In this document: piece after piece, positions 1-64,000 of the stretch
How the letters are laid out: each line of letters opens with the position of its first letter
Position numbering within the stretch: the stretch's first letter is position 1
The notes under the pieces: model-generated
The model's input: the letters and a program-made list of their open reading frames with translations, nothing else
Database searches by the model: none
Told to the model about the DNA's origin: nothing
Position numbers and translations under genes: made by a program
Assembly (NCBI GenBank): GCA_025363385.1
Contig: JANYEA010000032.1
Coordinates: 62,001 to 126,000, forward strand
Source of the DNA: Bacteroidota bacterium
Lineage (GTDB): Bacteria; Bacteroidota; Bacteroidia; Chitinophagales; Chitinophagaceae
Length of the DNA stretch: 64,000 bases
Direction: 5' to 3'

Positions 1-126
1 GCAGGTGAAATTCCTACCGTTTCTCAAGTTGTTCAATCGGGTGATTTTCAATTTACTGTTTTAGAACTTGAAAAACACAGAATCAATAAAGTTAAAATAA
101 CCATTAAGCCACAGCTAACAGACTAG
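1..126 (+). CDS. gldE: C-terminal end of a CorC/CBS-type protein, probably gliding motility protein GldE (truncated by window edge)
   Basis: Frame 1 reads AGEIPTVSQVVQSGDFQFTVLELEKHRINKVKITIKPQLTD*, a CorC_HlyC-domain ending, directly upstream of gldD. Confidence 0.6.
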   Translation, partial: AGEIPTVSQVVQSGDFQFTVLELEKHRINKVKITIKPQLTD

Positions 127-137
127 ACCCAGCAATA

Positions 138-767
138 ATGACGAAGTTTTTAATTTATATTAAAAAAGATTTTTTTGGAAAGTGGCTATCGGGTTTCTAT
201 GGATTCGCAATTTTATTTTTGATAGCATCCTGTAATAGTAATTTCACTGCTAAACCACAAGGCTATTTTAGTATTGATTTTCCGAAACACGAGTACCAGA
301 CTTTCAACCAACCCGGTTATCCCTATACTTTTGAATACCCCGTATATGCAAAAGTATTAAAAGATAGTACTTTTTTTGGAGGAACTACAGAGAACCCCTG
401 GTGGATCAATATTGACTTCCCACAATTTGCCGGTAGAATTTATGTGAGCTATAAAGAGATTGGAAAAAACAAGTTTGATACCCTTATAAAACACGCATAT
501 ATTCTTACAGGAAAACATAGCTCTAAAGCTTACTCAATAGACGACTCATTAATTAATACTTCGAACCAGGTTCACGGAATGTTTTTTTCGGTAGGTGGGG
601 ATGTGGCTACTTCCAATCAATTTTACTTAACAGATTCTACCAAGCATTTTTTAAGAGGGGCGCTTTATTTTGATGCTACTCCTAATGCAGACTCTTTAGG
701 AATTGTGAACCAGTTTTTAATGCAAGACGTAAAACATTTGATCAACACATTCAAGTGGCGGAATTAA
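138..767 (+). CDS. gldD: Gliding motility lipoprotein GldD
   Basis: Lipobox-like LIASC, then PQGYFSIDFPKHEYQTFNQPGYPYTFEYPVYA typical of GldD; follows gldE-like end. Confidence 0.85.
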   Translation: MTKFLIYIKKDFFGKWLSGFYGFAILFLIASCNSNFTAKPQGYFSIDFPKHEYQTFNQPGYPYTFEYPVYAKVLKDSTFFGGTTENPWWINIDFPQFAGRIYVSYKEIGKNKFDTLIKHAYILTGKHSSKAYSIDDSLINTSNQVHGMFFSVGGDVATSNQFYLTDSTKHFLRGALYFDATPNADSLGIVNQFLMQDVKHLINTFKWRN

Positions 768-817
768 TTTTTTGATAGTAGTTTTAACCTTGAAAAAGAA
801 TACAGAATAAAGTAGTT

Positions 818-1405
818 ATGATAGCAATTGACAATGTATTGGTAAGTGAAGAGATTATTGAAGAGCAATTTGTGTGCGACTTAAATAAGTGCAAAGGAGG
901 ATGCTGTGAAGACGGTGACGCCGGAGCACCTATGGAAAAATGGGAATTGGAAAAGTTGAATGAATATTACGAAGTGATTAAACCCTATATGACCCCTGAA
1001 GGCATTAAGGAAATTAATAAGCAAGGAAAATATTTATACGACCAAGAATTTGGATGGGTAACTCCTACCATTGATGGAACTATCTGTGCTTATGGTTATA
1101 GAGATAAATACGATATTATTAAATGTAGTATTGAAGATGCTTATAACGACGGAAAACTCGATTGGAAAAAACCCATTAGCTGTCATTTATTTCCTATTCG
1201 AATTAAAAAAAGTAAACGCGATCCGGAAATGGAATATGTAAACTACGAGCCTAGGGAAGATCTATGTGCTGCAGCTTGTAGTTTTGGCAAAAAATTAAAA
1301 ATGCCAGTGTATGTGTTTTTAAAAGAATCCATTACTAGAAAATACGGAGCAGAATTCTATGAAGCTCTTGAAGCAACTGCCAAAGAAATGAACAAAAAGA
1401 AATAA
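818..1405 (+). CDS. DUF3109 family protein
   Basis: Cys-rich N-terminus CDLNKCKGGCCEDGDAGAP and CHLFPIRI motif typical of DUF3109. Confidence 0.8.
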   Translation: MIAIDNVLVSEEIIEEQFVCDLNKCKGGCCEDGDAGAPMEKWELEKLNEYYEVIKPYMTPEGIKEINKQGKYLYDQEFGWVTPTIDGTICAYGYRDKYDIIKCSIEDAYNDGKLDWKKPISCHLFPIRIKKSKRDPEMEYVNYEPREDLCAAACSFGKKLKMPVYVFLKESITRKYGAEFYEALEATAKEMNKKK

Positions 1406-1413
1406 GTAGACAA

Positions 1414-2802
1414 ATGAAAGATAACGCCGCATCATTTATTGCAAAAAGTACTATTAAAGCAGCTGATCTGGATCATCGCAGAAAGATCAATTTTAATATT
1501 AGCAAATACAATGCGGTTGTGCCTATTGGCAAGCAACAATTTTCTGACAATATGCTTGCCCGTGAAATTGCTAAAAATAAAAAATGGGATGCAATAGAGC
1601 ACCTGGATAAGCACCTCGAAAATTTTGAAAAAAGAATTACTGCGCGCGGGGCTAAAGTAATTTGGGCTGAAAATGCAGAAGAAGCGTTAGAGGAAATTGG
1701 AAAAATTTGTCAGGAAAAAAACTGTAAGACCCTTGTGAAAAGCAAGAGCATGGTTACAGAAGAAATTCATTTAAACCATTATCTGGAGTCAATTGGTATT
1801 GATAGTGTTGAAACAGATTTAGGCGAATATATTCAACAATTAGATGGTGAACCACCTTATCATATTGTTACCCCTGCCATGCACAAGAGCAAAGAAGATG
1901 TAGCAAAATTGTTTGCAGATAAATTGGGTACACCAGGTGGACTTTCACCCGAAGAATTAACTCAGGTAGCCAGAATTAAATTACGTGAAAAATATGTGCA
2001 GGCAGAAGTTGGTGTAACAGGAGCCAACTTTTTGTTGGCAGATATTGGTGCCATTGCCATTACCGAAAATGAGGGAAATGCTCGTTTAAGTTGCGCTTTT
2101 CCCAAAACACATATTGTAGTGGTGGGTATTGAAAAAATGCTTCCTTCTATACATGATCTTCCATTATTCTGGCCATTACTTTCTACTTATGGAACTGGTC
2201 AGCGTGTTACGGTTTATAACACCATTGTAACTGGTCCCAAACAAGCAAGTGAATCGGATGGCCCGGAAGAAATGTATGTGATCTTATTAGATAATGGTCG
2301 CACTAATTTATTAGCAAACCCTATCACCAGAGAAGCCTTATACTGTATTCGTTGTGGTGCCTGTTTAAATGCTTGTCCGGTGTACAAAAATATTGGCGGC
2401 CATTCTTACGAAACAACCTATAGCGGTCCAATTGGAAAAGTAATAACACCCCATTTACAAGGAATGGAAGAGTATAAACATTTAAGCTACGCTTCTTCTT
2501 TGTGTGGTAATTGTACAGAGGTTTGTCCGGTTAGAATTAATCTGCACGAGCTACTTTTAGAGAATAGGCATGAAGCAGTAGTTGGCGGTAGTAGTAGTAT
2601 TGCAGAACGCATTGCCTGGAAGGTTTGGAAAACAGCTAGCTTAAATAGAACATTGATGAATATGGGGAATGGGAAATTAAAGAACTGGATGGTGAATAAG
2701 ATATTCAAGGGATGGACAACGCATCGTTCTGAATTGGATTTCAGTGCTACAACTTTCAGCGAAATGTGGGAAGATCAGAAGGCCAATAAAAAGCAAGCTT
2801 AA
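1414..2802 (+). CDS. LutB-like iron-sulfur lactate utilization protein (LUD domain + 4Fe-4S)
   Basis: LUD-type N-terminal region and two Cys clusters CIRCGACLNACPVYK / CGNCTEVCPVRI. Confidence 0.85.
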   Translation: MKDNAASFIAKSTIKAADLDHRRKINFNISKYNAVVPIGKQQFSDNMLAREIAKNKKWDAIEHLDKHLENFEKRITARGAKVIWAENAEEALEEIGKICQEKNCKTLVKSKSMVTEEIHLNHYLESIGIDSVETDLGEYIQQLDGEPPYHIVTPAMHKSKEDVAKLFADKLGTPGGLSPEELTQVARIKLREKYVQAEVGVTGANFLLADIGAIAITENEGNARLSCAFPKTHIVVVGIEKMLPSIHDLPLFWPLLSTYGTGQRVTVYNTIVTGPKQASESDGPEEMYVILLDNGRTNLLANPITREALYCIRCGACLNACPVYKNIGGHSYETTYSGPIGKVITPHLQGMEEYKHLSYASSLCGNCTEVCPVRINLHELLLENRHEAVVGGSSSIAERIAWKVWKTASLNRTLMNMGNGKLKNWMVNKIFKGWTTHRSELDFSATTFSEMWEDQKANKKQA

Positions 2803-2817
2803 CCAATCAATACCTCT

Positions 2818-4116
2818 GTGTTATTAATTTACAGTCCGATCTCCAGCACTAGACTGGATTATATTTGTACAACACTTTTTAATAAAGAAGTATCTGTTAC
2901 TTCTGATAAGACTGTATTCCTGAATAGTACAACAGCCAAAATCAATTACTCTGAGGAGAAGATTTTGGAACACGATTTTAGAATAATACCAACAGGGCTT
3001 TTATTTCAAAAAAATATCCAAGACCAACAAATAGAATGTTTTGAATGGAATGGACTTACCAGATTTTTCAAAACAGAATCAGCAGATTTACCATTTGATT
3101 TTTTTTCTGCAGCATTTTATTTGATTTCCCGTTACGAAGAATGGCTGCCCTTTTTGCCAGATCAATATGGCCGATTTGATCATACGAATAGCCTGGCGTA
3201 CAAAAATAATTTCCTGCACCTGCCCCTAGTTCAATTATGGTTAGTGGAATTAGAGAAAATATTACAGGAATATTATCCAAACTATTCTTTGCCGAAAAGA
3301 AACTTCTCATTTGTACCAACTTACGATGTGGATATTGCATTTAGTTATTTGCACCAGCCATTTTTTAAAAACCTGCTTGGGTTTTATAGAGACTTGCTCA
3401 CTGCAAAATTTGAAAGTTTTGTAGAAAGAGGAAATGTGTATTCGGGTTATCAAAAAGACCCTTATGATCAATTTGATTTTATAGATGCGTTGAATGACCA
3501 ATACAAATTGTCCGCTATCTATTTTTTTCTATTGGCAGAAAAAAGAAAAGGAGTAGACAAAAATATACACCCTTCTAAAAAAGCACTCCAAGAACTCATA
3601 AAAAAAACCGCCCTAAAATATCAAACCGGGATCCACCCCTCCTGGCAAACTGCTGAAGAGAATACTTTACTGAAGAAGGAAATAAATACCCTATCAAAAT
3701 TAACCAATCAAATAGTAACTATTTCTAGGCAGCACTATTTAAAAATGACAATACCTGAAACCTACCCTAAGCTGATTGGTGCTGGTATAAAAAAAGAGTA
3801 TACCCTGGGATACGGCACCAGTAATGGTTTCAGGGCTTCTTATGCTATTCCGTTTTATTGGTATGATCTTAAAAATGATCGGGTAACAGATCTGGAGATT
3901 CATCCTTTTTGTTATATGGACGCCAACAGTATATTTGAATTGAGGTTGCCGGTGTATGAAGCAAAAAGTGAGTTGCAGGAATTATGGAATCAAACAAAAA
4001 AAGTGCATGGAGATATGGTTTGCATTTTTCACAATCATTTTTTAACTGATCAGCCTGAGTGGGCAGAATGGAAAAAAATGTATGTAGATTTTTTGAATGA
4101 AAATTTTGCGTGCTAA
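2818..4116 (+). CDS. Polysaccharide deacetylase family protein (GTG start)
   Basis: FVPTYDVDIAF motif, TGIHPSWQT and C-terminal FHNH typical of Bacteroidetes NodB-like proteins. Confidence 0.7.
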   Translation: MLLIYSPISSTRLDYICTTLFNKEVSVTSDKTVFLNSTTAKINYSEEKILEHDFRIIPTGLLFQKNIQDQQIECFEWNGLTRFFKTESADLPFDFFSAAFYLISRYEEWLPFLPDQYGRFDHTNSLAYKNNFLHLPLVQLWLVELEKILQEYYPNYSLPKRNFSFVPTYDVDIAFSYLHQPFFKNLLGFYRDLLTAKFESFVERGNVYSGYQKDPYDQFDFIDALNDQYKLSAIYFFLLAEKRKGVDKNIHPSKKALQELIKKTALKYQTGIHPSWQTAEENTLLKKEINTLSKLTNQIVTISRQHYLKMTIPETYPKLIGAGIKKEYTLGYGTSNGFRASYAIPFYWYDLKNDRVTDLEIHPFCYMDANSIFELRLPVYEAKSELQELWNQTKKVHGDMVCIFHNHFLTDQPEWAEWKKMYVDFLNENFAC

Positions 4117-5010
4117 TTATTTTAATGCCTTCAAACTCTTATTCACCAAGTAAACGCCTCCTAAAGTAATTAGAGATCCCAATATAATATTGATTGTGAG
4201 TTTTTCATTCATAATTACAGAACCCACCAAGATGGCTACAATCGGATTTACATAAGCGTAAAGTGAAGCGATACCAGGTTCGAGATTTTTCATCGAATAA
4301 ATAAATGCGATGAATGCGATGATAGAACCCGCAGAAACCAAATACGCAAGAGCCGCCCAAGTTTGTAAAGGAATGCTTCCAATTGGAATACTATCACCTG
4401 TTGCTAATACAATCAAGAACATTAAGAAGGAACTAATGAGCATCTGCCAGCCAGTAGCGTAGTATGGATTCATTTCTGTTTTCCTTCTAGCAATAAATAT
4501 AGTAGCCACAGCCCATGTAATCATGGCAATGATAGATAAGCTAACACCAATCCAAAATCCTTCCGAATGGTTGTGAAAAGCACTATCGTAAAACACCAAT
4601 GCAATTCCTGCAATTCCTAAAAACAATCCAATAAAAGTACCCCAGTTAATTTTATTGTTTTTATAGATTACCATCTCAATCACCACCACCGATAAAGGGT
4701 AAAGTGCTGCTATAAGCGCAGCCAATCCGCTGGGTATATAACGAAGTGCTAATGTGGCCAAACCATTCGACGAAACGAACATGAGTATGGCCATGATGGT
4801 TAACCAGCGCAATTGTTTCAGGGTGGGAAGGGGCAAACCTTTGAACAGAAAAAAACAAACATAAATAATACCCCCTGTAAATTGACGAATAGAAGCTACT
4901 TCAAAAGCGGGTGTCTTTTGCACACCAATCTTACTCACCACCCAGGTAGTACCCCAGACAAGGCTGGTGATCAATAATGCGATATATGCTTTTTGTTTGT
5001 TCGCTGCCAT
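4117..5010 (-). CDS. EamA/DMT family transporter
   Basis: Ten hydrophobic segments, LVWGTTWVVSKIGV and VGSVIMNEKLT motifs. Confidence 0.85.
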   Translation of the reverse strand: MAANKQKAYIALLITSLVWGTTWVVSKIGVQKTPAFEVASIRQFTGGIIYVCFFLFKGLPLPTLKQLRWLTIMAILMFVSSNGLATLALRYIPSGLAALIAALYPLSVVVIEMVIYKNNKINWGTFIGLFLGIAGIALVFYDSAFHNHSEGFWIGVSLSIIAMITWAVATIFIARRKTEMNPYYATGWQMLISSFLMFLIVLATGDSIPIGSIPLQTWAALAYLVSAGSIIAFIAFIYSMKNLEPGIASLYAYVNPIVAILVGSVIMNEKLTINIILGSLITLGGVYLVNKSLKALK

Positions 5011-5026
5011 TTTAATTAGATCCGAA

Positions 5027-6520
5027 TTAATGCCTGAAATGGCGTAATCCGGTCATTACCATTGCAAGGTTATTTTGCACGCAATATTCAATACTGTCTT
5101 TGTCTCTTACTGAGCCACCAGGTTGTATAAACGCCTCCATTCCAGATTCGTGTGCAATTTGAACACAGTCGTTAAACGGAAAAAATGCATCACTAGCCAA
5201 TACCGCACCCTTCAAATCAAATTTAAATTGATGCGCTTTTTCAATTGCATGGCGTAATGCATCAATCCGGCTGGTTTGTCCACAACCCTTACCTACTAGT
5301 TGTTTGTTCTTGATCAACGCAATAGCATTGCTCTTTAAATGTTTACAAACGATATTGGCAAAAATGAGATTTTCTTTTTCTTCGTCTGTTGTAGCGCGAC
5401 CACCTACTTCATCCCATTTGCTAAAGTTTCCTTCGTCTGTACCTTGCTCTAAAATACCATTCAATAAAGATTTGGAAGGTGCTTTTATCGCAGCGCCATC
5501 TGCTTTCAATTCTAATAAAATGCGATTCTTTTTAGTTTTTAAAACGGCTAATGCATCTTCATTAAATGCAGGAGCGATCAATACTTCAAAGAAAATTTCA
5601 TTGATGGCATCAGCAGTTACTTTGTCGATGTTACCATTACAAACCAATACACCACCGAAAGCACTTTCAGGATCTCCGGCTAAAGCAGCATCCCAGCTTT
5701 CTTTTATTGATGGTCGTTCTGCAATACCACATACATTGGTATGCTTGATGATGCCAAATACTTTATGAGAAGATGCGCTGAATTCTTTGATTAACTGCAC
5801 TGCAGCGTCTACATCCACAAGATTATTATAAGAAAGTTCTTTACCATTTAATTGGGTAAAGAGTTGTGTAAGATCGCCATGAAATACGGCAGACTGGTGA
5901 GGGTTTTCGCCATAACGTAAAGCCTGACTAATTCCTGGATTAAAATAATTGCTAATGGCAATGTCGTATTGCATCACTACTTCAAAAGCTTTAGCAGCAT
6001 AAGCCCTACGTTGCTCAATACTTGTTTCACCTTTCTGGTTTTTTAATAATTTTTCCAATGAAGCGTAATCATCTTTAGCTGCAATCACCACTAAATCTTT
6101 GAAGTTCTTTGCAGCAGCACGTATCATGGAAGGTCCACCAATATCTATTTTTTCAATGATCAGTTTTTCTTCAGAAGTAGTGCGAAGGGTTTCTTCAAAA
6201 GGATATAGATCAACAATTACCAGATCAATTTCCGGGATCTTGTATTCTTTCATTTCAACCAGATCCTGTGGTTCGTATCTTCTTCCAAGAATGCCACCGA
6301 AAATGGCTGGATGCAATGTTTTAACACGTCCACCCAAGATCGACGGGTAAGTGGTTAAGCTTTCAACGGCTACACATGTAATGCCAAGGTCTTCTAGGAA
6401 TTTCTGAGTACCACCTGTTGAATAGATGGTAATTCCTAATTCCTGTAATTGTTTGGCAATAGGTTCTAGTCCGTCTTTATAAAAAACGGAGATAAGTGCA
6501 GATTGAATTTTTTTTTGCAT
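5027..6520 (-). CDS. purH: Bifunctional AICAR formyltransferase/IMP cyclohydrolase PurH
   Basis: MQKKIQSALISVFYKDGLEPIAKQLQELGITIYSTGGTQKFLEDLG...; start chosen at the Met of MQKKIQ, not the ORF-track start at 6658. Confidence 0.95.
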   Translation of the reverse strand: MQKKIQSALISVFYKDGLEPIAKQLQELGITIYSTGGTQKFLEDLGITCVAVESLTTYPSILGGRVKTLHPAIFGGILGRRYEPQDLVEMKEYKIPEIDLVIVDLYPFEETLRTTSEEKLIIEKIDIGGPSMIRAAAKNFKDLVVIAAKDDYASLEKLLKNQKGETSIEQRRAYAAKAFEVVMQYDIAISNYFNPGISQALRYGENPHQSAVFHGDLTQLFTQLNGKELSYNNLVDVDAAVQLIKEFSASSHKVFGIIKHTNVCGIAERPSIKESWDAALAGDPESAFGGVLVCNGNIDKVTADAINEIFFEVLIAPAFNEDALAVLKTKKNRILLELKADGAAIKAPSKSLLNGILEQGTDEGNFSKWDEVGGRATTDEEKENLIFANIVCKHLKSNAIALIKNKQLVGKGCGQTSRIDALRHAIEKAHQFKFDLKGAVLASDAFFPFNDCVQIAHESGMEAFIQPGGSVRDKDSIEYCVQNNLAMVMTGLRHFRH

Positions 6521-6596
6521 GATAAATTTTCTTAACCTGTTATGGTCGATGATAATTTCCCTTAGGGCTTCATTTGAAGCCGCAAATATATAAAAA

Positions 6597-8207
6597 TTAA
6601 AAAAAAGCATGGGATCTAATAAACACCCAGACGAAAATAATACCAAAAACTGCCACAAAGCCCTTTGTATTCTTTTGTAATAACCATATTAATAATGAGG
6701 CAATTAGAAGGTATAATAATATGGTTTCTGGAATATCGATAGATATATTTTTAGTGAGTGCAAATGGAATTCGATTGGTTCTTTCAATGATCCCATTCAT
6801 TTGAGCTATTAAGTAACCAGTTATTGTACCAACCCATTTTAAAAGCAGGGGTATAGGGCTAACCAGTAGCAACAGTAATTCGGCATATAAAATAATACCA
6901 GATAACGGAACCACTAAAAAATTAGTAAATAGAAAAAGATTGGGGAACTGATGAAATTGATACAGTACAATGGGAAGGGTTAAAATTTGTGCAGAGATAG
7001 TGATGCTATTTATCTGCCAAACCAATTGAAGTATTTTATTTTTAAAATGGAACCATTGCTCAATATATCTACTAAATAAAACAATGCCCAATACAGCAGT
7101 ATAGGATAATTGAAAACCAATATCCCATAATAAGAATGGATTGTATAGCAACAAAAAAAATGCAGAAGCGGCAATCGTATTCAGGGTATAGTTTTTATAA
7201 CCTAGGCTTTTACTGAATAATAAAAAAGAAAAACCAACTGCCGATCTTAGAATGGCAGCAGCACCTCCTGTGATAAAACTAAAACCCCACAATACTAAAA
7301 GAATCAAGAAAGTACGAATATGGTTATTCCATTTTTTTTGACCAATCGGTTGCAGCAATTGTATGAGCAGGCCGTAAATCATTGCAAGGTGTAACCCACT
7401 GATCGCAATGATATGAACCACACCTGTATTGCTATAAGATTGAACCATTGATCTATCCAGGTCTTCTTTGTAGCCAATAAGCAAAGCTTCAGCTACAGAC
7501 TGTTCTGCCTGTTTTGGAATAGCCTCTTTTAAAATTTGTAAAATAGTATTTCTTGTTTTGTACAAATAAAATTTGAGTGAAGAGGTCGCTTTTTTGTATT
7601 GGATAAATCCTGCATCAGGCAGATACACTTGAAAAAAGATCTGTTGAAAAGAGCAGTACCTGATATAGTTAAATTTATCATTATTAAAATGGTTACTGAT
7701 TTGTTGAATCTGTTCCTGAAACTTAATTTCATCGCCAGTATTCAATTGTAAAGCTGTGCTATCGTTTTTAATATAGAGGAGTATATTCGATTTTGCTTCC
7801 ATCCATTTACCCAGATGTTTAACAGAAACCACTGTGGCCAGGGCCTTCCAGGTTTTTCTTTTTTTTATGAGTGGTTCTTGAATAATGGCAATGATCGTAT
7901 CATTTTTATTATAATGATAGCCGAGCCAGTCTGCTTTTTTTCTAAGATCTTGTTGGTTATAAATTCCTATCCCAAAAACGAATAGTAATAATTGAATGGA
8001 AATACCTGCCATTGGCATCCATGCAAATTTTTGATCAGTTGAAAAAAAATAAAACACCAATAAAAAAAGCAATGAACAAGTGGCTATTTTTTGTAACAGA
8101 TCAATGGGTAGATTGTATTGGTAGGCAACTAAAAGCCCTGTTGAAAAGGGAATCAACAAACGAAGAAATGGAATGCTTTGCCAACTATTTTTTTGCTGCA
8201 ATGGCAT
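6597..8207 (-). CDS. comEC: ComEC/Rec2 family competence membrane protein
   Basis: VVHIIAISGLHLAMIYGLL and TGGAAAILRSAVGFSF competence-domain motifs. Confidence 0.85.
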   Translation of the reverse strand: MPLQQKNSWQSIPFLRLLIPFSTGLLVAYQYNLPIDLLQKIATCSLLFLLVFYFFSTDQKFAWMPMAGISIQLLLFVFGIGIYNQQDLRKKADWLGYHYNKNDTIIAIIQEPLIKKRKTWKALATVVSVKHLGKWMEAKSNILLYIKNDSTALQLNTGDEIKFQEQIQQISNHFNNDKFNYIRYCSFQQIFFQVYLPDAGFIQYKKATSSLKFYLYKTRNTILQILKEAIPKQAEQSVAEALLIGYKEDLDRSMVQSYSNTGVVHIIAISGLHLAMIYGLLIQLLQPIGQKKWNNHIRTFLILLVLWGFSFITGGAAAILRSAVGFSFLLFSKSLGYKNYTLNTIAASAFFLLLYNPFLLWDIGFQLSYTAVLGIVLFSRYIEQWFHFKNKILQLVWQINSITISAQILTLPIVLYQFHQFPNLFLFTNFLVVPLSGIILYAELLLLLVSPIPLLLKWVGTITGYLIAQMNGIIERTNRIPFALTKNISIDIPETILLYLLIASLLIWLLQKNTKGFVAVFGIIFVWVFIRSHAFF

Positions 8208-8220
8208 TTACTAACCTAAT

Positions 8221-8248
8221 AAAAAAGCCACACTAAAACTAGTATGGC
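8221..8248 (-). terminator. Rho-independent terminator downstream of carB C-half
   Basis: Minus strand hairpin GGCCATACTAGTTTTAGTGTGGC followed by TTTTTT. Confidence 0.6.
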
Positions 8249-8268
8249 CTTGAATTCGATAGTAAAAT

Positions 8269-9462
8269 TTATTTACTTAGGTTCATGCTTCTTTCCTTGT
8301 AAAGGGTACGGAAATAAGGATCCCGAAGGTCTTTGATAAAGCGGATGGCTTCACCTGTACTCTTCATTTCTGGTCCTAATTCTTTGTTTACGCCAGGGAA
8401 TTTATCGAAACTAAAAACGGGTTCTTTAATGGCGTATCCCTCTAATTTATTTTCCATCACAAAATCTGTAAGTTTCGCTTCACCCAACATTACTTTTGTG
8501 GCAATATTTAAATAAGGGATTTGATAAGCTTTCGCAATAAATGGAGTAGTTCTGGAAGCACGAGGGTTTGCTTCAATTACAAACACTTTATCTCCTTTGA
8601 TTGCAAATTGGATATTGATAAGTCCTTTGATCTTTAATGCACGCGCAATTTTCTCGCTATAATATTCCATGGTTTCCACAATCAACGGAGTTAGGTTAAA
8701 AGCAGGTAATACTGCATTACTATCTCCACTATGTATCCCTGCCGGCTCAATATGTTCCATTACACCCATGATATGAAAGTTCTCACCATCAAAAATGGCG
8801 TCGACCTCTGCTTCCTGACAACGATCTAAGAAATGATCAATCAAAATTTTATTTCCTGGAAGATGTTTTAATAAACTAATAACAGCTTTCTCAACATCTT
8901 CATCATTAATAACGATACGCATTCTTTGTCCGCCAATTACATAACTAGGGCGAACCAATACAGGATATCCCACTTTATTGGCAACTGCTACCGCTTCATC
9001 AGCATCTATAGCAGTACCATATTCAGGATAAGGAATATTGAGTTCTTTTAAAAGGTCGCTGAATCGACCACGATCTTCTGCCATATCCATGCTTTCAAAA
9101 GAGGTTCCCACAATTGGAATTCCAGTTTCGTGCAATTTTTTGGCCAATTTTAGGGCAGTTTGTCCGCCCAACTGTACAATAATCCCATCGGGTTTTTCCA
9201 GATCTATGATTTCTCTGAGATGTTCCCAAAATACAGGCTCGAAGTATAATTTATCGGCCATGTCGAAATCGGTAGAAACGGTTTCTGGATTACAGTTCAC
9301 CATGATCGCTTCAAAACCACATTCTTTGATGGCGAGTAAGCCATGTACGCAGCAATAATCGAATTCAATACCCTGACCAATCCTATTAGGGCCGCTACCT
9401 AATACAATGATTTTTTTCTTCTTTGAGGGGATTGATTCGTTTGAGTTTAAAGTTTGATTCAT
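8269..9462 (-). CDS. carB: Carbamoyl-phosphate synthase large subunit, C-terminal ATP-grasp half only
   Basis: KKIIVLGSGPNRIGQGIEFDYCCVHG...VMVNCNPETVSTDFD...; 397 aa, starts in the CarB interdomain linker and ends before any MGS domain. Confidence 0.85.
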   Translation of the reverse strand: MNQTLNSNESIPSKKKKIIVLGSGPNRIGQGIEFDYCCVHGLLAIKECGFEAIMVNCNPETVSTDFDMADKLYFEPVFWEHLREIIDLEKPDGIIVQLGGQTALKLAKKLHETGIPIVGTSFESMDMAEDRGRFSDLLKELNIPYPEYGTAIDADEAVAVANKVGYPVLVRPSYVIGGQRMRIVINDEDVEKAVISLLKHLPGNKILIDHFLDRCQEAEVDAIFDGENFHIMGVMEHIEPAGIHSGDSNAVLPAFNLTPLIVETMEYYSEKIARALKIKGLINIQFAIKGDKVFVIEANPRASRTTPFIAKAYQIPYLNIATKVMLGEAKLTDFVMENKLEGYAIKEPVFSFDKFPGVNKELGPEMKSTGEAIRFIKDLRDPYFRTLYKERSMNLSK

Positions 9463-9477
9463 TACCTAGAAATTGCG

Positions 9478-9485
9478 CAAAAATA
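9478..9485 (-). promoter_or_regulatory. Putative Bacteroidetes -7 box (TATTTTTG) upstream of carB C-half
   Basis: Minus strand TATTTTTG 16 nt upstream of the ATG, matching TAnnTTTG. Confidence 0.4.
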
Positions 9486-9508
9486 GGGGTATCAAAGAAA
9501 TTTAGTGG

Positions 9509-10792
9509 TTATTTTTTCACGGCACCATCTTTCATCACCCATTTCACATCTTCTAAAAGTTTAATATCCTTACTAGGATCTCCTTTTAGCGCTATCAGAT
9601 CTGCATAAGCACCCGTCTTGATTTCGCCAATTTTTTGGGTTTGCCCAAGTAATTCTGCCGCCACAATCGTGGCAGATTGAATGGCCTGCAGGTTGGTCAT
9701 ACCAAAGCCAACCATATATGAAAAATCTTTAGCCTGGGGCAACTTCCAATCGTATCCCCCAATATCGGTACCGTACGCAATTTTAACCCCTGCTTTGAGG
9801 GCTTTTTTAAATAATTCGGGTTCCGATTGCGTAAAATAAAGGTTGATGGGGCTTCCTGCTTTTGCCCTTCCTTCTGCTACATATTCGTTAACGTAAATAG
9901 TTGGGCACCAGTACACTTTTTTATCAACCATTAATTTGATGCATTCATCATCCATACCAAAACCGTGTTCAATACTACTGGCACCTGCATTGATAGCTGC
10001 AATAATTCCATCGCGTGTTACTGCATGTGCACAAAGCTTTTTATTGGATCGAAGTGTTTCATCTCCAATGGAATTGATTTCATCGTTGGTAAAATTGGGG
10101 AGGCTTCTATAAGATCCATCCGCTTGTTTGGTATATCCGCGATCTGCATAAATTTTAATCCAGTCTGCCCCGTGCGCAATCTGATCTCGAACGGCCCTTC
10201 TGCCTTCATCAGCTCCTGTAATTTCTTGCAATCCCTTGGGCATTTTTAGCTCCCAGGCATAATCCGACTCTTTAAGGGGGTAGTGTCCGGTGGTATTGAT
10301 AGCTAGGGTGGAAATATACATTCTGGGCCCTTCCATTTCACCTTTATTGATGGCTTTTTTAATATCAGCATCTGCAAATCCGGCTCCTTCCGTACCTAGG
10401 TCGCGAATGGTGGTGAAGCCATTCATCAAACTCTGTTTTGCACTTCTTACTGCAAGAATGGTTCGATAAGGGATCGATTCTCTGAGTACTTGAACATCGT
10501 AATCTTCACTGGTAATATCGCCTTGTAAAAGCACGTGTGTATGGCAATCGATGAGGCCCGGCATTACGGTAAATGCAGAGAGGTTGATGCTGGTATCTGC
10601 TTTTAATTTGAAACCCGCTGCTGGGGAAATTGACTCGATCAGGTTTCCTTTGATAAAAATCACCTGATTCTGTAAAATTTCGCCAGTGCGGGTATTCAAA
10701 ACCTGACCGCAGGTAATAGCTGTAGTTTTTTGTGCTGCTACAAGACCTACCAGAAATAAGGATATAAAGAGTGGGAATATTTTTTTAGTCAT
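9509..10792 (-). CDS. Secreted amidohydrolase family protein (imidazolonepropionase-like)
   Basis: Signal peptide, GLIDCHTHV metal-binding motif, C-terminal GEIKTGAYADLIALKGDP. Confidence 0.85.
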   Translation of the reverse strand: MTKKIFPLFISLFLVGLVAAQKTTAITCGQVLNTRTGEILQNQVIFIKGNLIESISPAAGFKLKADTSINLSAFTVMPGLIDCHTHVLLQGDITSEDYDVQVLRESIPYRTILAVRSAKQSLMNGFTTIRDLGTEGAGFADADIKKAINKGEMEGPRMYISTLAINTTGHYPLKESDYAWELKMPKGLQEITGADEGRRAVRDQIAHGADWIKIYADRGYTKQADGSYRSLPNFTNDEINSIGDETLRSNKKLCAHAVTRDGIIAAINAGASSIEHGFGMDDECIKLMVDKKVYWCPTIYVNEYVAEGRAKAGSPINLYFTQSEPELFKKALKAGVKIAYGTDIGGYDWKLPQAKDFSYMVGFGMTNLQAIQSATIVAAELLGQTQKIGEIKTGAYADLIALKGDPSKDIKLLEDVKWVMKDGAVKK

Positions 10793-10843
10793 GCCTTCGT
10801 TTTATGTTACAATGTACAAATAAACTGTAACAGAAAACGGTTA

Positions 10844-11215
10844 CTATTGTTCGCCCTTCTGGGGTTCGTTGTTGGGTCTTCTCCAGGTACGACATTTATT
10901 GCGCCATTCTTCTTTCATTTTTTCTCTTTCTTCAGGGCTCATATGTGCTAATTTTTCTTTCATCATATTTTTCCAGTGTTGGCGTGGCCCACAACCACCC
11001 CTTGAATGGAAACCGCCGAATAAAATTTTACTCAGTACCAGTATGCCGATGGCTTGTAAAAAACTGATGGGAGATACGTGTACTACCTCGGTTAATATAC
11101 CATTCCATAAACGCATCACTACATAACTTAAGAGCGATCCAAATGCGGCTGCCATTGCAGTGAAGCCGATAACTTTTTTAATCCAAAATTTCTTGTTCAT
11201 AATATTTTCTTTCAT
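10844..11215 (-). CDS. Small membrane protein co-transcribed with ECF sigma factor
   Basis: One or two TM segments followed by HSRGGCGPRQHWKNMMKEKLAHMSPEEREKMKEEW; start overlaps end of sigma gene. Confidence 0.6.
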   Translation of the reverse strand: MKENIMNKKFWIKKVIGFTAMAAAFGSLLSYVVMRLWNGILTEVVHVSPISFLQAIGILVLSKILFGGFHSRGGCGPRQHWKNMMKEKLAHMSPEEREKMKEEWRNKCRTWRRPNNEPQKGEQ

Positions 11216-11796
11216 TAATAATTTAATAGTTCGTCGCGCAGGCTTGCTAGTCTTTCTCTCAAATGCAATACAGCATAGCGTTTGCGACTTAATAAGGTAT
11301 TGATGGTTTCTCCGGTTTGTTCAGAAATGGTTTTAAATGGAACCCCTTCTATTTCGTTCAACACAAATACTTCTTTTTGTGCTTCAGGCAATTCGTCTAA
11401 GGCTTCATTTAAAGTTTCCCAGAAAAGATTTCTTAAGTAAGCCGTTTCTGGGTTATTACCATTGTCGAGAAAAAGTTCTGACCAATCAAGGCCCATGTCA
11501 TCATCTGCATCTATAAACAAATCGTTAATCAATTCCGGTTTTTGCTTACGTTGTTTATCGGTTATTTTATTTCTGGTAACAGTAAATAACCATGCAGTAA
11601 GTTGTTCAATGGGTTTGGTGTTTCCAATGAACTGATAAAAAACATCCTGCAGTATGTCTTCCACATCGGCTTCATTGTTCACCCTTTTACGGATGAATCC
11701 CTTCAAGCGTTTGGTATACGAATTGATCACTTCTGTGATATTGCTCTTGCCTTTTTCTGTCATGTTAGCCGGTATGGTCAATGCATTGCTCATCAA
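11215..11796 (-). CDS. RNA polymerase ECF-type sigma factor
   Basis: DVEDILQDVFYQF (region 2) and LPEAQKEVFVLNEIEGVPFKTISEQTGETINTLLSRKRYAV (region 4). Confidence 0.85.
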   Translation of the reverse strand: MMSNALTIPANMTEKGKSNITEVINSYTKRLKGFIRKRVNNEADVEDILQDVFYQFIGNTKPIEQLTAWLFTVTRNKITDKQRKQKPELINDLFIDADDDMGLDWSELFLDNGNNPETAYLRNLFWETLNEALDELPEAQKEVFVLNEIEGVPFKTISEQTGETINTLLSRKRYAVLHLRERLASLRDELLNY

Positions 11797-11841
11797 TAAT
11801 AAGGTAGACGGACAGTAAAAGAGAATATTTTAAAAAAAACC

Positions 11842-13125
11842 TTATTTTATTTCACAAAGCTCTTCCCAGCGGGTAGTATAACGTGGACTTCTCAGTTCCT
11901 GCCTCATTTTCCAATCGCGTTCCACACCTGCTGCTGCAAACTTTAGTGTGTCGTTGCGCATGGCGAAATTGATATTGTCCATCATGCTCATGAGCATTCT
12001 ATTTTTTTCTGAAGCGGGTGCTTTGAATAAAGAAGCTTGAATGGAATTATCTGGTACGATGCCACTGAGTATAACACCGGCTTTCTTGTAGATGCGCCCT
12101 TTTTCAAAAAGCCTTTCGGTTAATTCTAATGCTGCTTTGATGAGTTCGTTTGTGAGCGATGTGGCTATGGGCAGGTTGATATAGCTGCTAATGCTGGCTC
12201 CATGCTGATAATAGCGCGTATCTGTTACGGGTTCTTTTGCAATCATCATTACACTGATGCAACTTGCGGCCGAGTGTTGCCTGCGTAGTTTTTCTGCGGC
12301 ACGCGAAGTATAAGTAGCCACGGCTTCTTTAATATGTTCCAGTTCGGTTACTGCCGATCCAAACATGCGCGTGGTAGCAATGATTTTTTTGGTAAGGCGT
12401 TCGTCTTCCATTTCTTTGCTAGGCAAACCATTGAGTTCGCGAATCAATTTGGCGCCTACTACACCTCCGAGGTTTTTGCTTGCCCAGGCGATGTCTTTTT
12501 TGCTTAATTCCAGTGCGTTATTGATTTGATAGAGTTGTAATTTTTTTGCGTACTGATGGCCAACTCCCCAGATGTCTTCTACCGGTGTTCTTTCCAATGC
12601 TTGCGATATTTTTCTGGGGCTATCCAAGATCAAGACACAGTTGGTAACTACTTTATTTTTCTTGCACAATCGGTTGGCCACTTTGCTGAGCACTTTGGTA
12701 GGAGCCACGCCAATAGATACTTTGATGCCGGTCCATTGTTCTACGGTATCTTTTATTTGAAAAGAAATTGCGGGCAAGTCTTTGGGTGCGATATGCGATA
12801 AATCCAGAAAAGCCTCGTCCACCGAATACACTTCTACAGCCCCCGGCGGAAGCATGGTTCGCAGCGTTTCCATCACTCGCCAACTAAGATCACCATAGAG
12901 GTTATAATTCGATGAAAAAGTAGCCACCCCATGTTTTTCTATCAGGTCTCTTGCCTTAAAATAGGGGCCGCCCATTTCCACACCCACCTGCTTTGCCTCA
13001 TCGGTTCTGGAGATAATGCAGCCATCGTTATTGCTCAATACAATTACGGGCCGCCCCTCTAAGGCTGGCTGAAATAATTTCTCGCAGGAGCAATAAAAAC
13101 TGTTGCAGTCGATAATGGCTTTCAT
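11842..13125 (-). CDS. umuC: Y-family DNA polymerase UmuC
   Basis: AIIDCNSFYCSCEKLFQPALEGRPVIVLSNNDGCIISR, YSVDEAFLDLS. Confidence 0.95.
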   Translation of the reverse strand: MKAIIDCNSFYCSCEKLFQPALEGRPVIVLSNNDGCIISRTDEAKQVGVEMGGPYFKARDLIEKHGVATFSSNYNLYGDLSWRVMETLRTMLPPGAVEVYSVDEAFLDLSHIAPKDLPAISFQIKDTVEQWTGIKVSIGVAPTKVLSKVANRLCKKNKVVTNCVLILDSPRKISQALERTPVEDIWGVGHQYAKKLQLYQINNALELSKKDIAWASKNLGGVVGAKLIRELNGLPSKEMEDERLTKKIIATTRMFGSAVTELEHIKEAVATYTSRAAEKLRRQHSAASCISVMMIAKEPVTDTRYYQHGASISSYINLPIATSLTNELIKAALELTERLFEKGRIYKKAGVILSGIVPDNSIQASLFKAPASEKNRMLMSMMDNINFAMRNDTLKFAAAGVERDWKMRQELRSPRYTTRWEELCEIK

Positions 13126-13140
13126 AGATTCTGTAAGCTT

Positions 13141-13575
13141 TTAGTGCAAACTGTGAATGGCATAGACTACTACACCCCAAGCGGTATAATTACTGAACTC
13201 TTCAATTTGCAGCTGCCCGTATTTTTTATTTTCGGCAATCAGGGTAACCCCCTTCATATGTGTTAGCAAACGGCGAACCAATAACTCGCCATTGATTACG
13301 GCTACGATTACTTTGCCGTTTACGGCCTTAATGCTACGATCTACAATTAATACATCGCCATGGTGAATGCCCGCACCGATCATGGCATCGCTATTCATGC
13401 GGAAAAAGAAGGTGGCTGGCTTATTTCGGATCAGCTGCTCGTTTAAATCGATACCCCTTTCCATATAATCGTCGGCGGCGGCCCCGAAGCCCGTAGCATT
13501 GGCAGTGGGTACTTCCCACTGATCGAAATTCTTGCTGCCTTTATAGGAGGCACTGCCCCATTCGTCGCTAAACAT
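13141..13575 (-). CDS. umuD: UmuD-like S24 peptidase/translesion polymerase subunit
   Basis: MNSDAMIGAGIHHGDVLIVDRS and KVIVAVINGELLVRRL; adjacent to umuC. Confidence 0.92.
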   Translation of the reverse strand: MFSDEWGSASYKGSKNFDQWEVPTANATGFGAAADDYMERGIDLNEQLIRNKPATFFFRMNSDAMIGAGIHHGDVLIVDRSIKAVNGKVIVAVINGELLVRRLLTHMKGVTLIAENKKYGQLQIEEFSNYTAWGVVVYAIHSLH

Positions 13576-13603
13576 GATAAATAAATTTTAATATGCTAAA
13601 ATA

Positions 13604-13623
13604 TTTAGTAAATTTATACTAAA
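13604..13623. promoter_or_regulatory. Inverted repeat TTTAGTA-N6-TACTAAA, candidate divergent SOS-type operator
   Basis: Perfect 7+7 bp dyad in the umuD / 2H-phosphoesterase intergenic region. Confidence 0.5.
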
Positions 13624-13649
13624 ATAGTTATCGTTATAAAATTTTATTT

Positions 13650-14246
13650 ATGGAAATGAGCAGATTACAACAAGGTGGAAATAGCATTTCGAGTGGTATT
13701 CATTTCAGTGAATACTTGCTAGTGGCGCATCCGGGACTGGATTTGCATGATAAAATTTTAGGTGAGCAGGAATATTTTTCGCTGCACTATTTAGAGCGCA
13801 CGGTAATTAAAATGAAACCCCATATTGAGCTGGCCTCTTTTCATGCACGCGAAGAAATGGAGCCCACACTTATTCGGTGGATGCATCGGATCATTAGCCA
13901 GCAGCAGGCTTTTAGTTGTACGCTCAATAATTTCAGTGGATTTCCGCCGGATACGCTTTATCTGCGTATTCCAGAACCAGCGGCCATACAGCGATTAACA
14001 GCTGGACTGGAACAATTAAATGATTATGTAAAAACCAATGATTGCCCCGCAATTCGCATCAATACAAAGCCCGTGGTTTCGGTAGCTAAAAGACTAACCG
14101 AAAAAAACTACCTGCGTGCCATGCTCGATTTTTCACAAAGAAGTTTTCATGAAATATTTGAGGTGAAAGAACTGTTATTATTACGCCGAAGCCATGCATT
14201 CGATGGGTACAAGCAGGTAAATAAGTTTGTATTGCAGCCAGTATAG
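13650..14246 (+). CDS. 2'-5' RNA ligase / 2H phosphoesterase-like protein with degenerate motifs
   Basis: Fold-like pattern KPHIELASF...KPVVSVAKRL; divergent from umuDC. Confidence 0.6.
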   Translation: MEMSRLQQGGNSISSGIHFSEYLLVAHPGLDLHDKILGEQEYFSLHYLERTVIKMKPHIELASFHAREEMEPTLIRWMHRIISQQQAFSCTLNNFSGFPPDTLYLRIPEPAAIQRLTAGLEQLNDYVKTNDCPAIRINTKPVVSVAKRLTEKNYLRAMLDFSQRSFHEIFEVKELLLLRRSHAFDGYKQVNKFVLQPV

Positions 14247-14259
14247 CAACTGCCTATTA

Positions 14260-14724
14260 TTAATGATTAGTCTCGGTTAAATCTTTTAGTTCTTGTAAAA
14301 ATTCTGAGGCACTTTCTTTGGGCAACCCATCCCAGGAACGAAGTATATTTCCTTTTGCATCTAGAATAGCCGTAAAAGGGAAACTCCCTTTTGAATTGTA
14401 CTTATCGGCTAACTGATCGTTCTGTTTTTGCAGGTCTTTCGCCAACTGATTTTTTTTCTGTCTCGGAAAATCCGCATTCATCATTACAAGCTTTTCTCCG
14501 GCAAATTGTTTAAAAGATTCGTTTTCGAATATTTCTTTATGCATCCTGATGCAGGGCCCGCACCAATCAGAGCCTGAAAAATTGAGTAAGATGTATTTAT
14601 GCTCTTTACTGGCAGTAGACTTGGCTTTTTCAAAATTGGTTTCCCAATTAGTGAACGACATCAATAAAAAACTTAATAAAATAATTCCGGTGAATTTCAT
14701 GATCTGGGGTTTAAAAATAAACAA
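14260..14724 (-). CDS. Thioredoxin family protein (DsbD-gamma/thiol-disulfide type)
   Basis: FSGSDWCGPCIRMHKEIF active site, signal peptide. Confidence 0.88.
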   Translation of the reverse strand: MFIFKPQIMKFTGIILLSFLLMSFTNWETNFEKAKSTASKEHKYILLNFSGSDWCGPCIRMHKEIFENESFKQFAGEKLVMMNADFPRQKKNQLAKDLQKQNDQLADKYNSKGSFPFTAILDAKGNILRSWDGLPKESASEFLQELKDLTETNH

Positions 14725-14909
14725 GGATGCTATTTAGAATAGATCGTTGCCCGCTAAATTTTCAACCCAAAGCTGATGGATTTGCTGCAATTGTTTTGTT
14801 AAAAAAATCAATACGATCATTAGTAAAGGGGAATAAAAAGGGAAAAGGATACTTGGGCATTTATTAGGTCTTTCGATTCTTAAGATTAAATTCGCGCTAA
14901 ACCTAGTTA

Positions 14910-16352
14910 ATGGAGGATGTGATTGTAGCTATTGAAGCACTATTTTTTGAATTTAAGAAAGCAGGAGCAGGCAGGATTGAAAAATTGCCACAAAGCGGAG
15001 GTGATCGTGTGTATTTCAGAATATATTTCAAAACAGAAACCTATATAGCCACCTATAATTTGCACGTTAAAGAGAACCAAACATTTATTGCGTTCAGTAA
15101 GCATTTTAAGAGCAAGGGGTTGCCCGTACCGGAAGTATTGCTGGTAAATCAGGACCAAACCATTTATCTGCAGGAAGACCTTGGAACAGCTTCTTTATTA
15201 AACGAGTTAGAGCAACAAGGGCACGGCGAAAAAACCTATCGTTTATTTCAAAAAAGCTTAACGGCGCTGGCAAGTGTACAAATAAAGGGAGATGCTGGAT
15301 TAGATTATAGTTTATGTTTAACTGCAAAGGAATTTGGAAAGCAAGCTATTTTGAGCGACCTGCTTTATTTTAAATATTATTTTTTAGATACCCTGCAATT
15401 GCCATACGATAAGCAGGCAATGATGGACGATTTCGACGCATTGAGTACCTATCTTACAAGAACAGAGAACAAGTATTTTATGTTCCGCGATTTCCAGAGT
15501 CGCAATATTATTGTAAACAAGGAGGCCGTTCATTTTATCGATTTTCAGGGTGGAATGAAGGGTGCTTTGCAATACGATGCGGCTTCATTATTATGGCAGG
15601 CAAAAGCAGAATTGAGTGAGCAATGGAAGGATGATTTGCTGGCATTTTATATGGATGAAATAAATAAGCTATTGGATCGCCCGGTTGATACAAATACTTT
15701 TGTAAGTCAGTATAATGGATATGTGTTGATTCGTTTATTACAAGTGATGGGGGCATATGGATTTAGGGGCCTCTTTGAAAGGAAAGCGCATTTTTTAACC
15801 AGTATTCCTTTGGGATTGAAAAATTTAAAATTCTTTTTAGAGCATAAAAGTGTTGGAATTTATACACCTGAGTTCGATAGGGTTTTGCGTTTAGTTGTTT
15901 CAGATGAAATTGTGCAACGCTTTGAACCGCAGCAAGCCAATGAGGATACGCCTTTACTCATTGAAGTAAATAGCTTTAGTTATAAGAAAGGAATTCCGGT
16001 AGATGATAGTGCTAACGGTGGTGGTTTTGTTTTTGATATGCGCAGCATTTTAAACCCGGGTCGATTTGATGATTATAAAACACTGAGTGGTAAAGATAAA
16101 TCGGTACAAGATTTTCTGGAAAAGCGTACCAGGATGAATGAGTATTTAAATAGTGTTTGGGACCTGGTAGATATTGCAGTAGAAGACTATTTGAAAAGAG
16201 GCTTTAGTCATTTGCAAATAAATTTTGGTTGCACTGGTGGGCAGCATCGAAGTGTGTACGCAGCCGAACAAACTGCCCGACATTTGAGAAATAAGTACAA
16301 GGTGAAATTGGTATTAACACATACCAACACAGCCAATTGGTTTAAAGGATAA
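14910..16352 (+). CDS. AmgK-like aminosugar/APH-fold kinase fused to a RapZ C-terminal domain
   Basis: N-terminal LPQSGGDRVYFRI, FRDFQSRNI, FIDFQGG (kinase); C-terminal GGGFVFDMRSILNPGRF and FGCTGGQHRSVYAAE (RapZ-C). Confidence 0.85.
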   Translation: MEDVIVAIEALFFEFKKAGAGRIEKLPQSGGDRVYFRIYFKTETYIATYNLHVKENQTFIAFSKHFKSKGLPVPEVLLVNQDQTIYLQEDLGTASLLNELEQQGHGEKTYRLFQKSLTALASVQIKGDAGLDYSLCLTAKEFGKQAILSDLLYFKYYFLDTLQLPYDKQAMMDDFDALSTYLTRTENKYFMFRDFQSRNIIVNKEAVHFIDFQGGMKGALQYDAASLLWQAKAELSEQWKDDLLAFYMDEINKLLDRPVDTNTFVSQYNGYVLIRLLQVMGAYGFRGLFERKAHFLTSIPLGLKNLKFFLEHKSVGIYTPEFDRVLRLVVSDEIVQRFEPQQANEDTPLLIEVNSFSYKKGIPVDDSANGGGFVFDMRSILNPGRFDDYKTLSGKDKSVQDFLEKRTRMNEYLNSVWDLVDIAVEDYLKRGFSHLQINFGCTGGQHRSVYAAEQTARHLRNKYKVKLVLTHTNTANWFKG

Positions 16353-16362
16353 ATTTTATTAG

Positions 16363-17097
16363 ATGAAAGCGATGTTATTTGCGGCAGGTTTGGGTACTAG
16401 GTTGAAACCCTTTACAGACAGCCATCCCAAGGCATTGGCTGTAGTAAATGGAAAAACTTTATTAGAAAGAAATATCCGGTACTTGCAAAAATTCGGGATC
16501 CACGAAGTGATTATAAACGTGCATCATTTTGCAGATCAAATTATAGATGCCATAGAAAAAAAGGAAGGTTGGGGTTCAAAAATTACGATCTCAGATGAGA
16601 GGGATGAAGTATTAGAAACAGGAGGAGGCCTTCAAAAAGCAGCCTGGTTTTTTGAAGGAAAAAAAGAATTTGTAGTAATGAATGTAGACATCCTAACAGA
16701 TTTGGATCTCAGTGAAATGATCATGCAGCATCAACAAGAGAAGCCTTTGGCAACATTGGCTGTTACACAAAGAAAAACATCTAGGTATTTTTTATTTGAT
16801 TGGAATAGTCATTTATGCGGATGGAGAAATATACAAACGGGTGAAGAAAAACCGGCAGATTTAAAAACTAGTTTTGAAGATTATGATGAATTGAAAATGA
16901 AAGCTTTTAGTGGCATTCATATAATAGATCCGATCATTTTTTCATTGATAGAGCAAAAAGGAAAGTTTTCAATGGTGGAGGTTTATCTGAATCTGATGAA
17001 GAAAAAAAAGATCAATAGCTTCGATCATACAGGTGGGGTACTTGTTGATGTGGGATCGTCAGAAAGCCTAGTGATAGCAGAAGGATTTTTTAGTTAA
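16363..17097 (+). CDS. Nucleotidyltransferase, MurNAc-1-P uridylyltransferase (MurU)-like
   Basis: MKAMLFAAGLGTRLKPFTDSHPKALAVVNGKTLLERNI; follows AmgK-like kinase. Confidence 0.8.
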   Translation: MKAMLFAAGLGTRLKPFTDSHPKALAVVNGKTLLERNIRYLQKFGIHEVIINVHHFADQIIDAIEKKEGWGSKITISDERDEVLETGGGLQKAAWFFEGKKEFVVMNVDILTDLDLSEMIMQHQQEKPLATLAVTQRKTSRYFLFDWNSHLCGWRNIQTGEEKPADLKTSFEDYDELKMKAFSGIHIIDPIIFSLIEQKGKFSMVEVYLNLMKKKKINSFDHTGGVLVDVGSSESLVIAEGFFS

Positions 17098-17113
17098 ACT
17101 GCAATTGTAGGAA

Positions 17114-18157
17114 ATGAATAAAATCAAATTCGCCATTATTGGTTGTGGTAGAATTGCTGAAAGGCATGCAATTCATGCGGCAAATTATGGTGCGTTAATG
17201 GCTGTATGCGATATCATTCCAGAGAGGGCCAATGCACTTGCAAATCAATATCATGTTCCCGTTTTTTATCATATCGATGATTTATTGCAACAACATTTGG
17301 ATCTGGATGTGGTAGTTGTTTGTACGCCAAATGGACTTCATGCTTCGCATACTATTCAATCGTTTCAAGCAGGCTATCATGTGTTGGTAGAAAAACCAAT
17401 GGCTATTACGGTGGTCGATTGCAATGCTATGATGCTTGCCGCAGAGAAGGCGGGCAAACAATTATTCACGATCAAGCAAAATAGGTTTAATCCGCCCATA
17501 CAGGCTTTAAAAAATGCCATTGATCAACAACTCGTTGGACAACTCTTTTCATTTCAGCTCAGTTGTTTCTGGAATAGACCAGCAGCTTATTATCAAAATT
17601 CCTGGCATGGAACCGATTTAGATGGCGGTGTTTTGTTTACGCAGTTTAGTCATTTTATCGACCTCATCTATTGGTTATTTGGGGATGTGAAATCTGTAAA
17701 TGCCATTACCAAAAACTTTATTCATCATGATCTGATACAGGGAGAAGATACAGGTGTAGTGTTGCTTGAATTGGAGAGCGGAGCGCTTGGTACGATTAAT
17801 TATTCTGTAAATACTGCAGATAAAAATGTGGAGGGTTCTCTTACAATAATTGCCGATAAATTAACGTTAAAGATTGGTGGAGAATATTTGAATACAATCG
17901 CTTATCAGCAAGGCTATGAAATTCAATTAATTAACACTGAAGCACAAATACTTCCCAATGAGTACGGCAGTTATCAGGGTTCGATGAGCAATCATCATAA
18001 AGTGTATGAGAACTTGGTTCACACACTAGAGCAGGGTTTGCCCTATTATGCCACGGCTTATGAAGCAATGAAAACGGTAGAAGTAATTGAGCGAATTTAT
18101 CTATCTGCAAAAAAAGGGTCAAATGGAATATCAACAGAAACAAGTAAGTGTAAGTGA
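17114..18157 (+). CDS. Gfo/Idh/MocA oxidoreductase (WlbA/WbpB-like)
   Basis: FAIIGCGRIAERHAIHA, VLVEKPMAIT, SWHGTDLDGGVLFTQFSHFIDL. Confidence 0.85.
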   Translation: MNKIKFAIIGCGRIAERHAIHAANYGALMAVCDIIPERANALANQYHVPVFYHIDDLLQQHLDLDVVVVCTPNGLHASHTIQSFQAGYHVLVEKPMAITVVDCNAMMLAAEKAGKQLFTIKQNRFNPPIQALKNAIDQQLVGQLFSFQLSCFWNRPAAYYQNSWHGTDLDGGVLFTQFSHFIDLIYWLFGDVKSVNAITKNFIHHDLIQGEDTGVVLLELESGALGTINYSVNTADKNVEGSLTIIADKLTLKIGGEYLNTIAYQQGYEIQLINTEAQILPNEYGSYQGSMSNHHKVYENLVHTLEQGLPYYATAYEAMKTVEVIERIYLSAKKGSNGISTETSKCK

Positions 18158-18575
18158 TGTAACGTTTGGTAAAAACGTAACAATCGTTCAGCCTTCCAAT
18201 ATTTATCAGTGTAAATTAGGGGATGATTGCTTTGTAGGCCCCTTTGTAGAAATACAGAATGATGTAACCATTGGCGACAATTGCAGGGTTCAATCACATA
18301 GTTTTATTTGCGCTCTGGTAAGTCTTGGTAAAAACTGTTTTGTGGGTCATGGGGTGATTTTTGTAAATGACTTATTTACCAACGGAGGCCCATCTGGTAA
18401 TCCCGCACTTTGGAAAAAAACCACTATTGGTAATAATGTATATTTTGGTAGCAATAGCACTATATTACCAGTTAGTATCTGTGATAATGTGGTGATAGGT
18501 GCAGGAGCCGTGGTTACCAAGAACATTACAATGCCTGGAGTGTATGCTGGAAATCCCGCTAAAAAATTGCGTTAG
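18123..18575 (+). CDS. Left-handed beta-helix N-acetyltransferase (WlbB/WbpD-like)
   Basis: Hexapeptide repeats, GVIFVNDLFTNGG, NVVIGAGAVVTKNI; overlaps end of oxidoreductase gene. Confidence 0.8.
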   Translation: MEYQQKQVSVSDVTFGKNVTIVQPSNIYQCKLGDDCFVGPFVEIQNDVTIGDNCRVQSHSFICALVSLGKNCFVGHGVIFVNDLFTNGGPSGNPALWKKTTIGNNVYFGSNSTILPVSICDNVVIGAGAVVTKNITMPGVYAGNPAKKLR

Positions 18576-18577
18576 AA

Positions 18578-19732
18578 TTAAACCTTGATATAGATCTTTT
18601 TTTTGTCTAACAAATACACGATCGACCAATAAAAAGCGATTGTTATTAAAGCATAAACCAATGAGCCAACTCTTAGATCAGCTGCAATGTTTTTACAAAC
18701 ATTTTCATAGAACCATGGAAATGCAGAAGTATATACTTTCTTACCTGTTGAAACGTCTATATGGTCAACCCATCGTACTAATGCCAATATTCTTGGTAAA
18801 AACCCGCTCAGAACAAAGATGAACAAAGGGTTCTTTCCAAATACGTCAAAGAATTTACTCCAGGCACCTCTCACCGATTTGAATTCGATGAGATAGATAA
18901 ATGCTGAAAGGGTTAGAATACCCAATCCGCTTGTGTAGAGCACATAACTGCTCGTCCATATTTTCTTATTAATGGGAAATACCATATCCCAGCAGTAGCC
19001 ACTAAAAACCAGAACGATACCGGCCATCATCAGTCCAGCAAGCATTTCAAAATTCTTGCCTTTTTGCTGGATATACTGGCCAACTAAAAATCCAAAGATC
19101 ACTTGAACAACAGGGGCACCGGCACTAGCCAATCCTTCTGGGTCAAAAGCCACTCCTTCGCCCTTGTACATATGTGTAATGCCTAATATTTTAATATCGA
19201 AATTAGTGCCGAACCAACCCGATAAACTATAGGGGTCTGCCGGGTTGCCGAGCGTTAGGCAGATAAACCAATAGAGTAATAAAATGATAGCACCTATCAC
19301 AAAAGCACCTCTTGCTTTTGCATAAAATACAATTACGGATGCAAAGAAATATGCGATAGCAATTCTTTGAAGCACACCAAGTATGCGAATGTTTTCCCAG
19401 ACTTTAAATATTAGATTTTCGCCATCCCATTTTACAAACGGACTCCAATTTAGAAAAAGGCCAATGGCGAATATGAGGAGGGTTCTTTTAAGTACTTTTT
19501 TCCAGAAATGTACAGGTCCGGCTTCCTCAAATCGGGGCATCACAAAAGCCATCGCGTTACCAACTGCAAAAAGAAAAAAAGGAAACACAAGATCCGTGGG
19601 GGTTGCACCATGCCAGGGGGCATGTTCCAGCGGGTCGAAAATATGAGCCCAGCTACCCGGGTTATTTACCAAAATCATCAGTGCTACCGTGGCACCTCTA
19701 AAAACGTCGAGCGAATAATAGCGTTCCTTCAT
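18578..19732 (-). CDS. Membrane acyltransferase, HGSNAT/NagX-like (DUF5009)
   Basis: YYSLDVFRGATVALMILVNNPGSW and HGATPTDLVFPFFLFAVGNAM. Confidence 0.85.
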   Translation of the reverse strand: MKERYYSLDVFRGATVALMILVNNPGSWAHIFDPLEHAPWHGATPTDLVFPFFLFAVGNAMAFVMPRFEEAGPVHFWKKVLKRTLLIFAIGLFLNWSPFVKWDGENLIFKVWENIRILGVLQRIAIAYFFASVIVFYAKARGAFVIGAIILLLYWFICLTLGNPADPYSLSGWFGTNFDIKILGITHMYKGEGVAFDPEGLASAGAPVVQVIFGFLVGQYIQQKGKNFEMLAGLMMAGIVLVFSGYCWDMVFPINKKIWTSSYVLYTSGLGILTLSAFIYLIEFKSVRGAWSKFFDVFGKNPLFIFVLSGFLPRILALVRWVDHIDVSTGKKVYTSAFPWFYENVCKNIAADLRVGSLVYALITIAFYWSIVYLLDKKKIYIKV

Positions 19733-19990
19733 GTGTTAGTAGTTGATTTTTGTTACATATAATTCGCTTCTCAGCATTATGGTCTGCCTCAAATAATGAA
19801 AAGGCTCATTTCATATTGGCAATTGTTTCAGTATTGAAGATAAGGATTGCCCGGCTGAAATGAAAAATACTTACCCTTTTGATCAATTGCTTGATGATCT
19901 TATCAAATGTTCACTATTTTCTAACTATGGGTTGGTATTATAAATAACATATATAGTTGTAACTTCGCCGACCTTGAAATAATACAAAGC

Positions 19991-21046
19991 ATGAAAAAAA
20001 ATATTCTAATAACAGGCGGAGCTGGCTTTATCGGATCACATGTGGTAAGATTATTCGTTACCAAATATCCCGAGTATCAGATTTTTAATTTAGACGCCCT
20101 CACCTATGCTGGGAACCTAGAAAATTTGAAGGATATCGATCATCTTCCCAATTACCATTTTTTGAAAGTAAATATTCTTGATGCAGCAGCTTTGGATGCA
20201 GTTTTTGAAGAATATGATATCACGGATGTGGTGCATTTGGCGGCTGAATCGCATGTAGATCGGTCTATTGTTTCGCCTTTAGATTTTGTATACACGAATG
20301 TAATTGGCACAGTGAATCTTTTAAATACGGCCCGCAACAAGTGGAAATCAAATTATTCAGATCATTTATTCTATCATATTTCTACTGATGAAGTCTATGG
20401 TAGTTTAGGTGCTGAAGGTTTCTTTTTAGAAACTACTGCTTACGATCCAAACTCTCCTTATTCTGCCAGTAAAGCTGCATCAGATCATTTTGTGAGAGCT
20501 TATAGAGAAACTTACCATATGCGAACGGTTGTTTCGAATTGTTCTAATAATTATGGTCCCTTTCATTTTCCAGAAAAATTAATTCCATTATTCATCAACA
20601 ATATCATTGAAGAAAAACCTTTGCCGGTTTATGGAGATGGTTTGTATACCAGGGATTGGTTGTTTGTGAAAGATCATGCTATTGCAATTGATACTATTTT
20701 TCATAAGGGCTTAGATGGGGAAACCTATAATATTGGCGGCTTTAATGAGTGGAGAAATATCGACCTGGTAAAGTTGCTATGTGCTCAAATGGATGAAAAA
20801 CTGGGAAGAGAAAAAGGCTATAGTGAAAAGTTGATCACTTATGTGAAAGACAGACCAGGACACGATCGCCGCTACGCCATTGATGCTTCAAAAATCAATC
20901 GTGAATTAGGATGGAAACCCTCTGTAACATTTGAACAAGGCTTGAGTGAGACCATCGATTGGTACCTTACAAATACAGAATGGTTGCAGAATGTAACAAG
21001 TGGTTCATATCAGAATTATTATACAGGAATGTACGAAAACAGATAA
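19991..21046 (+). CDS. rfbB: dTDP-glucose 4,6-dehydratase
   Basis: ILITGGAGFIGSHVVR, STDEVYGSLG, YSASKAASDHFVRAY. Confidence 0.95.
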   Translation: MKKNILITGGAGFIGSHVVRLFVTKYPEYQIFNLDALTYAGNLENLKDIDHLPNYHFLKVNILDAAALDAVFEEYDITDVVHLAAESHVDRSIVSPLDFVYTNVIGTVNLLNTARNKWKSNYSDHLFYHISTDEVYGSLGAEGFFLETTAYDPNSPYSASKAASDHFVRAYRETYHMRTVVSNCSNNYGPFHFPEKLIPLFINNIIEEKPLPVYGDGLYTRDWLFVKDHAIAIDTIFHKGLDGETYNIGGFNEWRNIDLVKLLCAQMDEKLGREKGYSEKLITYVKDRPGHDRRYAIDASKINRELGWKPSVTFEQGLSETIDWYLTNTEWLQNVTSGSYQNYYTGMYENR

Positions 21047-21052
21047 ATTTTT

Positions 21053-21610
21053 ATGACAATAGAGCAAACTAAATTAGCCGATTGCATTATTATTCATGAC
21101 ACTGTTTTTGGAGATAGCAGGGGATATTTTTTTGAGAGTTTTAATCAGAAAAAATTCTTGGAGAAAACTGGAATGGATATCAATTTTATACAGGATAACC
21201 AGTCGAGATCAAGCAAAGGAGTTTTGCGTGGATTGCACTTTCAACATGGTGAACATGCCCAAGCAAAATTGGTACGTGTGTTAGAAGGAAAAGTATTGGA
21301 TATTGCGGTTGACCTAAGAAGAAATTCGCCCACATTTAAACAACATATTGCGGTAGAAATTTCCGCGGAAAGTCGAACGCAATTTTTTGTGCCCCGTGGT
21401 TTTGCCCATGGATTTGTGGTGTTAAGTGAAACAGCTACTTTCTTTTACAAGTGCGATAATTTATATCATAAAGCTTCTGAGGGCGGTGTTATATATAACG
21501 ATCCGGAACTGAATATCGATTGGCAACTGCCTGCAGATCAGTTACTGATTTCTGAAAAAGATCATGTACTGCCCAAAATGAGTGAAATGATCGATAGTTT
21601 GCGTTTTTAA
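21053..21610 (+). CDS. rfbC: dTDP-4-dehydrorhamnose 3,5-epimerase
   Basis: DSRGYFFESFN, QDNQSRSSKGVLRGLHFQ, VPRGFAHGFVVLSE. Confidence 0.95.
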   Translation: MTIEQTKLADCIIIHDTVFGDSRGYFFESFNQKKFLEKTGMDINFIQDNQSRSSKGVLRGLHFQHGEHAQAKLVRVLEGKVLDIAVDLRRNSPTFKQHIAVEISAESRTQFFVPRGFAHGFVVLSETATFFYKCDNLYHKASEGGVIYNDPELNIDWQLPADQLLISEKDHVLPKMSEMIDSLRF

Positions 21611-21650
21611 TAATTGACAAGCATTTACTTTATAACCTAATTCATACAAG

Positions 21651-22508
21651 ATGAAAGGAATTATTTTAGCAGGTGGTTCAGGAACAAGATTATATCCTAT
21701 TACACGTGGGATCAGTAAGCAGTTAATGCCAGTTTATGATAAGCCGATGATTTTTTATCCCTTATCTATCTTAATGTTAGCCGGCATTAATGAAATCCTG
21801 ATCATCACTACTCCAGAAGATTCTTCACAGTTTCAACGTTTGTTGGGCGATGGAAAAGACTTGGGATGCAAGTTTGAGTATGCGGTACAAGCAGTGCCAA
21901 ATGGATTAGCTCAGGCTTTTGTAATTGGCGAGAAATTTATAGGTAATGATAAAGTGGCGTTGATACTAGGTGACAATATTTTTTATGGAGCTGGCTTTGG
22001 AAAGTTAGTGGAATCTTTCAATGATGTAAAAGGGGCAGCTGTTTTTGCCTATGAAGTGAACGACCCTGAAAGATATGGTGTAGTTGAATTTGATGCGAAT
22101 AATATAGCCGTTTCTATTGAAGAGAAACCCAAAGAACCGAAATCAAATTTTGCAGTTCCCGGATTATACTTTTATGATAATACGGTGGTGGAGATTGCTA
22201 AAAATATTCAACCATCCCCTCGTGGAGAATACGAGATCACAGATGTAAATAGGGTGTACCTCGAATCTGGTAAATTACAAGTAGGTGTCATGAGTAGGGG
22301 TACGGCCTGGTTAGATACGGGTACTTTCGATTCATTCGCCGATGCATGCGAGTTTGTAAGAGTTATTGAAAAAAGACAAAGTCAGAAAATAGGCTGTATT
22401 GAAGAAATTGCTTTTCGTAAGGGATATATCAATCGTGAACAGCTTTTGGTAATTGCTGATAAATACGCTAAAAGTGGTTATGGTGAGTACTTGCGTCGAT
22501 TAAAATAG
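21651..22508 (+). CDS. rfbA: Glucose-1-phosphate thymidylyltransferase
   Basis: [39 protein letters not shown]. Confidence 0.95.
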
Positions 22509-22546
22509 ACGATTTTGATAAAAAATGAAGTTTTGAAGGGTAAAGA

Positions 22547-22557
22547 TTAAACAAAAA
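22547..22557 (+). promoter_or_regulatory. TTAAACAAAA motif copy upstream of CarH-like gene
   Basis: Direct sequence; shared with sites upstream of the sigma gene and crtB. Confidence 0.35.
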
Positions 22558-22581
22558 GGTATCTTGACTGTAATAAAGAAT

Positions 22582-23466
22582 ATGAACGCTTTTACAATCA
22601 AAGATCTTGAAAACCTCTCTGGAATTAAAGCCCATACGATTCGTATTTGGGAGCAGCGATATTCCTTTTTAAATCCAAGCAGAACGGATACCAATATACG
22701 TATTTATAGCAATGAAGAATTGAAAACGATTCTGAATATTGCACTCTTAAATAAGTATGGATTTAAGATCTCGCACATCGATCAGATGAATCAAGAGGAG
22801 TTAAAATCCAAGATTCTCTCTCTCTCTAATTTTGAAGCACAGCAAGAGCGTATTGTAAATGAGATGATCAATTGTATGATTGATATCGATTTTGAGCAAT
22901 TTGAATTAATATTAGACAACCATATCAGTAAAAGAGGAATTGAAAAATCAATTACACATATTGTATTTCCATTTTTAGAAAGAGTGGGTATTTTATGGGT
23001 AACTAATCATATCAATCCGGCACAGGAACACGTGATTACGAATATTATCAGGCAAAAAATTATTCTTGGAATAGAAAGGGTAAGCAGCATTCTTACCTCT
23101 TCAAAAATCTGTGTCTTATTTTTACCAGAAGGGGAGCACCATGAAATGGGACTTTTGTTTATACACTATTTGCTTAAATCAAAAGGCATCAAAGTAATTT
23201 ATCTAGGTGCCAATGTGCCCATAAAAGATATCGAATATGTGTGTAAATTAAAATCACCAGACTTCATTTATACGCACCTTACCTCCCTTGCAAATAACTT
23301 TAATTTTGAGAAGTTCCTCAATTTTATTGTACAAAAAATTCCGAATCAAACCACGGTTATTTCCGGACAGATTACTTGCACATATAAGAAGAAAGCCCCA
23401 GAAAATGTACAATTCAAAACATCCCTTTCAAATGTGATGGAGTTTATCAATGAATTGAGCAAATAG
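22582..23466 (+). CDS. MerR-family regulator with B12-binding domain (CarH/LitR-type photoreceptor)
   Basis: MerR HTH FTIKDLENLSGIKAHTIRIWEQRY; Wx9EH motif W-VTNHINPAQ-EH; ExHxxG motif EHHEMG; ATG at 22582 preferred to TTG at 22564. Confidence 0.88.
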   Translation: MNAFTIKDLENLSGIKAHTIRIWEQRYSFLNPSRTDTNIRIYSNEELKTILNIALLNKYGFKISHIDQMNQEELKSKILSLSNFEAQQERIVNEMINCMIDIDFEQFELILDNHISKRGIEKSITHIVFPFLERVGILWVTNHINPAQEHVITNIIRQKIILGIERVSSILTSSKICVLFLPEGEHHEMGLLFIHYLLKSKGIKVIYLGANVPIKDIEYVCKLKSPDFIYTHLTSLANNFNFEKFLNFIVQKIPNQTTVISGQITCTYKKKAPENVQFKTSLSNVMEFINELSK

Positions 23467-23555
23467 TATCGAATTGCAACTTATTAAAAGAGTCGAAAAT
23501 CCTTAATTAGACCTAACTGCTTGATTTACTTTGTTTTACTATTTAGCAATAAAAA

Positions 23556-23620
23556 TTAAACAAAATTCTTGATTTTGATATTATTTTGTTTATCTTTGCG
23601 AAGTAAATAGTTAAACAAAA
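23556..23620. promoter_or_regulatory. Promoter/operator region of the ECF-crt operon
   Basis: TTAAACAAAA at 23556-23565 and 23611-23620, inverse TTTTGTTTA at 23584-23592, -7 box TATCTTTG at 23591-23598. Confidence 0.5.
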
Positions 23621-23624
23621 AATT

Positions 23625-24125
23625 ATGTCAACAGTCGATTTCGATCAAATTTTAATCAAAAATACAGAGTTTCTAAGGCCCTTTGCTTTTACCTTAACCA
23701 GGGATCAGGAATCTGCAAAAGACCTGGTACAGGAAACCTTATTTAGGGCATTGGCAAATAAGGAGAAGTACCATATTGGTACCAATATTAAAGCATGGAT
23801 GTACACAATCATGCGTAATATTTTTATCAATAACTACCGCAGAAAATCTAAGCAGCAAACTATTTTCGATCATACTGCAAACGATTTTTTAATAGATACC
23901 AATCAGGTTGCGATTGCCAACGAAGCAATTGCCACATTAAATATGAAAGAAGTTCAAGAAGCTATTCATAAACTTCCTGAAATTTTCCGAAACCCATTTT
24001 TGCTGTATTTCGATGGTTATAAATACCATGAAATTGCAGATATGCTTAAAGAGCCTCTGGGAACCATCAAGAGTAGGATTCACTTTGCACGTAAATTATT
24101 GAAAACGCAGATTGAACGCCACTAA
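23625..24125 (+). CDS. ECF-type RNA polymerase sigma factor of the carotenoid locus
   Basis: DQESAKDLVQETLFRALANKEKY and LPEIFRNPFLLYFDGYKYHEIADMLKEPLGTIKSRIHFAR. Confidence 0.9.
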   Translation: MSTVDFDQILIKNTEFLRPFAFTLTRDQESAKDLVQETLFRALANKEKYHIGTNIKAWMYTIMRNIFINNYRRKSKQQTIFDHTANDFLIDTNQVAIANEAIATLNMKEVQEAIHKLPEIFRNPFLLYFDGYKYHEIADMLKEPLGTIKSRIHFARKLLKTQIERH

Positions 24126-24163
24126 TTTAAACGTATCTTGTTATAAACCTTTTTATTAATTAA

Positions 24164-25669
24164 GTGACTAAGAAAGCTATTGTTATAGGCAGTGGATTTG
24201 CAGGCCTTTCGGCTGCATCTTTTTTGGCAAAAGCTGGATGGGATGTTACTGTATTAGAAAAACATGATCAACCTGGCGGAAGGGCTCGGCAATTCAAAGC
24301 AGAAGGATTTACTTTCGATATGGGTCCTAGTTGGTACTGGATGCCAGACGTCTTTGAAAGATACTTTAAACAATTTGGAAGATCAGTTTCAGATTATTAT
24401 CAACTAATTAGATTAGATCCTTCTTATAGAATTGTGTGGAATGATGGTCCAATGGATATTCCAGCAGATTATAATGCTTTCAGAAATTTGTTTGATAATA
24501 TTGAACCGGGGAGTGGCGATAAATTAGATAAATATATTGGTGAGGCTGCTTATAAATACCAGGTAGGGATCAATAAATTAGTTTTCAAGCCAGGTCAATC
24601 ACTCACAGAATTTTTAGACAAAGAATTAGTGAGTGGCTTATTTCGCCTGGATGTTTTTAATTCTATCAAAACCCATGTGGCAAAGCATTTCAGCAATCCC
24701 AAGTTGAAAGAGTTGATGGAATTTCCGGTTTTGTTTTTGGGCGCTTTGCCAGAAGATACACCAGCTTTGTATAGTTTAATGAACTATGCAGATATTAAAG
24801 GGGGTACCTGGTATCCTAAAAAAGGAATGTATCAGATTGTGGAAGCCATGTATTTATTAGCTGTTGAACTTGGCGTGAAATTTAAATTTGAGCAAGAAGT
24901 TACCAATGTAACCATTCAAAATAAATTGATCAGTACTGTAATTGCAAATACAACTGAGAATGGAATAAAAATTCCCAAAATGTATAAAGCAGATGTGGTG
25001 GTAGCAGGTGCAGATTATCATCATGTGGAAACACAAATATTACCAAAAGAATTTCGATCCTATTCAGATGCATACTGGGAGAAAAGAGTAATGGCTCCTG
25101 GATGCCTTATCTATTATATTGGTTTAAATAAAAAAATCGATGGGATTTTACACCATACTTTGTTTTTTGATACTTCATTTGCTGTGCATGGGGATGAAAT
25201 TTATAAAACAAAAAAATGGCCTACAGACCCCTTGTTTTATGTGAGTGCAATTTCGGTAACCGACCTTGATTCAGCACCAGCGGGGGGTGAAAATTTATTT
25301 TTATTGATCCCTGTTGCGGCAGGATTAAAAAATGATGATGAAGCTTTAAGAGATCATTACTTCGATTTGATCATAAAAAGAATGGAAAAGCACTATGGGC
25401 AAACGATCAGAGAGAATATTGTATACAAAAAATCCTTTTCAAACAGCGATTTTATCAATGATTATCACTCTTTTAAAGGAAATGCTTACGGCTTAGCCAA
25501 TACTTTGCTTCAAACGGCAATTTTAAAGCCTGCCTGTAAAAGTAAGAAAATTAAGAACCTTTTTTATACCGGTCAGCTCACAGTTCCCGGTCCGGGCGTA
25601 CCGCCTAGTTTGATCAGTGGAGAAGTGGTGGCAGGGGAAGTGATTAAGGATTTTGGAAATACCTTATAG
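24164..25669 (+). CDS. crtI: Phytoene desaturase (GTG start)
   Basis: KKAIVIGSGFAGLSAASFLAKAGWDVTVLEKHDQPGGRAR; C-terminal TGQLTVPGPGVPPSLISGEV. Confidence 0.93.
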   Translation: MTKKAIVIGSGFAGLSAASFLAKAGWDVTVLEKHDQPGGRARQFKAEGFTFDMGPSWYWMPDVFERYFKQFGRSVSDYYQLIRLDPSYRIVWNDGPMDIPADYNAFRNLFDNIEPGSGDKLDKYIGEAAYKYQVGINKLVFKPGQSLTEFLDKELVSGLFRLDVFNSIKTHVAKHFSNPKLKELMEFPVLFLGALPEDTPALYSLMNYADIKGGTWYPKKGMYQIVEAMYLLAVELGVKFKFEQEVTNVTIQNKLISTVIANTTENGIKIPKMYKADVVVAGADYHHVETQILPKEFRSYSDAYWEKRVMAPGCLIYYIGLNKKIDGILHHTLFFDTSFAVHGDEIYKTKKWPTDPLFYVSAISVTDLDSAPAGGENLFLLIPVAAGLKNDDEALRDHYFDLIIKRMEKHYGQTIRENIVYKKSFSNSDFINDYHSFKGNAYGLANTLLQTAILKPACKSKKIKNLFYTGQLTVPGPGVPPSLISGEVVAGEVIKDFGNTL

Positions 25670-25672
25670 ATT

Positions 25673-25682
25673 TTAAACAAAA
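25673..25682 (+). promoter_or_regulatory. TTAAACAAAA motif copy upstream of crtB
   Basis: Direct sequence in crtI-crtB gap. Confidence 0.3.
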
Positions 25683-25733
25683 TCTGCCAATTTCTGTTTC
25701 CTATATATAGACTAATACATAAAAACACACATT

Positions 25734-26570
25734 ATGATGAACCTGTTTCATGAAGTGAGCCAGGATTGCAGTAGAATAACTACCGAAAAATATAGCACTA
25801 GCTTTTTTTCGGCTATCAAACTATTGCATAAAGATTTCAGAGCACCCATTTGCAATATCTATGGATTTGTAAGGTTCGCCGATGAAATAGTGGATAGCTT
25901 TCACGAGCATCCCAAAGCAGATTTATTGGCTGATTTTAAAAAAGCAACCTACGAAGCCATCGACAAAAAAATAAGTTTAAACCCCATCCTCAATAGTTTT
26001 CAAATTACGGTTAATCAATACCAGATCGACCATCATTTAATTGAGGCTTTTTTGTATAGTATGGAGTTGGATTTGGAAAAACGTGAATACGATAAATTAG
26101 GCTACGAAGAGTATATATACGGTAGCGCAGAAGTAGTAGGTTTAATGTGTTTGCATGTATTTTGTGCAGGACATAAAAATGAATACGAAGATTTAAAGCC
26201 ATATGCCAGAAGCCTAGGTGCAGCATTTCAGAAAGTAAATTTTTTACGCGACCTAAGAGCAGATTATGAAGGCCTGGATAGAATCTATTTCCCCGGTTGT
26301 AATTTTAATAATTTTAGTGAAAAAGATAAACTTGCTATAGAACGCGATATTCAAAAAGATTTTGATCATGCATTTGAAGGCATTCAAAAATTACCCATTA
26401 AAGCAAGATTTGGGGTATACGTAGCATTCAAATATTATTTATCGCTTTTCAAAAAAATCAAAAAAATTCAGCCACAGAAAATTATGCAACAAAGGATAAG
26501 AATTCCTGACTATGGCAAATTTTTTATATTGGCAAAAGCGGGTATCCGAAGTCAAATGAACATGTTGTAG
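25734..26570 (+). CDS. crtB: Phytoene synthase
   Basis: YGFVRFADEIVDSFH and VNFLRDLRADYEGLDRIYFP. Confidence 0.93.
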   Translation: MMNLFHEVSQDCSRITTEKYSTSFFSAIKLLHKDFRAPICNIYGFVRFADEIVDSFHEHPKADLLADFKKATYEAIDKKISLNPILNSFQITVNQYQIDHHLIEAFLYSMELDLEKREYDKLGYEEYIYGSAEVVGLMCLHVFCAGHKNEYEDLKPYARSLGAAFQKVNFLRDLRADYEGLDRIYFPGCNFNNFSEKDKLAIERDIQKDFDHAFEGIQKLPIKARFGVYVAFKYYLSLFKKIKKIQPQKIMQQRIRIPDYGKFFILAKAGIRSQMNML

Positions 26571-26597
26571 TTTCACTTTTATAGTTGGTTCAAGCAT

Positions 26598-27131
26598 ATG
26601 GAACAGGTAGTATTGGTTAATGAACGTGATGAAGAGTTGGGATTGATGGAAAAAATGGAAGCACATGAAAAAGCTTTATTACATAGGGCATTCAGCGTTT
26701 TTGTTTTTAATCAATCTGGAGAACTATTGTTGCAACAAAGAGCAATTGACAAATACCATAGTGGTGGGTTATGGACAAACACATGTTGTAGTCACCCTCG
26801 CCCTAATGAATCAGTATCTGACGCTGCAAGCAGAAGGTTAAGAGAAGAAATGGGTTTTGAAGTTCCACTAGAAAAAGTTTTTGATTTTATTTATCAGGCA
26901 ATTTTCGATAATGGTCTTGCAGAACATGAATTTGACCATGTGTTTGTAGGATACTATGATGGTCCAATACAAGTGAATCCTGCGGAGGTGAATGATTACG
27001 TGTATCGCAGTATGGATAATATTCAACAATCACTTGAATTACACGACGGATTATTCACAGCATGGTTCGAAATCATCTTTCCCAAAATGATGCATTGGTG
27101 GCAGCTGAATGGTCATCAAAAAATAGCTTAA
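26598..27131 (+). CDS. idi: Isopentenyl-diphosphate delta-isomerase type 1
   Basis: Nudix fold, LHRAFSVFVFNQSGELLLQQRA, WTNTCCSHPRPNE. Confidence 0.93.
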   Translation: MEQVVLVNERDEELGLMEKMEAHEKALLHRAFSVFVFNQSGELLLQQRAIDKYHSGGLWTNTCCSHPRPNESVSDAASRRLREEMGFEVPLEKVFDFIYQAIFDNGLAEHEFDHVFVGYYDGPIQVNPAEVNDYVYRSMDNIQQSLELHDGLFTAWFEIIFPKMMHWWQLNGHQKIA

Positions 27132-27149
27132 ATTTCATCCAAAACAATC

Positions 27150-28640
27150 ATGAGCCATTCTAAGAAAGCAATTGTTATTGGTGCTGGTATTGCAGGTATT
27201 GCTTCTGCAATCAGATTGTCTATAGAAGGGTTCGAAGTGTCTGTATATGAAAAAAACGATTATCCAGGAGGAAAAATCAGCGAATTTAATTTAGGTGAAT
27301 ATCAATTCGATGCGGGTCCTAGTTTATTTACACAACCCGAGAATATTGAAGAATTATTTGCGCTTGCAGGTGAGCCCATTGAAAAATATTTTCAATACCA
27401 ATCACTCCCAATTTCTTTTAAATATTTTTATGATGATGGAACTGTTATCAACGCTTACACTGATAACCAGGCTTTTGCAGAGGAACTGGAAAATAAAACA
27501 GGAGAAAAACAGGCAGCACTTTTAAGTTACTTAGAGAGCTCTAAAAAAGTGTATCAAAATATAGCTGGCTTATTTTTAAATAATTCCCTGCACCAAATAA
27601 AAACATTGTTTTCTCCTGGTGTGGGAAAGGCTTTTGCCACTCTGAGGTGGAAATATCTTTTTAAATCGATGAACGATTTAAATGCAGCTCATTTTACCAA
27701 AGCACATACCATTCAATTATTCAATCGCTTTGCCACCTATAATGGAAGTAACCCTTATCAGGCACCTGGCATGTTAAGCCTGATTCCTCATTTAGAATTA
27801 AATCAAGGTACCTTTTATCCGAAGGGAGGGATGATTAGTATTAGTAATGCGCTATATCAGTTAGCACTTAAGAAAGGGGTACGATTTCATTTCTCTACAC
27901 CTGTTGACAGAATCATTCAACATGAAAATTCTGCGCAGGGGGTAGTAATAAATAGGAAGAATCGGTTCGCAGATATTGTTGTAAGTAATATGGATGTATA
28001 TTTTACTTACCAAAGATTGCTGTTAGACCCTTTTAAAGCAACAGAAGTTTTAAAACAAGAAAGAAGCAGCAGTGCACTGATCTTTTATTGGGGAATCAAT
28101 CATCCCTTTCCAACACTAGAATTGCATAATATATTTTTTACTAAAAATTATCAAGCTGAGTTTGAATCGCTTTTTACAACCAAAAAAGCATACGCCGATC
28201 CCACGGTCTACGTAAATATCACCAGTAAAATGGAACCTGGTTTACAAGCCCCGGGGGGAAAAGAAAATTGGTTTGTAATGGTAAATGTGCCTGCAAATAT
28301 GGGTCAGGATTGGCTGGAACTCAGAGCAAAATACAGAGTTGCCATTATTGAGAAATTAAATAAAATATTAGGGACAGACATAGAACCCATGATAGAAGTT
28401 GAGGAAGTGTTAGATCCTGTTATCATAGAAAATAGAACCCATTCTTATATGGGATCTTTATATGGAACAAGTTCTAATTCTAAGATGGCTGCTTTTTTAA
28501 GGCATCCGAACTTTTCTAAAAAAATAAAAAATTTATATTTCGTTGGGGGGAGTGTACATCCCGGCGGTGGCATACCTTTGTGTTTAAAGAGTGCCGCTAT
28601 TATGAGTAGGATGGTGGCCAAGGATTTTAAAGAAAAGTAA
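27150..28640 (+). CDS. crtD: CrtD-like carotenoid 3,4-desaturase (CrtI family paralog)
   Basis: KKAIVIGAGIAGIASAIRLSIEGFEVSVYEKNDYPGGKISE; C-terminal FVGGSVHPGGGIPLCLKSA; second desaturase in cluster. Confidence 0.75.
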   Translation: MSHSKKAIVIGAGIAGIASAIRLSIEGFEVSVYEKNDYPGGKISEFNLGEYQFDAGPSLFTQPENIEELFALAGEPIEKYFQYQSLPISFKYFYDDGTVINAYTDNQAFAEELENKTGEKQAALLSYLESSKKVYQNIAGLFLNNSLHQIKTLFSPGVGKAFATLRWKYLFKSMNDLNAAHFTKAHTIQLFNRFATYNGSNPYQAPGMLSLIPHLELNQGTFYPKGGMISISNALYQLALKKGVRFHFSTPVDRIIQHENSAQGVVINRKNRFADIVVSNMDVYFTYQRLLLDPFKATEVLKQERSSSALIFYWGINHPFPTLELHNIFFTKNYQAEFESLFTTKKAYADPTVYVNITSKMEPGLQAPGGKENWFVMVNVPANMGQDWLELRAKYRVAIIEKLNKILGTDIEPMIEVEEVLDPVIIENRTHSYMGSLYGTSSNSKMAAFLRHPNFSKKIKNLYFVGGSVHPGGGIPLCLKSAAIMSRMVAKDFKEK

Positions 28641-28652
28641 AATAGGAATCAG

Positions 28653-29348
28653 CTGATTGGAAATTTTAAAATATCGAAACATAATATCGCTACTTTTCTT
28701 GCGATACTTTTTCATTTTAGTGGACTCATTGGTATCCTATTCAGTGATCAGAAAGAGTGGTTTATTCAAAATACAAGTTTGAATCTGGTATTAATGGCAA
28801 TATTGCTATTGTGGAATCAACCAGAAAAGAATGGAGCTTTTTTTAGTTTCTTACTTATTAGCTTTTTAATAGGGATGAGTGTAGAAATGATAGGTGTAAA
28901 TACCGGACGTTTATTTGGAAGCTATCATTATGGGGTTAAAATGGGCGCCAAATTCAATGCAGTTCCCTGGTTGATCGGCTTGAACTGGTTTGTATTGATG
29001 TTTTGTTGTGGAATTGTAATGACTAAATTGCATCAATGGATCAAAGATCAATATGAAGCTTCGGGGTTTACGATGACGCCCGTGGTTGAAAAAATTTCAT
29101 TGGTATTTGACGGTGCTTCTATTGCATTATTTTTCGATTGGATAATGGAACCAGTGGCAGTTAAAATGGGCTTTTGGGAATGGAAAGATGGGATCATACC
29201 ATTATATAATTATGTTTGTTGGTTTTTGATTAGCATGTTTTTACTCTGGGTATTTAGTAAGCTAAGGCTTAATAAAGACAATCATTTTGCAGTAGATTTA
29301 TTAATCATACAATTTTTATTTTTTTTAACACTAAGAATTTATTTATGA
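28653..29348 (+). CDS. cruF: Carotenoid 1,2-hydratase CruF-like membrane protein (5' end uncertain; ORF track begins at internal TTG 28779)
   Basis: SFLIGMSVEMIGVNTGRLFGSYHYGVKMGAKFNAVPWLIGLNW; upstream in-frame LIGNFKISKHNIATFLAILFHFSGLIGILFSDQKEWFIQNTSLNLVL looks like the native N-terminus. Confidence 0.75.
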   Translation: MIGNFKISKHNIATFLAILFHFSGLIGILFSDQKEWFIQNTSLNLVLMAILLLWNQPEKNGAFFSFLLISFLIGMSVEMIGVNTGRLFGSYHYGVKMGAKFNAVPWLIGLNWFVLMFCCGIVMTKLHQWIKDQYEASGFTMTPVVEKISLVFDGASIALFFDWIMEPVAVKMGFWEWKDGIIPLYNYVCWFLISMFLLWVFSKLRLNKDNHFAVDLLIIQFLFFLTLRIYL

Positions 29349-29821
29349 TGAACTATGTACTTATTACCCTGGTCACATTTTGCATCATGGAGGGTATTAC
29401 ATGGCTTACACATCGTTTTGTGATGCATGGATTTTTATGGTATTTACACGAAGACCATCATAAAAAGGGCGCCGGATTTTTTGAAAAAAATGATGCTTTT
29501 TTTGTGATTTTTGCCATCCCTAGTTGGCTCTGTATTATGTTAGGAAGTATGAATCAAGTATATTGGGTAGTGTCCATTGGAGCGGGTATAGCATTATATG
29601 GCTTTGCTTATTTTCTAGTGCATGAGATTATTATACATCAACGGTTCAAGTTTTTTACAAGGTCAAACAGCCGTTATATCAAAGCCATTCGCTGGGCACA
29701 TAAAATGCACCATAAACATATCGACAAAGAAGAAGGAGAAAGCTTCGGTATGTTATTGGTAGCTAAAAAATATTGGGATAAAATTCGCAAAGACGAAGCC
29801 ATCCAAAATAATCCACAATAA
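29345..29821 (+). CDS. crtZ: Beta-carotene hydroxylase
   Basis: Histidine motifs HRFVMHG, HEDHHKK, HEIIIHQR, HKMHHKH; 4-nt overlap with cruF. Confidence 0.88.
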   Translation: MMNYVLITLVTFCIMEGITWLTHRFVMHGFLWYLHEDHHKKGAGFFEKNDAFFVIFAIPSWLCIMLGSMNQVYWVVSIGAGIALYGFAYFLVHEIIIHQRFKFFTRSNSRYIKAIRWAHKMHHKHIDKEEGESFGMLLVAKKYWDKIRKDEAIQNNPQ

Positions 29822-29836
29822 ACTCTGCAAACCTAA

Positions 29837-30994
29837 ATGGCACCCAAACAATACAACTATATCATTGCCGGTGCCGGTTGCGCAGGATTAAGTTTGTTGA
29901 TGCGCATGATGGAAGATTCTTTTTTTTTCGAGAAAAAAATATTGGTCGTTGATCGTGAAATGAAAAACACAAACGATCGCACCTGGTGTTTTTGGGAGAA
30001 AGGTCAAGGGCTTTTTGAGAAGATCGTGCATCATCAGTGGCAGCAGGTTAATTTCTTCAGCAAAGATTATAATAAGAAGTTAGATCTAAGTTCCTATCAA
30101 TATAAAATGATTCAGGGAATTGATTTATATAATACCGTTATTCAAAAGGCATCTGACTTTCCCAATATTGAATTTCGTGTAGATGAAATATTATCCATTC
30201 GTTCTACAGAAACTAGCGCCGAATTGCAGTTCAATAATGAATTGGTTGTAGGGGAATATTTATTCAATAGTATTCTTTTTGAGAAAGACAAACTTGTACC
30301 CACTAAAAATCTATATCAGTTATTGCAACATTTTAAGGGATGGGTAATTGAAACCAGCGAACCTTTTTTTGATCCTGCGGTAGCTACTTTGATGGATTTT
30401 AGAATTAGTCAGGAACATGGCACTAGTTTTTTTTATGTAATGCCCACTTCTGCCACAACCGCATTAGTAGAGTATACATTATTCTCTGAAATGCTTTTGC
30501 ATAAGGATGCTTACGACGTTTCATTAAAAGCATATATCAGTGAATTCCTTAAGATTAAAGAATATAACATACAGCACGAAGAATTTGGGATCATTCCCAT
30601 GACCAATCAACGTTTTTCTTTGCAGGATGGGCGGATAATTCAAATGGGAGTGGCCGGTGGGCAGGTGAAAGGCAGCAGTGGCTATGCCTTTCAGTTTATT
30701 CAAAAACGAACTGCTGCAATTGTTGCGGGATTAAAAAATGGTAAAACCAAGTTCGATCGTATTGGAATACATCAAAAAAAAGGAAATTTGTATGATGCCG
30801 TTTTATTACATGTATTGCATCATCATAAAATACCTGGAGATCAAATATTTCAATCCATTTTTTCAAAAATCAATACAGAGAAAGTGTTGCGTTTTTTAGA
30901 TAATGAATCAAGTATTTTGGAAGACTTGCAAATAATGAATTCTGTACCCACATCTATTTTTTTACCTGCTGCGTTAATTGAACTCAGTCATTAA
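29837..30994 (+). CDS. crtY: Lycopene cyclase, CrtY type
   Basis: YNYIIAGAGCAGLSLLMRMM, NDRTWCFW, GMAGGQVKGSSGYAF-like GVAGGQVKGSSGYAFQFIQ. Confidence 0.9.
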   Translation: MAPKQYNYIIAGAGCAGLSLLMRMMEDSFFFEKKILVVDREMKNTNDRTWCFWEKGQGLFEKIVHHQWQQVNFFSKDYNKKLDLSSYQYKMIQGIDLYNTVIQKASDFPNIEFRVDEILSIRSTETSAELQFNNELVVGEYLFNSILFEKDKLVPTKNLYQLLQHFKGWVIETSEPFFDPAVATLMDFRISQEHGTSFFYVMPTSATTALVEYTLFSEMLLHKDAYDVSLKAYISEFLKIKEYNIQHEEFGIIPMTNQRFSLQDGRIIQMGVAGGQVKGSSGYAFQFIQKRTAAIVAGLKNGKTKFDRIGIHQKKGNLYDAVLLHVLHHHKIPGDQIFQSIFSKINTEKVLRFLDNESSILEDLQIMNSVPTSIFLPAALIELSH

Positions 30995-31004
30995 ACTCAA
31001 TGAA

Positions 31005-31934
31005 ATGAGAAAGATCATTACCATCACATTAAATCCTGCCCTAGATAAAAGTATTGTGATACATGGTTTGGTACCCGAAAAAAAATTAAGGTGTTCTGAT
31101 GCGGTATTGGAACCAGGAGGTGGTGGTATTAATGTAACACGAGCCATACATAAGTTGGGAGGTGCTTCCCGGGCGATGTATTTAGCAGGAGGATATACTG
31201 GTGAAAAATTCACGGAGCTAATAAAGGCAGAAAAAATTCAGTATAAAGTTTTTCCAATTAAAGAAGATACGAGAGAAAATTTCATTGCAGTTGATGCAAA
31301 TACAAATTTGCAATATCGGTTCGGAATGGAAGGTCCAAAGGTTGCTGAAGAAGAATGGATGGCCATTTTAGAGGCTGTTCAAAAAGAGCAGGATCTGGAA
31401 TTTATTGTGGCCAGCGGAAGTCTTCCACCGGGTGTACCCTTAGATTTTTTTGGAAGGCTTGCAAAAATAGCTAAAGATAAAAATGCAAAATTAGTGATCG
31501 ACACTTCTGGCGAACCCTTAAAACAAGCAGTAGCAGAGGGTATTTTTTTATGCAAACCCAATTTGGGTGAATTAAGTAATCTAATGGGAGGTGAGCGTTT
31601 AAAACCGGAAGAAGTAGTAACTGCAGCTAGAACAATTATTGAAAAAGGCGGCTGTGAAATAATGGCGGTATCGATGGGTGCAGATGGAGCCATGCTAATA
31701 ACAGCAACAGAGCATTATGCGGTAAAAGCGCCAAAAGTGGAAGTAAACAGTACGGTAGGTGCAGGTGATTCCATGTTAGCGGGCATGTTAATGGGTATGG
31801 CACATCATGAATGGGGTATGAGAGATGTACTTTGTTATGGCGTAGCAGCGGGTACTTCAGCTACTATGGGTCATGGCACAGAGTTATGCAATTTAGAAAC
31901 CACAAAACGAATTTTTGAACAATTGAGGCATTAA
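31005..31934 (+). CDS. PfkB-family 1-phosphofructokinase / hexose-phosphate kinase
   Basis: TITLNPALDKSIVIHGLVPEKKLR, EPGGGGINVTRAIHKLGG, NSTVGAGDSMLAGML; start at MRKIIT. Confidence 0.88.
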   Translation: MRKIITITLNPALDKSIVIHGLVPEKKLRCSDAVLEPGGGGINVTRAIHKLGGASRAMYLAGGYTGEKFTELIKAEKIQYKVFPIKEDTRENFIAVDANTNLQYRFGMEGPKVAEEEWMAILEAVQKEQDLEFIVASGSLPPGVPLDFFGRLAKIAKDKNAKLVIDTSGEPLKQAVAEGIFLCKPNLGELSNLMGGERLKPEEVVTAARTIIEKGGCEIMAVSMGADGAMLITATEHYAVKAPKVEVNSTVGAGDSMLAGMLMGMAHHEWGMRDVLCYGVAAGTSATMGHGTELCNLETTKRIFEQLRH

Positions 31935-31962
31935 TATCTGGCATCAATTACATTTGCAACTT

Positions 31963-32034
31963 GGCCTTGTAGTACAACGGATAGTATGCGAGTTTCCGAA
32001 GCTCTTGATTCAGGTTCGATTCCTGACGAGGCCA
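31963..32034 (+). tRNA. tRNA-Arg (anticodon CCG)
   Basis: Acceptor GGCCTTG/CGAGGCC, anticodon loop TTCCGAA, T-arm CAGGTTCGATTCCTG; CCA not encoded. Confidence 0.93.
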
Positions 32035-32050
32035 CAAAATTCAATAAAAA

Positions 32051-32085
32051 AGCAATACACATAAGTCAAACTTATGTGTATTGCT
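32051..32085. terminator. Strong 15-bp perfect hairpin after tRNA-Arg, probable terminator
   Basis: AGCAATACACATAAG-TCAAA-CTTATGTGTATTGCT. Confidence 0.7.
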
Positions 32086-32114
32086 CGAATTAATACCTTT
32101 TTACTTTTTTATAA

Positions 32115-32297
32115 TTATGCCATTTTGTTTTCTTTCTTGCCAAAGGCAAAGAAAAAACCACTTGCTATTAAAGCATAAATAGATACTGCAGTTCCAAGCT
32201 TATACATACTTGAATCGTTACTTTGGTTAATATCAATTAAAACAAATCCTAAGGCTGCAATTACCAATGCTAAAATGATGAGAGTTCTAGATTTCAT
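32115..32297 (-). CDS. Small two-TM membrane protein
   Basis: MKSRTLIILALVIAALGFVLIDINQSNDSSMYKLGTAVSIYALIASGFFFAFGKKENKMA. Confidence 0.6.
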   Translation of the reverse strand: MKSRTLIILALVIAALGFVLIDINQSNDSSMYKLGTAVSIYALIASGFFFAFGKKENKMA

Positions 32298-32522
32298 AAT
32301 ATTATGTTTATTGTTTTTAATTCTTATACAAAGCAATTACAAAACACTGAGAAAAAGCCCCGTGAAAACACCGAAATTTTGTAGTGGTAAACCCCCGAAT
32401 CGTGTAGCAGAATTGCTGACAAAAGTCCTGATATTTATATAAAAATCGTTTTCAAAGCCTCAATTCCTCTTTAAAGTTATTATTACAAACCTTATATTTA
32501 TATACCCATCAAACGATTGTAT

Positions 32523-33908
32523 ATGAAAAACGATAGAAGGAAATTTCTTAGAAATATCAGCGGTTCAATGGCACTGCTTGCCATTGGATCTAAATCTGTT
32601 GCCGCCAGTTCAAATGTTAGTTCACTGATATCAACCATCAAAGTAAATTCCAATGATGCCATTAAAATCGGTTTAATCGGTTCGGGTATTATTGGACATT
32701 ACGATACCGATACCGCCCTGAAAATCCCTGGCGTTGAACTAGTAGCCGTTTGTGATTTATATACAGGACGTTTAGATCGGGCAAAAGAAAAATGGGGTAA
32801 CCATCTTTTTATCACCAGAGATTATCGGGAGCTATTAGCTAAAAAAGAAATTGATGCAGTTCTTATTTGTACGCCGGATCATTGGCATCAAAAAATATCC
32901 ATCGATGCCATGAATGCTGGAAAACACGTGTATTGTGAGAAGCCGATGGTGCAAAAAATTGAACAAGGTTGGGATGTGATCAATACACAGAAAAAGACGG
33001 GTAAGGTTTTTCAAGTAGGTAGTCAAATGGCAAGTGCTGCTGGAATCTTAGAGGCTAAGAAAGTTCTGGCCGCTGGAACCATTGGAGAACTTACCATGGT
33101 TGAATCTTATTGTGATAGAACGGAAGCCAAGGGGGCATGGCAATATTCCATTCCTACAGATGCTTCACCAGAAACAATCGATTTTGATACTTTTTTAGGA
33201 TATGCACCCAAAGTGCCATTTGATGCAAAACGATTTTTTAGATGGCGCAATTATGGTGCCTACGGAACTGGTGCGGCAGGTGATTTAATAGTTCATTTAT
33301 TAACGGGCATTCATACTATCACTAGTTCAACCGGCCCAAGTAAGATTTCGAGCTTTGCCAATTTGAAATTATGGAAAGATGGTAGAGATGCCTTCGATAT
33401 TATTAATGCCATCATGGATTACAAACAATCAGATAAACACAATGCTTTTCATGTAACTACCCGAATCAATTTAACGGACGGTGAAGGCAAGGGATCATTT
33501 GGATTAAAACTAATTGGAACAGAGGGTGTGATTGAAGGCGGCGGAAATGGATATAAACTAAGAACTTTAAAGAGAAGAGCGGCACCGGGTTATGGTGGTT
33601 ATGATTCTTTCGATAGCTTTTCACAAAAACAAAAAGAGGAATATAAAAAATGGTACCAATCCGAATATGGAAATGATACCGAAGGGGGCTATGATCTGAA
33701 CAAAGAACAGGTATTCAATACTCCTGATGGATATGATGATCGATTAGATCATATGATCGTATTTTTCAATGCGGTAAGAACAGGCAGTAAGATTCATGAA
33801 GATGCCTCTTTTGGATTAAGAGCTGCAGCTCCTAGCATCGCATGTAATATCAGTGCACAAATTCAAAAGCCCATTCTTTGGAATCCTGATGAAATGAAAC
33901 TGGTATAA
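32523..33908 (+). CDS. Secreted Gfo/Idh/MocA family oxidoreductase
   Basis: Twin-Arg-like NDRRKFLRNISGSMALLAIG leader; KIGLIGSGIIGHYD, GKHVYCEKPMVQ. Confidence 0.88.
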   Translation: MKNDRRKFLRNISGSMALLAIGSKSVAASSNVSSLISTIKVNSNDAIKIGLIGSGIIGHYDTDTALKIPGVELVAVCDLYTGRLDRAKEKWGNHLFITRDYRELLAKKEIDAVLICTPDHWHQKISIDAMNAGKHVYCEKPMVQKIEQGWDVINTQKKTGKVFQVGSQMASAAGILEAKKVLAAGTIGELTMVESYCDRTEAKGAWQYSIPTDASPETIDFDTFLGYAPKVPFDAKRFFRWRNYGAYGTGAAGDLIVHLLTGIHTITSSTGPSKISSFANLKLWKDGRDAFDIINAIMDYKQSDKHNAFHVTTRINLTDGEGKGSFGLKLIGTEGVIEGGGNGYKLRTLKRRAAPGYGGYDSFDSFSQKQKEEYKKWYQSEYGNDTEGGYDLNKEQVFNTPDGYDDRLDHMIVFFNAVRTGSKIHEDASFGLRAAAPSIACNISAQIQKPILWNPDEMKLV

Positions 33909-33942
33909 ATGTTTTTTTAATTAAGCGCATTCATTGACTTTT

Positions 33943-34367
33943 TTATAAGGCAATTCCTACACCAAACCCACAACGAAAGGATTTGATAAGTGATGTGGTA
34001 TTTAAACTATTGGTCCAGGAATATTTCCTCCAACCAAAATCGAGGTAAAAAGAGTTTTTTTACCAGTGACCAACAATGCTGCAAAACCCCAACCCCAAAA
34101 ACTTGCTGTACGTTCAATAGTAGGTGTTGGTGGTTCAATTAATGATGCTTTTGCAATGCCATAATCAAAGTATAAACCAGATACTAGCATATATACAATA
34201 CCCTTAGATTCAGCAGTACTCCAACCGTGGTTACTTCTGGTTTCTATCCATTCAGTTGCAGTTACTTTTTCTACATTTTTTAATTGAATTAATTGCCCAG
34301 GGACTTTCTTCACCTGTTTCATTACTAAACTATTTATACTGTAAAGGAAAAGTGTATTAAAATCCAA
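33943..34367 (-). pseudogene. Frameshifted or slippage-prone small outer-membrane/beta-barrel-like ORF (intact track ORF 34002..34367)
   Basis: Track ORF ends in LVTGKKTLFTSILVGGNIPGPIV*; one extra A in the A7 run (34055-34061) gives NSFYLDFGWRKYSWTNSLNTTSLIKSFRCGFGVGIAL*, a barrel-like C-terminus. Confidence 0.4.
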
Positions 34368-34524
34368 AAAGTACCCTCCATTGAGTATAATTCAACACTT
34401 GAAAACCTTTGAATTAGTTATCAAAATATTTTATATAAAATATTTCAATTTTCAACCTGCTTTTTATGGGTGTCATTTTACCAATTTCGAACATTCAAGA
34501 TTCAGTTTAAAAACCTTAATTTTC

Positions 34525-35124
34525 ATGAAGCCATTGAAAATGCAAATAGTATTCGCTTATCAACAAATACCAAATTCTGTTCGGCATTTTTTATTTATGG
34601 CATTCTCCCTGGCAATTAGCTGGAAATTATTTTACCTTTTATTTTTTATGAATACCCGAATACTTGATGAACCTTTAACCAATCATGTTGGTATTTCCAC
34701 AGCTTATGTTTTGAATCATTTTAGTGGCATGCATCAGTTTGATGCAATCAAAAAAATAGATACCTCCATCATGGAAGGTCAAATTCAAATGGCACAGGTC
34801 AGCAGTATTTTGCATCATCATCAGAAAGTCTTGCATATTGCAGATGGCTGTAATGGTCTTGAATTAATGGTTTTATATAGTGGATTTATTATTTGCTATC
34901 CATCCACTAAAAAACGCAAAATAGGGTACATTTTACTTGGTCTTTTAATGATAGACTTTTTCAATATTGCAAGGTGTTCCTTATTGGGATTTATTAAAGA
35001 GTATTATCACCCCTATTTTTATATCTCCCACCATTTTGTTTTTAAAGTAGTGGTGTATGCAGTTATCGTAATTCTCTGGGTTTGTTTCACCCGTAAAACT
35101 GAGTTTCATGAAAATCCACTATAA
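34525..35124 (+). CDS. Exosortase/archaeosortase family protein
   Basis: Putative Cys/Arg/His triad context: IADGCNGLELMVLYSGFII, DFFNIARCSLLGF, SHHFVFKVVVYAVIVILWV. Confidence 0.75.
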   Translation: MKPLKMQIVFAYQQIPNSVRHFLFMAFSLAISWKLFYLLFFMNTRILDEPLTNHVGISTAYVLNHFSGMHQFDAIKKIDTSIMEGQIQMAQVSSILHHHQKVLHIADGCNGLELMVLYSGFIICYPSTKKRKIGYILLGLLMIDFFNIARCSLLGFIKEYYHPYFYISHHFVFKVVVYAVIVILWVCFTRKTEFHENPL

Positions 35125-35530
35125 AACAAAGAGACATCAGTACCTGGCTGGACTAATCATCATCATCCTGATCTATGGTTTGTTTTATATCTTATTTGCA
35201 GATAGACCAGATACCTTACTCATCCCCAGAAAATGGCGGCATGTGATTAAATTTTGTACTACATGTATGGTATATCTGATGGGTACTTATCATTTAGGAA
35301 AACAAAAGAATAACTGGATGTTATGCCTCTGGCATTTAGTACATATTAGCTTATTGAGTACCATTACCTGCATTGGTATCTATGATTGGATTTTTGGAAT
35401 GGTGAGTTACCACGTAAAAGAAATTGCAGCAAGTATGCAAGAATTTTTAATCTCACCCATGCTTTATATCGCAATGGGGATATTAAATCAGAGACTAGTA
35501 TTAAATCTTCAAAAATCTAGCGTTAAATGA
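35108..35530 (+). CDS. Membrane protein overlapping the exosortase gene, probable exosortase-associated partner
   Basis: Multi-TM 140 aa ORF overlapping exosortase by 17 nt. Confidence 0.5.
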   Translation: MKIHYKTKRHQYLAGLIIIILIYGLFYILFADRPDTLLIPRKWRHVIKFCTTCMVYLMGTYHLGKQKNNWMLCLWHLVHISLLSTITCIGIYDWIFGMVSYHVKEIAASMQEFLISPMLYIAMGILNQRLVLNLQKSSVK

Positions 35531-35587
35531 TCTTTTATTTTTAAGTCATTCAGAGAATTTCTCAAGTAATACCAAATACAAATATAT

Positions 35588-36913
35588 TTGAGACTACTTA
35601 TGCAAAAGAAACCGAATAAATTGGGAATATGGACAAGTACTTCCCTGGTAATAGGTAATATGATTGGGGCTGGTATTTTTTTAATGCCATCAACCCTGGC
35701 TAACTATGGAGCCATCAGTTTAGTAGGTTGGATTATTTCTGCCATAGGTGCTTTGTTACTGGCTAAAATATTTTCTAATTTAAGTAAGTTATTACCGGCT
35801 GCAGATGGCGGGCCTTATGCATACTCACAAAAAGGCCTTGGCGATTTTGCAGGATTTTTAGTTGCATGGGGTTATTGGATTTCTCTTTGGTGTGCCAATG
35901 CTGCCATTGCAGTTTCATTAGTAAGTGCGCTGAGTTCTTTTTTCCCGATACTTGCGAATAGTGCCATAGCTGCAGTAGGTACTGGTTTATTTGCTATTTG
36001 GTTTTTAACATGGATCAATACCAAGGGCATTCTTGCTTCAGGGAGATTACAATTAGTAACCACTATTTTAAAAATAATTCCACTTATACTGGTGGCTATT
36101 GGAGGGCTCTTTTTTTTCAATATAAAAAATTTCACCCCATTCAATATAAGTGGGGGTTCATTTTTCTCAGCTATCACGGCAACAGCAACACTCACTTTCT
36201 TTGCATTCTTGGGTATAGAGTGTGCTACTATTCCATCGAGTAGTGTAGAAAATCCAGACAAAACAGTCTCAAGAGCTACCATGATTGGAACCATCATTAC
36301 TACGATTATTTATATCATGAGTAGTATCAGTATTATGGGTATGTTTCCTGCTAAAAATTTACTCCATTCTGTAACACCTTTTGCCGATGCTGCAGAATTG
36401 GTTTGGGGTTCGAGTGCCAGGTACCTGGTAAGTGCAGGTGCTGCCATTGCTGCATTTGGGGCTTTGAATGGATATATTTTGATACAGGGGCAAATTCCCT
36501 TCGCCATAGCGAAAGACAAATTATTTCCCCCCTTATTTGCAAAGAAAAATGGGAATGGTGCACCTGCAGTAGGTATCATCATTTCAAGTGTATTGGTATC
36601 TGTATTAATGTGTATGAATTATACCAAGGGCCTGGCTGAACAATTCAAATTTTTAATTTTACTTTCTACACTTGCTATATTAATCCCCTACCTTTTTTCA
36701 ACGGCTTCTTATATCATTATTCTAGTAAGAAATAAAGTAACAACAAAAAGGGGCTGGGTGTCGGCGATCTTATTATCTTCATTCGCATTCTTATTTTGCT
36801 TGTGGATAATCATTGGTTCTGGGCAAGAAACAGTTTATTGGGGTTTCTTACTTTTAATGGGGGGTATTCCCTTTTATGTTTGGATCATTTGGTTAAGGGA
36901 TAAAAAAAACTGA
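35588..36913 (+). CDS. APC family permease (AdiC-like)
   Basis: LGIWTSTSLVIGNMIGAGIFLMPSTLANYG; about 12 TM segments. Confidence 0.85.
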   Translation: MRLLMQKKPNKLGIWTSTSLVIGNMIGAGIFLMPSTLANYGAISLVGWIISAIGALLLAKIFSNLSKLLPAADGGPYAYSQKGLGDFAGFLVAWGYWISLWCANAAIAVSLVSALSSFFPILANSAIAAVGTGLFAIWFLTWINTKGILASGRLQLVTTILKIIPLILVAIGGLFFFNIKNFTPFNISGGSFFSAITATATLTFFAFLGIECATIPSSSVENPDKTVSRATMIGTIITTIIYIMSSISIMGMFPAKNLLHSVTPFADAAELVWGSSARYLVSAGAAIAAFGALNGYILIQGQIPFAIAKDKLFPPLFAKKNGNGAPAVGIIISSVLVSVLMCMNYTKGLAEQFKFLILLSTLAILIPYLFSTASYIIILVRNKVTTKRGWVSAILLSSFAFLFCLWIIIGSGQETVYWGFLLLMGGIPFYVWIIWLRDKKN

Positions 36914-36940
36914 TCAGTATAAATTCTATAAATTATTCTT

Positions 36941-37819
36941 ATGTCTACTAGTGCACACTCTGAAATCGGGAAAATAAAATCACTATTTATTAAACAAGCA
37001 GCATCTGCTTTTATTAGTGATGCACATATTGATGCACACTGGAAGGAATTGAATTATTTAGGTAAGCCAAATATTGAGAACTCGTTAAGCGAATACACAT
37101 CTTTTGAACAGATTCTAAAAGACAATGGTGTGGAACTCTTATACTTGCCTCAAAACAGTTCTGTGAATATGGATTCCATTTATTGTAGAGATGCAGCCAT
37201 CGCTACTGATAAAGGAATGATCATTTGTAATATGGGTAAAGCCGGAAGGAAAAATGAACCCAAAGCAGAAAAAGAAGCATTCGAAGCAAATGGCATTGCC
37301 ATACTTGGTGAGATACAGGCTCCTGGTACAGTGGAAGGTGGTGATGTGGCCTGGCTGGATGAACATACATTGGCAGTTGGACATACATACAGAACAAATG
37401 AAGAGGGAATTAAACAGTTAACTGCTTTATTAAAACCATTGGGTGTTGATGTTATATCGGTTTCACTTCCGCATTATAAAGGACCTTCAGATGTGTTTCA
37501 TTTGATGTCGGTGTTAAGCCCGGTAGATACTAATCTTGCAGTAGTATATTCTCCACTAATACCGATTGTATTCAGAAATCTTTTATTGGCAAAGGGTTAT
37601 CAATTAGTGGAAGTGCCTGATCAAGAATTTGAAAGCATGGGATGTAATGTGCTGGCATTAGCACCCAGAACTTGTTTAATGGTAGAGGGCAATCCAAAAA
37701 CAAAAGCCGGATTAATGGCAGCAGGTTGTAATGTAATTGAATACAAAGGAAATGATATCAGTGTTAAAGGAGGCGGTGGACCTACTTGTTTAACAAGGCC
37801 TGTTACTAGATTGAAATAA
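36941..37819 (+). CDS. Arginine deiminase/dimethylarginine dimethylaminohydrolase-like guanidino-modifying enzyme
   Basis: MDSIYCRDAAIAT, GTVEGGDVAWLDEHTLAVG, LPHYKGPSDVFHLMSVLSPVD, GGGGPTCLTRPV. Confidence 0.85.
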   Translation: MSTSAHSEIGKIKSLFIKQAASAFISDAHIDAHWKELNYLGKPNIENSLSEYTSFEQILKDNGVELLYLPQNSSVNMDSIYCRDAAIATDKGMIICNMGKAGRKNEPKAEKEAFEANGIAILGEIQAPGTVEGGDVAWLDEHTLAVGHTYRTNEEGIKQLTALLKPLGVDVISVSLPHYKGPSDVFHLMSVLSPVDTNLAVVYSPLIPIVFRNLLLAKGYQLVEVPDQEFESMGCNVLALAPRTCLMVEGNPKTKAGLMAAGCNVIEYKGNDISVKGGGGPTCLTRPVTRLK

Positions 37820-37820
37820 A

Positions 37821-39056
37821 CTATAATTTTTTTGTAGCATCAATCTTTAACCAAATAAACGCTCCCGTTAGAACTATAATACCAATTAATAATACAGGTA
37901 AATAATATCCATAGGCATTTGCCAGGTACCCAAATAAAACGGTACTAAAATAAGCAGCTGTTAATCCGGCAGCATTCATGGAACCCGATACTGATCCGCT
38001 TTTTAATCCTCCCAGATCCATGGCTACTGCCCATGCTACTGGTGCGGTAAAATCCATAAATGCCATGCCTATCCCTAATGCAATAATAGCTGTAGTATTA
38101 TCTGCTACTAAAGAAGCGCCGATCATGCATAACCCAGAAACAAATAATCCAATCATCGGCACCATTCTTCTTCCCCATTTCTTGCCATATTTTAATACTG
38201 CTTTATCACTCAACCAACCTCCACTCAAACACCCTAATCCTGCTAATAAATAAGGTATCGAAGATGCCCAAATCAATTGTTCTTTTGGAATTAACCTTCC
38301 CTTTTCTAAATAAGTATGAAACCAACTTTGAAAAAAATAAGCACCAATAGCATAGCAGATATACATACCTAGCAGGTACCAGATATTTCTTGATTCAAAA
38401 ATACTCCAATAAGATTTTTTATTTTCTTCTAAAACAATGGGCAGATCACGATTCGATAAAATGAATTCTAATTCTTTAGGATCGATATTTTTTACTTCAG
38501 AGGGTTCTTCATGATGCCAAAAAGACCAAAATATGGTCCAAACAATTCCAGCAGCTCCTAATATATAAAAAGGAAGGTGCCAACTAAATCGCTGTTGCAA
38601 AGGCAATACCACAAATGGGGTTAATGCAGCTCCAATTCTAGAAGCACCCCAAATGATAGCCTGTGCCCTTCCCCGTTCTATTACCGGAAAATATTTGCTC
38701 AATACAATGGAAGTATTGGGATAAGCACCTGCTTCTCCCATCCCAAATAAAGTTCTTACTATTAAAAGCATTAAAAACCCTGTCGAAAACCCTGTTAAGA
38801 TGGTAAAGATCGACCACCAGATTACCACCCGTATCAATACTTTTTTACCGCCAATTTTATCGCCTAACCAACCCGTAGGTACTTCAAAAAGGCCATAGGC
38901 CAATGTAAACACACCTAAAATCCATCCCCATTGAACAGTACTCAAATGCAGATCTGACATGATAGAACCACTTGCAGAAGAAAGTGCGATCCTATCTAGA
39001 AAAGTGATCATGGAAAGGATCGAAAGAACTGCAAGAACCTGGTATCTTCTTTTCAT
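37821..39056 (-). CDS. MFS transporter (anion:cation symporter/hexuronate type)
   Basis: FLDRIALSSASGSIMSDL, GWLGDKIGGKKVLIRVVIWWS, FGMGEAGAYPNTS. Confidence 0.88.
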   Translation of the reverse strand: MKRRYQVLAVLSILSMITFLDRIALSSASGSIMSDLHLSTVQWGWILGVFTLAYGLFEVPTGWLGDKIGGKKVLIRVVIWWSIFTILTGFSTGFLMLLIVRTLFGMGEAGAYPNTSIVLSKYFPVIERGRAQAIIWGASRIGAALTPFVVLPLQQRFSWHLPFYILGAAGIVWTIFWSFWHHEEPSEVKNIDPKELEFILSNRDLPIVLEENKKSYWSIFESRNIWYLLGMYICYAIGAYFFQSWFHTYLEKGRLIPKEQLIWASSIPYLLAGLGCLSGGWLSDKAVLKYGKKWGRRMVPMIGLFVSGLCMIGASLVADNTTAIIALGIGMAFMDFTAPVAWAVAMDLGGLKSGSVSGSMNAAGLTAAYFSTVLFGYLANAYGYYLPVLLIGIIVLTGAFIWLKIDATKKL

Positions 39057-39134
39057 ATTTCGTTTTAAAACTTATGTAATTTAAGGGTTAGCACAGTTTT
39101 TGCTATAATTTAAAGATCATTAAAATAAGATGAT

Positions 39135-39142
39135 TACCTTTG
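39135..39142 (+). promoter_or_regulatory. Putative -7 box TACCTTTG of the metal-efflux operon
   Basis: Matches TAnnTTTG consensus upstream of 39147/39216 ORF. Confidence 0.4.
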
Positions 39143-39215
39143 CAGTCTGAAAAAGTCAATCGCCATAGTATTTCTAAGCATTTATCTGTTAACCACTACA
39201 GATGCCTATCAGCTA

Positions 39216-39533
39216 TTGAAAATGCCGATGATCTTCAAACATTTTGTGGAACACCGCCAGGCCGATAAAAGCATCAGCTTTGTGAAGTTTCTGGATATGC
39301 ATTATATGCATGGAAGCCCTAAGGATAAGGATTATAGCAAAGACATGCAATTGCCTTTCAAAACCTCTGGTGATTTCATCTATGTTTTGGCAAGCGAATT
39401 CGTTCCTTTAAATGAACACATTTCAATAACAGCTCCGGTTGTTTTAGTATCTGAAAAGAAAATCGATATACACCAAAACGATCTCCTTCCCTCTTACTTA
39501 GCCAGTATCTGGCAACCTCCCAAGTCTTGTTAA
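39216..39533 (+). CDS. Small protein upstream of CzcA-type pump, unknown function (start may lie at ~39147)
   Basis: MKMPMIFKHFVEHRQADKSISFVKFLDMHYMHGSPKDKDYSKDMQLPFK; the in-frame upstream extension encodes a signal-peptide-like segment. Confidence 0.55.
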   Translation: MKMPMIFKHFVEHRQADKSISFVKFLDMHYMHGSPKDKDYSKDMQLPFKTSGDFIYVLASEFVPLNEHISITAPVVLVSEKKIDIHQNDLLPSYLASIWQPPKSC

Positions 39534-39625
39534 TATTTTATTGATGCAATTGTTTGTTAAACGATTGAACCTTGCTTTTGTACCACACAAGAGCCTTTAA
39601 TTTATTATTTATAAATAAGACCATT

Positions 39626-42600
39626 ATGCTAAATGCAATAATTGGGTTTGCTATCAAAAATAAACTGATCGTAGGGCTTTTCATTATTACCCTGATTGGA
39701 TATGGTAGCTACCAATTTACCAAATTACCTATCGATGCCGTGCCTGATATTACCAATAATCAGGTTCAGGTAATCACCATCGCTCCTTCTTTCGGAGCAA
39801 CCGATATTGAAAGATTGATCACTTTTCCCATTGAGCAAGCCAATAATAATATATCTGGTTTAAAAGAAATTCGTAGTTTCTCTCGCTTCGGACTTTCTTT
39901 AGTAACCATTGTTTTTGATGATGCAACCGATGTGTATTGGGCTCGCCAACAAGTTGCTGAACGATTACAAAAAGTGCAAGCCATTATTCCACAAGGCATT
40001 GGTACACCCGAACTGGGTCCCGTAAGTACTGGGTTAGGTGAGATCTACCAATATGTTGTTCGACCAAAGGCAGGTTACGAAACCAAGTACAATGAAACCG
40101 ATTTAAGAACCATTCAAGATTGGATCGTTCGTCGCCAACTATTAGGGGTAAAAGGTGTGGCCGAAGTGAGCAGTTTTGGGGGCAAACTAAAACAGTATTC
40201 CATTGAAGTAGATCCCAATAAATTACTTTCTTACAATATTACCATCGCTGATATTTTTAAAGCGCTGGAATCCAATAATCAAAATACGGGTGGTGCCTAC
40301 ATCGAAAAAGGGGCAACCGTTTTGTACATCCGTACAGAAGGATTATTAGGTAGCATTGAAGATATTAATAATATCGCCATTAAAAATACAAATGGTGGAA
40401 ACCCTTTATTCATAAGGGATGTGGCCACTATTAAAATTGGAAATGCCACACGCTTTGGTGCCATGTGCTACAACGATCAAGGTGAAGTAGCAGGTGCCGT
40501 TGTTATGATGCTAAAGGGTGCTAATAGCAGTGATGTGATCAAAAATGTAAAAGAGCGTATTGCGCAAATTCAAAAAACAGTTCCCGAAGGAATTGTGATT
40601 GAACCTTTTCTCGACAGAACAAAAATGGTAAATAACGCCATTGGTACAGTTGAACAAAATCTATTGGAAGGTGCACTCATTGTAGTATTTGTATTAGTAC
40701 TATTTCTTGGAAATTTTCGAGCAGGTTTATTAGTTGCTTCTGTTATTCCACTTGCGATGCTATTCGCAGTAATTATGATGAACCTCTTTGGCGTTAGCGG
40801 AAACCTAATGAGTTTGGGGGCACTCGATTTTGGATTAATTGTGGATGGTGCCGTAATTATTGTAGAAGCTGTCATGCATCGGCTTGGCCATAGCAAACAC
40901 TTTGTAAACATTTCTAAGTTGAACCAAACTGAAATGGATGAAGAAGTTAACCAGTCGGCCAGCAAAATGATGAATAGTGCTGTTTTTGGTCAGGTGATTA
41001 TTCTGGTAGTGTACTTACCCATATTTACATTGGAAGGAATTGAAGGAAAAATGTTTAAGCCCATGGCGCAAACTGTTGCATTTGCTTTATTGGGTGCATT
41101 TGTTTTATCTCTCACCTATATTCCTATGATGAGCGCTTTATTCCTGAGCAAAAAAATAAAACACAAACCAAATATCTCAGATATCTGGATGTCGAAAGTG
41201 GAAAGAATATATCAAAGGACTTTGAATTTTGTGATCCAGTTTCCTAAAATTGCGCTTTCTTCTGTATTGGCTTTATTTGTATTTGCAGTAATATTACTCA
41301 CCAATCTAGGTGCTGAATTTATTCCTGCTTTGGAAGAAGGAGATTTTGCAGTTGATACCAGGGTGTTAACAGGGAGTAGCTTAAATACTACAATTGTAAA
41401 TACGCAAAAAGCCGCACATATATTAAAGACACAGTTTCCAGAAGTTGAAAAAATTGTTACAAAAATTGGTAGCGGGGAAGTACCAACAGATCCGATGCCC
41501 ATGGACGCGAGTGATATGATGGTGATTTTGAAACCTAAGAAAGAATGGACTTCTGCTAAAACATTCAACGAATTGAGCGAAAAAATGGGTAAGGCCTTAG
41601 AAGCTGTACCTGGTGTTACCGCAGGATTTCAGTTCCCAGTTCAAATGCGTTTCAACGAATTAATGACGGGTGCCAGACAAGATGTGGTTTGTAAAATCTT
41701 CGGCGAAGACTTAGATACATTGGCACTTTACGCCAACAAATTAGGTGCAATTGTAAACACTGTTCCGGGAGCTAAAAATCTTTATGTAGAACAAGTGGCA
41801 GGTATGCCTCAAATTATTATCAATTACAACCGTAACACGATTGCGCAATATGGATTGAATATAGTTGACATCAATAAAATTGTAAACACTTCTTTTGCGG
41901 GTCAGACTACTGGAATGCTATTTGAAGGTGAAAAAAGATTTGATGTAGTTGTACGTATTAGTGGTGAACAAAAGAAAGACCTGAAGGATATACAAAACCT
42001 CTTGATCCCTACACCACGTGGAACGCAAATTCCATTGAGTCAGTTGGCCGATGTGCAAATTAAACAAGGCCCCAATCAGATTCAAAGAGAAGACGCAAAA
42101 AGAAGGATCGTAATTGGTTTTAACGTGCGAGGAAGAGATGTACAAACCATTGTAACAGAACTGCAAGAAAAAATTGCAAAGCAGATGAAATTTCCCACCG
42201 GATATTATGTAACCTATGGTGGTGCATTTGAAAACCTGAATGCTGCGAAAAGTAGATTGATGATTGCTGTTCCAGTATCATTATTACTGATTCTTATTTT
42301 ATTGCATTTTGCTTTCAATTCACTGAAACAAGGATTGCTAATATATAGCGCTATTCCACTTTCTGCCATTGGTGGAATTATATTTTTGGCAATAAGAGGC
42401 ATGCCTTTTAGTATTAGTGCGGGTGTTGGATTCATTGCGCTATTTGGAGTAGCAGTATTAAATGGTATTGTATTGATCGCGGAATTTAATCAGCTAAAAG
42501 AAGAAGGGATTACTGATCTAAGGCGGATCGTATTAATGGGCACTAAAGTAAGGTTAAGACCAGTTTTGATGACTGCGTTTGTTGCCTCATTAGGGTTCTT

Positions 42601-43984
42601 TCCAATGGCTATCAGCAATGGTGCTGGAGCTGAAGTGCAAAGACCACTGGCCACTGTAGTAATTGGTGGTTTGTTAATTGCCACATTTCTTACACTCTAT
42701 ATTTTACCAGTTTTGTATATGACATTCGAGAAAACTTCCCCAAAAAAGAAAAAGCATAAAAGATCGGCACCTGCAGTAGTGATCTTATTAATACTCCTGA
42801 GTATGGGTTATGGCTTACATGCGCAGACCCCAATCAGTTTACAGGCTGCAATTGATACTGCCCTTCAGCATAATCTTCAGGTTAAAAATGAAGCACTCAA
42901 ATCAAAGTATCAGGAAGCATTGATAAAATCTGCCACTAATCTGCCACAAACCAATTTAATAGCAGATGTAGGTCAGGTGAACAGTATTTATACTGATACT
43001 AAATTTGGAATTTCTCAATCTTTTCTTTTCCCAACCGTTTATGCAAAACAGAAAGAACTATTACAAGAAGAATGGAAAAGTAGTGTGATGAATATTGCTG
43101 TTAAACAAGCTTTGTTGAAGAAAGACTTAGCCCAATTATACTATGCCATTCTTTATGTGGAGCAGAAGCGTAAACTACTTTTGTACACCGATAGTTTGTA
43201 TCAGGCATTTTATAAAAGAGCAGAACAAAGATTAGCAAAGGGTGAAACAAACATACTTGAAAAAGCAAGTGCTGAAACGCAGCTTGGGCAAATCAATATT
43301 CAGATCCAACAGTTAGAACAGGATCGATCTGTATTACAATTGCAATTTCAATTATTACTAAACACAACGATGTCGTATATGCCTTCTGAACTGCAGTATA
43401 AAATGGATCCGATTAATTTTAACGATACCATTTTATTGAAAGAACACCCAAGCTTAAAAATGATCCTGCACCAACAACAGTTAGCAGATGCAGTTATTGA
43501 AGTAGAGAAAAGTTTATTGATGCCAGGTTTTATGGTGGGTTACAATAATTCGAGTATTAAGGGAATGGGTGCCGATAATAAATTATATGGAACAGGTACA
43601 CGATTTAGCGCATTGCAAGTAGGCGTGGGTATTCCCATTTTTACGAAAGCACAGAAATCGAAAATTACGGGTGCCAGGTTAAACAAACAAGTTGCAGAAA
43701 ATAACTATACCATTGGTTTACAAAATATGCAGTCGAATTATCATTCAGCAGTATTACAATATCGTAAGTTTTTACACGCTGTTCAATATTTCGAAAGTAC
43801 TGCACTAAAAAATGCACAAACTATTACCAATACGGCTAATCTGCAATTGGCAAATGGAGGTATCAATTATTTAGAATGGGTGCAATTGATCAATCAGTCT
43901 ACCGTTGTAAAAAACGATTATATCGAATCGGTAAAAAGTTTGAATGAATCTATCATCCAATTACATTACTTAATCAATCAATAA
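39626..43984 (+). CDS. CusA/CzcA-family heavy-metal RND efflux pump fused to a C-terminal TolC-like outer-membrane factor
   Basis: IKNKLIVGLFIITLIGYGSYQFTKLPIDAVPDITNNQVQV, FLDRTKMVNNAIGTV; C-terminal QAAIDTALQHNLQVKNEALKSKYQEALIKSATNLPQ. Confidence 0.92.
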   Translation: MLNAIIGFAIKNKLIVGLFIITLIGYGSYQFTKLPIDAVPDITNNQVQVITIAPSFGATDIERLITFPIEQANNNISGLKEIRSFSRFGLSLVTIVFDDATDVYWARQQVAERLQKVQAIIPQGIGTPELGPVSTGLGEIYQYVVRPKAGYETKYNETDLRTIQDWIVRRQLLGVKGVAEVSSFGGKLKQYSIEVDPNKLLSYNITIADIFKALESNNQNTGGAYIEKGATVLYIRTEGLLGSIEDINNIAIKNTNGGNPLFIRDVATIKIGNATRFGAMCYNDQGEVAGAVVMMLKGANSSDVIKNVKERIAQIQKTVPEGIVIEPFLDRTKMVNNAIGTVEQNLLEGALIVVFVLVLFLGNFRAGLLVASVIPLAMLFAVIMMNLFGVSGNLMSLGALDFGLIVDGAVIIVEAVMHRLGHSKHFVNISKLNQTEMDEEVNQSASKMMNSAVFGQVIILVVYLPIFTLEGIEGKMFKPMAQTVAFALLGAFVLSLTYIPMMSALFLSKKIKHKPNISDIWMSKVERIYQRTLNFVIQFPKIALSSVLALFVFAVILLTNLGAEFIPALEEGDFAVDTRVLTGSSLNTTIVNTQKAAHILKTQFPEVEKIVTKIGSGEVPTDPMPMDASDMMVILKPKKEWTSAKTFNELSEKMGKALEAVPGVTAGFQFPVQMRFNELMTGARQDVVCKIFGEDLDTLALYANKLGAIVNTVPGAKNLYVEQVAGMPQIIINYNRNTIAQYGLNIVDINKIVNTSFAGQTTGMLFEGEKRFDVVVRISGEQKKDLKDIQNLLIPTPRGTQIPLSQLADVQIKQGPNQIQREDAKRRIVIGFNVRGRDVQTIVTELQEKIAKQMKFPTGYYVTYGGAFENLNAAKSRLMIAVPVSLLLILILLHFAFNSLKQGLLIYSAIPLSAIGGIIFLAIRGMPFSISAGVGFIALFGVAVLNGIVLIAEFNQLKEEGITDLRRIVLMGTKVRLRPVLMTAFVASLGFFPMAISNGAGAEVQRPLATVVIGGLLIATFLTLYILPVLYMTFEKTSPKKKKHKRSAPAVVILLILLSMGYGLHAQTPISLQAAIDTALQHNLQVKNEALKSKYQEALIKSATNLPQTNLIADVGQVNSIYTDTKFGISQSFLFPTVYAKQKELLQEEWKSSVMNIAVKQALLKKDLAQLYYAILYVEQKRKLLLYTDSLYQAFYKRAEQRLAKGETNILEKASAETQLGQINIQIQQLEQDRSVLQLQFQLLLNTTMSYMPSELQYKMDPINFNDTILLKEHPSLKMILHQQQLADAVIEVEKSLLMPGFMVGYNNSSIKGMGADNKLYGTGTRFSALQVGVGIPIFTKAQKSKITGARLNKQVAENNYTIGLQNMQSNYHSAVLQYRKFLHAVQYFESTALKNAQTITNTANLQLANGGINYLEWVQLINQSTVVKNDYIESVKSLNESIIQLHYLINQ

Positions 43985-43986
43985 AC

Positions 43987-45135
43987 ATGCGTTACTCAAA
44001 ATATAGTATGAAAAAAATATTCCTTTTCATTTTCCCAATTGCATTTCTTGCTTCCTGTGGACCTAAGAAGCAAGAGGCAGCAATTGTAGTTGCTCCAATT
44101 GTTAATCTTGTGAAACTTTCTGATGTACAGATAAAAAATGCGGGCATCACTACTTCCAAAATGGAACAGAGAGAAATCTCTTCGATCTTGAAAGTGAACG
44201 GGAAAATAGATGTGCCCCCTCAAAATATGATTTCTGTAAGTGTACCGATGGGAGGTTATTTAAAGTCAACCAATCTTTTACCTGGTCAGCATATTAAGAA
44301 AGGCGATCCAATAGCCCTAATAGAGGGGGAGCAGTATATTCAGTTACAGCAAGATTATTTAACTGCTAAAGAAAAGATCGTTTATTTAGAGTTAGAATTT
44401 AACCGTCAGAAAGAGTTGAATAAAACGCAGGCCAGCAGCGATAAAGTGATGCAGCAAACGGAATCAGATTTTAAATCTCAACAGGTATTGATCAGTGCTT
44501 TGAAGGAAAAATTACAATTAGTAGGAATCAATATTTCAAAACTAAATGTCAACAATATTTCTAGAAGTATTAACCTTTATTCACCTATTGAGGGATTTGT
44601 GTCGAAAGTAAATGTGAATATTGGAAAATATGTTTCACCAACTGAAGTGCTTTTTGAATTAATCAATCCGTCTGATATTCATTTGAATTTAAAAGTGTAC
44701 GAAAAAGACATTAGTAAATTATTTGTAGGTCAAAAGTTGAATGCCTACACCAATAATCAACCCAATAAAAAGCACCCTTGTGAAATCTTATTAATTGGTC
44801 ATGATATTTCAGAAGAAAGAAATACCGATGTACATTGTCATTTTGAAACCTATGAACACGATTTAATTCCAGGTACTTATATGAATGCCGAAATATCAAT
44901 CAAAAATGCCAAAGCATTTGTGTTACCGGAAGATGCCATTGTTCTTTTCGAGAATAAACAATATGCATTTATTAAAGTAGGTGCCAATCAGTTTAAAATG
45001 ACGGAACTGCAAGTAGGAAATACAGAAAATGGATATACAGAAGTGTTGCAGGCTGATAAACTCGCTTCCTCTGAGTTTGTAAGTAAGGGAGCTTATTCTT
45101 TACTGATGAGCCTTAAAAATAAGGTAGAAGAATAA
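43987..45135 (+). CDS. CusB/CzcB-family RND periplasmic adaptor lipoprotein
   Basis: Lipobox FLASCGP; VNGKIDVPPQNMISVSVPMGGYLKSTNLLPGQHIKKGDPIALIE. Confidence 0.88.
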   Translation: MRYSKYSMKKIFLFIFPIAFLASCGPKKQEAAIVVAPIVNLVKLSDVQIKNAGITTSKMEQREISSILKVNGKIDVPPQNMISVSVPMGGYLKSTNLLPGQHIKKGDPIALIEGEQYIQLQQDYLTAKEKIVYLELEFNRQKELNKTQASSDKVMQQTESDFKSQQVLISALKEKLQLVGINISKLNVNNISRSINLYSPIEGFVSKVNVNIGKYVSPTEVLFELINPSDIHLNLKVYEKDISKLFVGQKLNAYTNNQPNKKHPCEILLIGHDISEERNTDVHCHFETYEHDLIPGTYMNAEISIKNAKAFVLPEDAIVLFENKQYAFIKVGANQFKMTELQVGNTENGYTEVLQADKLASSEFVSKGAYSLLMSLKNKVEE

Positions 45136-45233
45136 GTCAAAAGTCAAAATTAAAAAGTCAAAAGAAATTTTCTTGATTTTCAGCGTTTTTACTGAAAACT
45201 AATTTTTAACTTTTGACTTTTTATTTTTGACTT
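45134..45233. terminator. Large inverted repeat between convergent genes
   Basis: AAAAAGTCAAAAG ... CTTTTGACTTTTT outer arms plus inner TTTTCAG/CTGAAAA; three AAGTCAAAA direct copies. Confidence 0.6.
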
Positions 45234-45588
45234 AATTAAAAGCGTACACCATCGCCATACTTTCTCTCGCCATTTGCTGGTTATAATCGAAAGTGAGTTG
45301 CTTGTGATTTACGATATCGATGATTGTTCCGATTAAGCAGAAACCACCTGTGATAAAAAAGAGAATACCCATACCGTTTTGACCTACCATAAATCTCTGT
45401 ATACCAGCAATTCCAAAGAATCCGAGTATGCAACCAAGTAGCACCTGATCTGTTTTTCTTCTTTTGCCATTATAGACAGCCACAAAATTTTGCATTTTAT
45501 CTGCTGGTAATTCGCGTGTAAGACTTTGTATGAAGATCAATTCCTCACCTTCTAATGCGGGAATCATGTTAAATACGTTTTGGTTCAT
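45232..45588 (-). CDS. TM2 domain-containing protein
   Basis: LGCILGFFGIAGIQRFMVGQNGMGILFFITGGFCLIGTIIDIV. Confidence 0.85.
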   Translation of the reverse strand: MNQNVFNMIPALEGEELIFIQSLTRELPADKMQNFVAVYNGKRRKTDQVLLGCILGFFGIAGIQRFMVGQNGMGILFFITGGFCLIGTIIDIVNHKQLTFDYNQQMARESMAMVYAFN

Positions 45589-45884
45589 GATAATTTGATT
45601 TGTATGATTAATTGTCGAATTCTATTTAATAAAATAATAACGGCCAATATTCCAAAAGGGTGATGTTTTAAAGATTCCAACCATTCTGCTCTTAGTGCGT
45701 AATGCATGGCGTGTCCTATACCACAGCCCGGGCATTTTCCAAAACCAAATGCACTAAATACACAAAGTGATGTTTCTGTTTTGTTTTCAGGTAAGAAAAA
45801 CAAAGCTACTAATGCCCCTGCCCAACAAAACAACTCAAAATGTTGCGACAGCCATAGTCTTATTTTATGAATGGTTAGAATCAT
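45585..45884 (-). CDS. DUF2752 family protein
   Basis: FSAFGFGKCPGCGIGHAMHYALRAEW. Confidence 0.8.
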   Translation of the reverse strand: MILTIHKIRLWLSQHFELFCWAGALVALFFLPENKTETSLCVFSAFGFGKCPGCGIGHAMHYALRAEWLESLKHHPFGILAVIILLNRIRQLIIQIKLS

Positions 45885-45890
45885 GGATAG

Positions 45891-46469
45891 TTATTTTCCA
45901 AATGCTCCGATATTACTACTAAATATTTTAACCGCAATCGCCAGTAAAATCACACCGAAGAACTTTCTTACGGCTAGTAAGCCAGCTTCGCCAAGGGCAT
46001 GTTCGATTATCTTGAGCGACTTTAATACAATATAAACAACAATTAAATTAATAATTATTCCCGCTAAAATATAGGCTTCATCGAAGTTTGCTTTTAAAGA
46101 CATGATGGTGGTTAGTGTTCCACTTCCAGCAATGATGGGAAAAGCAATGGGTACCACACTACTAGATTTGGCATCCTTATCTCCTTTAAAGATTTCGTGA
46201 CCAAGTACCATTTCCAAACCAAGTAAAAAAATCACAATCGATCCTCCCACCGCGAATGAACGGATATCTAATCCCAATATTTTTAAAAAAGGCCTCCCGG
46301 CAAATAGAAAAAGAATCATCAATCCTCCAGAAACAAAGGTTGCCTGAAAAGACCGGATAGCGCCCATTTTATCTTTTAAGGAAATTAACAAGGGGATAGA
46401 ACCTACAATATCGATCACGGCAAACAGGGTAAAACTTACTGTTAGAAGTTGGTCGAGATGAAATTCCAT
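45891..46469 (-). CDS. MarC family integral membrane protein
   Basis: LFAVIDIVGSIPLLISL and VVPIAFPIIAGSGTLTTIMSL. Confidence 0.88.
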   Translation of the reverse strand: MEFHLDQLLTVSFTLFAVIDIVGSIPLLISLKDKMGAIRSFQATFVSGGLMILFLFAGRPFLKILGLDIRSFAVGGSIVIFLLGLEMVLGHEIFKGDKDAKSSSVVPIAFPIIAGSGTLTTIMSLKANFDEAYILAGIIINLIVVYIVLKSLKIIEHALGEAGLLAVRKFFGVILLAIAVKIFSSNIGAFGK

Positions 46470-46492
46470 AATCTATGTTTTAGTAAATATAC

Positions 46493-46512
46493 AAGAAGAA
46501 TATAATCTTCTT
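46493..46512. promoter_or_regulatory. Inverted repeat AAGAAGA-N6-TCTTCTT in divergent intergenic region
   Basis: Perfect 7+7 bp dyad upstream of marC. Confidence 0.3.
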
Positions 46513-46554
46513 ATAGGATTAAAGCGGGTATTTATGGTTTCAAGCAGCATCATT

Positions 46555-46572
46555 TGTAGGAAGTTTCCTACA
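46555..46572. promoter_or_regulatory. Palindrome TGTAGGAA-GT-TTCCTACA upstream of APC permease/PLP operon
   Basis: Perfect 8+8 bp dyad ending 22 nt before the ATG at 46595. Confidence 0.5.
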
Positions 46573-46594
46573 TTTATCCCTTACGCTAATTATT

Positions 46595-47941
46595 ATGCAG
46601 GGAAAACAAAAATTGAATCTTTTTAGCTTTACCATGATTGTTGTAGGCTTGGTAATTGGAATGGGAATTTTTAGGTCAGCAGCAACTAGCGCAAAATTCG
46701 CAAACGATCCTTCGGTTTATTTTACGGCATGGCTATTAGGGGGATTTTTTGCATTTTGCGGGGCGCTTACTTATGCCGAAATTGGTAGCCGCTTTCCAGT
46801 TACCGGTGGGTATTATAAGATCTTCTCCTATGCGTATCACCCGAGCATAGCATTTGCTATCAACTGTATCATTCTAATCAGTAATGCTGCTAGTTTAAGT
46901 GGGGTAGCACTAATTGGAAGTGGTTATATTACTAAATTATTTCCTCAGTATCAATGGACGGATATCGACAAAGCTTTGATTAGTTGTGTGGCTATCTTTA
47001 TTTTTTATGTGATCAATTTGATGGGTTTAAAAATGAGTGCCAAGGCCCAGAATTTTTTAATGTTGATCAAGATCAGCATGATTGTTGTTTTGATTGTGGC
47101 GTTATTTTTTCCGATTCATGAAGTACCCGCACAAATAGCAGCAGTTGTTGCAGATCCCATACCACATATCAGTTGGATACAGAGCCTTGGTCTGAGTTTA
47201 ATTGCTGTTTCCTTTACCTATGGGGGCTATCAGCAAACTATCAACTTTGGAAATGAAGTGGATAATCCTGCCAAAAATATTCCCAGGGGTATTTTTATTG
47301 GTATTGCCATCATCATTGGATTATACTTATTGGTAAACCTTAGTTACTACCATATCATAGGATTTGAAAATATGAAGGGGGAAAGTGAGATTGCTTATTC
47401 TTTGATGTTTAAAGTGTTTGGAAAAACTGGAGCCGATATTTTTTCTTTCTTCTTATTCTTTGGAGTGCTGGCTTATGTAAATGCACTATTAATGAGTAAT
47501 CCAAGGGTAATGTATGCCATGAGCACCGAAGGCGCGTTACCTAAAATTTTTGGGAAACAATCCGTTAAAAATGATGTATTGGTATTTTCTCTAACCATTT
47601 TTGCAAGTATGTGTGTGATAATATTATTCTTTGCCCAAACATTCGATAAGATCCTAAACTTCACCATTTTTCTTGACTGCTTTGGGATGGTAGCATCGAG
47701 TGCAACCATTTTTGTATTGCGTAAAAGAACAAAACACTTAGATGGCACAGGAATTTATAAAATGAAATTATATCCTATTCTACCGCTAATATTTATGGGT
47801 GCCTATACTTTTGTTGGCATAAGTATTAGCATTCAAACGCCTAGTATTGCACTGATTGGCTTATCAGTTCTTGCTGTTTTTATGGCTATCTATTTTATTA
47901 GTCGCCTCTTCACAAAAAATACCGAACTACCTAAAGCATAA
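46595..47941 (+). CDS. APC family amino acid permease
   Basis: FTMIVVGLVIGMGIFRSAATSAKFA; TYAEIGSRFPVTGGYYKIFS. Confidence 0.88.
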   Translation: MQGKQKLNLFSFTMIVVGLVIGMGIFRSAATSAKFANDPSVYFTAWLLGGFFAFCGALTYAEIGSRFPVTGGYYKIFSYAYHPSIAFAINCIILISNAASLSGVALIGSGYITKLFPQYQWTDIDKALISCVAIFIFYVINLMGLKMSAKAQNFLMLIKISMIVVLIVALFFPIHEVPAQIAAVVADPIPHISWIQSLGLSLIAVSFTYGGYQQTINFGNEVDNPAKNIPRGIFIGIAIIIGLYLLVNLSYYHIIGFENMKGESEIAYSLMFKVFGKTGADIFSFFLFFGVLAYVNALLMSNPRVMYAMSTEGALPKIFGKQSVKNDVLVFSLTIFASMCVIILFFAQTFDKILNFTIFLDCFGMVASSATIFVLRKRTKHLDGTGIYKMKLYPILPLIFMGAYTFVGISISIQTPSIALIGLSVLAVFMAIYFISRLFTKNTELPKA

Positions 47942-47946
47942 TTACA

Positions 47947-49119
47947 ATGGAACTCTCTTATATCATTAATGAGTTAGCAGAAACTAGAGAAGATTATTTT
48001 AGAGCAGTTGCACCGCCAATTATACAGACCAGCAACTTTGCTTTCAAAACAGTGGATGATCTGAGGAAATCGTTCGAAGACGAATATGCAACCTGGCTTT
48101 ATAGCCGAGGAAGAAACCCCACTGTTGATATCCTTCGTAAAAAATTAGCAGCCTTAGATGGAGCAGAAGACGGACTTGTTTTCAATAGTGGTGCTGCTGC
48201 TATTTTTGCAGCTGTATTGGCTAATGTAAAATCGGGTGATCATATCTTAAGTGTAAAGAATCCGTATACCTGGGCCAAGAAAATGTTCGAAGAGATCCTT
48301 CCCAGATTTCAGGTAACGCATTCTTATATCGATGGAACAGTCATTGAAAATTTTGAAAATGCCATTAAGTCGAATACAACTGTGATCTATTTAGAAACAC
48401 CGAATAGCTGGACTTACGACATTCAAGATCTGGAAGCTGTTGCTGCTTTAGCAAAGAAGCATGGCATTGTTACTATCGTTGATAATAGTTATTGTACACC
48501 ACTTTTTCAAAAACCGATCAAATTAGGAATCGATCTTGTGATGCAAACTGCTACTAAATACATAAGTGGGCATAGTGATACTGTGGCCGGTGTTCTAACA
48601 GGTAGCAGTAAAATGATCGAACGCATTTTTAATAGTGAATACATGAATATTGGATCTGGTATTCAACCCTTCAATGCTTGGTTAATCATTAGAGGTCTAA
48701 GAACATTGGAGGCAAGATTAGAAAGAATCGACCGCACCTCCAAAGCCATCATTCCTTTATTAAAAGCTCACCCTAGAATTGAAAAAGTAATTTTTCCACT
48801 CGATCCAGAGTTCCCTCAATATGAATTGGCCAAAAAACAAATGAGTGGAGCTTGTGGGTTAATGACAATCATTATAAAAGCCTATGAATGTGCTACAATT
48901 GAAAAATTCTGCAATTCCTTGCAACATATATTAATGGCTGTGAGCTGGGGTGGTCATGAATCGCTTGTTATACCAAAATGTGCCGGCATGAAACCAGAAC
49001 AGTTTGATGGAACTAATCCAGAACATAGAATGCTTCGTTTTTACTTTGGATTGGAGTCTGTAGAATACATAATGGATGACCTTAATCAGGCATTTTTGGC
49101 TATTGAACACCTTTCATAA
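47947..49119 (+). CDS. Cys/Met metabolism PLP-dependent enzyme (cystathionine gamma-synthase/lyase family)
   Basis: YSRGRNPTVDILRKKLAALDGAEDGLVFNSGAAAI; MQTATKYISGHSDTVAGVLTG. Confidence 0.9.
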   Translation: MELSYIINELAETREDYFRAVAPPIIQTSNFAFKTVDDLRKSFEDEYATWLYSRGRNPTVDILRKKLAALDGAEDGLVFNSGAAAIFAAVLANVKSGDHILSVKNPYTWAKKMFEEILPRFQVTHSYIDGTVIENFENAIKSNTTVIYLETPNSWTYDIQDLEAVAALAKKHGIVTIVDNSYCTPLFQKPIKLGIDLVMQTATKYISGHSDTVAGVLTGSSKMIERIFNSEYMNIGSGIQPFNAWLIIRGLRTLEARLERIDRTSKAIIPLLKAHPRIEKVIFPLDPEFPQYELAKKQMSGACGLMTIIIKAYECATIEKFCNSLQHILMAVSWGGHESLVIPKCAGMKPEQFDGTNPEHRMLRFYFGLESVEYIMDDLNQAFLAIEHLS

Positions 49120-49203
49120 GATTTTTTAGCTGTTTTAGTCTAATTCCTTTCCGTCTGTCTAATTTTTGTAGACGAGCAGTTCTTTCGTGTATTTTTGTTT
49201 TAT

Positions 49204-50625
49204 ATGAAGAAGTTTTTGACCTTAATAGCTTTAACAGCTTCCCTTCATTCCTTCTCTCAGGAAAAGTGGGATTTAAGAAAATGCGTTGATTATGCTCTGC
49301 AGAATAATATTTCTGTAAAGCAGGCAGATGTGCAAGCACGTTTGTCGAAATTATTGGCAGAGCAGTCGAGATTAACTCGTTTGCCTAATGCAAATGCAAG
49401 TATTAGCACAACTTACCAGCATGGTTTAAACATCAACCCTACTACCAACGTTTTTGAAAACGTTGATATTACGGGAGGAAATGTAGGTTTTCAATCTAAT
49501 TATACCATATTCAACTGGTTTGCACGTAAAAACAATATTGAAGCAAATGCAATCACTGCTAAGGCTGATGAGCTGAATATTGAAAGAACGAAGAACGATT
49601 TAGCCTTGTCTGTAGCGAATGCATTTTTGCAAGTAATGTTACGCAGGGAACAAGCTAATGTGAGTGGTGTTCAGTTAAGACAATCTCAGGAGCAGTTAAG
49701 AAATACACGCAAATTTGTTGAAGCGGGTAGTCAACCAGAACTAAATGCCATTCAATTAGAAGCCCAGGTAGAAAGAGATAGTGCCACCTATATTCAGGCA
49801 TTAGCTTCAGCTGAACAAGGGATTATTAATTTGAAAGCGTTTATGAATTTTGATTTTGCTTCTCAATTTGATATTGTTTATCCAGCAGTTGAAAACATTC
49901 CTGTTGACAATATTTTAGACCTTCAGCCACAAGCGGTTTACGAATTAGCGCTGTTAAATCAGCCACAACAAAAAGTAACTGCATTACGGATCGAGTCATC
50001 TCAGAAATTAGTTGGAGCTGCAAGAGGTTCAATGTATCCCACATTGAGCGCATCTGGATCCTTGAATACCCGGTTTGCGAATAATGTATATGATTATAGA
50101 AGTCAAACCATACTCGGACCTACCAGCGCATATGCATTAGATAATGCCAATAAATATCCAGTGTATGCTTATCAAAATAGCATCATCGGTGTTGATAAAG
50201 TAAATTTTGGAAATCAGTTAAATAGATATTTTGGACAAGCGCTTGGATTGAATTTAAGTGTTCCTTTATTTAATGCACATCAAGCCCGTACACAATGGGA
50301 GAGAGCAAAAATAAATGTTCGCCAAACTCAGTTACAAGACGATCAGGAAAAGCAAACATTGAGATCAAATGTTTTTATCTCTTATCAGGATGCATTTTCT
50401 GCACTCCAGAAATATAACTCTTCTAAGAAAAGCGTAGCTGTTTCAGAGAAGGCTTTAGAATATGCACAAAAGCGTTATGATGTGGGTTTATTAGGAACGC
50501 TTGATTTGATTACAACAAGAAACAATGTGTTTACTGCAAAGATTCAGGAACTGAGTAACCACTATGAATATGTATTTAAATTAAAAGTTCTGGAGTTTTT
50601 CAAAGGCCAGGGTATTAGATTATAA
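49204..50625 (+). CDS. TolC family outer-membrane efflux protein
   Basis: Signal peptide; WDLRKCVDYALQNNISVKQADVQARLSKLL. Confidence 0.9.
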   Translation: MKKFLTLIALTASLHSFSQEKWDLRKCVDYALQNNISVKQADVQARLSKLLAEQSRLTRLPNANASISTTYQHGLNINPTTNVFENVDITGGNVGFQSNYTIFNWFARKNNIEANAITAKADELNIERTKNDLALSVANAFLQVMLRREQANVSGVQLRQSQEQLRNTRKFVEAGSQPELNAIQLEAQVERDSATYIQALASAEQGIINLKAFMNFDFASQFDIVYPAVENIPVDNILDLQPQAVYELALLNQPQQKVTALRIESSQKLVGAARGSMYPTLSASGSLNTRFANNVYDYRSQTILGPTSAYALDNANKYPVYAYQNSIIGVDKVNFGNQLNRYFGQALGLNLSVPLFNAHQARTQWERAKINVRQTQLQDDQEKQTLRSNVFISYQDAFSALQKYNSSKKSVAVSEKALEYAQKRYDVGLLGTLDLITTRNNVFTAKIQELSNHYEYVFKLKVLEFFKGQGIRL

Positions 50626-50666
50626 AAGCAACCATCAAAATTAACACACAAGAAACACTGTTTTAT

Positions 50667-52031
50667 ATGAGTAAGAAATTGATTTGGATTATTGTAGCAT
50701 TAGTTGTTGTAATTGGGGTATTAATTGGCCTCAAAAAAGGTGGCGTAATTGGTAAAGAAGAAGGTATTAAAGTAACTACTGAAAAAGCAGTGAACCGTAC
50801 AATCATCGAAACTGTAAATGCAAGTGGTAAAGTATATCCTGAAGTGGAAGTAAAAGTTAGTCCGGATATTAGCGGTGAGATCACTGAACTTTATGTGAAC
50901 GAAGGTGATACCGTTAAAAAGGGTCAGGTTCTAGCACGTATTTATGCTGATATCTATTCTACTCAACGCGATCAGGTTGCTGCAGGTGTTAACCAGGCGA
51001 AAGCTCAATTGTCTAATTCAAACGCCAATTTGGTAGGCTTGAAAGCCGTTCTAGATAATGCAAAAGCAGTATACGATCGTCAGAAAAAATTAGTAGATGA
51101 TAAAGTAATTTCTCGTTCTGAATTTGAACAATCACAACAAGCCTATCTCTCTGCTCAGGCGTCTTATAATGCTGCAAAAGAAGGTTTGAAAAGTGGAGAA
51201 GCAAATATTCAAGGAGCTCAAGCGCAATTGAATAAAGCTGATAAGGATATGTCTCGAACTGTAATTACTGCTCCAATGGACGGGTTAATTAGTTTGATGA
51301 GCGTAAAGAAAGGAGAGCGTGTGGCAGGTAATAGTTTTAACGTAGGTACAGAAATGATGCGCATATCTGATATGAGAAGCATTGAAGTGCGAGTGGATGT
51401 TGGAGAGAATGATATTCCAAAAGTAAAAATCGGAGATACTGCAATTGTAGAAGTGGATGCGTATACGAGTAGAAAGTTTAAAGGAGTAGTTTATAAAATT
51501 GCTAACCCAAACACAGGGTCTTCATTAACTACCACTTCTACAGATGTAACAAACTATAAAGTACATATTCGTTTATTAACTTCTTCATACGAAGACTTGA
51601 TTACTCCTAAAAAGAGTTTTCCTTTCCGCCCTGGTATGAGTGCAAGTGCTGATATTCAAACAAAAACAAAAGCCAATGTACTTTCTGTGGCATTAAATGC
51701 TGTAACTACTCGTGATAAAAATGGCGATAGTAAAGCAAAATCTGATTCTAAAGATGATACCAAGAAGGATGACAATACAGTAAAATCAATATCTGCTGAT
51801 GACGATATTCAAGAAGTGGTTTTCGTGTTGCAAAAAGATAATACAGTTAAAAAAATAAAAGTAAGAACTGCTGTTCAGGATTTGAATAATATTGAAATTC
51901 TTTCTGGATTAAAAGAAGGAGACGAAGTAATTACCGGGCCTTATACCATTGTAAGCAAAACTTTAAAAGATGGTGCAAAAGTAATGGTGGTTGCAAAAGA
52001 CAAATTATACGACGATAAAAAGAAAGATTAG
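50667..52031 (+). CDS. HlyD/MacA-like efflux periplasmic adaptor
   Basis: VNASGKVYPEVEVKVSPDISGEITELYVNEGDTVKKGQVLARI. Confidence 0.88.
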   Translation: MSKKLIWIIVALVVVIGVLIGLKKGGVIGKEEGIKVTTEKAVNRTIIETVNASGKVYPEVEVKVSPDISGEITELYVNEGDTVKKGQVLARIYADIYSTQRDQVAAGVNQAKAQLSNSNANLVGLKAVLDNAKAVYDRQKKLVDDKVISRSEFEQSQQAYLSAQASYNAAKEGLKSGEANIQGAQAQLNKADKDMSRTVITAPMDGLISLMSVKKGERVAGNSFNVGTEMMRISDMRSIEVRVDVGENDIPKVKIGDTAIVEVDAYTSRKFKGVVYKIANPNTGSSLTTTSTDVTNYKVHIRLLTSSYEDLITPKKSFPFRPGMSASADIQTKTKANVLSVALNAVTTRDKNGDSKAKSDSKDDTKKDDNTVKSISADDDIQEVVFVLQKDNTVKKIKVRTAVQDLNNIEILSGLKEGDEVITGPYTIVSKTLKDGAKVMVVAKDKLYDDKKKD

Positions 52032-52056
52032 TTTTTTTGAGATAACCGATATACAG

Positions 52057-52086
52057 CGACCCCAATTTGGGGTCGTTTGTTTTTTA
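52057..52086 (+). terminator. Rho-independent terminator after MFP gene
   Basis: CGACCCC-AATTT-GGGGTCG followed by TTTGTTTTTT. Confidence 0.8.
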
Positions 52087-52129
52087 ATAGTAGTCTTTCG
52101 TATGTTTGTATGGAATTAAAAATGCATAA

Positions 52130-53134
52130 ATGCGGATTGGAATTATAGGAAGTGGAAGTTGGGCCACAGCTTTAGCAAAAATTTTGACCGACAATGGCAA
52201 TTCAATTAATTGGTGGATTCGAAATGCGGATACCATTGAATTGATGAAGAAAAGAAAACATAATCCGCATTATTTAAGTGTTGCTTATTTCGATCCAGCC
52301 CAATTGTTCTTAAGTAACAATATCAGTGAGGTTGTTGAAAAATCAGATATCCTGGTTATTGCAGTGCCCTCTGCTTTTGTGTTGGCTGCCTTGTCAACTT
52401 TACCAAAAGACGCTTTGAAAGGGAAAAAGATTATTTCTGCCATTAAAGGAATTTTGCCTGATTCAAATGAGCTTTTAAACGATTATTTATTACAGGAATT
52501 CAATGTGCCCATTGAAAATTATTTTTCTGTACTGGGCCCTTGTCATGCAGAAGAAGTAGCCGCTGAAAAATTATCATATTTAACTTTCTCTGGTGTTGAT
52601 GAATCAAAAGCTTACGACTTAGCCAGGTATTTTCAAACAGAATATTTGAATACTGTAGTAAATCATGACGTGATGGGTGTGCAATATGCTGCTGTATTAA
52701 AAAACATTTATGCACTGGGAGCTGGTATCGCGCATGGTTTAGACTATGGAGATAATTTTCTAAGTGTTTACATTGCTAATAGTGCAAATGAAATGACTAT
52801 TTTCTTAAAATGTTTATTGCCCGCAACTAACAAGGAAAATTCCGAAATTAATTATAGTGCCTCAGTTTATTTAGGAGATTTATTGGTTACCTGCTATTCA
52901 TTATATAGCAGAAACAGAACTTTCGGAAATATGATTGGCAAGGGATATTCAGTGAAAGCGGCACAACTTGAATTGAATATGGTGGCGGAAGGTTATAATG
53001 CAAGTAAGTGCATAGTAAAGACCAACGAAAAAGTTCAGGCTGAGATTCCTATTGCCTATACAATTTATCAAATATTATGGGAACAGTTACCAGCCCTGGA
53101 AGGGTTCAAAAAAATTGAAGGATACCTCTTTTAA
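52130..53134 (+). CDS. gpsA: NAD(P)-dependent glycerol-3-phosphate dehydrogenase
   Basis: MRIGIIGSGSWATALAKILTDNG; GVQYAAVLKNIYALGAGIAHGL. Confidence 0.9.
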   Translation: MRIGIIGSGSWATALAKILTDNGNSINWWIRNADTIELMKKRKHNPHYLSVAYFDPAQLFLSNNISEVVEKSDILVIAVPSAFVLAALSTLPKDALKGKKIISAIKGILPDSNELLNDYLLQEFNVPIENYFSVLGPCHAEEVAAEKLSYLTFSGVDESKAYDLARYFQTEYLNTVVNHDVMGVQYAAVLKNIYALGAGIAHGLDYGDNFLSVYIANSANEMTIFLKCLLPATNKENSEINYSASVYLGDLLVTCYSLYSRNRTFGNMIGKGYSVKAAQLELNMVAEGYNASKCIVKTNEKVQAEIPIAYTIYQILWEQLPALEGFKKIEGYLF

Positions 53135-54261
53135 ATAAAGAAAAGGTCAGACGCAATTCCATCTGCCATTAATTTACCCGGGTTGGTAAGTATGAGACAA
53201 TTATTCTGATGTAACATTAATCCCTGTGAAATTGGTTTTTGTGCAATTTCTAGAATTTGCTGTAACTCTTTTATACTCCATTTAATTTCTACCAGTTTCA
53301 AAGAAAGCCCTTCCATGGTTCGCAAGCTTGTCATAATATATTCATTTAGCCGCTGCATATCTGTTAGTTCTTCCATTTCAAATGGCACAATATTTTTTGC
53401 AAGACTTTGAATATACATGGCATTATTTGACAAATTCCATTGACGCGATTTGCCATTGAAAGAATGTGCAGAAGGTCCGATTCCTAAATAATCTATCCCA
53501 TTCCAATAATTACTATTGTGTTTACTTTTTTTTCCAGGTTTTGAAAAATTAGATATTTCGTAATGATCAAAACCTGCCTCTTTTAGCCATTGCATGAGAA
53601 GACTAAAATGCCTTGCTTGTTTATCGGGATCAACCGGTTCTAGCTTTTTCTGTTGAATCATTTTATCAAGTCCGGTTTTTGGCTCTACAGTTAGTGCATA
53701 ACAAGAAATATGATCAATCCCTAGTGAAATGGCTTTGTCTACATTTTCTTTCCAGGCTTCGTCAGACAAAGAAGGGGTACCATAGATGAGGTCGATGGTA
53801 ATATTATTAAACCCCGTGGCTTTTGCCATTCTAATACATTGGTCTGCCTGTTCGGCATTATGTGCCCTGTTCATCCATTGAAGATCTGCTTCTACAAATG
53901 ATTGTATTCCAATACTGAGGCGATTAATTCCCATTTTTTTCCAGGCCATTAGTTTTTTTTCTTCAAAATCGTCTGGGTTGGCTTCTAACGTGATTTCTGC
54001 AAAGGGATGGATTTGATAGTTTTTTTTGATTACCTCCAGCAATTTTTGAAGTTGATCTAAAGAAAGTAAAGAAGGGGTACCACCTCCAAAATAAATGGTT
54101 TCAATGGTTTCAGTGATATAGTTTTTTTGCAGGAGGGCCTCTTTTTCCATTGCGGCAAGCATCGGCTCTATCTGATGGTGCGTGGTAGAAAAATGAAAAT
54201 TACAATAGTGACAGGCTTTTCTGCAAAAAGGGATATGTATATAGATGCCTGCCATGGCCAC
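53131..54261 (-). CDS. hemW: HemW-like radical SAM protein
   Basis: GIYIHIPFCRKACHYCNFHFS; ETIYFGGGTPSLLS. Confidence 0.92.
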   Translation of the reverse strand: MAMAGIYIHIPFCRKACHYCNFHFSTTHHQIEPMLAAMEKEALLQKNYITETIETIYFGGGTPSLLSLDQLQKLLEVIKKNYQIHPFAEITLEANPDDFEEKKLMAWKKMGINRLSIGIQSFVEADLQWMNRAHNAEQADQCIRMAKATGFNNITIDLIYGTPSLSDEAWKENVDKAISLGIDHISCYALTVEPKTGLDKMIQQKKLEPVDPDKQARHFSLLMQWLKEAGFDHYEISNFSKPGKKSKHNSNYWNGIDYLGIGPSAHSFNGKSRQWNLSNNAMYIQSLAKNIVPFEMEELTDMQRLNEYIMTSLRTMEGLSLKLVEIKWSIKELQQILEIAQKPISQGLMLHQNNCLILTNPGKLMADGIASDLFFI

Positions 54262-54367
54262 AAAAGTAAAGGGTTCTTCATTGCCTTTCTGGAATGGGAA
54301 TATTTAAATTGTTAACTATCGCGATTAATGCTTTCAGTTCAATATTTTTGCGCAAATACTTCCCTGT

Positions 54368-55387
54368 TTGAAGCAAATTCTTTTAATATTGGTTTCGCTG
54401 TTCTGTTTCGGATTTGCTTTTGGGCAAACAGATACATTAATGCCGGTAAGCACTGCACCAGTGAAGAAAAAGCAGTTGGCGGAATCTACACAAACGGTTA
54501 AATCGATTCCTATTCTGAAAGATTCCACCAAATTGGTAGCAACCAATCCTTTACCCATTAGAGAGGATAGTTTAAAAATGGATAGTATTCAAAAAGACTC
54601 AATAGCTCGTTTGGCGATCAAAGTACCTATCGTTTCAATGTCAGACACTTCTACATATGCAAAGTATTATACCTCTGCCTGGCTTCCATTTGAAAAAACA
54701 GCTGTTTATGATATTGTACCGGAAAGACAATCAAAAGGGAAAGAACTATTATTTTATATTTTAACTGGCCTCGTTGCATTATTGGCAACTATTCGTTTAA
54801 TTTTTCCGAAGTACTTTAAGAATTTATTCTTGCTATTTATGCAAACTTCGGTTCGGCAAAAGCAAACAAGAGAGCAGTTGTTACAAAACAATCTTGCCTC
54901 TGTTTTTTTGAATGTTTTATTTATTGCAAGTGCAGGCTTGTATGTTACATTACTTATTCAGTTTAAACACTGGGCCGATATTCCATTTTATCATTTGTTG
55001 CTTTACAGCTTTGCGGTTTTATTTGTAGTTTATTTAGGGAAATATATTTTTCTTGCATTTTCAGGATGGGTATTTAATGTGCCTGAAGCAACCGGCTCTT
55101 ATGCATTTATTGTTTTTCTAGTGAATAAAGTATTAGGAATTGTTCTAATACCGTTTGTTTGGTTGATCACGTTTTCTCCTCTTCCAGTAAAGCAGGTATC
55201 TATAACAATTTCCGCAGGTGTTGCCTTGGTACTTTTTGGTTATCGATATTTGATTTCATTTGGTGTTATTAGATCAAATTTGAAAGTGAGTGCCTTTCAT
55301 TTTTTCTTGTACCTTTGTGCTGTTGAACTACTTCCCCTCATATTGATATATAAACTTTTAGTCAATTTTGTGTCGGGAGGGATTTAA
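54368..55387 (+). CDS. DUF4271 domain-containing membrane protein
   Basis: Signal peptide, multi-TM C-terminus; adjacent to hemD-like gene as is common in Bacteroidetes. Confidence 0.75.
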   Translation: MKQILLILVSLFCFGFAFGQTDTLMPVSTAPVKKKQLAESTQTVKSIPILKDSTKLVATNPLPIREDSLKMDSIQKDSIARLAIKVPIVSMSDTSTYAKYYTSAWLPFEKTAVYDIVPERQSKGKELLFYILTGLVALLATIRLIFPKYFKNLFLLFMQTSVRQKQTREQLLQNNLASVFLNVLFIASAGLYVTLLIQFKHWADIPFYHLLLYSFAVLFVVYLGKYIFLAFSGWVFNVPEATGSYAFIVFLVNKVLGIVLIPFVWLITFSPLPVKQVSITISAGVALVLFGYRYLISFGVIRSNLKVSAFHFFLYLCAVELLPLILIYKLLVNFVSGGI

Positions 55388-55412
55388 TTAAACCATTTTT
55401 TAGACTAGAAGC

Positions 55413-56210
55413 ATGGCAAAAAGCGGGTCAAAAAATTCAGGAACTGTGAAGAAAGTGAGGAGGATATTAATCTCTCAGCCTAAACCGGAAAGCGATAAAT
55501 CACCTTATTTCGATTTAGAACGCAAGCACCACGTTGAGTTAGTTTTTCTCCCTTTCATAAAGTTAGAAGGCATTCCTGCAAGAGAATTCCGTAAGCAGAA
55601 AATTGATATTCTGTATTACACAGCTGTTATTTTCACTAGTAGAAATGCAATTGATCATTTTTTCCGCACTTGCGAAGAAATGAAAATCAGTATTAGTCAG
55701 GATACAAAATATTTCTGTATCACTGAAGCCGTAGCATTATATCTCCAAAAGTTTATTTTATATAGAAAGCGCAAAGTATTTTATGGTGCTGATGGCACTA
55801 ATAAAAGTATGTTCGAAGTGATTAATAAACATAAAGAGAATGAAAAATTTCTTTATGTGTGTAGCGAAAATCAACAGGATAATGAAATTGTTGGTTGGAT
55901 GAAAAATAATAAATGTGAGTTTCAATTAGGGTTCATGTATCGTAGTATTAGCAACGATATTAAACCAGTGATTAGCAAAACCGATTATGATGTGATTTGT
56001 TTTTTTACTCCTAGTGGAGTGAAAAGTCTTTTCGATAATGTGCCCGATTTTCAACAAAATTTTACAGTCATCGGGGCTTTTGGAAGTAATACGTCAAAGG
56101 CTGTGGAAGAAGCAGGATTGAGTTTGGAAATAAAAGTTCCATCCCCACTAAGACCCAGTATGTGTGCTGCACTTGATCATTTCTTGAGTACACCAGTTCC
56201 CAAAAAATAA
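55413..56210 (+). CDS. hemD: Uroporphyrinogen-III synthase family protein
   Basis: RRILISQPKPESDKSPYFDLERKHHVELVFLPFIKLEGI; FTSRNAIDHFF; FFTPSGVKSLFDN. Confidence 0.8.
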   Translation: MAKSGSKNSGTVKKVRRILISQPKPESDKSPYFDLERKHHVELVFLPFIKLEGIPAREFRKQKIDILYYTAVIFTSRNAIDHFFRTCEEMKISISQDTKYFCITEAVALYLQKFILYRKRKVFYGADGTNKSMFEVINKHKENEKFLYVCSENQQDNEIVGWMKNNKCEFQLGFMYRSISNDIKPVISKTDYDVICFFTPSGVKSLFDNVPDFQQNFTVIGAFGSNTSKAVEEAGLSLEIKVPSPLRPSMCAALDHFLSTPVPKK

Positions 56211-56232
56211 AAATGAGTTTATATTGATAGCG

Positions 56233-56260
56233 CCCTCTCCCTTCAATAGGAGGGGGTTTA
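56233..56260 (+). terminator. Terminator hairpin after hemD-like gene
   Basis: CCCTCTCC-CTTCAATA-GGAGGGGG followed by TTTATTATTTT. Confidence 0.65.
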
Positions 56261-56299
56261 TTATTTTAAGTTCACTATTTTTCCCTTTAATTTAAAAAA

Positions 56300-58348
56300 A
56301 TGCCATCAACCCATACAAACCGATTGGTTCACGAAACGAGCCCGTATCTACTGCAACACGCCAACAACCCGGTAGATTGGTATCCATGGGGTGAAGAGGC
56401 GTTGAGCAGGGCTAAAAAAGAAGATAAGCCTATCTTGGTTAGTATTGGTTATGCAGCCTGTCATTGGTGTCATGTAATGGAGCGAGAAAGTTTTGAAGAT
56501 GAATCAACGGCTTCCATGATGAACCAATATTTTATCAATATTAAAATTGATCGGGAGGAGCGCCCAGACCTTGATCATATTTATATGGATGCAGTACAAT
56601 CGATAACGGGAGCTGGTGGTTGGCCCTTGAATGTATTTTTAACTCCAGAAGCAAAACCTTTTTATGGGGGCACATATTTTCCTCCAGAAAGAGCCTATAA
56701 TCGGGCAAGTTGGAAAGAAATATTGGGGGGCATTCACAAAGCTTATCTAGAAAAGAAGCATGAGATTTTATCACAGGCAGAAAATCTAACGGAGCATTTA
56801 CAATCTGCCAACGCATTTGGAATTCATTTGAAATCTGGAGAAGTACAAAATAGTTCTGTAACAGAAGAGCAACTAAATCAAATCACAGAGAACCTTTTAC
56901 AGCAAGGTGATACAGTTTGGGGTGGTTTTGGTAAAGCACCTAAATTTCCTCAAACATTTTCCATCCAATTTTTATTACGGCAATACCACTTTACAAAAAA
57001 TGAAATAGCATTATCGCAGGCTTTATTGAGTATTGATAAGATGATTGCAGGTGGAATACACGATCAACTTGGTGGAGGATTTTCGAGATATAGTACCGAC
57101 AATGAATGGCTGGCACCACATTTCGAAAAAATGCTTTATGATAATGCTTTGTTGATATCGGTGATGGCAGAAGCATTTCAAATTACCGGTAATCAGCTAT
57201 ATGCAAATGCAATTCAGGATTGTATATCATTTATTGAAAGAGAACTTACCAATGATGAAGGGGGGTGTTATAGCGCATTGGATGCAGACAGTGATGGTGT
57301 GGAGGGTAAATTTTATACCTGGTCATTAGATGAGATACAAGAACTGTTGAAAGAAGACGCTGCTATTTTTTGTAAGTATTACCAAGTGGAAAGTGGGGGA
57401 AATTGGGAACACAGGAATATTTTATGGGTCAAAGAAACGCTAGAAAATTTTGCAGCCTTGAATGATCTGGACCTGACTGAGTTTAAAAAATTAATAGCAA
57501 GATCAAAAAAAGTCTTATTCGAAGTACGATCTAAAAGAGCTAGACCAGCATTGGATGATAAAATTTTATTGGGGTGGAATGCTTTGATGAACACTGCTTA
57601 TTCTAAAGCTTATGCAGCCATAGGAATGGAGACTTATAAAGAAAGGGCTAAAGCAAATATGGCGTTTTTAATTCAGAAGTTTCAGCAACCAGATGGCAGT
57701 TGGAATCATACCTATAAAAACAATATCGCCAAGCAGCCAGCATTTTTAGATGATTATGCTTACCTCATTCAAGCGCTGATTCATTTGCAGGAGATTACGG
57801 GTGAGGGCAAGTATTTATTAAAGGCGCAAGATTTGATGGAAATGGTTTTGGCGCATTTTGCAGAGGTCGAATCCGGATTTTTTTACTTCACTCATGATCA
57901 GCAAACAGACGTAATTATCCGCAAAAAAGAAATCTATGATGGTGCTACGCCTAGTGGAAATGCTATTATGGCATCAAATTTGCTCTATCTGTCGAAGGTT
58001 TTTGACAGGGGAAAATGGGAAGGAGTAGCTCAAAAGCTGAGTAATACCTTGCAAGAGAGTACAATTAAGTATCCAGGTTCCTTTGGAATATGGGCATCTT
58101 TACTACAATTGAACTGTTTTGGGGTTTTGGAAATAGCGATCACCGGAAGAGAATTTGAACAAAATCTACATTCGGTAATGAAAAACTACCTTCCAAATAA
58201 AATAATTCAGTCTGGAGAAACTAATTTGAGCAATTTCCCGTTATTAGCAGATAGAGAAACAGCTATTCCGGTAGCTTTTTATATCTGTAAGAACTTTACC
58301 TGTTTAAGGCCTTTTTATAATATTGTTGACTTTTTAGCAAATGTGTAA
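56300..58348 (+). CDS. Thioredoxin-domain (DUF255/YyaL, SSP411-like) protein
   Basis: [47 protein letters not shown]. Confidence 0.95.
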
Positions 58349-58537
58349 CAGATTTTGTTCTAATTTGCTTTAAATGACAACGGTATCTGATGCCGAAAAT
58401 GTTTTTTTTGCACTCAAAAAGTAGCCCCCATAGGTAGATTTCTACACGATTAAATTTATTGGTAACAAAACTCGAAAAAGGTTTAGAGCCAATGAAAAAC
58501 TTATATTTGTCACTGTCATAAAAATCATTCTGATCAA

Positions 58538-59824
58538 ATGAAAGGGTACTTAACTATAATACTATTAGCGGCATTTTCACTAAGCATGAGTTCTTGCTTC
58601 TTTAAGAAGGGGAATAACACAAAGTCATCTATGCCGGATGATGGACAATTGCATGGTTTAGCTCCAGCTGCTAAGCAGAGCATGAATAGGCCACTGCACA
58701 TGGTTTATATCCCACCAGGAACATTTCATATGGGACCTAGTGATGAGGATATTAGTTATAACATGACCACTCGTAACAGACAAGTATCGATTCCGGGGTT
58801 CTGGATGGATGCTACTGAAATTACCAATAACGAGTATCGTCAGTTTGTTACCTGGACCAGAGATTCATTGGCTTTCAAGATTCTTTTTGGACAAGGAATT
58901 AATAAAGACACAGATACCATGGGAGTAGACCCCCGTAAAGTGGCTACTATTAAGTATGATAGAAATACCATCGAAAAATTAAATGAATTGAATCTTGCTC
59001 CAGATAATAGATTATATGGTAAAGCGGAGATAGATCCAGAAAAATTGGTGTATCGAATTGAATATTTCGATTTAACTGCTGCTGCAAGAAGAGAAAATGC
59101 AGGGCATCCTCGTAAAGAATTCATGGTTAAAAGAGATCAACAAGTATATCCAGATACATTGGTTTGGATGAGAGACTTCTCTTATTCTTATAACGAACCA
59201 ATGACTAAAAGATATTTTTCTCACCCTTCATTTGGAAACTACCCTGTAGTTGGTGTAACCTGGAAACAGGCTGTTGCCTTCTGTCATTGGCGTTCTCATT
59301 ACTTAAATAGCTTTTTAGAAAAAAAGAAATTAGCTATTGAAAGTGATTTCAGATTGCCAAGCGAAGCAGAATGGGAATATGCTGCAAGGGGTGCACGTAC
59401 CAATTCTATGTATCCTTGGGGTAATTATTACTTAAGAAATAAAAAGGGTTGCCTATTAGCCAACTTTAAACCAGGACGTGGTAACTACGCTGAAGATGGT
59501 GGATTCTACACTGTTCGCGCAGATGCCTATTGGCCTAATGATTATGGTTTATATAATATGGCAGGTAATGTTGCTGAGTGGACCAATTCTTATTTCTATG
59601 AAGGTGCTTACAACTTCGTTAGCGATATGAGTCCGGATGTTCGCATCGATGCAAAAGACTCTGATCCTCCAAGAATGAAACGTAAAGTAATTCGTGGTGG
59701 TAGCTGGAAGGATGTAGGATATTTCTTGCAAGTAAGTACTAGAAACTTTGAGTATCAGGATACTGCAAAATCATATATTGGATTCCGTTGTGTAATTGAC
59801 TTAGCTCCTAAGACCAAAAAATAA
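58538..59824 (+). CDS. gldK: T9SS gliding motility lipoprotein GldK/PorK (SUMF1 domain)
   Basis: Lipobox SMSSC; FGE-sulfatase fold WMDATEITNNEYRQFV, AGNVAEWTNSYFYEG; followed by gldLMN. Confidence 0.93.
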   Translation: MKGYLTIILLAAFSLSMSSCFFKKGNNTKSSMPDDGQLHGLAPAAKQSMNRPLHMVYIPPGTFHMGPSDEDISYNMTTRNRQVSIPGFWMDATEITNNEYRQFVTWTRDSLAFKILFGQGINKDTDTMGVDPRKVATIKYDRNTIEKLNELNLAPDNRLYGKAEIDPEKLVYRIEYFDLTAAARRENAGHPRKEFMVKRDQQVYPDTLVWMRDFSYSYNEPMTKRYFSHPSFGNYPVVGVTWKQAVAFCHWRSHYLNSFLEKKKLAIESDFRLPSEAEWEYAARGARTNSMYPWGNYYLRNKKGCLLANFKPGRGNYAEDGGFYTVRADAYWPNDYGLYNMAGNVAEWTNSYFYEGAYNFVSDMSPDVRIDAKDSDPPRMKRKVIRGGSWKDVGYFLQVSTRNFEYQDTAKSYIGFRCVIDLAPKTKK

Positions 59825-59919
59825 TTACCCGAATAAATTCGCTAAAAACTTAATGGTATAATCATCAATTATACCGGCTGATCATAAAACGTTTTAACTA
59901 ATATTAAAAAATAACCGTT

Positions 59920-60669
59920 ATGGCCCAAGGTGTTTCTCCAACTGTAAATCGAGCAGTAAACGTAATTGTATGTGTTGGTGCTGCTGTTGTAATTTTTGGT
60001 GCAATGGGTAAAATCTTGCACTTGTCATGGGCAGACTGGGCCTTGAAAATTGGTTTAAGTACCGAGGCTTTGATCTTTTTGGTTTATGCTATTTTGCCAC
60101 CTCCAGATATGGGTCCGGCTTATGCTCCAGCTCCTGTAGAAACAGGAAATCCAGCATTAAAGCAACTAGATAAAATGTTGCAAGAAGCAGAGATCACTCC
60201 TGCCAACCTCAGTAAATTAAGTAGCAGTTTTCAAAAATTAGGAAGCACAGTAGAACAAATTGGCGAGATCGGAGATGTAGTTAAATCAACTACTGATTTT
60301 TCATCAAAAGCGAAAGAAGCTTCTATTGCAGTTGGCGCATTTAAAGATGCAACTACTCATGCTAGTCAAACATTAGCAGGATTCAGCGGAGCTGCAGATG
60401 CTGCTAAAACTTTTCACGATCAAATGCAGGGTTTGAATAAAAACCTAACCTCTTTAAATACTATTTACGAATTGGAATTACAGGAAAGTAATAATCACCT
60501 GAAAGCCCTGAATCAATTCTACGGTAAACTGTCTCAGGCATCTGCTGCAATGACAGGTACTGCAGATGATGCACTCAAAGCAAAAGCAGAGATTGCAGCA
60601 CTTGCAAATAACCTAGGAAAATTAAACCAGGTTTATGGCAGCATGTTAACTGCTATGCAGGGAAAATAA
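59920..60669 (+). CDS. gldL: T9SS motor protein GldL
   Basis: Two N-terminal TM segments, VVIFGAMGKILHLSWADWALKIGLSTEALIF; gene order. Confidence 0.93.
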   Translation: MAQGVSPTVNRAVNVIVCVGAAVVIFGAMGKILHLSWADWALKIGLSTEALIFLVYAILPPPDMGPAYAPAPVETGNPALKQLDKMLQEAEITPANLSKLSSSFQKLGSTVEQIGEIGDVVKSTTDFSSKAKEASIAVGAFKDATTHASQTLAGFSGAADAAKTFHDQMQGLNKNLTSLNTIYELELQESNNHLKALNQFYGKLSQASAAMTGTADDALKAKAEIAALANNLGKLNQVYGSMLTAMQGK

Positions 60670-60721
60670 TAAGCGAAAGCTTAACCGATTCAAAAATTTG
60701 TATTTCTAAATTTAAGTTAGC

Positions 60722-62272
60722 ATGTCATTACCTAAGGAGCCGCGGCAGAAGATGATCAACATGATGTACCTAGTGCTTACTGCATTATTGGCACTGAATG
60801 TTTCTAACGAAATCTTGAACGCATTCAAAACTGTGAATAACAGTTTGAACACCGCTAGTTCAATGGTGGAGAAAAAGAACGTTGATATCTTCAAGTCGTT
60901 TCAGAAAAAATTAGAAGACCCAAAGACAAAAGAGAAAGCTGAGATATGGATGCCTAAAGCCCAAAAGGCAAAAGCACTCTCTGATGAACTTTATGCATAT
61001 ATCGATGGTTTAAAACTTGAACTAAAACAAGAAGCTGGTTTGAAATTGGTAGATGGTGTAGAAGATTATAAAGAAGATGATTTGGAAGCTGCTACGCGTT
61101 TATTAGTAGAAAATGCACCAACAGGAAAAGGAAAGGGTAAAATATTATTCGATAAGTTGAAAAAATATAAAGAAGATCTATTGGCCATCGACAAAGATGT
61201 AGCTAAAGAAATCGGACCAACTTTACCCTTAGATTTAACACCACCTCCCACTAAGAATAATGCCGTTAAAGATGATATGGCATATCTCTATTTTCACATG
61301 ACGCCCACTATAGCAGCGATTACTATTTTGAGTAAGTTTCAAAACGATATCAAAAATAGTGAAGCCCAAGTAGTAGAATATTGTCATAAAGAAATTGGAG
61401 AAGTGGAATTGATCTACGATGAGTTTCAAGCTTTCGCTGGAACAAACTCTCAGTACTTAATGCCAGGTGAAGAATTAATAATTACTGCTGGTATTGGTGC
61501 TTTTAGTAAAGCAGCAAAACCCAATATTAGTATTGACGGCGCAACTGTTGCTGTAAAAGAAGATGGTTCTGCAGAATATAAAACAACTGTTAGCGGCTCA
61601 GGTGCTGCGGTTAAGCATGTAAGTATTTCATTTGTAAAACCAGATGGCACGATTGCTAAGGTTGATAAGGAAGTTAGATATACCGTTGGTGTTCCTTCTG
61701 GATTAGTTGTTTCCACAGATAAAACACGTGTATTCTACCAAGGACTTGATAATCCTTTGAGTGTAACTGGTGGTGGGGGAGATGAAAAAGTGAGTGTATC
61801 AGTTGATGGAAATGGAGTAAGCTCCAGAAAAGAAGGACCTGGTCAGTATATAGTTAATTGTAATAACCTGGGTTCTGCTATTGTTACTGCTTCTGATGGA
61901 AAAAGTTCTCAAAAAATTACGATTCCAATTAAGAGAGTACCAGATCCATTAGCAACTGTGGGTGGTAAAGCGGGTGGACCAATCGCTGCCAATGTTTTCC
62001 GTGTACAAAAAGGTGTTGCTGCCGAGTTACGTGATTTCGTTTTTGAAGGTGTTAAATATGAGGTTACTTCTTTTACATTAATCTGCACTGGTAAAGGGTT
62101 TGATGATGGATTGGGAGTTGCGGAAGTAACCGGGTATTATTTTAATTCAGATGCACAAACCTTACTTAAAAGATGTCAGCCGGGTTCAACAGTAGTAATT
62201 GATGAAATCAAAGTGAAAGGACCTGGTGGAAATAGACAATTAGATCAAAATATTTCGTTTACACTTCAATAA
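60722..62272 (+). CDS. gldM: T9SS motor protein GldM
   Basis: MSLPKEPRQKMINMMYLVLTALLALNVSNEILNAF. Confidence 0.95.
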   Translation: MSLPKEPRQKMINMMYLVLTALLALNVSNEILNAFKTVNNSLNTASSMVEKKNVDIFKSFQKKLEDPKTKEKAEIWMPKAQKAKALSDELYAYIDGLKLELKQEAGLKLVDGVEDYKEDDLEAATRLLVENAPTGKGKGKILFDKLKKYKEDLLAIDKDVAKEIGPTLPLDLTPPPTKNNAVKDDMAYLYFHMTPTIAAITILSKFQNDIKNSEAQVVEYCHKEIGEVELIYDEFQAFAGTNSQYLMPGEELIITAGIGAFSKAAKPNISIDGATVAVKEDGSAEYKTTVSGSGAAVKHVSISFVKPDGTIAKVDKEVRYTVGVPSGLVVSTDKTRVFYQGLDNPLSVTGGGGDEKVSVSVDGNGVSSRKEGPGQYIVNCNNLGSAIVTASDGKSSQKITIPIKRVPDPLATVGGKAGGPIAANVFRVQKGVAAELRDFVFEGVKYEVTSFTLICTGKGFDDGLGVAEVTGYYFNSDAQTLLKRCQPGSTVVIDEIKVKGPGGNRQLDQNISFTLQ

Positions 62273-62274
62273 TT

Positions 62275-63393
62275 GTGGGTATGAAAAAATTAGTAGTATT
62301 TGGTTTTCTGTGTTTTTTTGGAATGAATGCACTTGTGCAAGCTCAATCAAAATACAAGAAGGCTGGCGGTGCAAAAACTACAGCTGCTCCAACAACCGTT
62401 GCACCTGTAACTGCACCAGCAACCAATACAAATGCAAAGCCTAGAACTAAGTCTGCGTATTTGAATAATAATGCAAGTAATGCATCTGGTGCTGTATCTC
62501 CAGATACCACAAGACCTAGTGCTGGGGCTGTAACAAGTTCTGTACCTTCTAGCTCTGCTGTAAATATTAGATTCGATACTACCATCGTTGGTGGTTTCGA
62601 TACTAAACAAGAGGTTTCTCTAAGAAGCAATTATGCAGTTGATCGTCAATTAACGAAAGACAGAAAGCCTCTTGAATATGATTATATCCGTGAGGACGAT
62701 CAGGTTTGGAGCCAGTTTGTTTGGGAAGAAATTGATGGACATGAAAAAATGAATCAGGGTTTTATGTATCCTGGTAAGGATGATAATGGTGATCAACGCT
62801 TCTTTACTATTTTATTGAATGCAATTAAGTACGATAGTGTAGTTGCTTTTTCACCTGATAACGATCAATTCAAAACTCCTTTAACTGCAGATCAGGTTGG
62901 TAATTTAACTGCCGGCACATTAGATACGGTAGATGTAGCTGATCCGGTAAGTGGCGTAATTGAAAGAGTAATTACCAGAAAACCAAGATTCAGTCCGGAT
63001 TCAGTATATACATTTCGTATAAAAGAACAATGGATTTTCGATAAAGAGTCTAGTAAAATGACTTGCAGAATTATTGGTATCGCCCCAATTGCAAAACAAG
63101 TGGTGGCTGGTAAATCTCAACCAAGAACCCTATTCTGGATCTATTACCCTGATTTAAGAAAATCATTGGTAAAATACGAAGTATACAACCCTAAAAACTA
63201 TGCGGGTCGTATGTCTTGGGAAGAGCTATTTGAAAGTCGCTATTTCTCGGCATATGTAATTAAATCTACCATCAATAATCCTGGAGATAAATATTTAAAT
63301 GGATTAATAAAAGATCCTCTAATGCGTTTGCTAGAAGGTCAAAATATCAAAGAAAAGATATTCAATTACGAACAAGATCTTTGGGCTTACTAG
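62275..63393 (+). CDS. gldN: T9SS protein GldN/PorN
   Basis: Signal peptide; YDYIREDDQVWSQFVWEEIDGHEKMNQGFMYPG. Confidence 0.93.
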   Translation: MGMKKLVVFGFLCFFGMNALVQAQSKYKKAGGAKTTAAPTTVAPVTAPATNTNAKPRTKSAYLNNNASNASGAVSPDTTRPSAGAVTSSVPSSSAVNIRFDTTIVGGFDTKQEVSLRSNYAVDRQLTKDRKPLEYDYIREDDQVWSQFVWEEIDGHEKMNQGFMYPGKDDNGDQRFFTILLNAIKYDSVVAFSPDNDQFKTPLTADQVGNLTAGTLDTVDVADPVSGVIERVITRKPRFSPDSVYTFRIKEQWIFDKESSKMTCRIIGIAPIAKQVVAGKSQPRTLFWIYYPDLRKSLVKYEVYNPKNYAGRMSWEELFESRYFSAYVIKSTINNPGDKYLNGLIKDPLMRLLEGQNIKEKIFNYEQDLWAY

Positions 63394-63419
63394 TCCAAAA
63401 CCGAATATAAAACTAAGAA

Positions 63420-63445
63420 AGAGGCAGTTATGCTTCTTTTTTTTA
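63420..63445 (+). terminator. Terminator after gldN
   Basis: AGAGGCA-GTTA-TGCTTCT followed by a T run. Confidence 0.75.
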
Positions 63446-63551
63446 TGTAAATACCCGAATAAATGCAGTTTTTTGAGAGGTTTATCTTTGTTTGATTCAA
63501 TAAATTACTTAACTTGTTTATGGTTTTTCATAGGATATTGGATTTTAAAAC

Positions 63552-63581
63552 GGGGCTGGATGTTCATCCTGGCCCCTTTTT
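63552..63581. terminator. GC-rich hairpin between gldN and uvrC, possibly bidirectional
   Basis: GGGGCTGGATG-TT-CATCCTGGCCCC followed by TTTTT on plus strand. Confidence 0.7.
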
Positions 63582-64000
63582 ATGATTTCTCCTCAGAATT
63601 ATGATAAAACCTAAATACTAATCCTGCTTTCTGGGCTCCAATAATGCTATTTAAATTTTCTAAGGATTGTTCCTTTACATTTTTTACGGACTTAAACTGT
63701 TTTAATAATTGCTCCGCAGTTTGTTTCCCAATTCCTTTGATCGTTTCTAATTCATTTTTGAAACTTCCCTTCGAACGTTGATTTCTGTGAAAAGTAATTC
63801 CAAAGCGATGCACTTCATCTCTAATTCTTCGAACTAGTTTTAAACTGTCGCTATCCCAGGGCATTTTGATAGAACTGGTATCTCCTGGAAAAAATAATTC
63901 TTCTTCATTTTTTGCTAAACCTACAACTGTAGTTCTCCCGTGTAAGCCCAACTTGTGAATACTTTCCATTGCTGCGCTTAATTGCCCCTTCCCTCCATCT
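63580..64000 (-). CDS. uvrC: Excinuclease ABC subunit C, C-terminal part (truncated by window edge)
   Basis: DGGKGQLSAAMESIHKLGL...RIRDEVHRFGITFHRNQRSK...IKGIGKQTAEQLLKQF. Confidence 0.92.
   Translation of the reverse strand, partial: DGGKGQLSAAMESIHKLGLHGRTTVVGLAKNEEELFFPGDTSSIKMPWDSDSLKLVRRIRDEVHRFGITFHRNQRSKGSFKNELETIKGIGKQTAEQLLKQFKSVKNVKEQSLENLNSIIGAQKAGLVFRFYHNSEEKS

Follow-up and report, generated by a model that had tools for sequence, protein, structure and literature searches.

The C-terminal domain of RapZ (RapZ-C) is encoded in a Chitinophagaceae genome as part of a single open reading frame that begins with an AmgK-like sugar kinase and is followed directly by a gene for a MurU-like nucleotidyltransferase. 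This locus, which lies within the 64,000-nucleotide stretch of DNA analysed here (the window), raises the question of what a domain with homology to an RNA-binding regulator contributes to a pair of enzymes that resemble those of cell wall sugar salvage. An earlier note on this DNA had proposed that RapZ-C may be an aminosugar-phosphate sensor that allosterically gates the kinase and couples peptidoglycan recycling to the level of GlcN6P within one polypeptide. We have used profile searches, structure prediction and surveys of related genomes to address this question. The fusion architecture is itself visible by Pfam, and the new content of this work is the pathway that we infer together with a catalytic proposal for RapZ-C.

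Several reports bear on the function of this domain. According to the title of a 2018 paper by Cui et al., Xanthomonas HpaP has NTPase and phosphatase activity. NTPase and phosphatase activity has also been reported for the B. subtilis RapZ homologue YvcJ, with no domain given for the activity in the accessible part of that report (PMC7525490). In E. coli RapZ, a substitution at H190 inactivates the protein and the C247S variant is likewise inactive, a result for which the authors suggest a catalytic thiol and which is still called unexpected in their 2022 structure paper (PMC9841335). The RapZ pocket had been likened in 2020 to the phosphate loop of PTP phosphatases, with hydrolysis of GlcN6P proposed as a guess (PMC7199280). 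A search of 5.39 million open papers, with subscription journals largely outside its coverage, found no paper on a pairing of RapZ with AmgK or on a fusion of RapZ-C to another kinase, and no biochemical study of such a fusion.

Architecture of the fusion protein

The fusion gene is present as a single copy in the 3.65-Mb genome of the window and has its nearest named relatives in Chitinophagaceae. All five motifs quoted in the earlier note are found in the 480-residue product, namely LPQSGGDRVYFRI at residue 26, FRDFQSRNI at 192, FIDFQGG at 209, GGGFVFDMRSILNPGRF at 370 and FGCTGGQHRSV at 439. Profile searches also bear out the two-part architecture that it had described, as Pfam places APH (PF01636) at residues 33-247 and RapZ_C (PF22740) at residues 350-467, the latter with a score of 113 bits (cut-off 27; Table 1). 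The model of full-length RapZ (NF003828) scores 104 bits against an equivalog cut-off of 244 and aligns over profile positions 146-273 of 278 only; the P-loop half of RapZ is therefore absent, as the note had stated. AlphaFold2 models of the whole protein (mean pLDDT 90.2) and of the C-domain (90.8) are confident and lead to the same assignment, since Foldseek matches the N-terminal part to APH kinases and the C-terminal part to the RapZ-CTD structure 5o5s with 32% identity. A scan for sigma-70 promoters and terminators gave nothing above shuffles.

Table 1. Coordinates of features at the fusion locus, numbered from the first letter of the window
Feature	Position	Strand	Basis
CDS, 480 aa, AmgK-like APH-fold kinase plus RapZ C-terminal domain	14910..16352	+	ATG start; Pfam, NCBIfam, AlphaFold2, Foldseek
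Kinase domain (APH/AmgK fold), about aa 1-330	14910..15899	+	Pfam APH 3.3e-11; NCBIfam AmgK 9.6e-16; Foldseek 3csv E 1.8e-12
Kinase catalytic loop FRDFQSRNI (D194, N199)	15483..15509	+	Alignments A1 and A3 show no variation at D194 or N199
Metal-binding motif FIDFQGG (D211), DFQ instead of DFG	15534..15554	+	Alignments A1 and A3 show no variation at D211
RapZ C-terminal domain, aa 349-472	15954..16325	+	PF22740 1e-32; phmmer to 5o5s 3.9e-15; Foldseek TM 0.88 to 5o5s
GGGFVFDMRSILNPGRF, lineage-typical glycine-rich insertion; NPG versus NPH (H190) of canonical RapZ	16017..16067	+	Alignment with canonical RapZ
C441-T-G-G-Q-H-R447-S448, phosphate loop (C-x5-R) in the pocket of RapZ; C247-S254 in E. 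coli	16230..16253	+	Alignment
MurU-like sugar-1-phosphate nucleotidyltransferase (predicted), 244 aa, 10 bp past the end of the fusion gene	16363..17097	+	Pfam NTP_transferase; NCBIfam MurU best model

By fold the kinase belongs with AmgK, as it has the APH fold, RDxxxxN in its catalytic loop and a metal motif of the DFQ type (RDxxxRN is present in 114 of 117 kinases), and the transferase, found immediately downstream as the note had claimed, belongs with MurU by gene partnership, having an AmgK-like kinase gene alongside. Neither is a member by score. The two NCBIfam AmgK models give 57.8 and 44.3 bits where 550 and 500 are required, far below equivalog level, and the MurU models, which score highest for the transferase (4e-38), give 131.5 and 106.2 bits for cut-offs of 250 and 370, again below that level. 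Consequently, we refer to the two proteins as AmgK-like and MurU-like.

Directly after this pair the window holds genes for a Gfo/Idh/MocA oxidoreductase and a NeuD-like hexapeptide acetyltransferase (17114-18575), with rmlB/C/A-like genes from 19991, so that surface-glycan precursor genes adjoin the salvage pair. Between them, on the minus strand (18578-19732), is a gene for a 384-residue membrane protein that by eye resembles the heparan-alpha-glucosaminide N-acetyltransferase (NagX-type) family; in 6 loci a homologue of it is encoded close to the fusion. Beyond the three modules no neighbour family occurs in more than 8 of the 119 loci surveyed, with the few recurring ones bound to particular lineages, and the glycan-precursor genes of the window are not among the commonly recurring families.

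Distribution and gene arrangement

RapZ-C occurs in 36 of 299 Bacteroidota genomes sampled. The homologous kinase is present in all 36, fused to RapZ-C in 27, encoded by an adjacent gene in 7 and unlinked in 2. In the seven adjacent cases the RapZ-C gene lies directly beside that of the kinase, followed by that of the transferase, while the two orphan RapZ-C genes have uninformative neighbours (endonuclease I and an MFS transporter without an NCBIfam match). The transferase gene is directly adjacent in 28 of the 36 genomes, and the remaining eight have a homologue elsewhere, with near-typical scores in five and a lower one of 276 bits in G169, while those of G313 and G221, at 227 and 189 bits, are clearly more diverged. 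A transferase homologue, linked or not, was found in 12 of the 12 genomes searched for it. Thus the fusion is neither universal in Bacteroidetes nor always next to the nucleotidyltransferase, two generalizations that the earlier note had raised as questions. A close relative of the kinase occurs without RapZ-C in one genome only (G049), where the kinase and transferase pair is kept; this genome is also without AnmK, MurQ, NamZ and a NagK-type kinase. Where more distantly related kinases lack RapZ-C, the genome always belongs to one family, f33.

A scan of GTDB contigs yielded 587 confirmed relatives, of which the best 80 were kept. Among these best 80 of 587, 79 are fused, and they come from Bacteroidota (including Bacteroides, Phocaeicola and Parabacteroides), Ignavibacteriota, Calditrichota, Delongbacteria, Elusimicrobiota and Acidobacteriota. 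As the same fusion also recurs in nearly every congener searched, often interrupted at contig ends, its architecture is not a chance artefact. The transferase is directly downstream in 54 of the 79 fused loci, three contigs being too short to tell, and in one of the 54 it is part of the same reading frame. This is a Bacteroidaceae MAG (L155, positions 2983-5265) in which a single ORF of 760 residues encodes kinase, RapZ-C and nucleotidyltransferase. That the three modules travel together in this manner we count in favor of a salvage enzyme. In a quick kinase tree with long branches flagged, split forms arise three separate times within the fused clade, a nesting that indicates that fusion came first and was followed by fission, with both halves remaining side by side. 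Allostery within one polypeptide, as the earlier note had it, is therefore not required.

An arrangement of this kind could also be explained if RapZ-C only dimerizes or scaffolds the kinase-transferase pair and has no ligand role. The triple fusion would suit such a role, as would the dimerization of E. coli RapZ-CTD via strand 179-182 (PMC5737377), a segment that is conserved as FVFD in the C-domain of the fusion. We nevertheless consider pure scaffolding improbable, since RapZ-C also occurs as a separate gene and its most conserved part is the ligand loop and not just the interface.

Co-occurrence with MurNAc pathways

MurQ is the catabolic MurNAc-6-P etherase and AnmK is the anhydroMurNAc kinase. 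Both were mapped on the same 299 Bacteroidota genomes, with genomes counted without phylogenetic correction. Of the 199 kinase-less genomes 197 have MurQ, both exceptions belonging to f33; MurQ occurs in 17 of the 100 genomes that have the kinase versus all 197 kinase-less genomes outside f33. The 36 RapZ-C genomes include 17 with MurQ, and the 63 f33 kinase genomes include none. A genome with AnmK and without MurQ has MurNAc-6-P that lacks its usual fate. This state was found in 12 genomes from six families, every one of which carries the kinase and RapZ-C, as compared to 0 of the 183 AnmK-positive genomes that are kinase-less (Fisher p about 1e-12, relatedness ignored). Both the mutual exclusion with MurQ and this 12 of 12 pattern count for MurNAc salvage and thereby uphold the link to that pathway which the earlier note had drawn. 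The same either/or relationship of AmgK-MurU and MurQ has been reported in Proteobacteria (PMC5371407). AnmK alone was rejected as support for a RapZ-C phosphatase given that its frequencies are equal with and without RapZ-C (26/36 versus 183/263), and AnmK becomes informative only when it is considered jointly with MurQ. The genome of the window has both AnmK and MurQ, so that MurNAc-6-phosphate in this organism also has a catabolic fate.

The f33 kinase genomes, which are without RapZ-C, AnmK and MurQ, offer a second line of evidence. In f33 loci (L182-L188) the genes for the AmgK-like kinase and a MurU-like transferase of 309-324 residues, with a hexapeptide tail in the one Pfam-scanned, overlap or abut. 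In several of the loci examined the pair is followed by genes for a NamZ exo-N-acetylmuramidase and an SSF sodium symporter, and from its gene content this cluster appears to be a compact MurNAc scavenging operon. The MurNAc transporter MurT of T. forsythia is likewise a sodium symporter (PMC5790795). MurNAc would thus arrive unphosphorylated in f33 and a phosphatase would not be needed, which counts for a phosphatase role of RapZ-C, in a contrast that is drawn mainly from this one family. NamZ was discarded as a discriminator since it is present in 289 of the 299 genomes.

RapZ-C genomes without AnmK would require another source of sugar 6-phosphate. All ten of them have a BadF/NagK-type kinase (PF01869) beside an AmpG-family transporter, an observation made post hoc with no background genomes for comparison, and most also have a NagZ-type GH3 gene alongside, with one having MurQ and NamZ. 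We count this arrangement in favor of a NagK/MurK-type kinase as the 6-phosphate source. In nine genomes (L197-L205) the AmpG-family transporter gene is next to that of the NagK-type kinase, several also with a gene for a GH3 (NagZ-type) plus beta-lactamase-domain protein, forming what seems from gene content to be a peptidoglycan recycling operon. In G271 the genes for kinase, MurQ, NamZ and an AmpG-like protein occur together.

Taken on this evidence, the kinase and the MurU-like transferase are probably a MurNAc salvage pair. The profile scores well below the AmgK and MurU cut-offs count against this reading, as sugar specificity could differ. The pair might instead serve another sugar, such as GlcNAc or a hexosamine of glycan precursors, with RapZ-C acting on its 6-phosphate and MurNAc being incidental. 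P. putida AmgK does accept GlcNAc as well (PMC5371407), and the oxidoreductase and hexapeptide acetyltransferase genes of the window are typical of surface-glycan precursors. These neighbors do not commonly recur in the survey, however, and MurQ exclusion, the AnmK-positive MurQ-negative genomes and the presence of NamZ in related f33 operons all point to MurNAc, which leaves a different sugar unlikely.

Conservation and loss in the RapZ-C pocket

The phosphate loop of RapZ-C, with the sequence GCTGG[QRK]HRS, is intact in all 119 domains of the survey, all of which thereby match the C-x5-R-(S/T) loop of PTP-type cysteine phosphatases, and its Cys is also invariant across an alignment of eight RapZ-C proteins that are not fused, a set that includes six canonical RapZ. 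The RapZ pocket consists of H190, T248, G249, H252 and R253 together with C247, and all of these are retained bar H190, the position of which is Gly (NPG) in 117 of the 119 domains beside a lineage-specific glycine-rich insertion. Alignment with canonical RapZ additionally places R238 and the basic C-terminal tail K281-K283 among the residues that are not conserved, with most RNA-contacting basic residues lost. Because the loop is invariant while H190, R238 and K281-K283 are lost, the phosphate loop appears to be under stronger constraint than RNA function, a pattern that counts for catalysis. A further reading is that RapZ-C is an RNA-binding adapter that, as in E. coli, regulates glmS or some other mRNA and is merely joined to a metabolic enzyme in this case. 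This would fit the fold homology to an RNA-binding domain, but it is highly improbable given these losses and given that the RNA-binding region of E. coli RapZ is described as restricted to Enterobacteriaceae (PMC7073468). The sequence pattern suggests rather that RapZ-C is part of an enzyme than an RNA-binding regulator.

The main rival to a phosphatase is a sensor role, in which RapZ-C would bind an amino-sugar 6-phosphate (GlcN6P, GlcNAc-6P or MurNAc-6P) without turnover and switch the kinase on or off, in cis where fused and in trans where split. Most of the phosphate pocket is conserved, tight association with the kinase would suit a regulatory subunit, and RapZ-C tracks genomes that have a 6-kinase. 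On the other hand, the full Cys loop is kept, for which a simple sensor has no obvious use, an invariant Cys is unnecessary for plain phosphate binding, the genes are separated in three lineages, and the conversion of MurNAc-6-P to MurNAc would be left unexplained in the 12 AnmK-positive MurQ-negative genomes unless another phosphatase is present. The replacement of H190 by Gly further disfavors GlcN6P specifically, the ligand named in the earlier note, whose sensor proposal is not supported as it was worded. We regard a sensor of any of these ligands as rather unlikely.

A phosphatase reading draws indirect support from the suggested likeness of the pocket to the PTP loop, from the inactivity of C247S and from the phosphatase activity reported for YvcJ, and RapZ-C may well be the phosphatase of this pathway, a prediction that we hold tentatively. 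As in PTP-type cysteine phosphatases, a C-x-x-G-x-x-R-S loop lies between a strand and a helix of the C-domain; unlike them, the C-domain has no significant overall fold match in a PDB search. Indeed, a PTP/DSP fold was rejected for the C-domain because the only such matches returned by Foldseek were to DUSP at E 2.2-2.5, which is noise, and no WPD-type general acid was identified in the C-domain, where D376 and H471 are candidates by their invariance. These two results count against a phosphatase, as do the lack of AnmK enrichment and the presence of MurQ in the genome of the window.

A proposed salvage pathway

From the domain identity, conservation, co-occurrence and gene order observed we infer the following substrates, phosphatase chemistry and order of steps. 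MurNAc-6-phosphate, produced by AnmK or a NagK/MurK-type kinase, would be the most likely ligand of the C-x5-R loop of RapZ-C, which would remove the 6-phosphate via a cysteinyl-phosphate step. The freed MurNAc (or GlcNAc) would then be phosphorylated at the anomeric position by the N-terminal AmgK-like kinase and converted to the UDP-sugar (UDP-MurNAc) by the MurU-like transferase encoded next door, with RapZ-C taking the place that MupP, a HAD phosphatase, has in Pseudomonas. Taken whole, a bifunctional cell wall sugar salvage enzyme with RapZ-C phosphatase and kinase activities, working with a MurU-like transferase, is a serious possibility that falls somewhat short of probable. A wider proposal is more speculative and somewhat less probable. 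In it, RapZ-C would be a phosphatase domain for amino-sugar 6-phosphates that has been paired with two unrelated kinase folds, P-loop in canonical RapZ and APH in the fusion, the fusion would turn a sugar 6-phosphate into a 1-phosphate via the free sugar, and E. coli RapZ would be an enzyme converted to an sRNA adapter.

This pathway resembles the AnmK-MupP-AmgK-MurU route of Pseudomonas in setting an AmgK-like kinase beside a MurU-like transferase and in tending to exclude MurQ, but MupP is a separately encoded HAD phosphatase in that route while RapZ-C is here fused to the kinase, and the Pseudomonas AmgK and MurU are only remote relatives of the kinase and transferase in the window. With E. 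coli RapZ, B. subtilis YvcJ and Xanthomonas HpaP the fusion shares the fold of the C-domain, the C-x5-R pocket and an N-terminal kinase-type domain, and a link to amino-sugar metabolism has been reported, as has phosphatase activity for YvcJ and HpaP. It differs from them in having an unrelated APH-fold kinase in place of the P-loop domain, and in the loss of H190 and most RNA contacts. Tannerella forsythia (MurT, MurK, MurQ, NamZ) provides a precedent for MurNAc scavenging in Bacteroidota, where a uridylyltransferase route to UDP-MurNAc has been proposed; its characterized MurK is an ASKHA 6-kinase and not of the APH fold, and no RapZ-C has been described there.

If RapZ-C is a phosphatase, this would explain the original purpose of the conserved pocket of RapZ and would supply the missing MurNAc-6-phosphate step for Bacteroidota that have AnmK and are without MurQ. 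It would also mean that gut Bacteroidota (Phocaeicola, Parabacteroides, Bacteroides) have a UDP-MurNAc salvage route, which is relevant to MurA bypass. With regard to the pocket of RapZ, its thiol and its original activity, fusion to a sugar kinase beside a transferase offers defined candidate substrates and a clean assay.

RapZ-C also has another enzyme partner, as Nudix is associated with it on actinomycete plasmids. In a plasmid of Streptomyces sp. NBC_01238 (L195, positions 3001-3882) a Nudix-like sequence (PGGHVDRGETAIEAAVRELAEETGV) comes after RapZ-C within a single protein, and in Planobispora rosea pPR2 (L194, positions 2219-3498) a NUDIX hydrolase gene lies directly upstream of RapZ-C. 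In a plasmid of Desulfosarcina ovata (L196, positions 2567-3171), rapZ is annotated as two short separate pieces and is apparently broken.

Follow-up and report, generated by a model that had tools for sequence, protein, structure and literature searches.

We suggest that the carotenoid gene cluster of a freshwater Chitinophagaceae-like bacterium (genome of 3.65 Mb) is governed by a CarH/LitR-type repressor that depends on B12 and is released by light, in a form specific to the Bacteroidota, which would act on an operon made up of an ECF sigma factor gene and the crt genes and to which a tier of sigma-dependent promoters would be added; we put the probability of this reading at about 0.7. The stretch of DNA analysed, referred to here as the window, is 64,000 nucleotides long (G000:C37:62001-126000), and the features under discussion are collected in Table 1. 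The photochemistry of CarH is known in detail from Thermus. Our literature searches found neither a CarH mechanism for the Bacteroidota nor a description of a CarH operator in this phylum. Light-induced carotenoids have been reported for Chryseobacterium lacus (PMC7064467).

A preliminary description of this DNA had placed a MerR-type protein with Wx9EH and ExHxxG motifs at 22582, followed by an ECF sigma factor with no obvious anti-sigma gene beside it and then by crtI, crtB, idi, crtD, cruF, crtZ and crtY, and in all of this it proved correct. The crtZ assignment comes from histidine motifs, and no Pfam or NCBIfam model matched that gene. The carH reading frame is taken here from the ATG at 22582, the mechanical ORF call beginning at a TTG at 22564. 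The genes carH, ecf and crtI are direct neighbours, so that no anti-sigma gene adjoins ecf, and the gap between ecf and crtI is only 38 bp; this tight spacing is repeated in most relatives. The synteny of carH, ecf and crtI is conserved among the related loci, and ecf adjoins carH in nearly all relatives in which the contig extends that far. Directly upstream of carH the window carries dTDP-sugar genes (rfbB-, rfbC- and rfbA-like, 19991-22508), and an rfbA-like gene is found in this place in many relatives as well. In two relatives (L019 and L021, positions 6177-7689) the region before carH contains an SDR gene and a gene for a deoxyribodipyrimidine photolyase-related protein. Further along the window, at 34381-35124, is a gene for a membrane protein resembling a member of the exosortase/archaeosortase family.

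Table 1. Genes and predicted regulatory sites of the carH-ecf-crt region, in window coordinates.
Feature	Position	Strand	Basis
Predicted ECF-type promoter of carH, AAC (22550-22552)-N16-TGTAAT (22569-22574)	22548-22574	+	
carH, CarH/LitR-type MerR regulator with B12-binding domain, 294 aa	22582-23466	+	Pfam, PDB sequence and fold, motifs
O1, upstream predicted CarH operator, TTGTTTT-N19-TAAACAA, one mismatch	23531-23563 (G000:C37:85531-85563)	+	
Predicted sigmaA-type promoter of the ecf-crt operon, TTG (23569-23571)-N19-TATCTTTG (23591-23598)	23569-23598	+	Sequence, conservation profile
O2, downstream predicted CarH operator, TTGTTTA-N19-TAAACAA, perfect	23586-23618	+	
ecf, ECF sigma factor, 166 aa	23625-24125	+	Pfam Sigma70_r2/r4_2
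crtI, phytoene desaturase family	24164-25669	+	NF058655 above cut-off
Predicted ECF-type promoter upstream of crtB, TAAACA half-site, AAC (25676-25678)-N16-TGTTTC	25674-25700	+	
crtB, phytoene synthase family	25734-26570	+	SQS_PSY 2.5e-42
idi, isopentenyl-diphosphate isomerase (type 1)	26598-27131	+	NF002995, TIGR02150 above cut-off
crtD, 1-hydroxycarotenoid 3,4-desaturase	27150-28640	+	NF042421 above cut-off
cruF-like carotenoid hydratase, start codon uncertain	28695-29348	+	Caroten_synth 8e-24
crtZ-type beta-carotene hydroxylase	29345-29821	+	Histidine motifs in translation
crtY, lycopene cyclase	29837-30994	+	Lycopene_cycl 2.1e-49

Judged by sequence, the closest known relatives of the carH product are the CarH/LitR photoreceptors. 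Its best sequence matches in the PDB are to Thermus CarH (1.4e-19), and TtCarH chains are also the top structure matches of its predicted fold (AlphaFold model, pLDDT 92.7). In Pfam it matches MerR_1 (1.3e-13) and B12-binding_2 (8e-6, above the cut-off), with B12-binding (4.8e-7) scoring 30.1 bits where the cut-off is 32.1, and the NCBIfam CarH equivalog NF052513 scores 102.3 bits, below its cut-off of 400. The architecture is that of class I CarH/LitR, with an N-terminal MerR helix-turn-helix and a C-terminal four-helix bundle and Rossmann B12-binding domain. The Wx9EH motif is W139-x9-E149-H150 and the ExHxxG motif is E185-H-H187-E-M-G190; among 81 orthologues (the window protein together with those from the search for related loci) W139, E149, H150, E185 and H187 do not vary and G190 is present in 80 of 81, and the same five residues are invariant in a class-wide Bacteroidia alignment of 56 sequences. 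SignatureFinder defines GxxW, EH, GxxH and GxxxP as the light signature (PMC11796333), and this is complete in the window protein (G136/W139, E149/H150, G184/H187, G209/P213), with G209 and P213 likewise invariant in the 56-sequence alignment. A paralogue elsewhere in the genome (L002, G000:C19:26553-27416), which has 38% identity to CarH, carries ExHxxP, does not have GxxxP and adjoins a sigma54-type response regulator, and is possibly not light-sensing.

The upper ligand of cobalamin in the light state of TtCarH is His132. At this position the window protein has Val140, and no histidine occurs there in the 81 family orthologues (mostly Leu, Ile, Val, Met or Gln) or in 22 homologues from other Bacteroidia families (mostly Gln); H143 is conserved in the family of the window protein. 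With His132 missing, photolysis could not end in the bis-His state of TtCarH, and the final light state would have to differ. Most H132A TtCarH stays tetrameric in the light (PMC10442372), an earlier report having differed. Light-responsive CBDs with Arg, Gln or Tyr at this position are known (PMC11796333), so that a ligand of the His132 type varies among light-responsive domains and does not define class I CarH/LitR. It is plausible that the window protein undergoes photolysis despite V140.

Evidence for an operator lies in the gap between carH and ecf. An inverted repeat of the form TGTTTA-N18/19-TAAAC occurs in 73 of the 75 carH-ecf gaps compared, a degree of conservation that partly reflects shared descent, and a looser version of the pattern is expected only 0.16 times in a 64-kb window. 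The repeat is doubled in many loci, as it is here in O1 and O2, and the two copies are then about 56 bp apart. In aligned gap profiles, which read TGTTTA[A/G]CTTT[G/A], the left arm of the repeat overlaps the Bacteroidota -7 box, for which the consensus is TAnnTTTG (PMC9723704); in the window, the left arm of O2 shares bases with the -7 box of the predicted ecf-crt promoter, TATCTTTG (23591-23598). The CarH operators described in the literature consist of 11-bp direct repeats in tandem and have a TnnACA core (PMC9304148; PMC8156234), and the half-site TAAACA fits this core, yet it is arranged in inverted repeats. Among 29 further loci, from the same family and from distant Bacteroidia, the repeat is present in 15 of the 17 with an adjacent ecf and in 1 of the 12 without (Fisher p 2e-5, with no correction for phylogeny). 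At L092, where ecf-crtI and carH diverge, two copies of the repeat sit before ecf. Several distant loci have a separate -7-like box downstream of the repeat, an arrangement that favours an operator over a promoter element. A reading of TTAAACA as a mere -35 element for an ECF sigma factor was rejected for the right arm at ecf, as the start codon follows directly after it. We infer that the protein binding these repeats is CarH.

A second kind of site points to an added role for the sigma factor. The form AAC-N16-(T/C)GT(T/A), which is that of an ECF promoter, is common to the regions upstream of carH in 78 loci, and with a position weight matrix from which the window and its closest relatives were left out the carH promoter is the top site of the 64-kb window; its -35 element is overlapped by a CarH-like half-site, TAAACA (22548-22553). 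The motif also stands before crtB in six genomes, this one and its five closest relatives (L004-L008), and with the matrix rebuilt without this group the crtB site ranks fourth in the window, which makes it moderate evidence. The region before crtI gave no such motif, and most relatives beyond these six genomes lack one at crtB. Outside the window, the matrix trained on carH sites gives 17-20 bits on the promoter of a queD/PTPS-folE operon in this genome and in four related ones (L147, L148, L149 and L156), and at this promoter (G000:C163:16914-16944, L085) a CarH-like inverted repeat overlaps the -35 element in five genomes. The sigma factor that reads the AAC-N16-TGT motif is probably that of the window.

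Genome-wide, neither the operator nor the ECF motif was found in excess over reversed controls in this genome, and six matches to the ECF motif that were inspected looked mostly intragenic or isolated. These counts point to a small regulon and to a motif that on its own is not specific, and our claims are restricted to conserved sites for this reason. Inspection of individual genes of the host gave no convincing operator or ECF motif at its photolyase gene (C163:19038-20351), which lies about 3 kb from the queD/PTPS-folE operon, or at its DPRP gene (C114), and neither motif was seen in the sequence upstream of its single FAS1 gene (L159). At four loci in three other genomes (L144, L145, L152 and L155) the inverted repeat stands directly at the start of genes for secreted FAS1 (fasciclin) domain proteins. 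In three close relatives (L139, L140 and L141) it lies between a gene for a Crp/Fnr-type regulator and a radical-SAM gene. In Thermus, LitR also works through a Crp/Fnr regulator.

From these observations the following mechanism can be proposed, in which AdoCbl and light as the inputs, and the sign of the regulation, are presumed. In the dark, AdoCbl-loaded CarH would sit on one or two of the inverted repeats between carH and ecf, covering the sigmaA -7 box and the start region and thereby silencing the operon from ecf through crtI, crtB, idi, crtD, cruF and crtZ to crtY. On illumination the Co-C bond would be cleaved and the repressor would leave the DNA, and sigma A could then transcribe the operon. 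The ECF sigma factor, with no adjacent anti-sigma, would be controlled by its own synthesis; it may boost crtB, transcribe the queD/PTPS-folE operon and also transcribe carH, which would reset the switch. A supply of AdoCbl is plausible, because the host genome encodes an ATP:cobalamin adenosyltransferase and has a cobalamin riboswitch ahead of a gene for a BtuB-like receptor.

The alternative with the greatest weight, possible though doubtful in our view, is that CarH represses the operon, including ecf, and that the sigma factor acts on unrelated genes, so that no carotenoid cascade exists. As crtI follows ecf so closely, a single promoter can serve all of the genes, and direct control of the crt operon by CarH is indeed probable, a strict two-tier cascade being unneeded; the absence of an ECF-type motif from crtI, and from crtB in most other relatives, is in keeping with this. 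However the ECF-type promoters at crtB in six genomes and at carH nearly everywhere argue for an added sigma tier, and the adjacency of ecf to carH and the crt genes has been kept over long distances. The two-tier cascade predicted in the preliminary description, from LitR to LitS to crt, is in its strict form only partly supported.

It is also conceivable, if improbable, that the protein has kept the CarH fold but responds to some other signal, as a B12-independent or non-photosensory repressor. Myxococcus CarA provides a precedent, since it works without B12 while repressing the same promoter as CarH (PMC8156234), and the loss of His132 from all 81 family orthologues and the 22 homologues of other families could be understood in the same way. 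Against this, the AdoCbl-contacting residues W139, E149 and H187 and the rest of the signature motifs show little or no variation across the class, and CBDs in which Arg, Gln or Tyr replaces His132 are known to respond to light (PMC11796333). We regard it as similarly unlikely that a regulator other than CarH binds the inverted repeat, or that the repeat belongs to a sigma promoter. One of its arms does share bases with the -7 box, as the half-site does with the AAC of the ECF-type promoters. The right arm, however, lies directly before the ATG and cannot be a -35 element, the repeat is kept in distant loci at other positions relative to the -7 box, and a half-site that fits the CarH core recurs at the carH promoter.

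Light-released repression by CarH, as preferred here, can be set beside several known systems. The window protein shares with Thermus thermophilus CarH and other class I LitR proteins the MerR domain, the four-helix bundle and Rossmann B12 domain, the Wx9EH and ExHxxG motifs, the GxxW/EH/GxxH/GxxxP signature and adjoining crt genes. It differs from Thermus CarH in having Val instead of His132, in a predicted operator built as an inverted repeat around a spacer of 18/19 bp rather than as tandem 11-bp direct repeats, and in the ECF sigma gene placed between regulator and crt genes. The layout resembles LitR-LitS of Streptomyces, where a B12-type MerR regulator is likewise paired with an ECF sigma factor and crt genes. 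This parallel, drawn already in the preliminary description, holds for the adjacency of regulator and sigma gene and for a predicted operator at the sigma promoter. In contrast to Streptomyces, a single operon with a sigmaA-type promoter in front is predicted here for the sigma and crt genes, and the predicted targets of the sigma factor include carH and the folE operon. In Myxococcus xanthus a CarH-type repressor blocks the sigmaA promoter of a carotenoid operon, as is predicted here; two inverted repeats were once proposed for CarA, and the current view of the CarH operator there is one of 11-bp direct repeats. The Myxococcus ECF sigma factor CarQ is held by the anti-sigma CarR, whereas none adjoins ecf here. 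In Pseudomonas, folE is among the light-induced genes under the class II LitR homologues PplR and PmlR (PMC9758184), as it may be here, although these proteins have no Rossmann B12 domain and act together with short LOV proteins.

A CarH homologue is present in 197 of 296 Bacteroidia genomes, and the carH-ecf layout, as gene order indicates, recurs widely in this class. We tentatively extend our reading, at somewhat less than even odds, to the Bacteroidota as a whole: these bacteria may possess a distinct branch of B12 photorepressors that switch without His132, act on paired inverted repeats and are wired to an ECF sigma factor that has no anti-sigma beside it and drives the genes for carotenoids, pterins (queD/PTPS-folE) and the photoreceptor. 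If this is true, it would provide a defined operator for Bacteroidota CarH and a natural set of CarH proteins lacking His132 in which to study how such proteins release DNA, and it would describe a small light regulon in which carotenoids and pterin synthesis come together.
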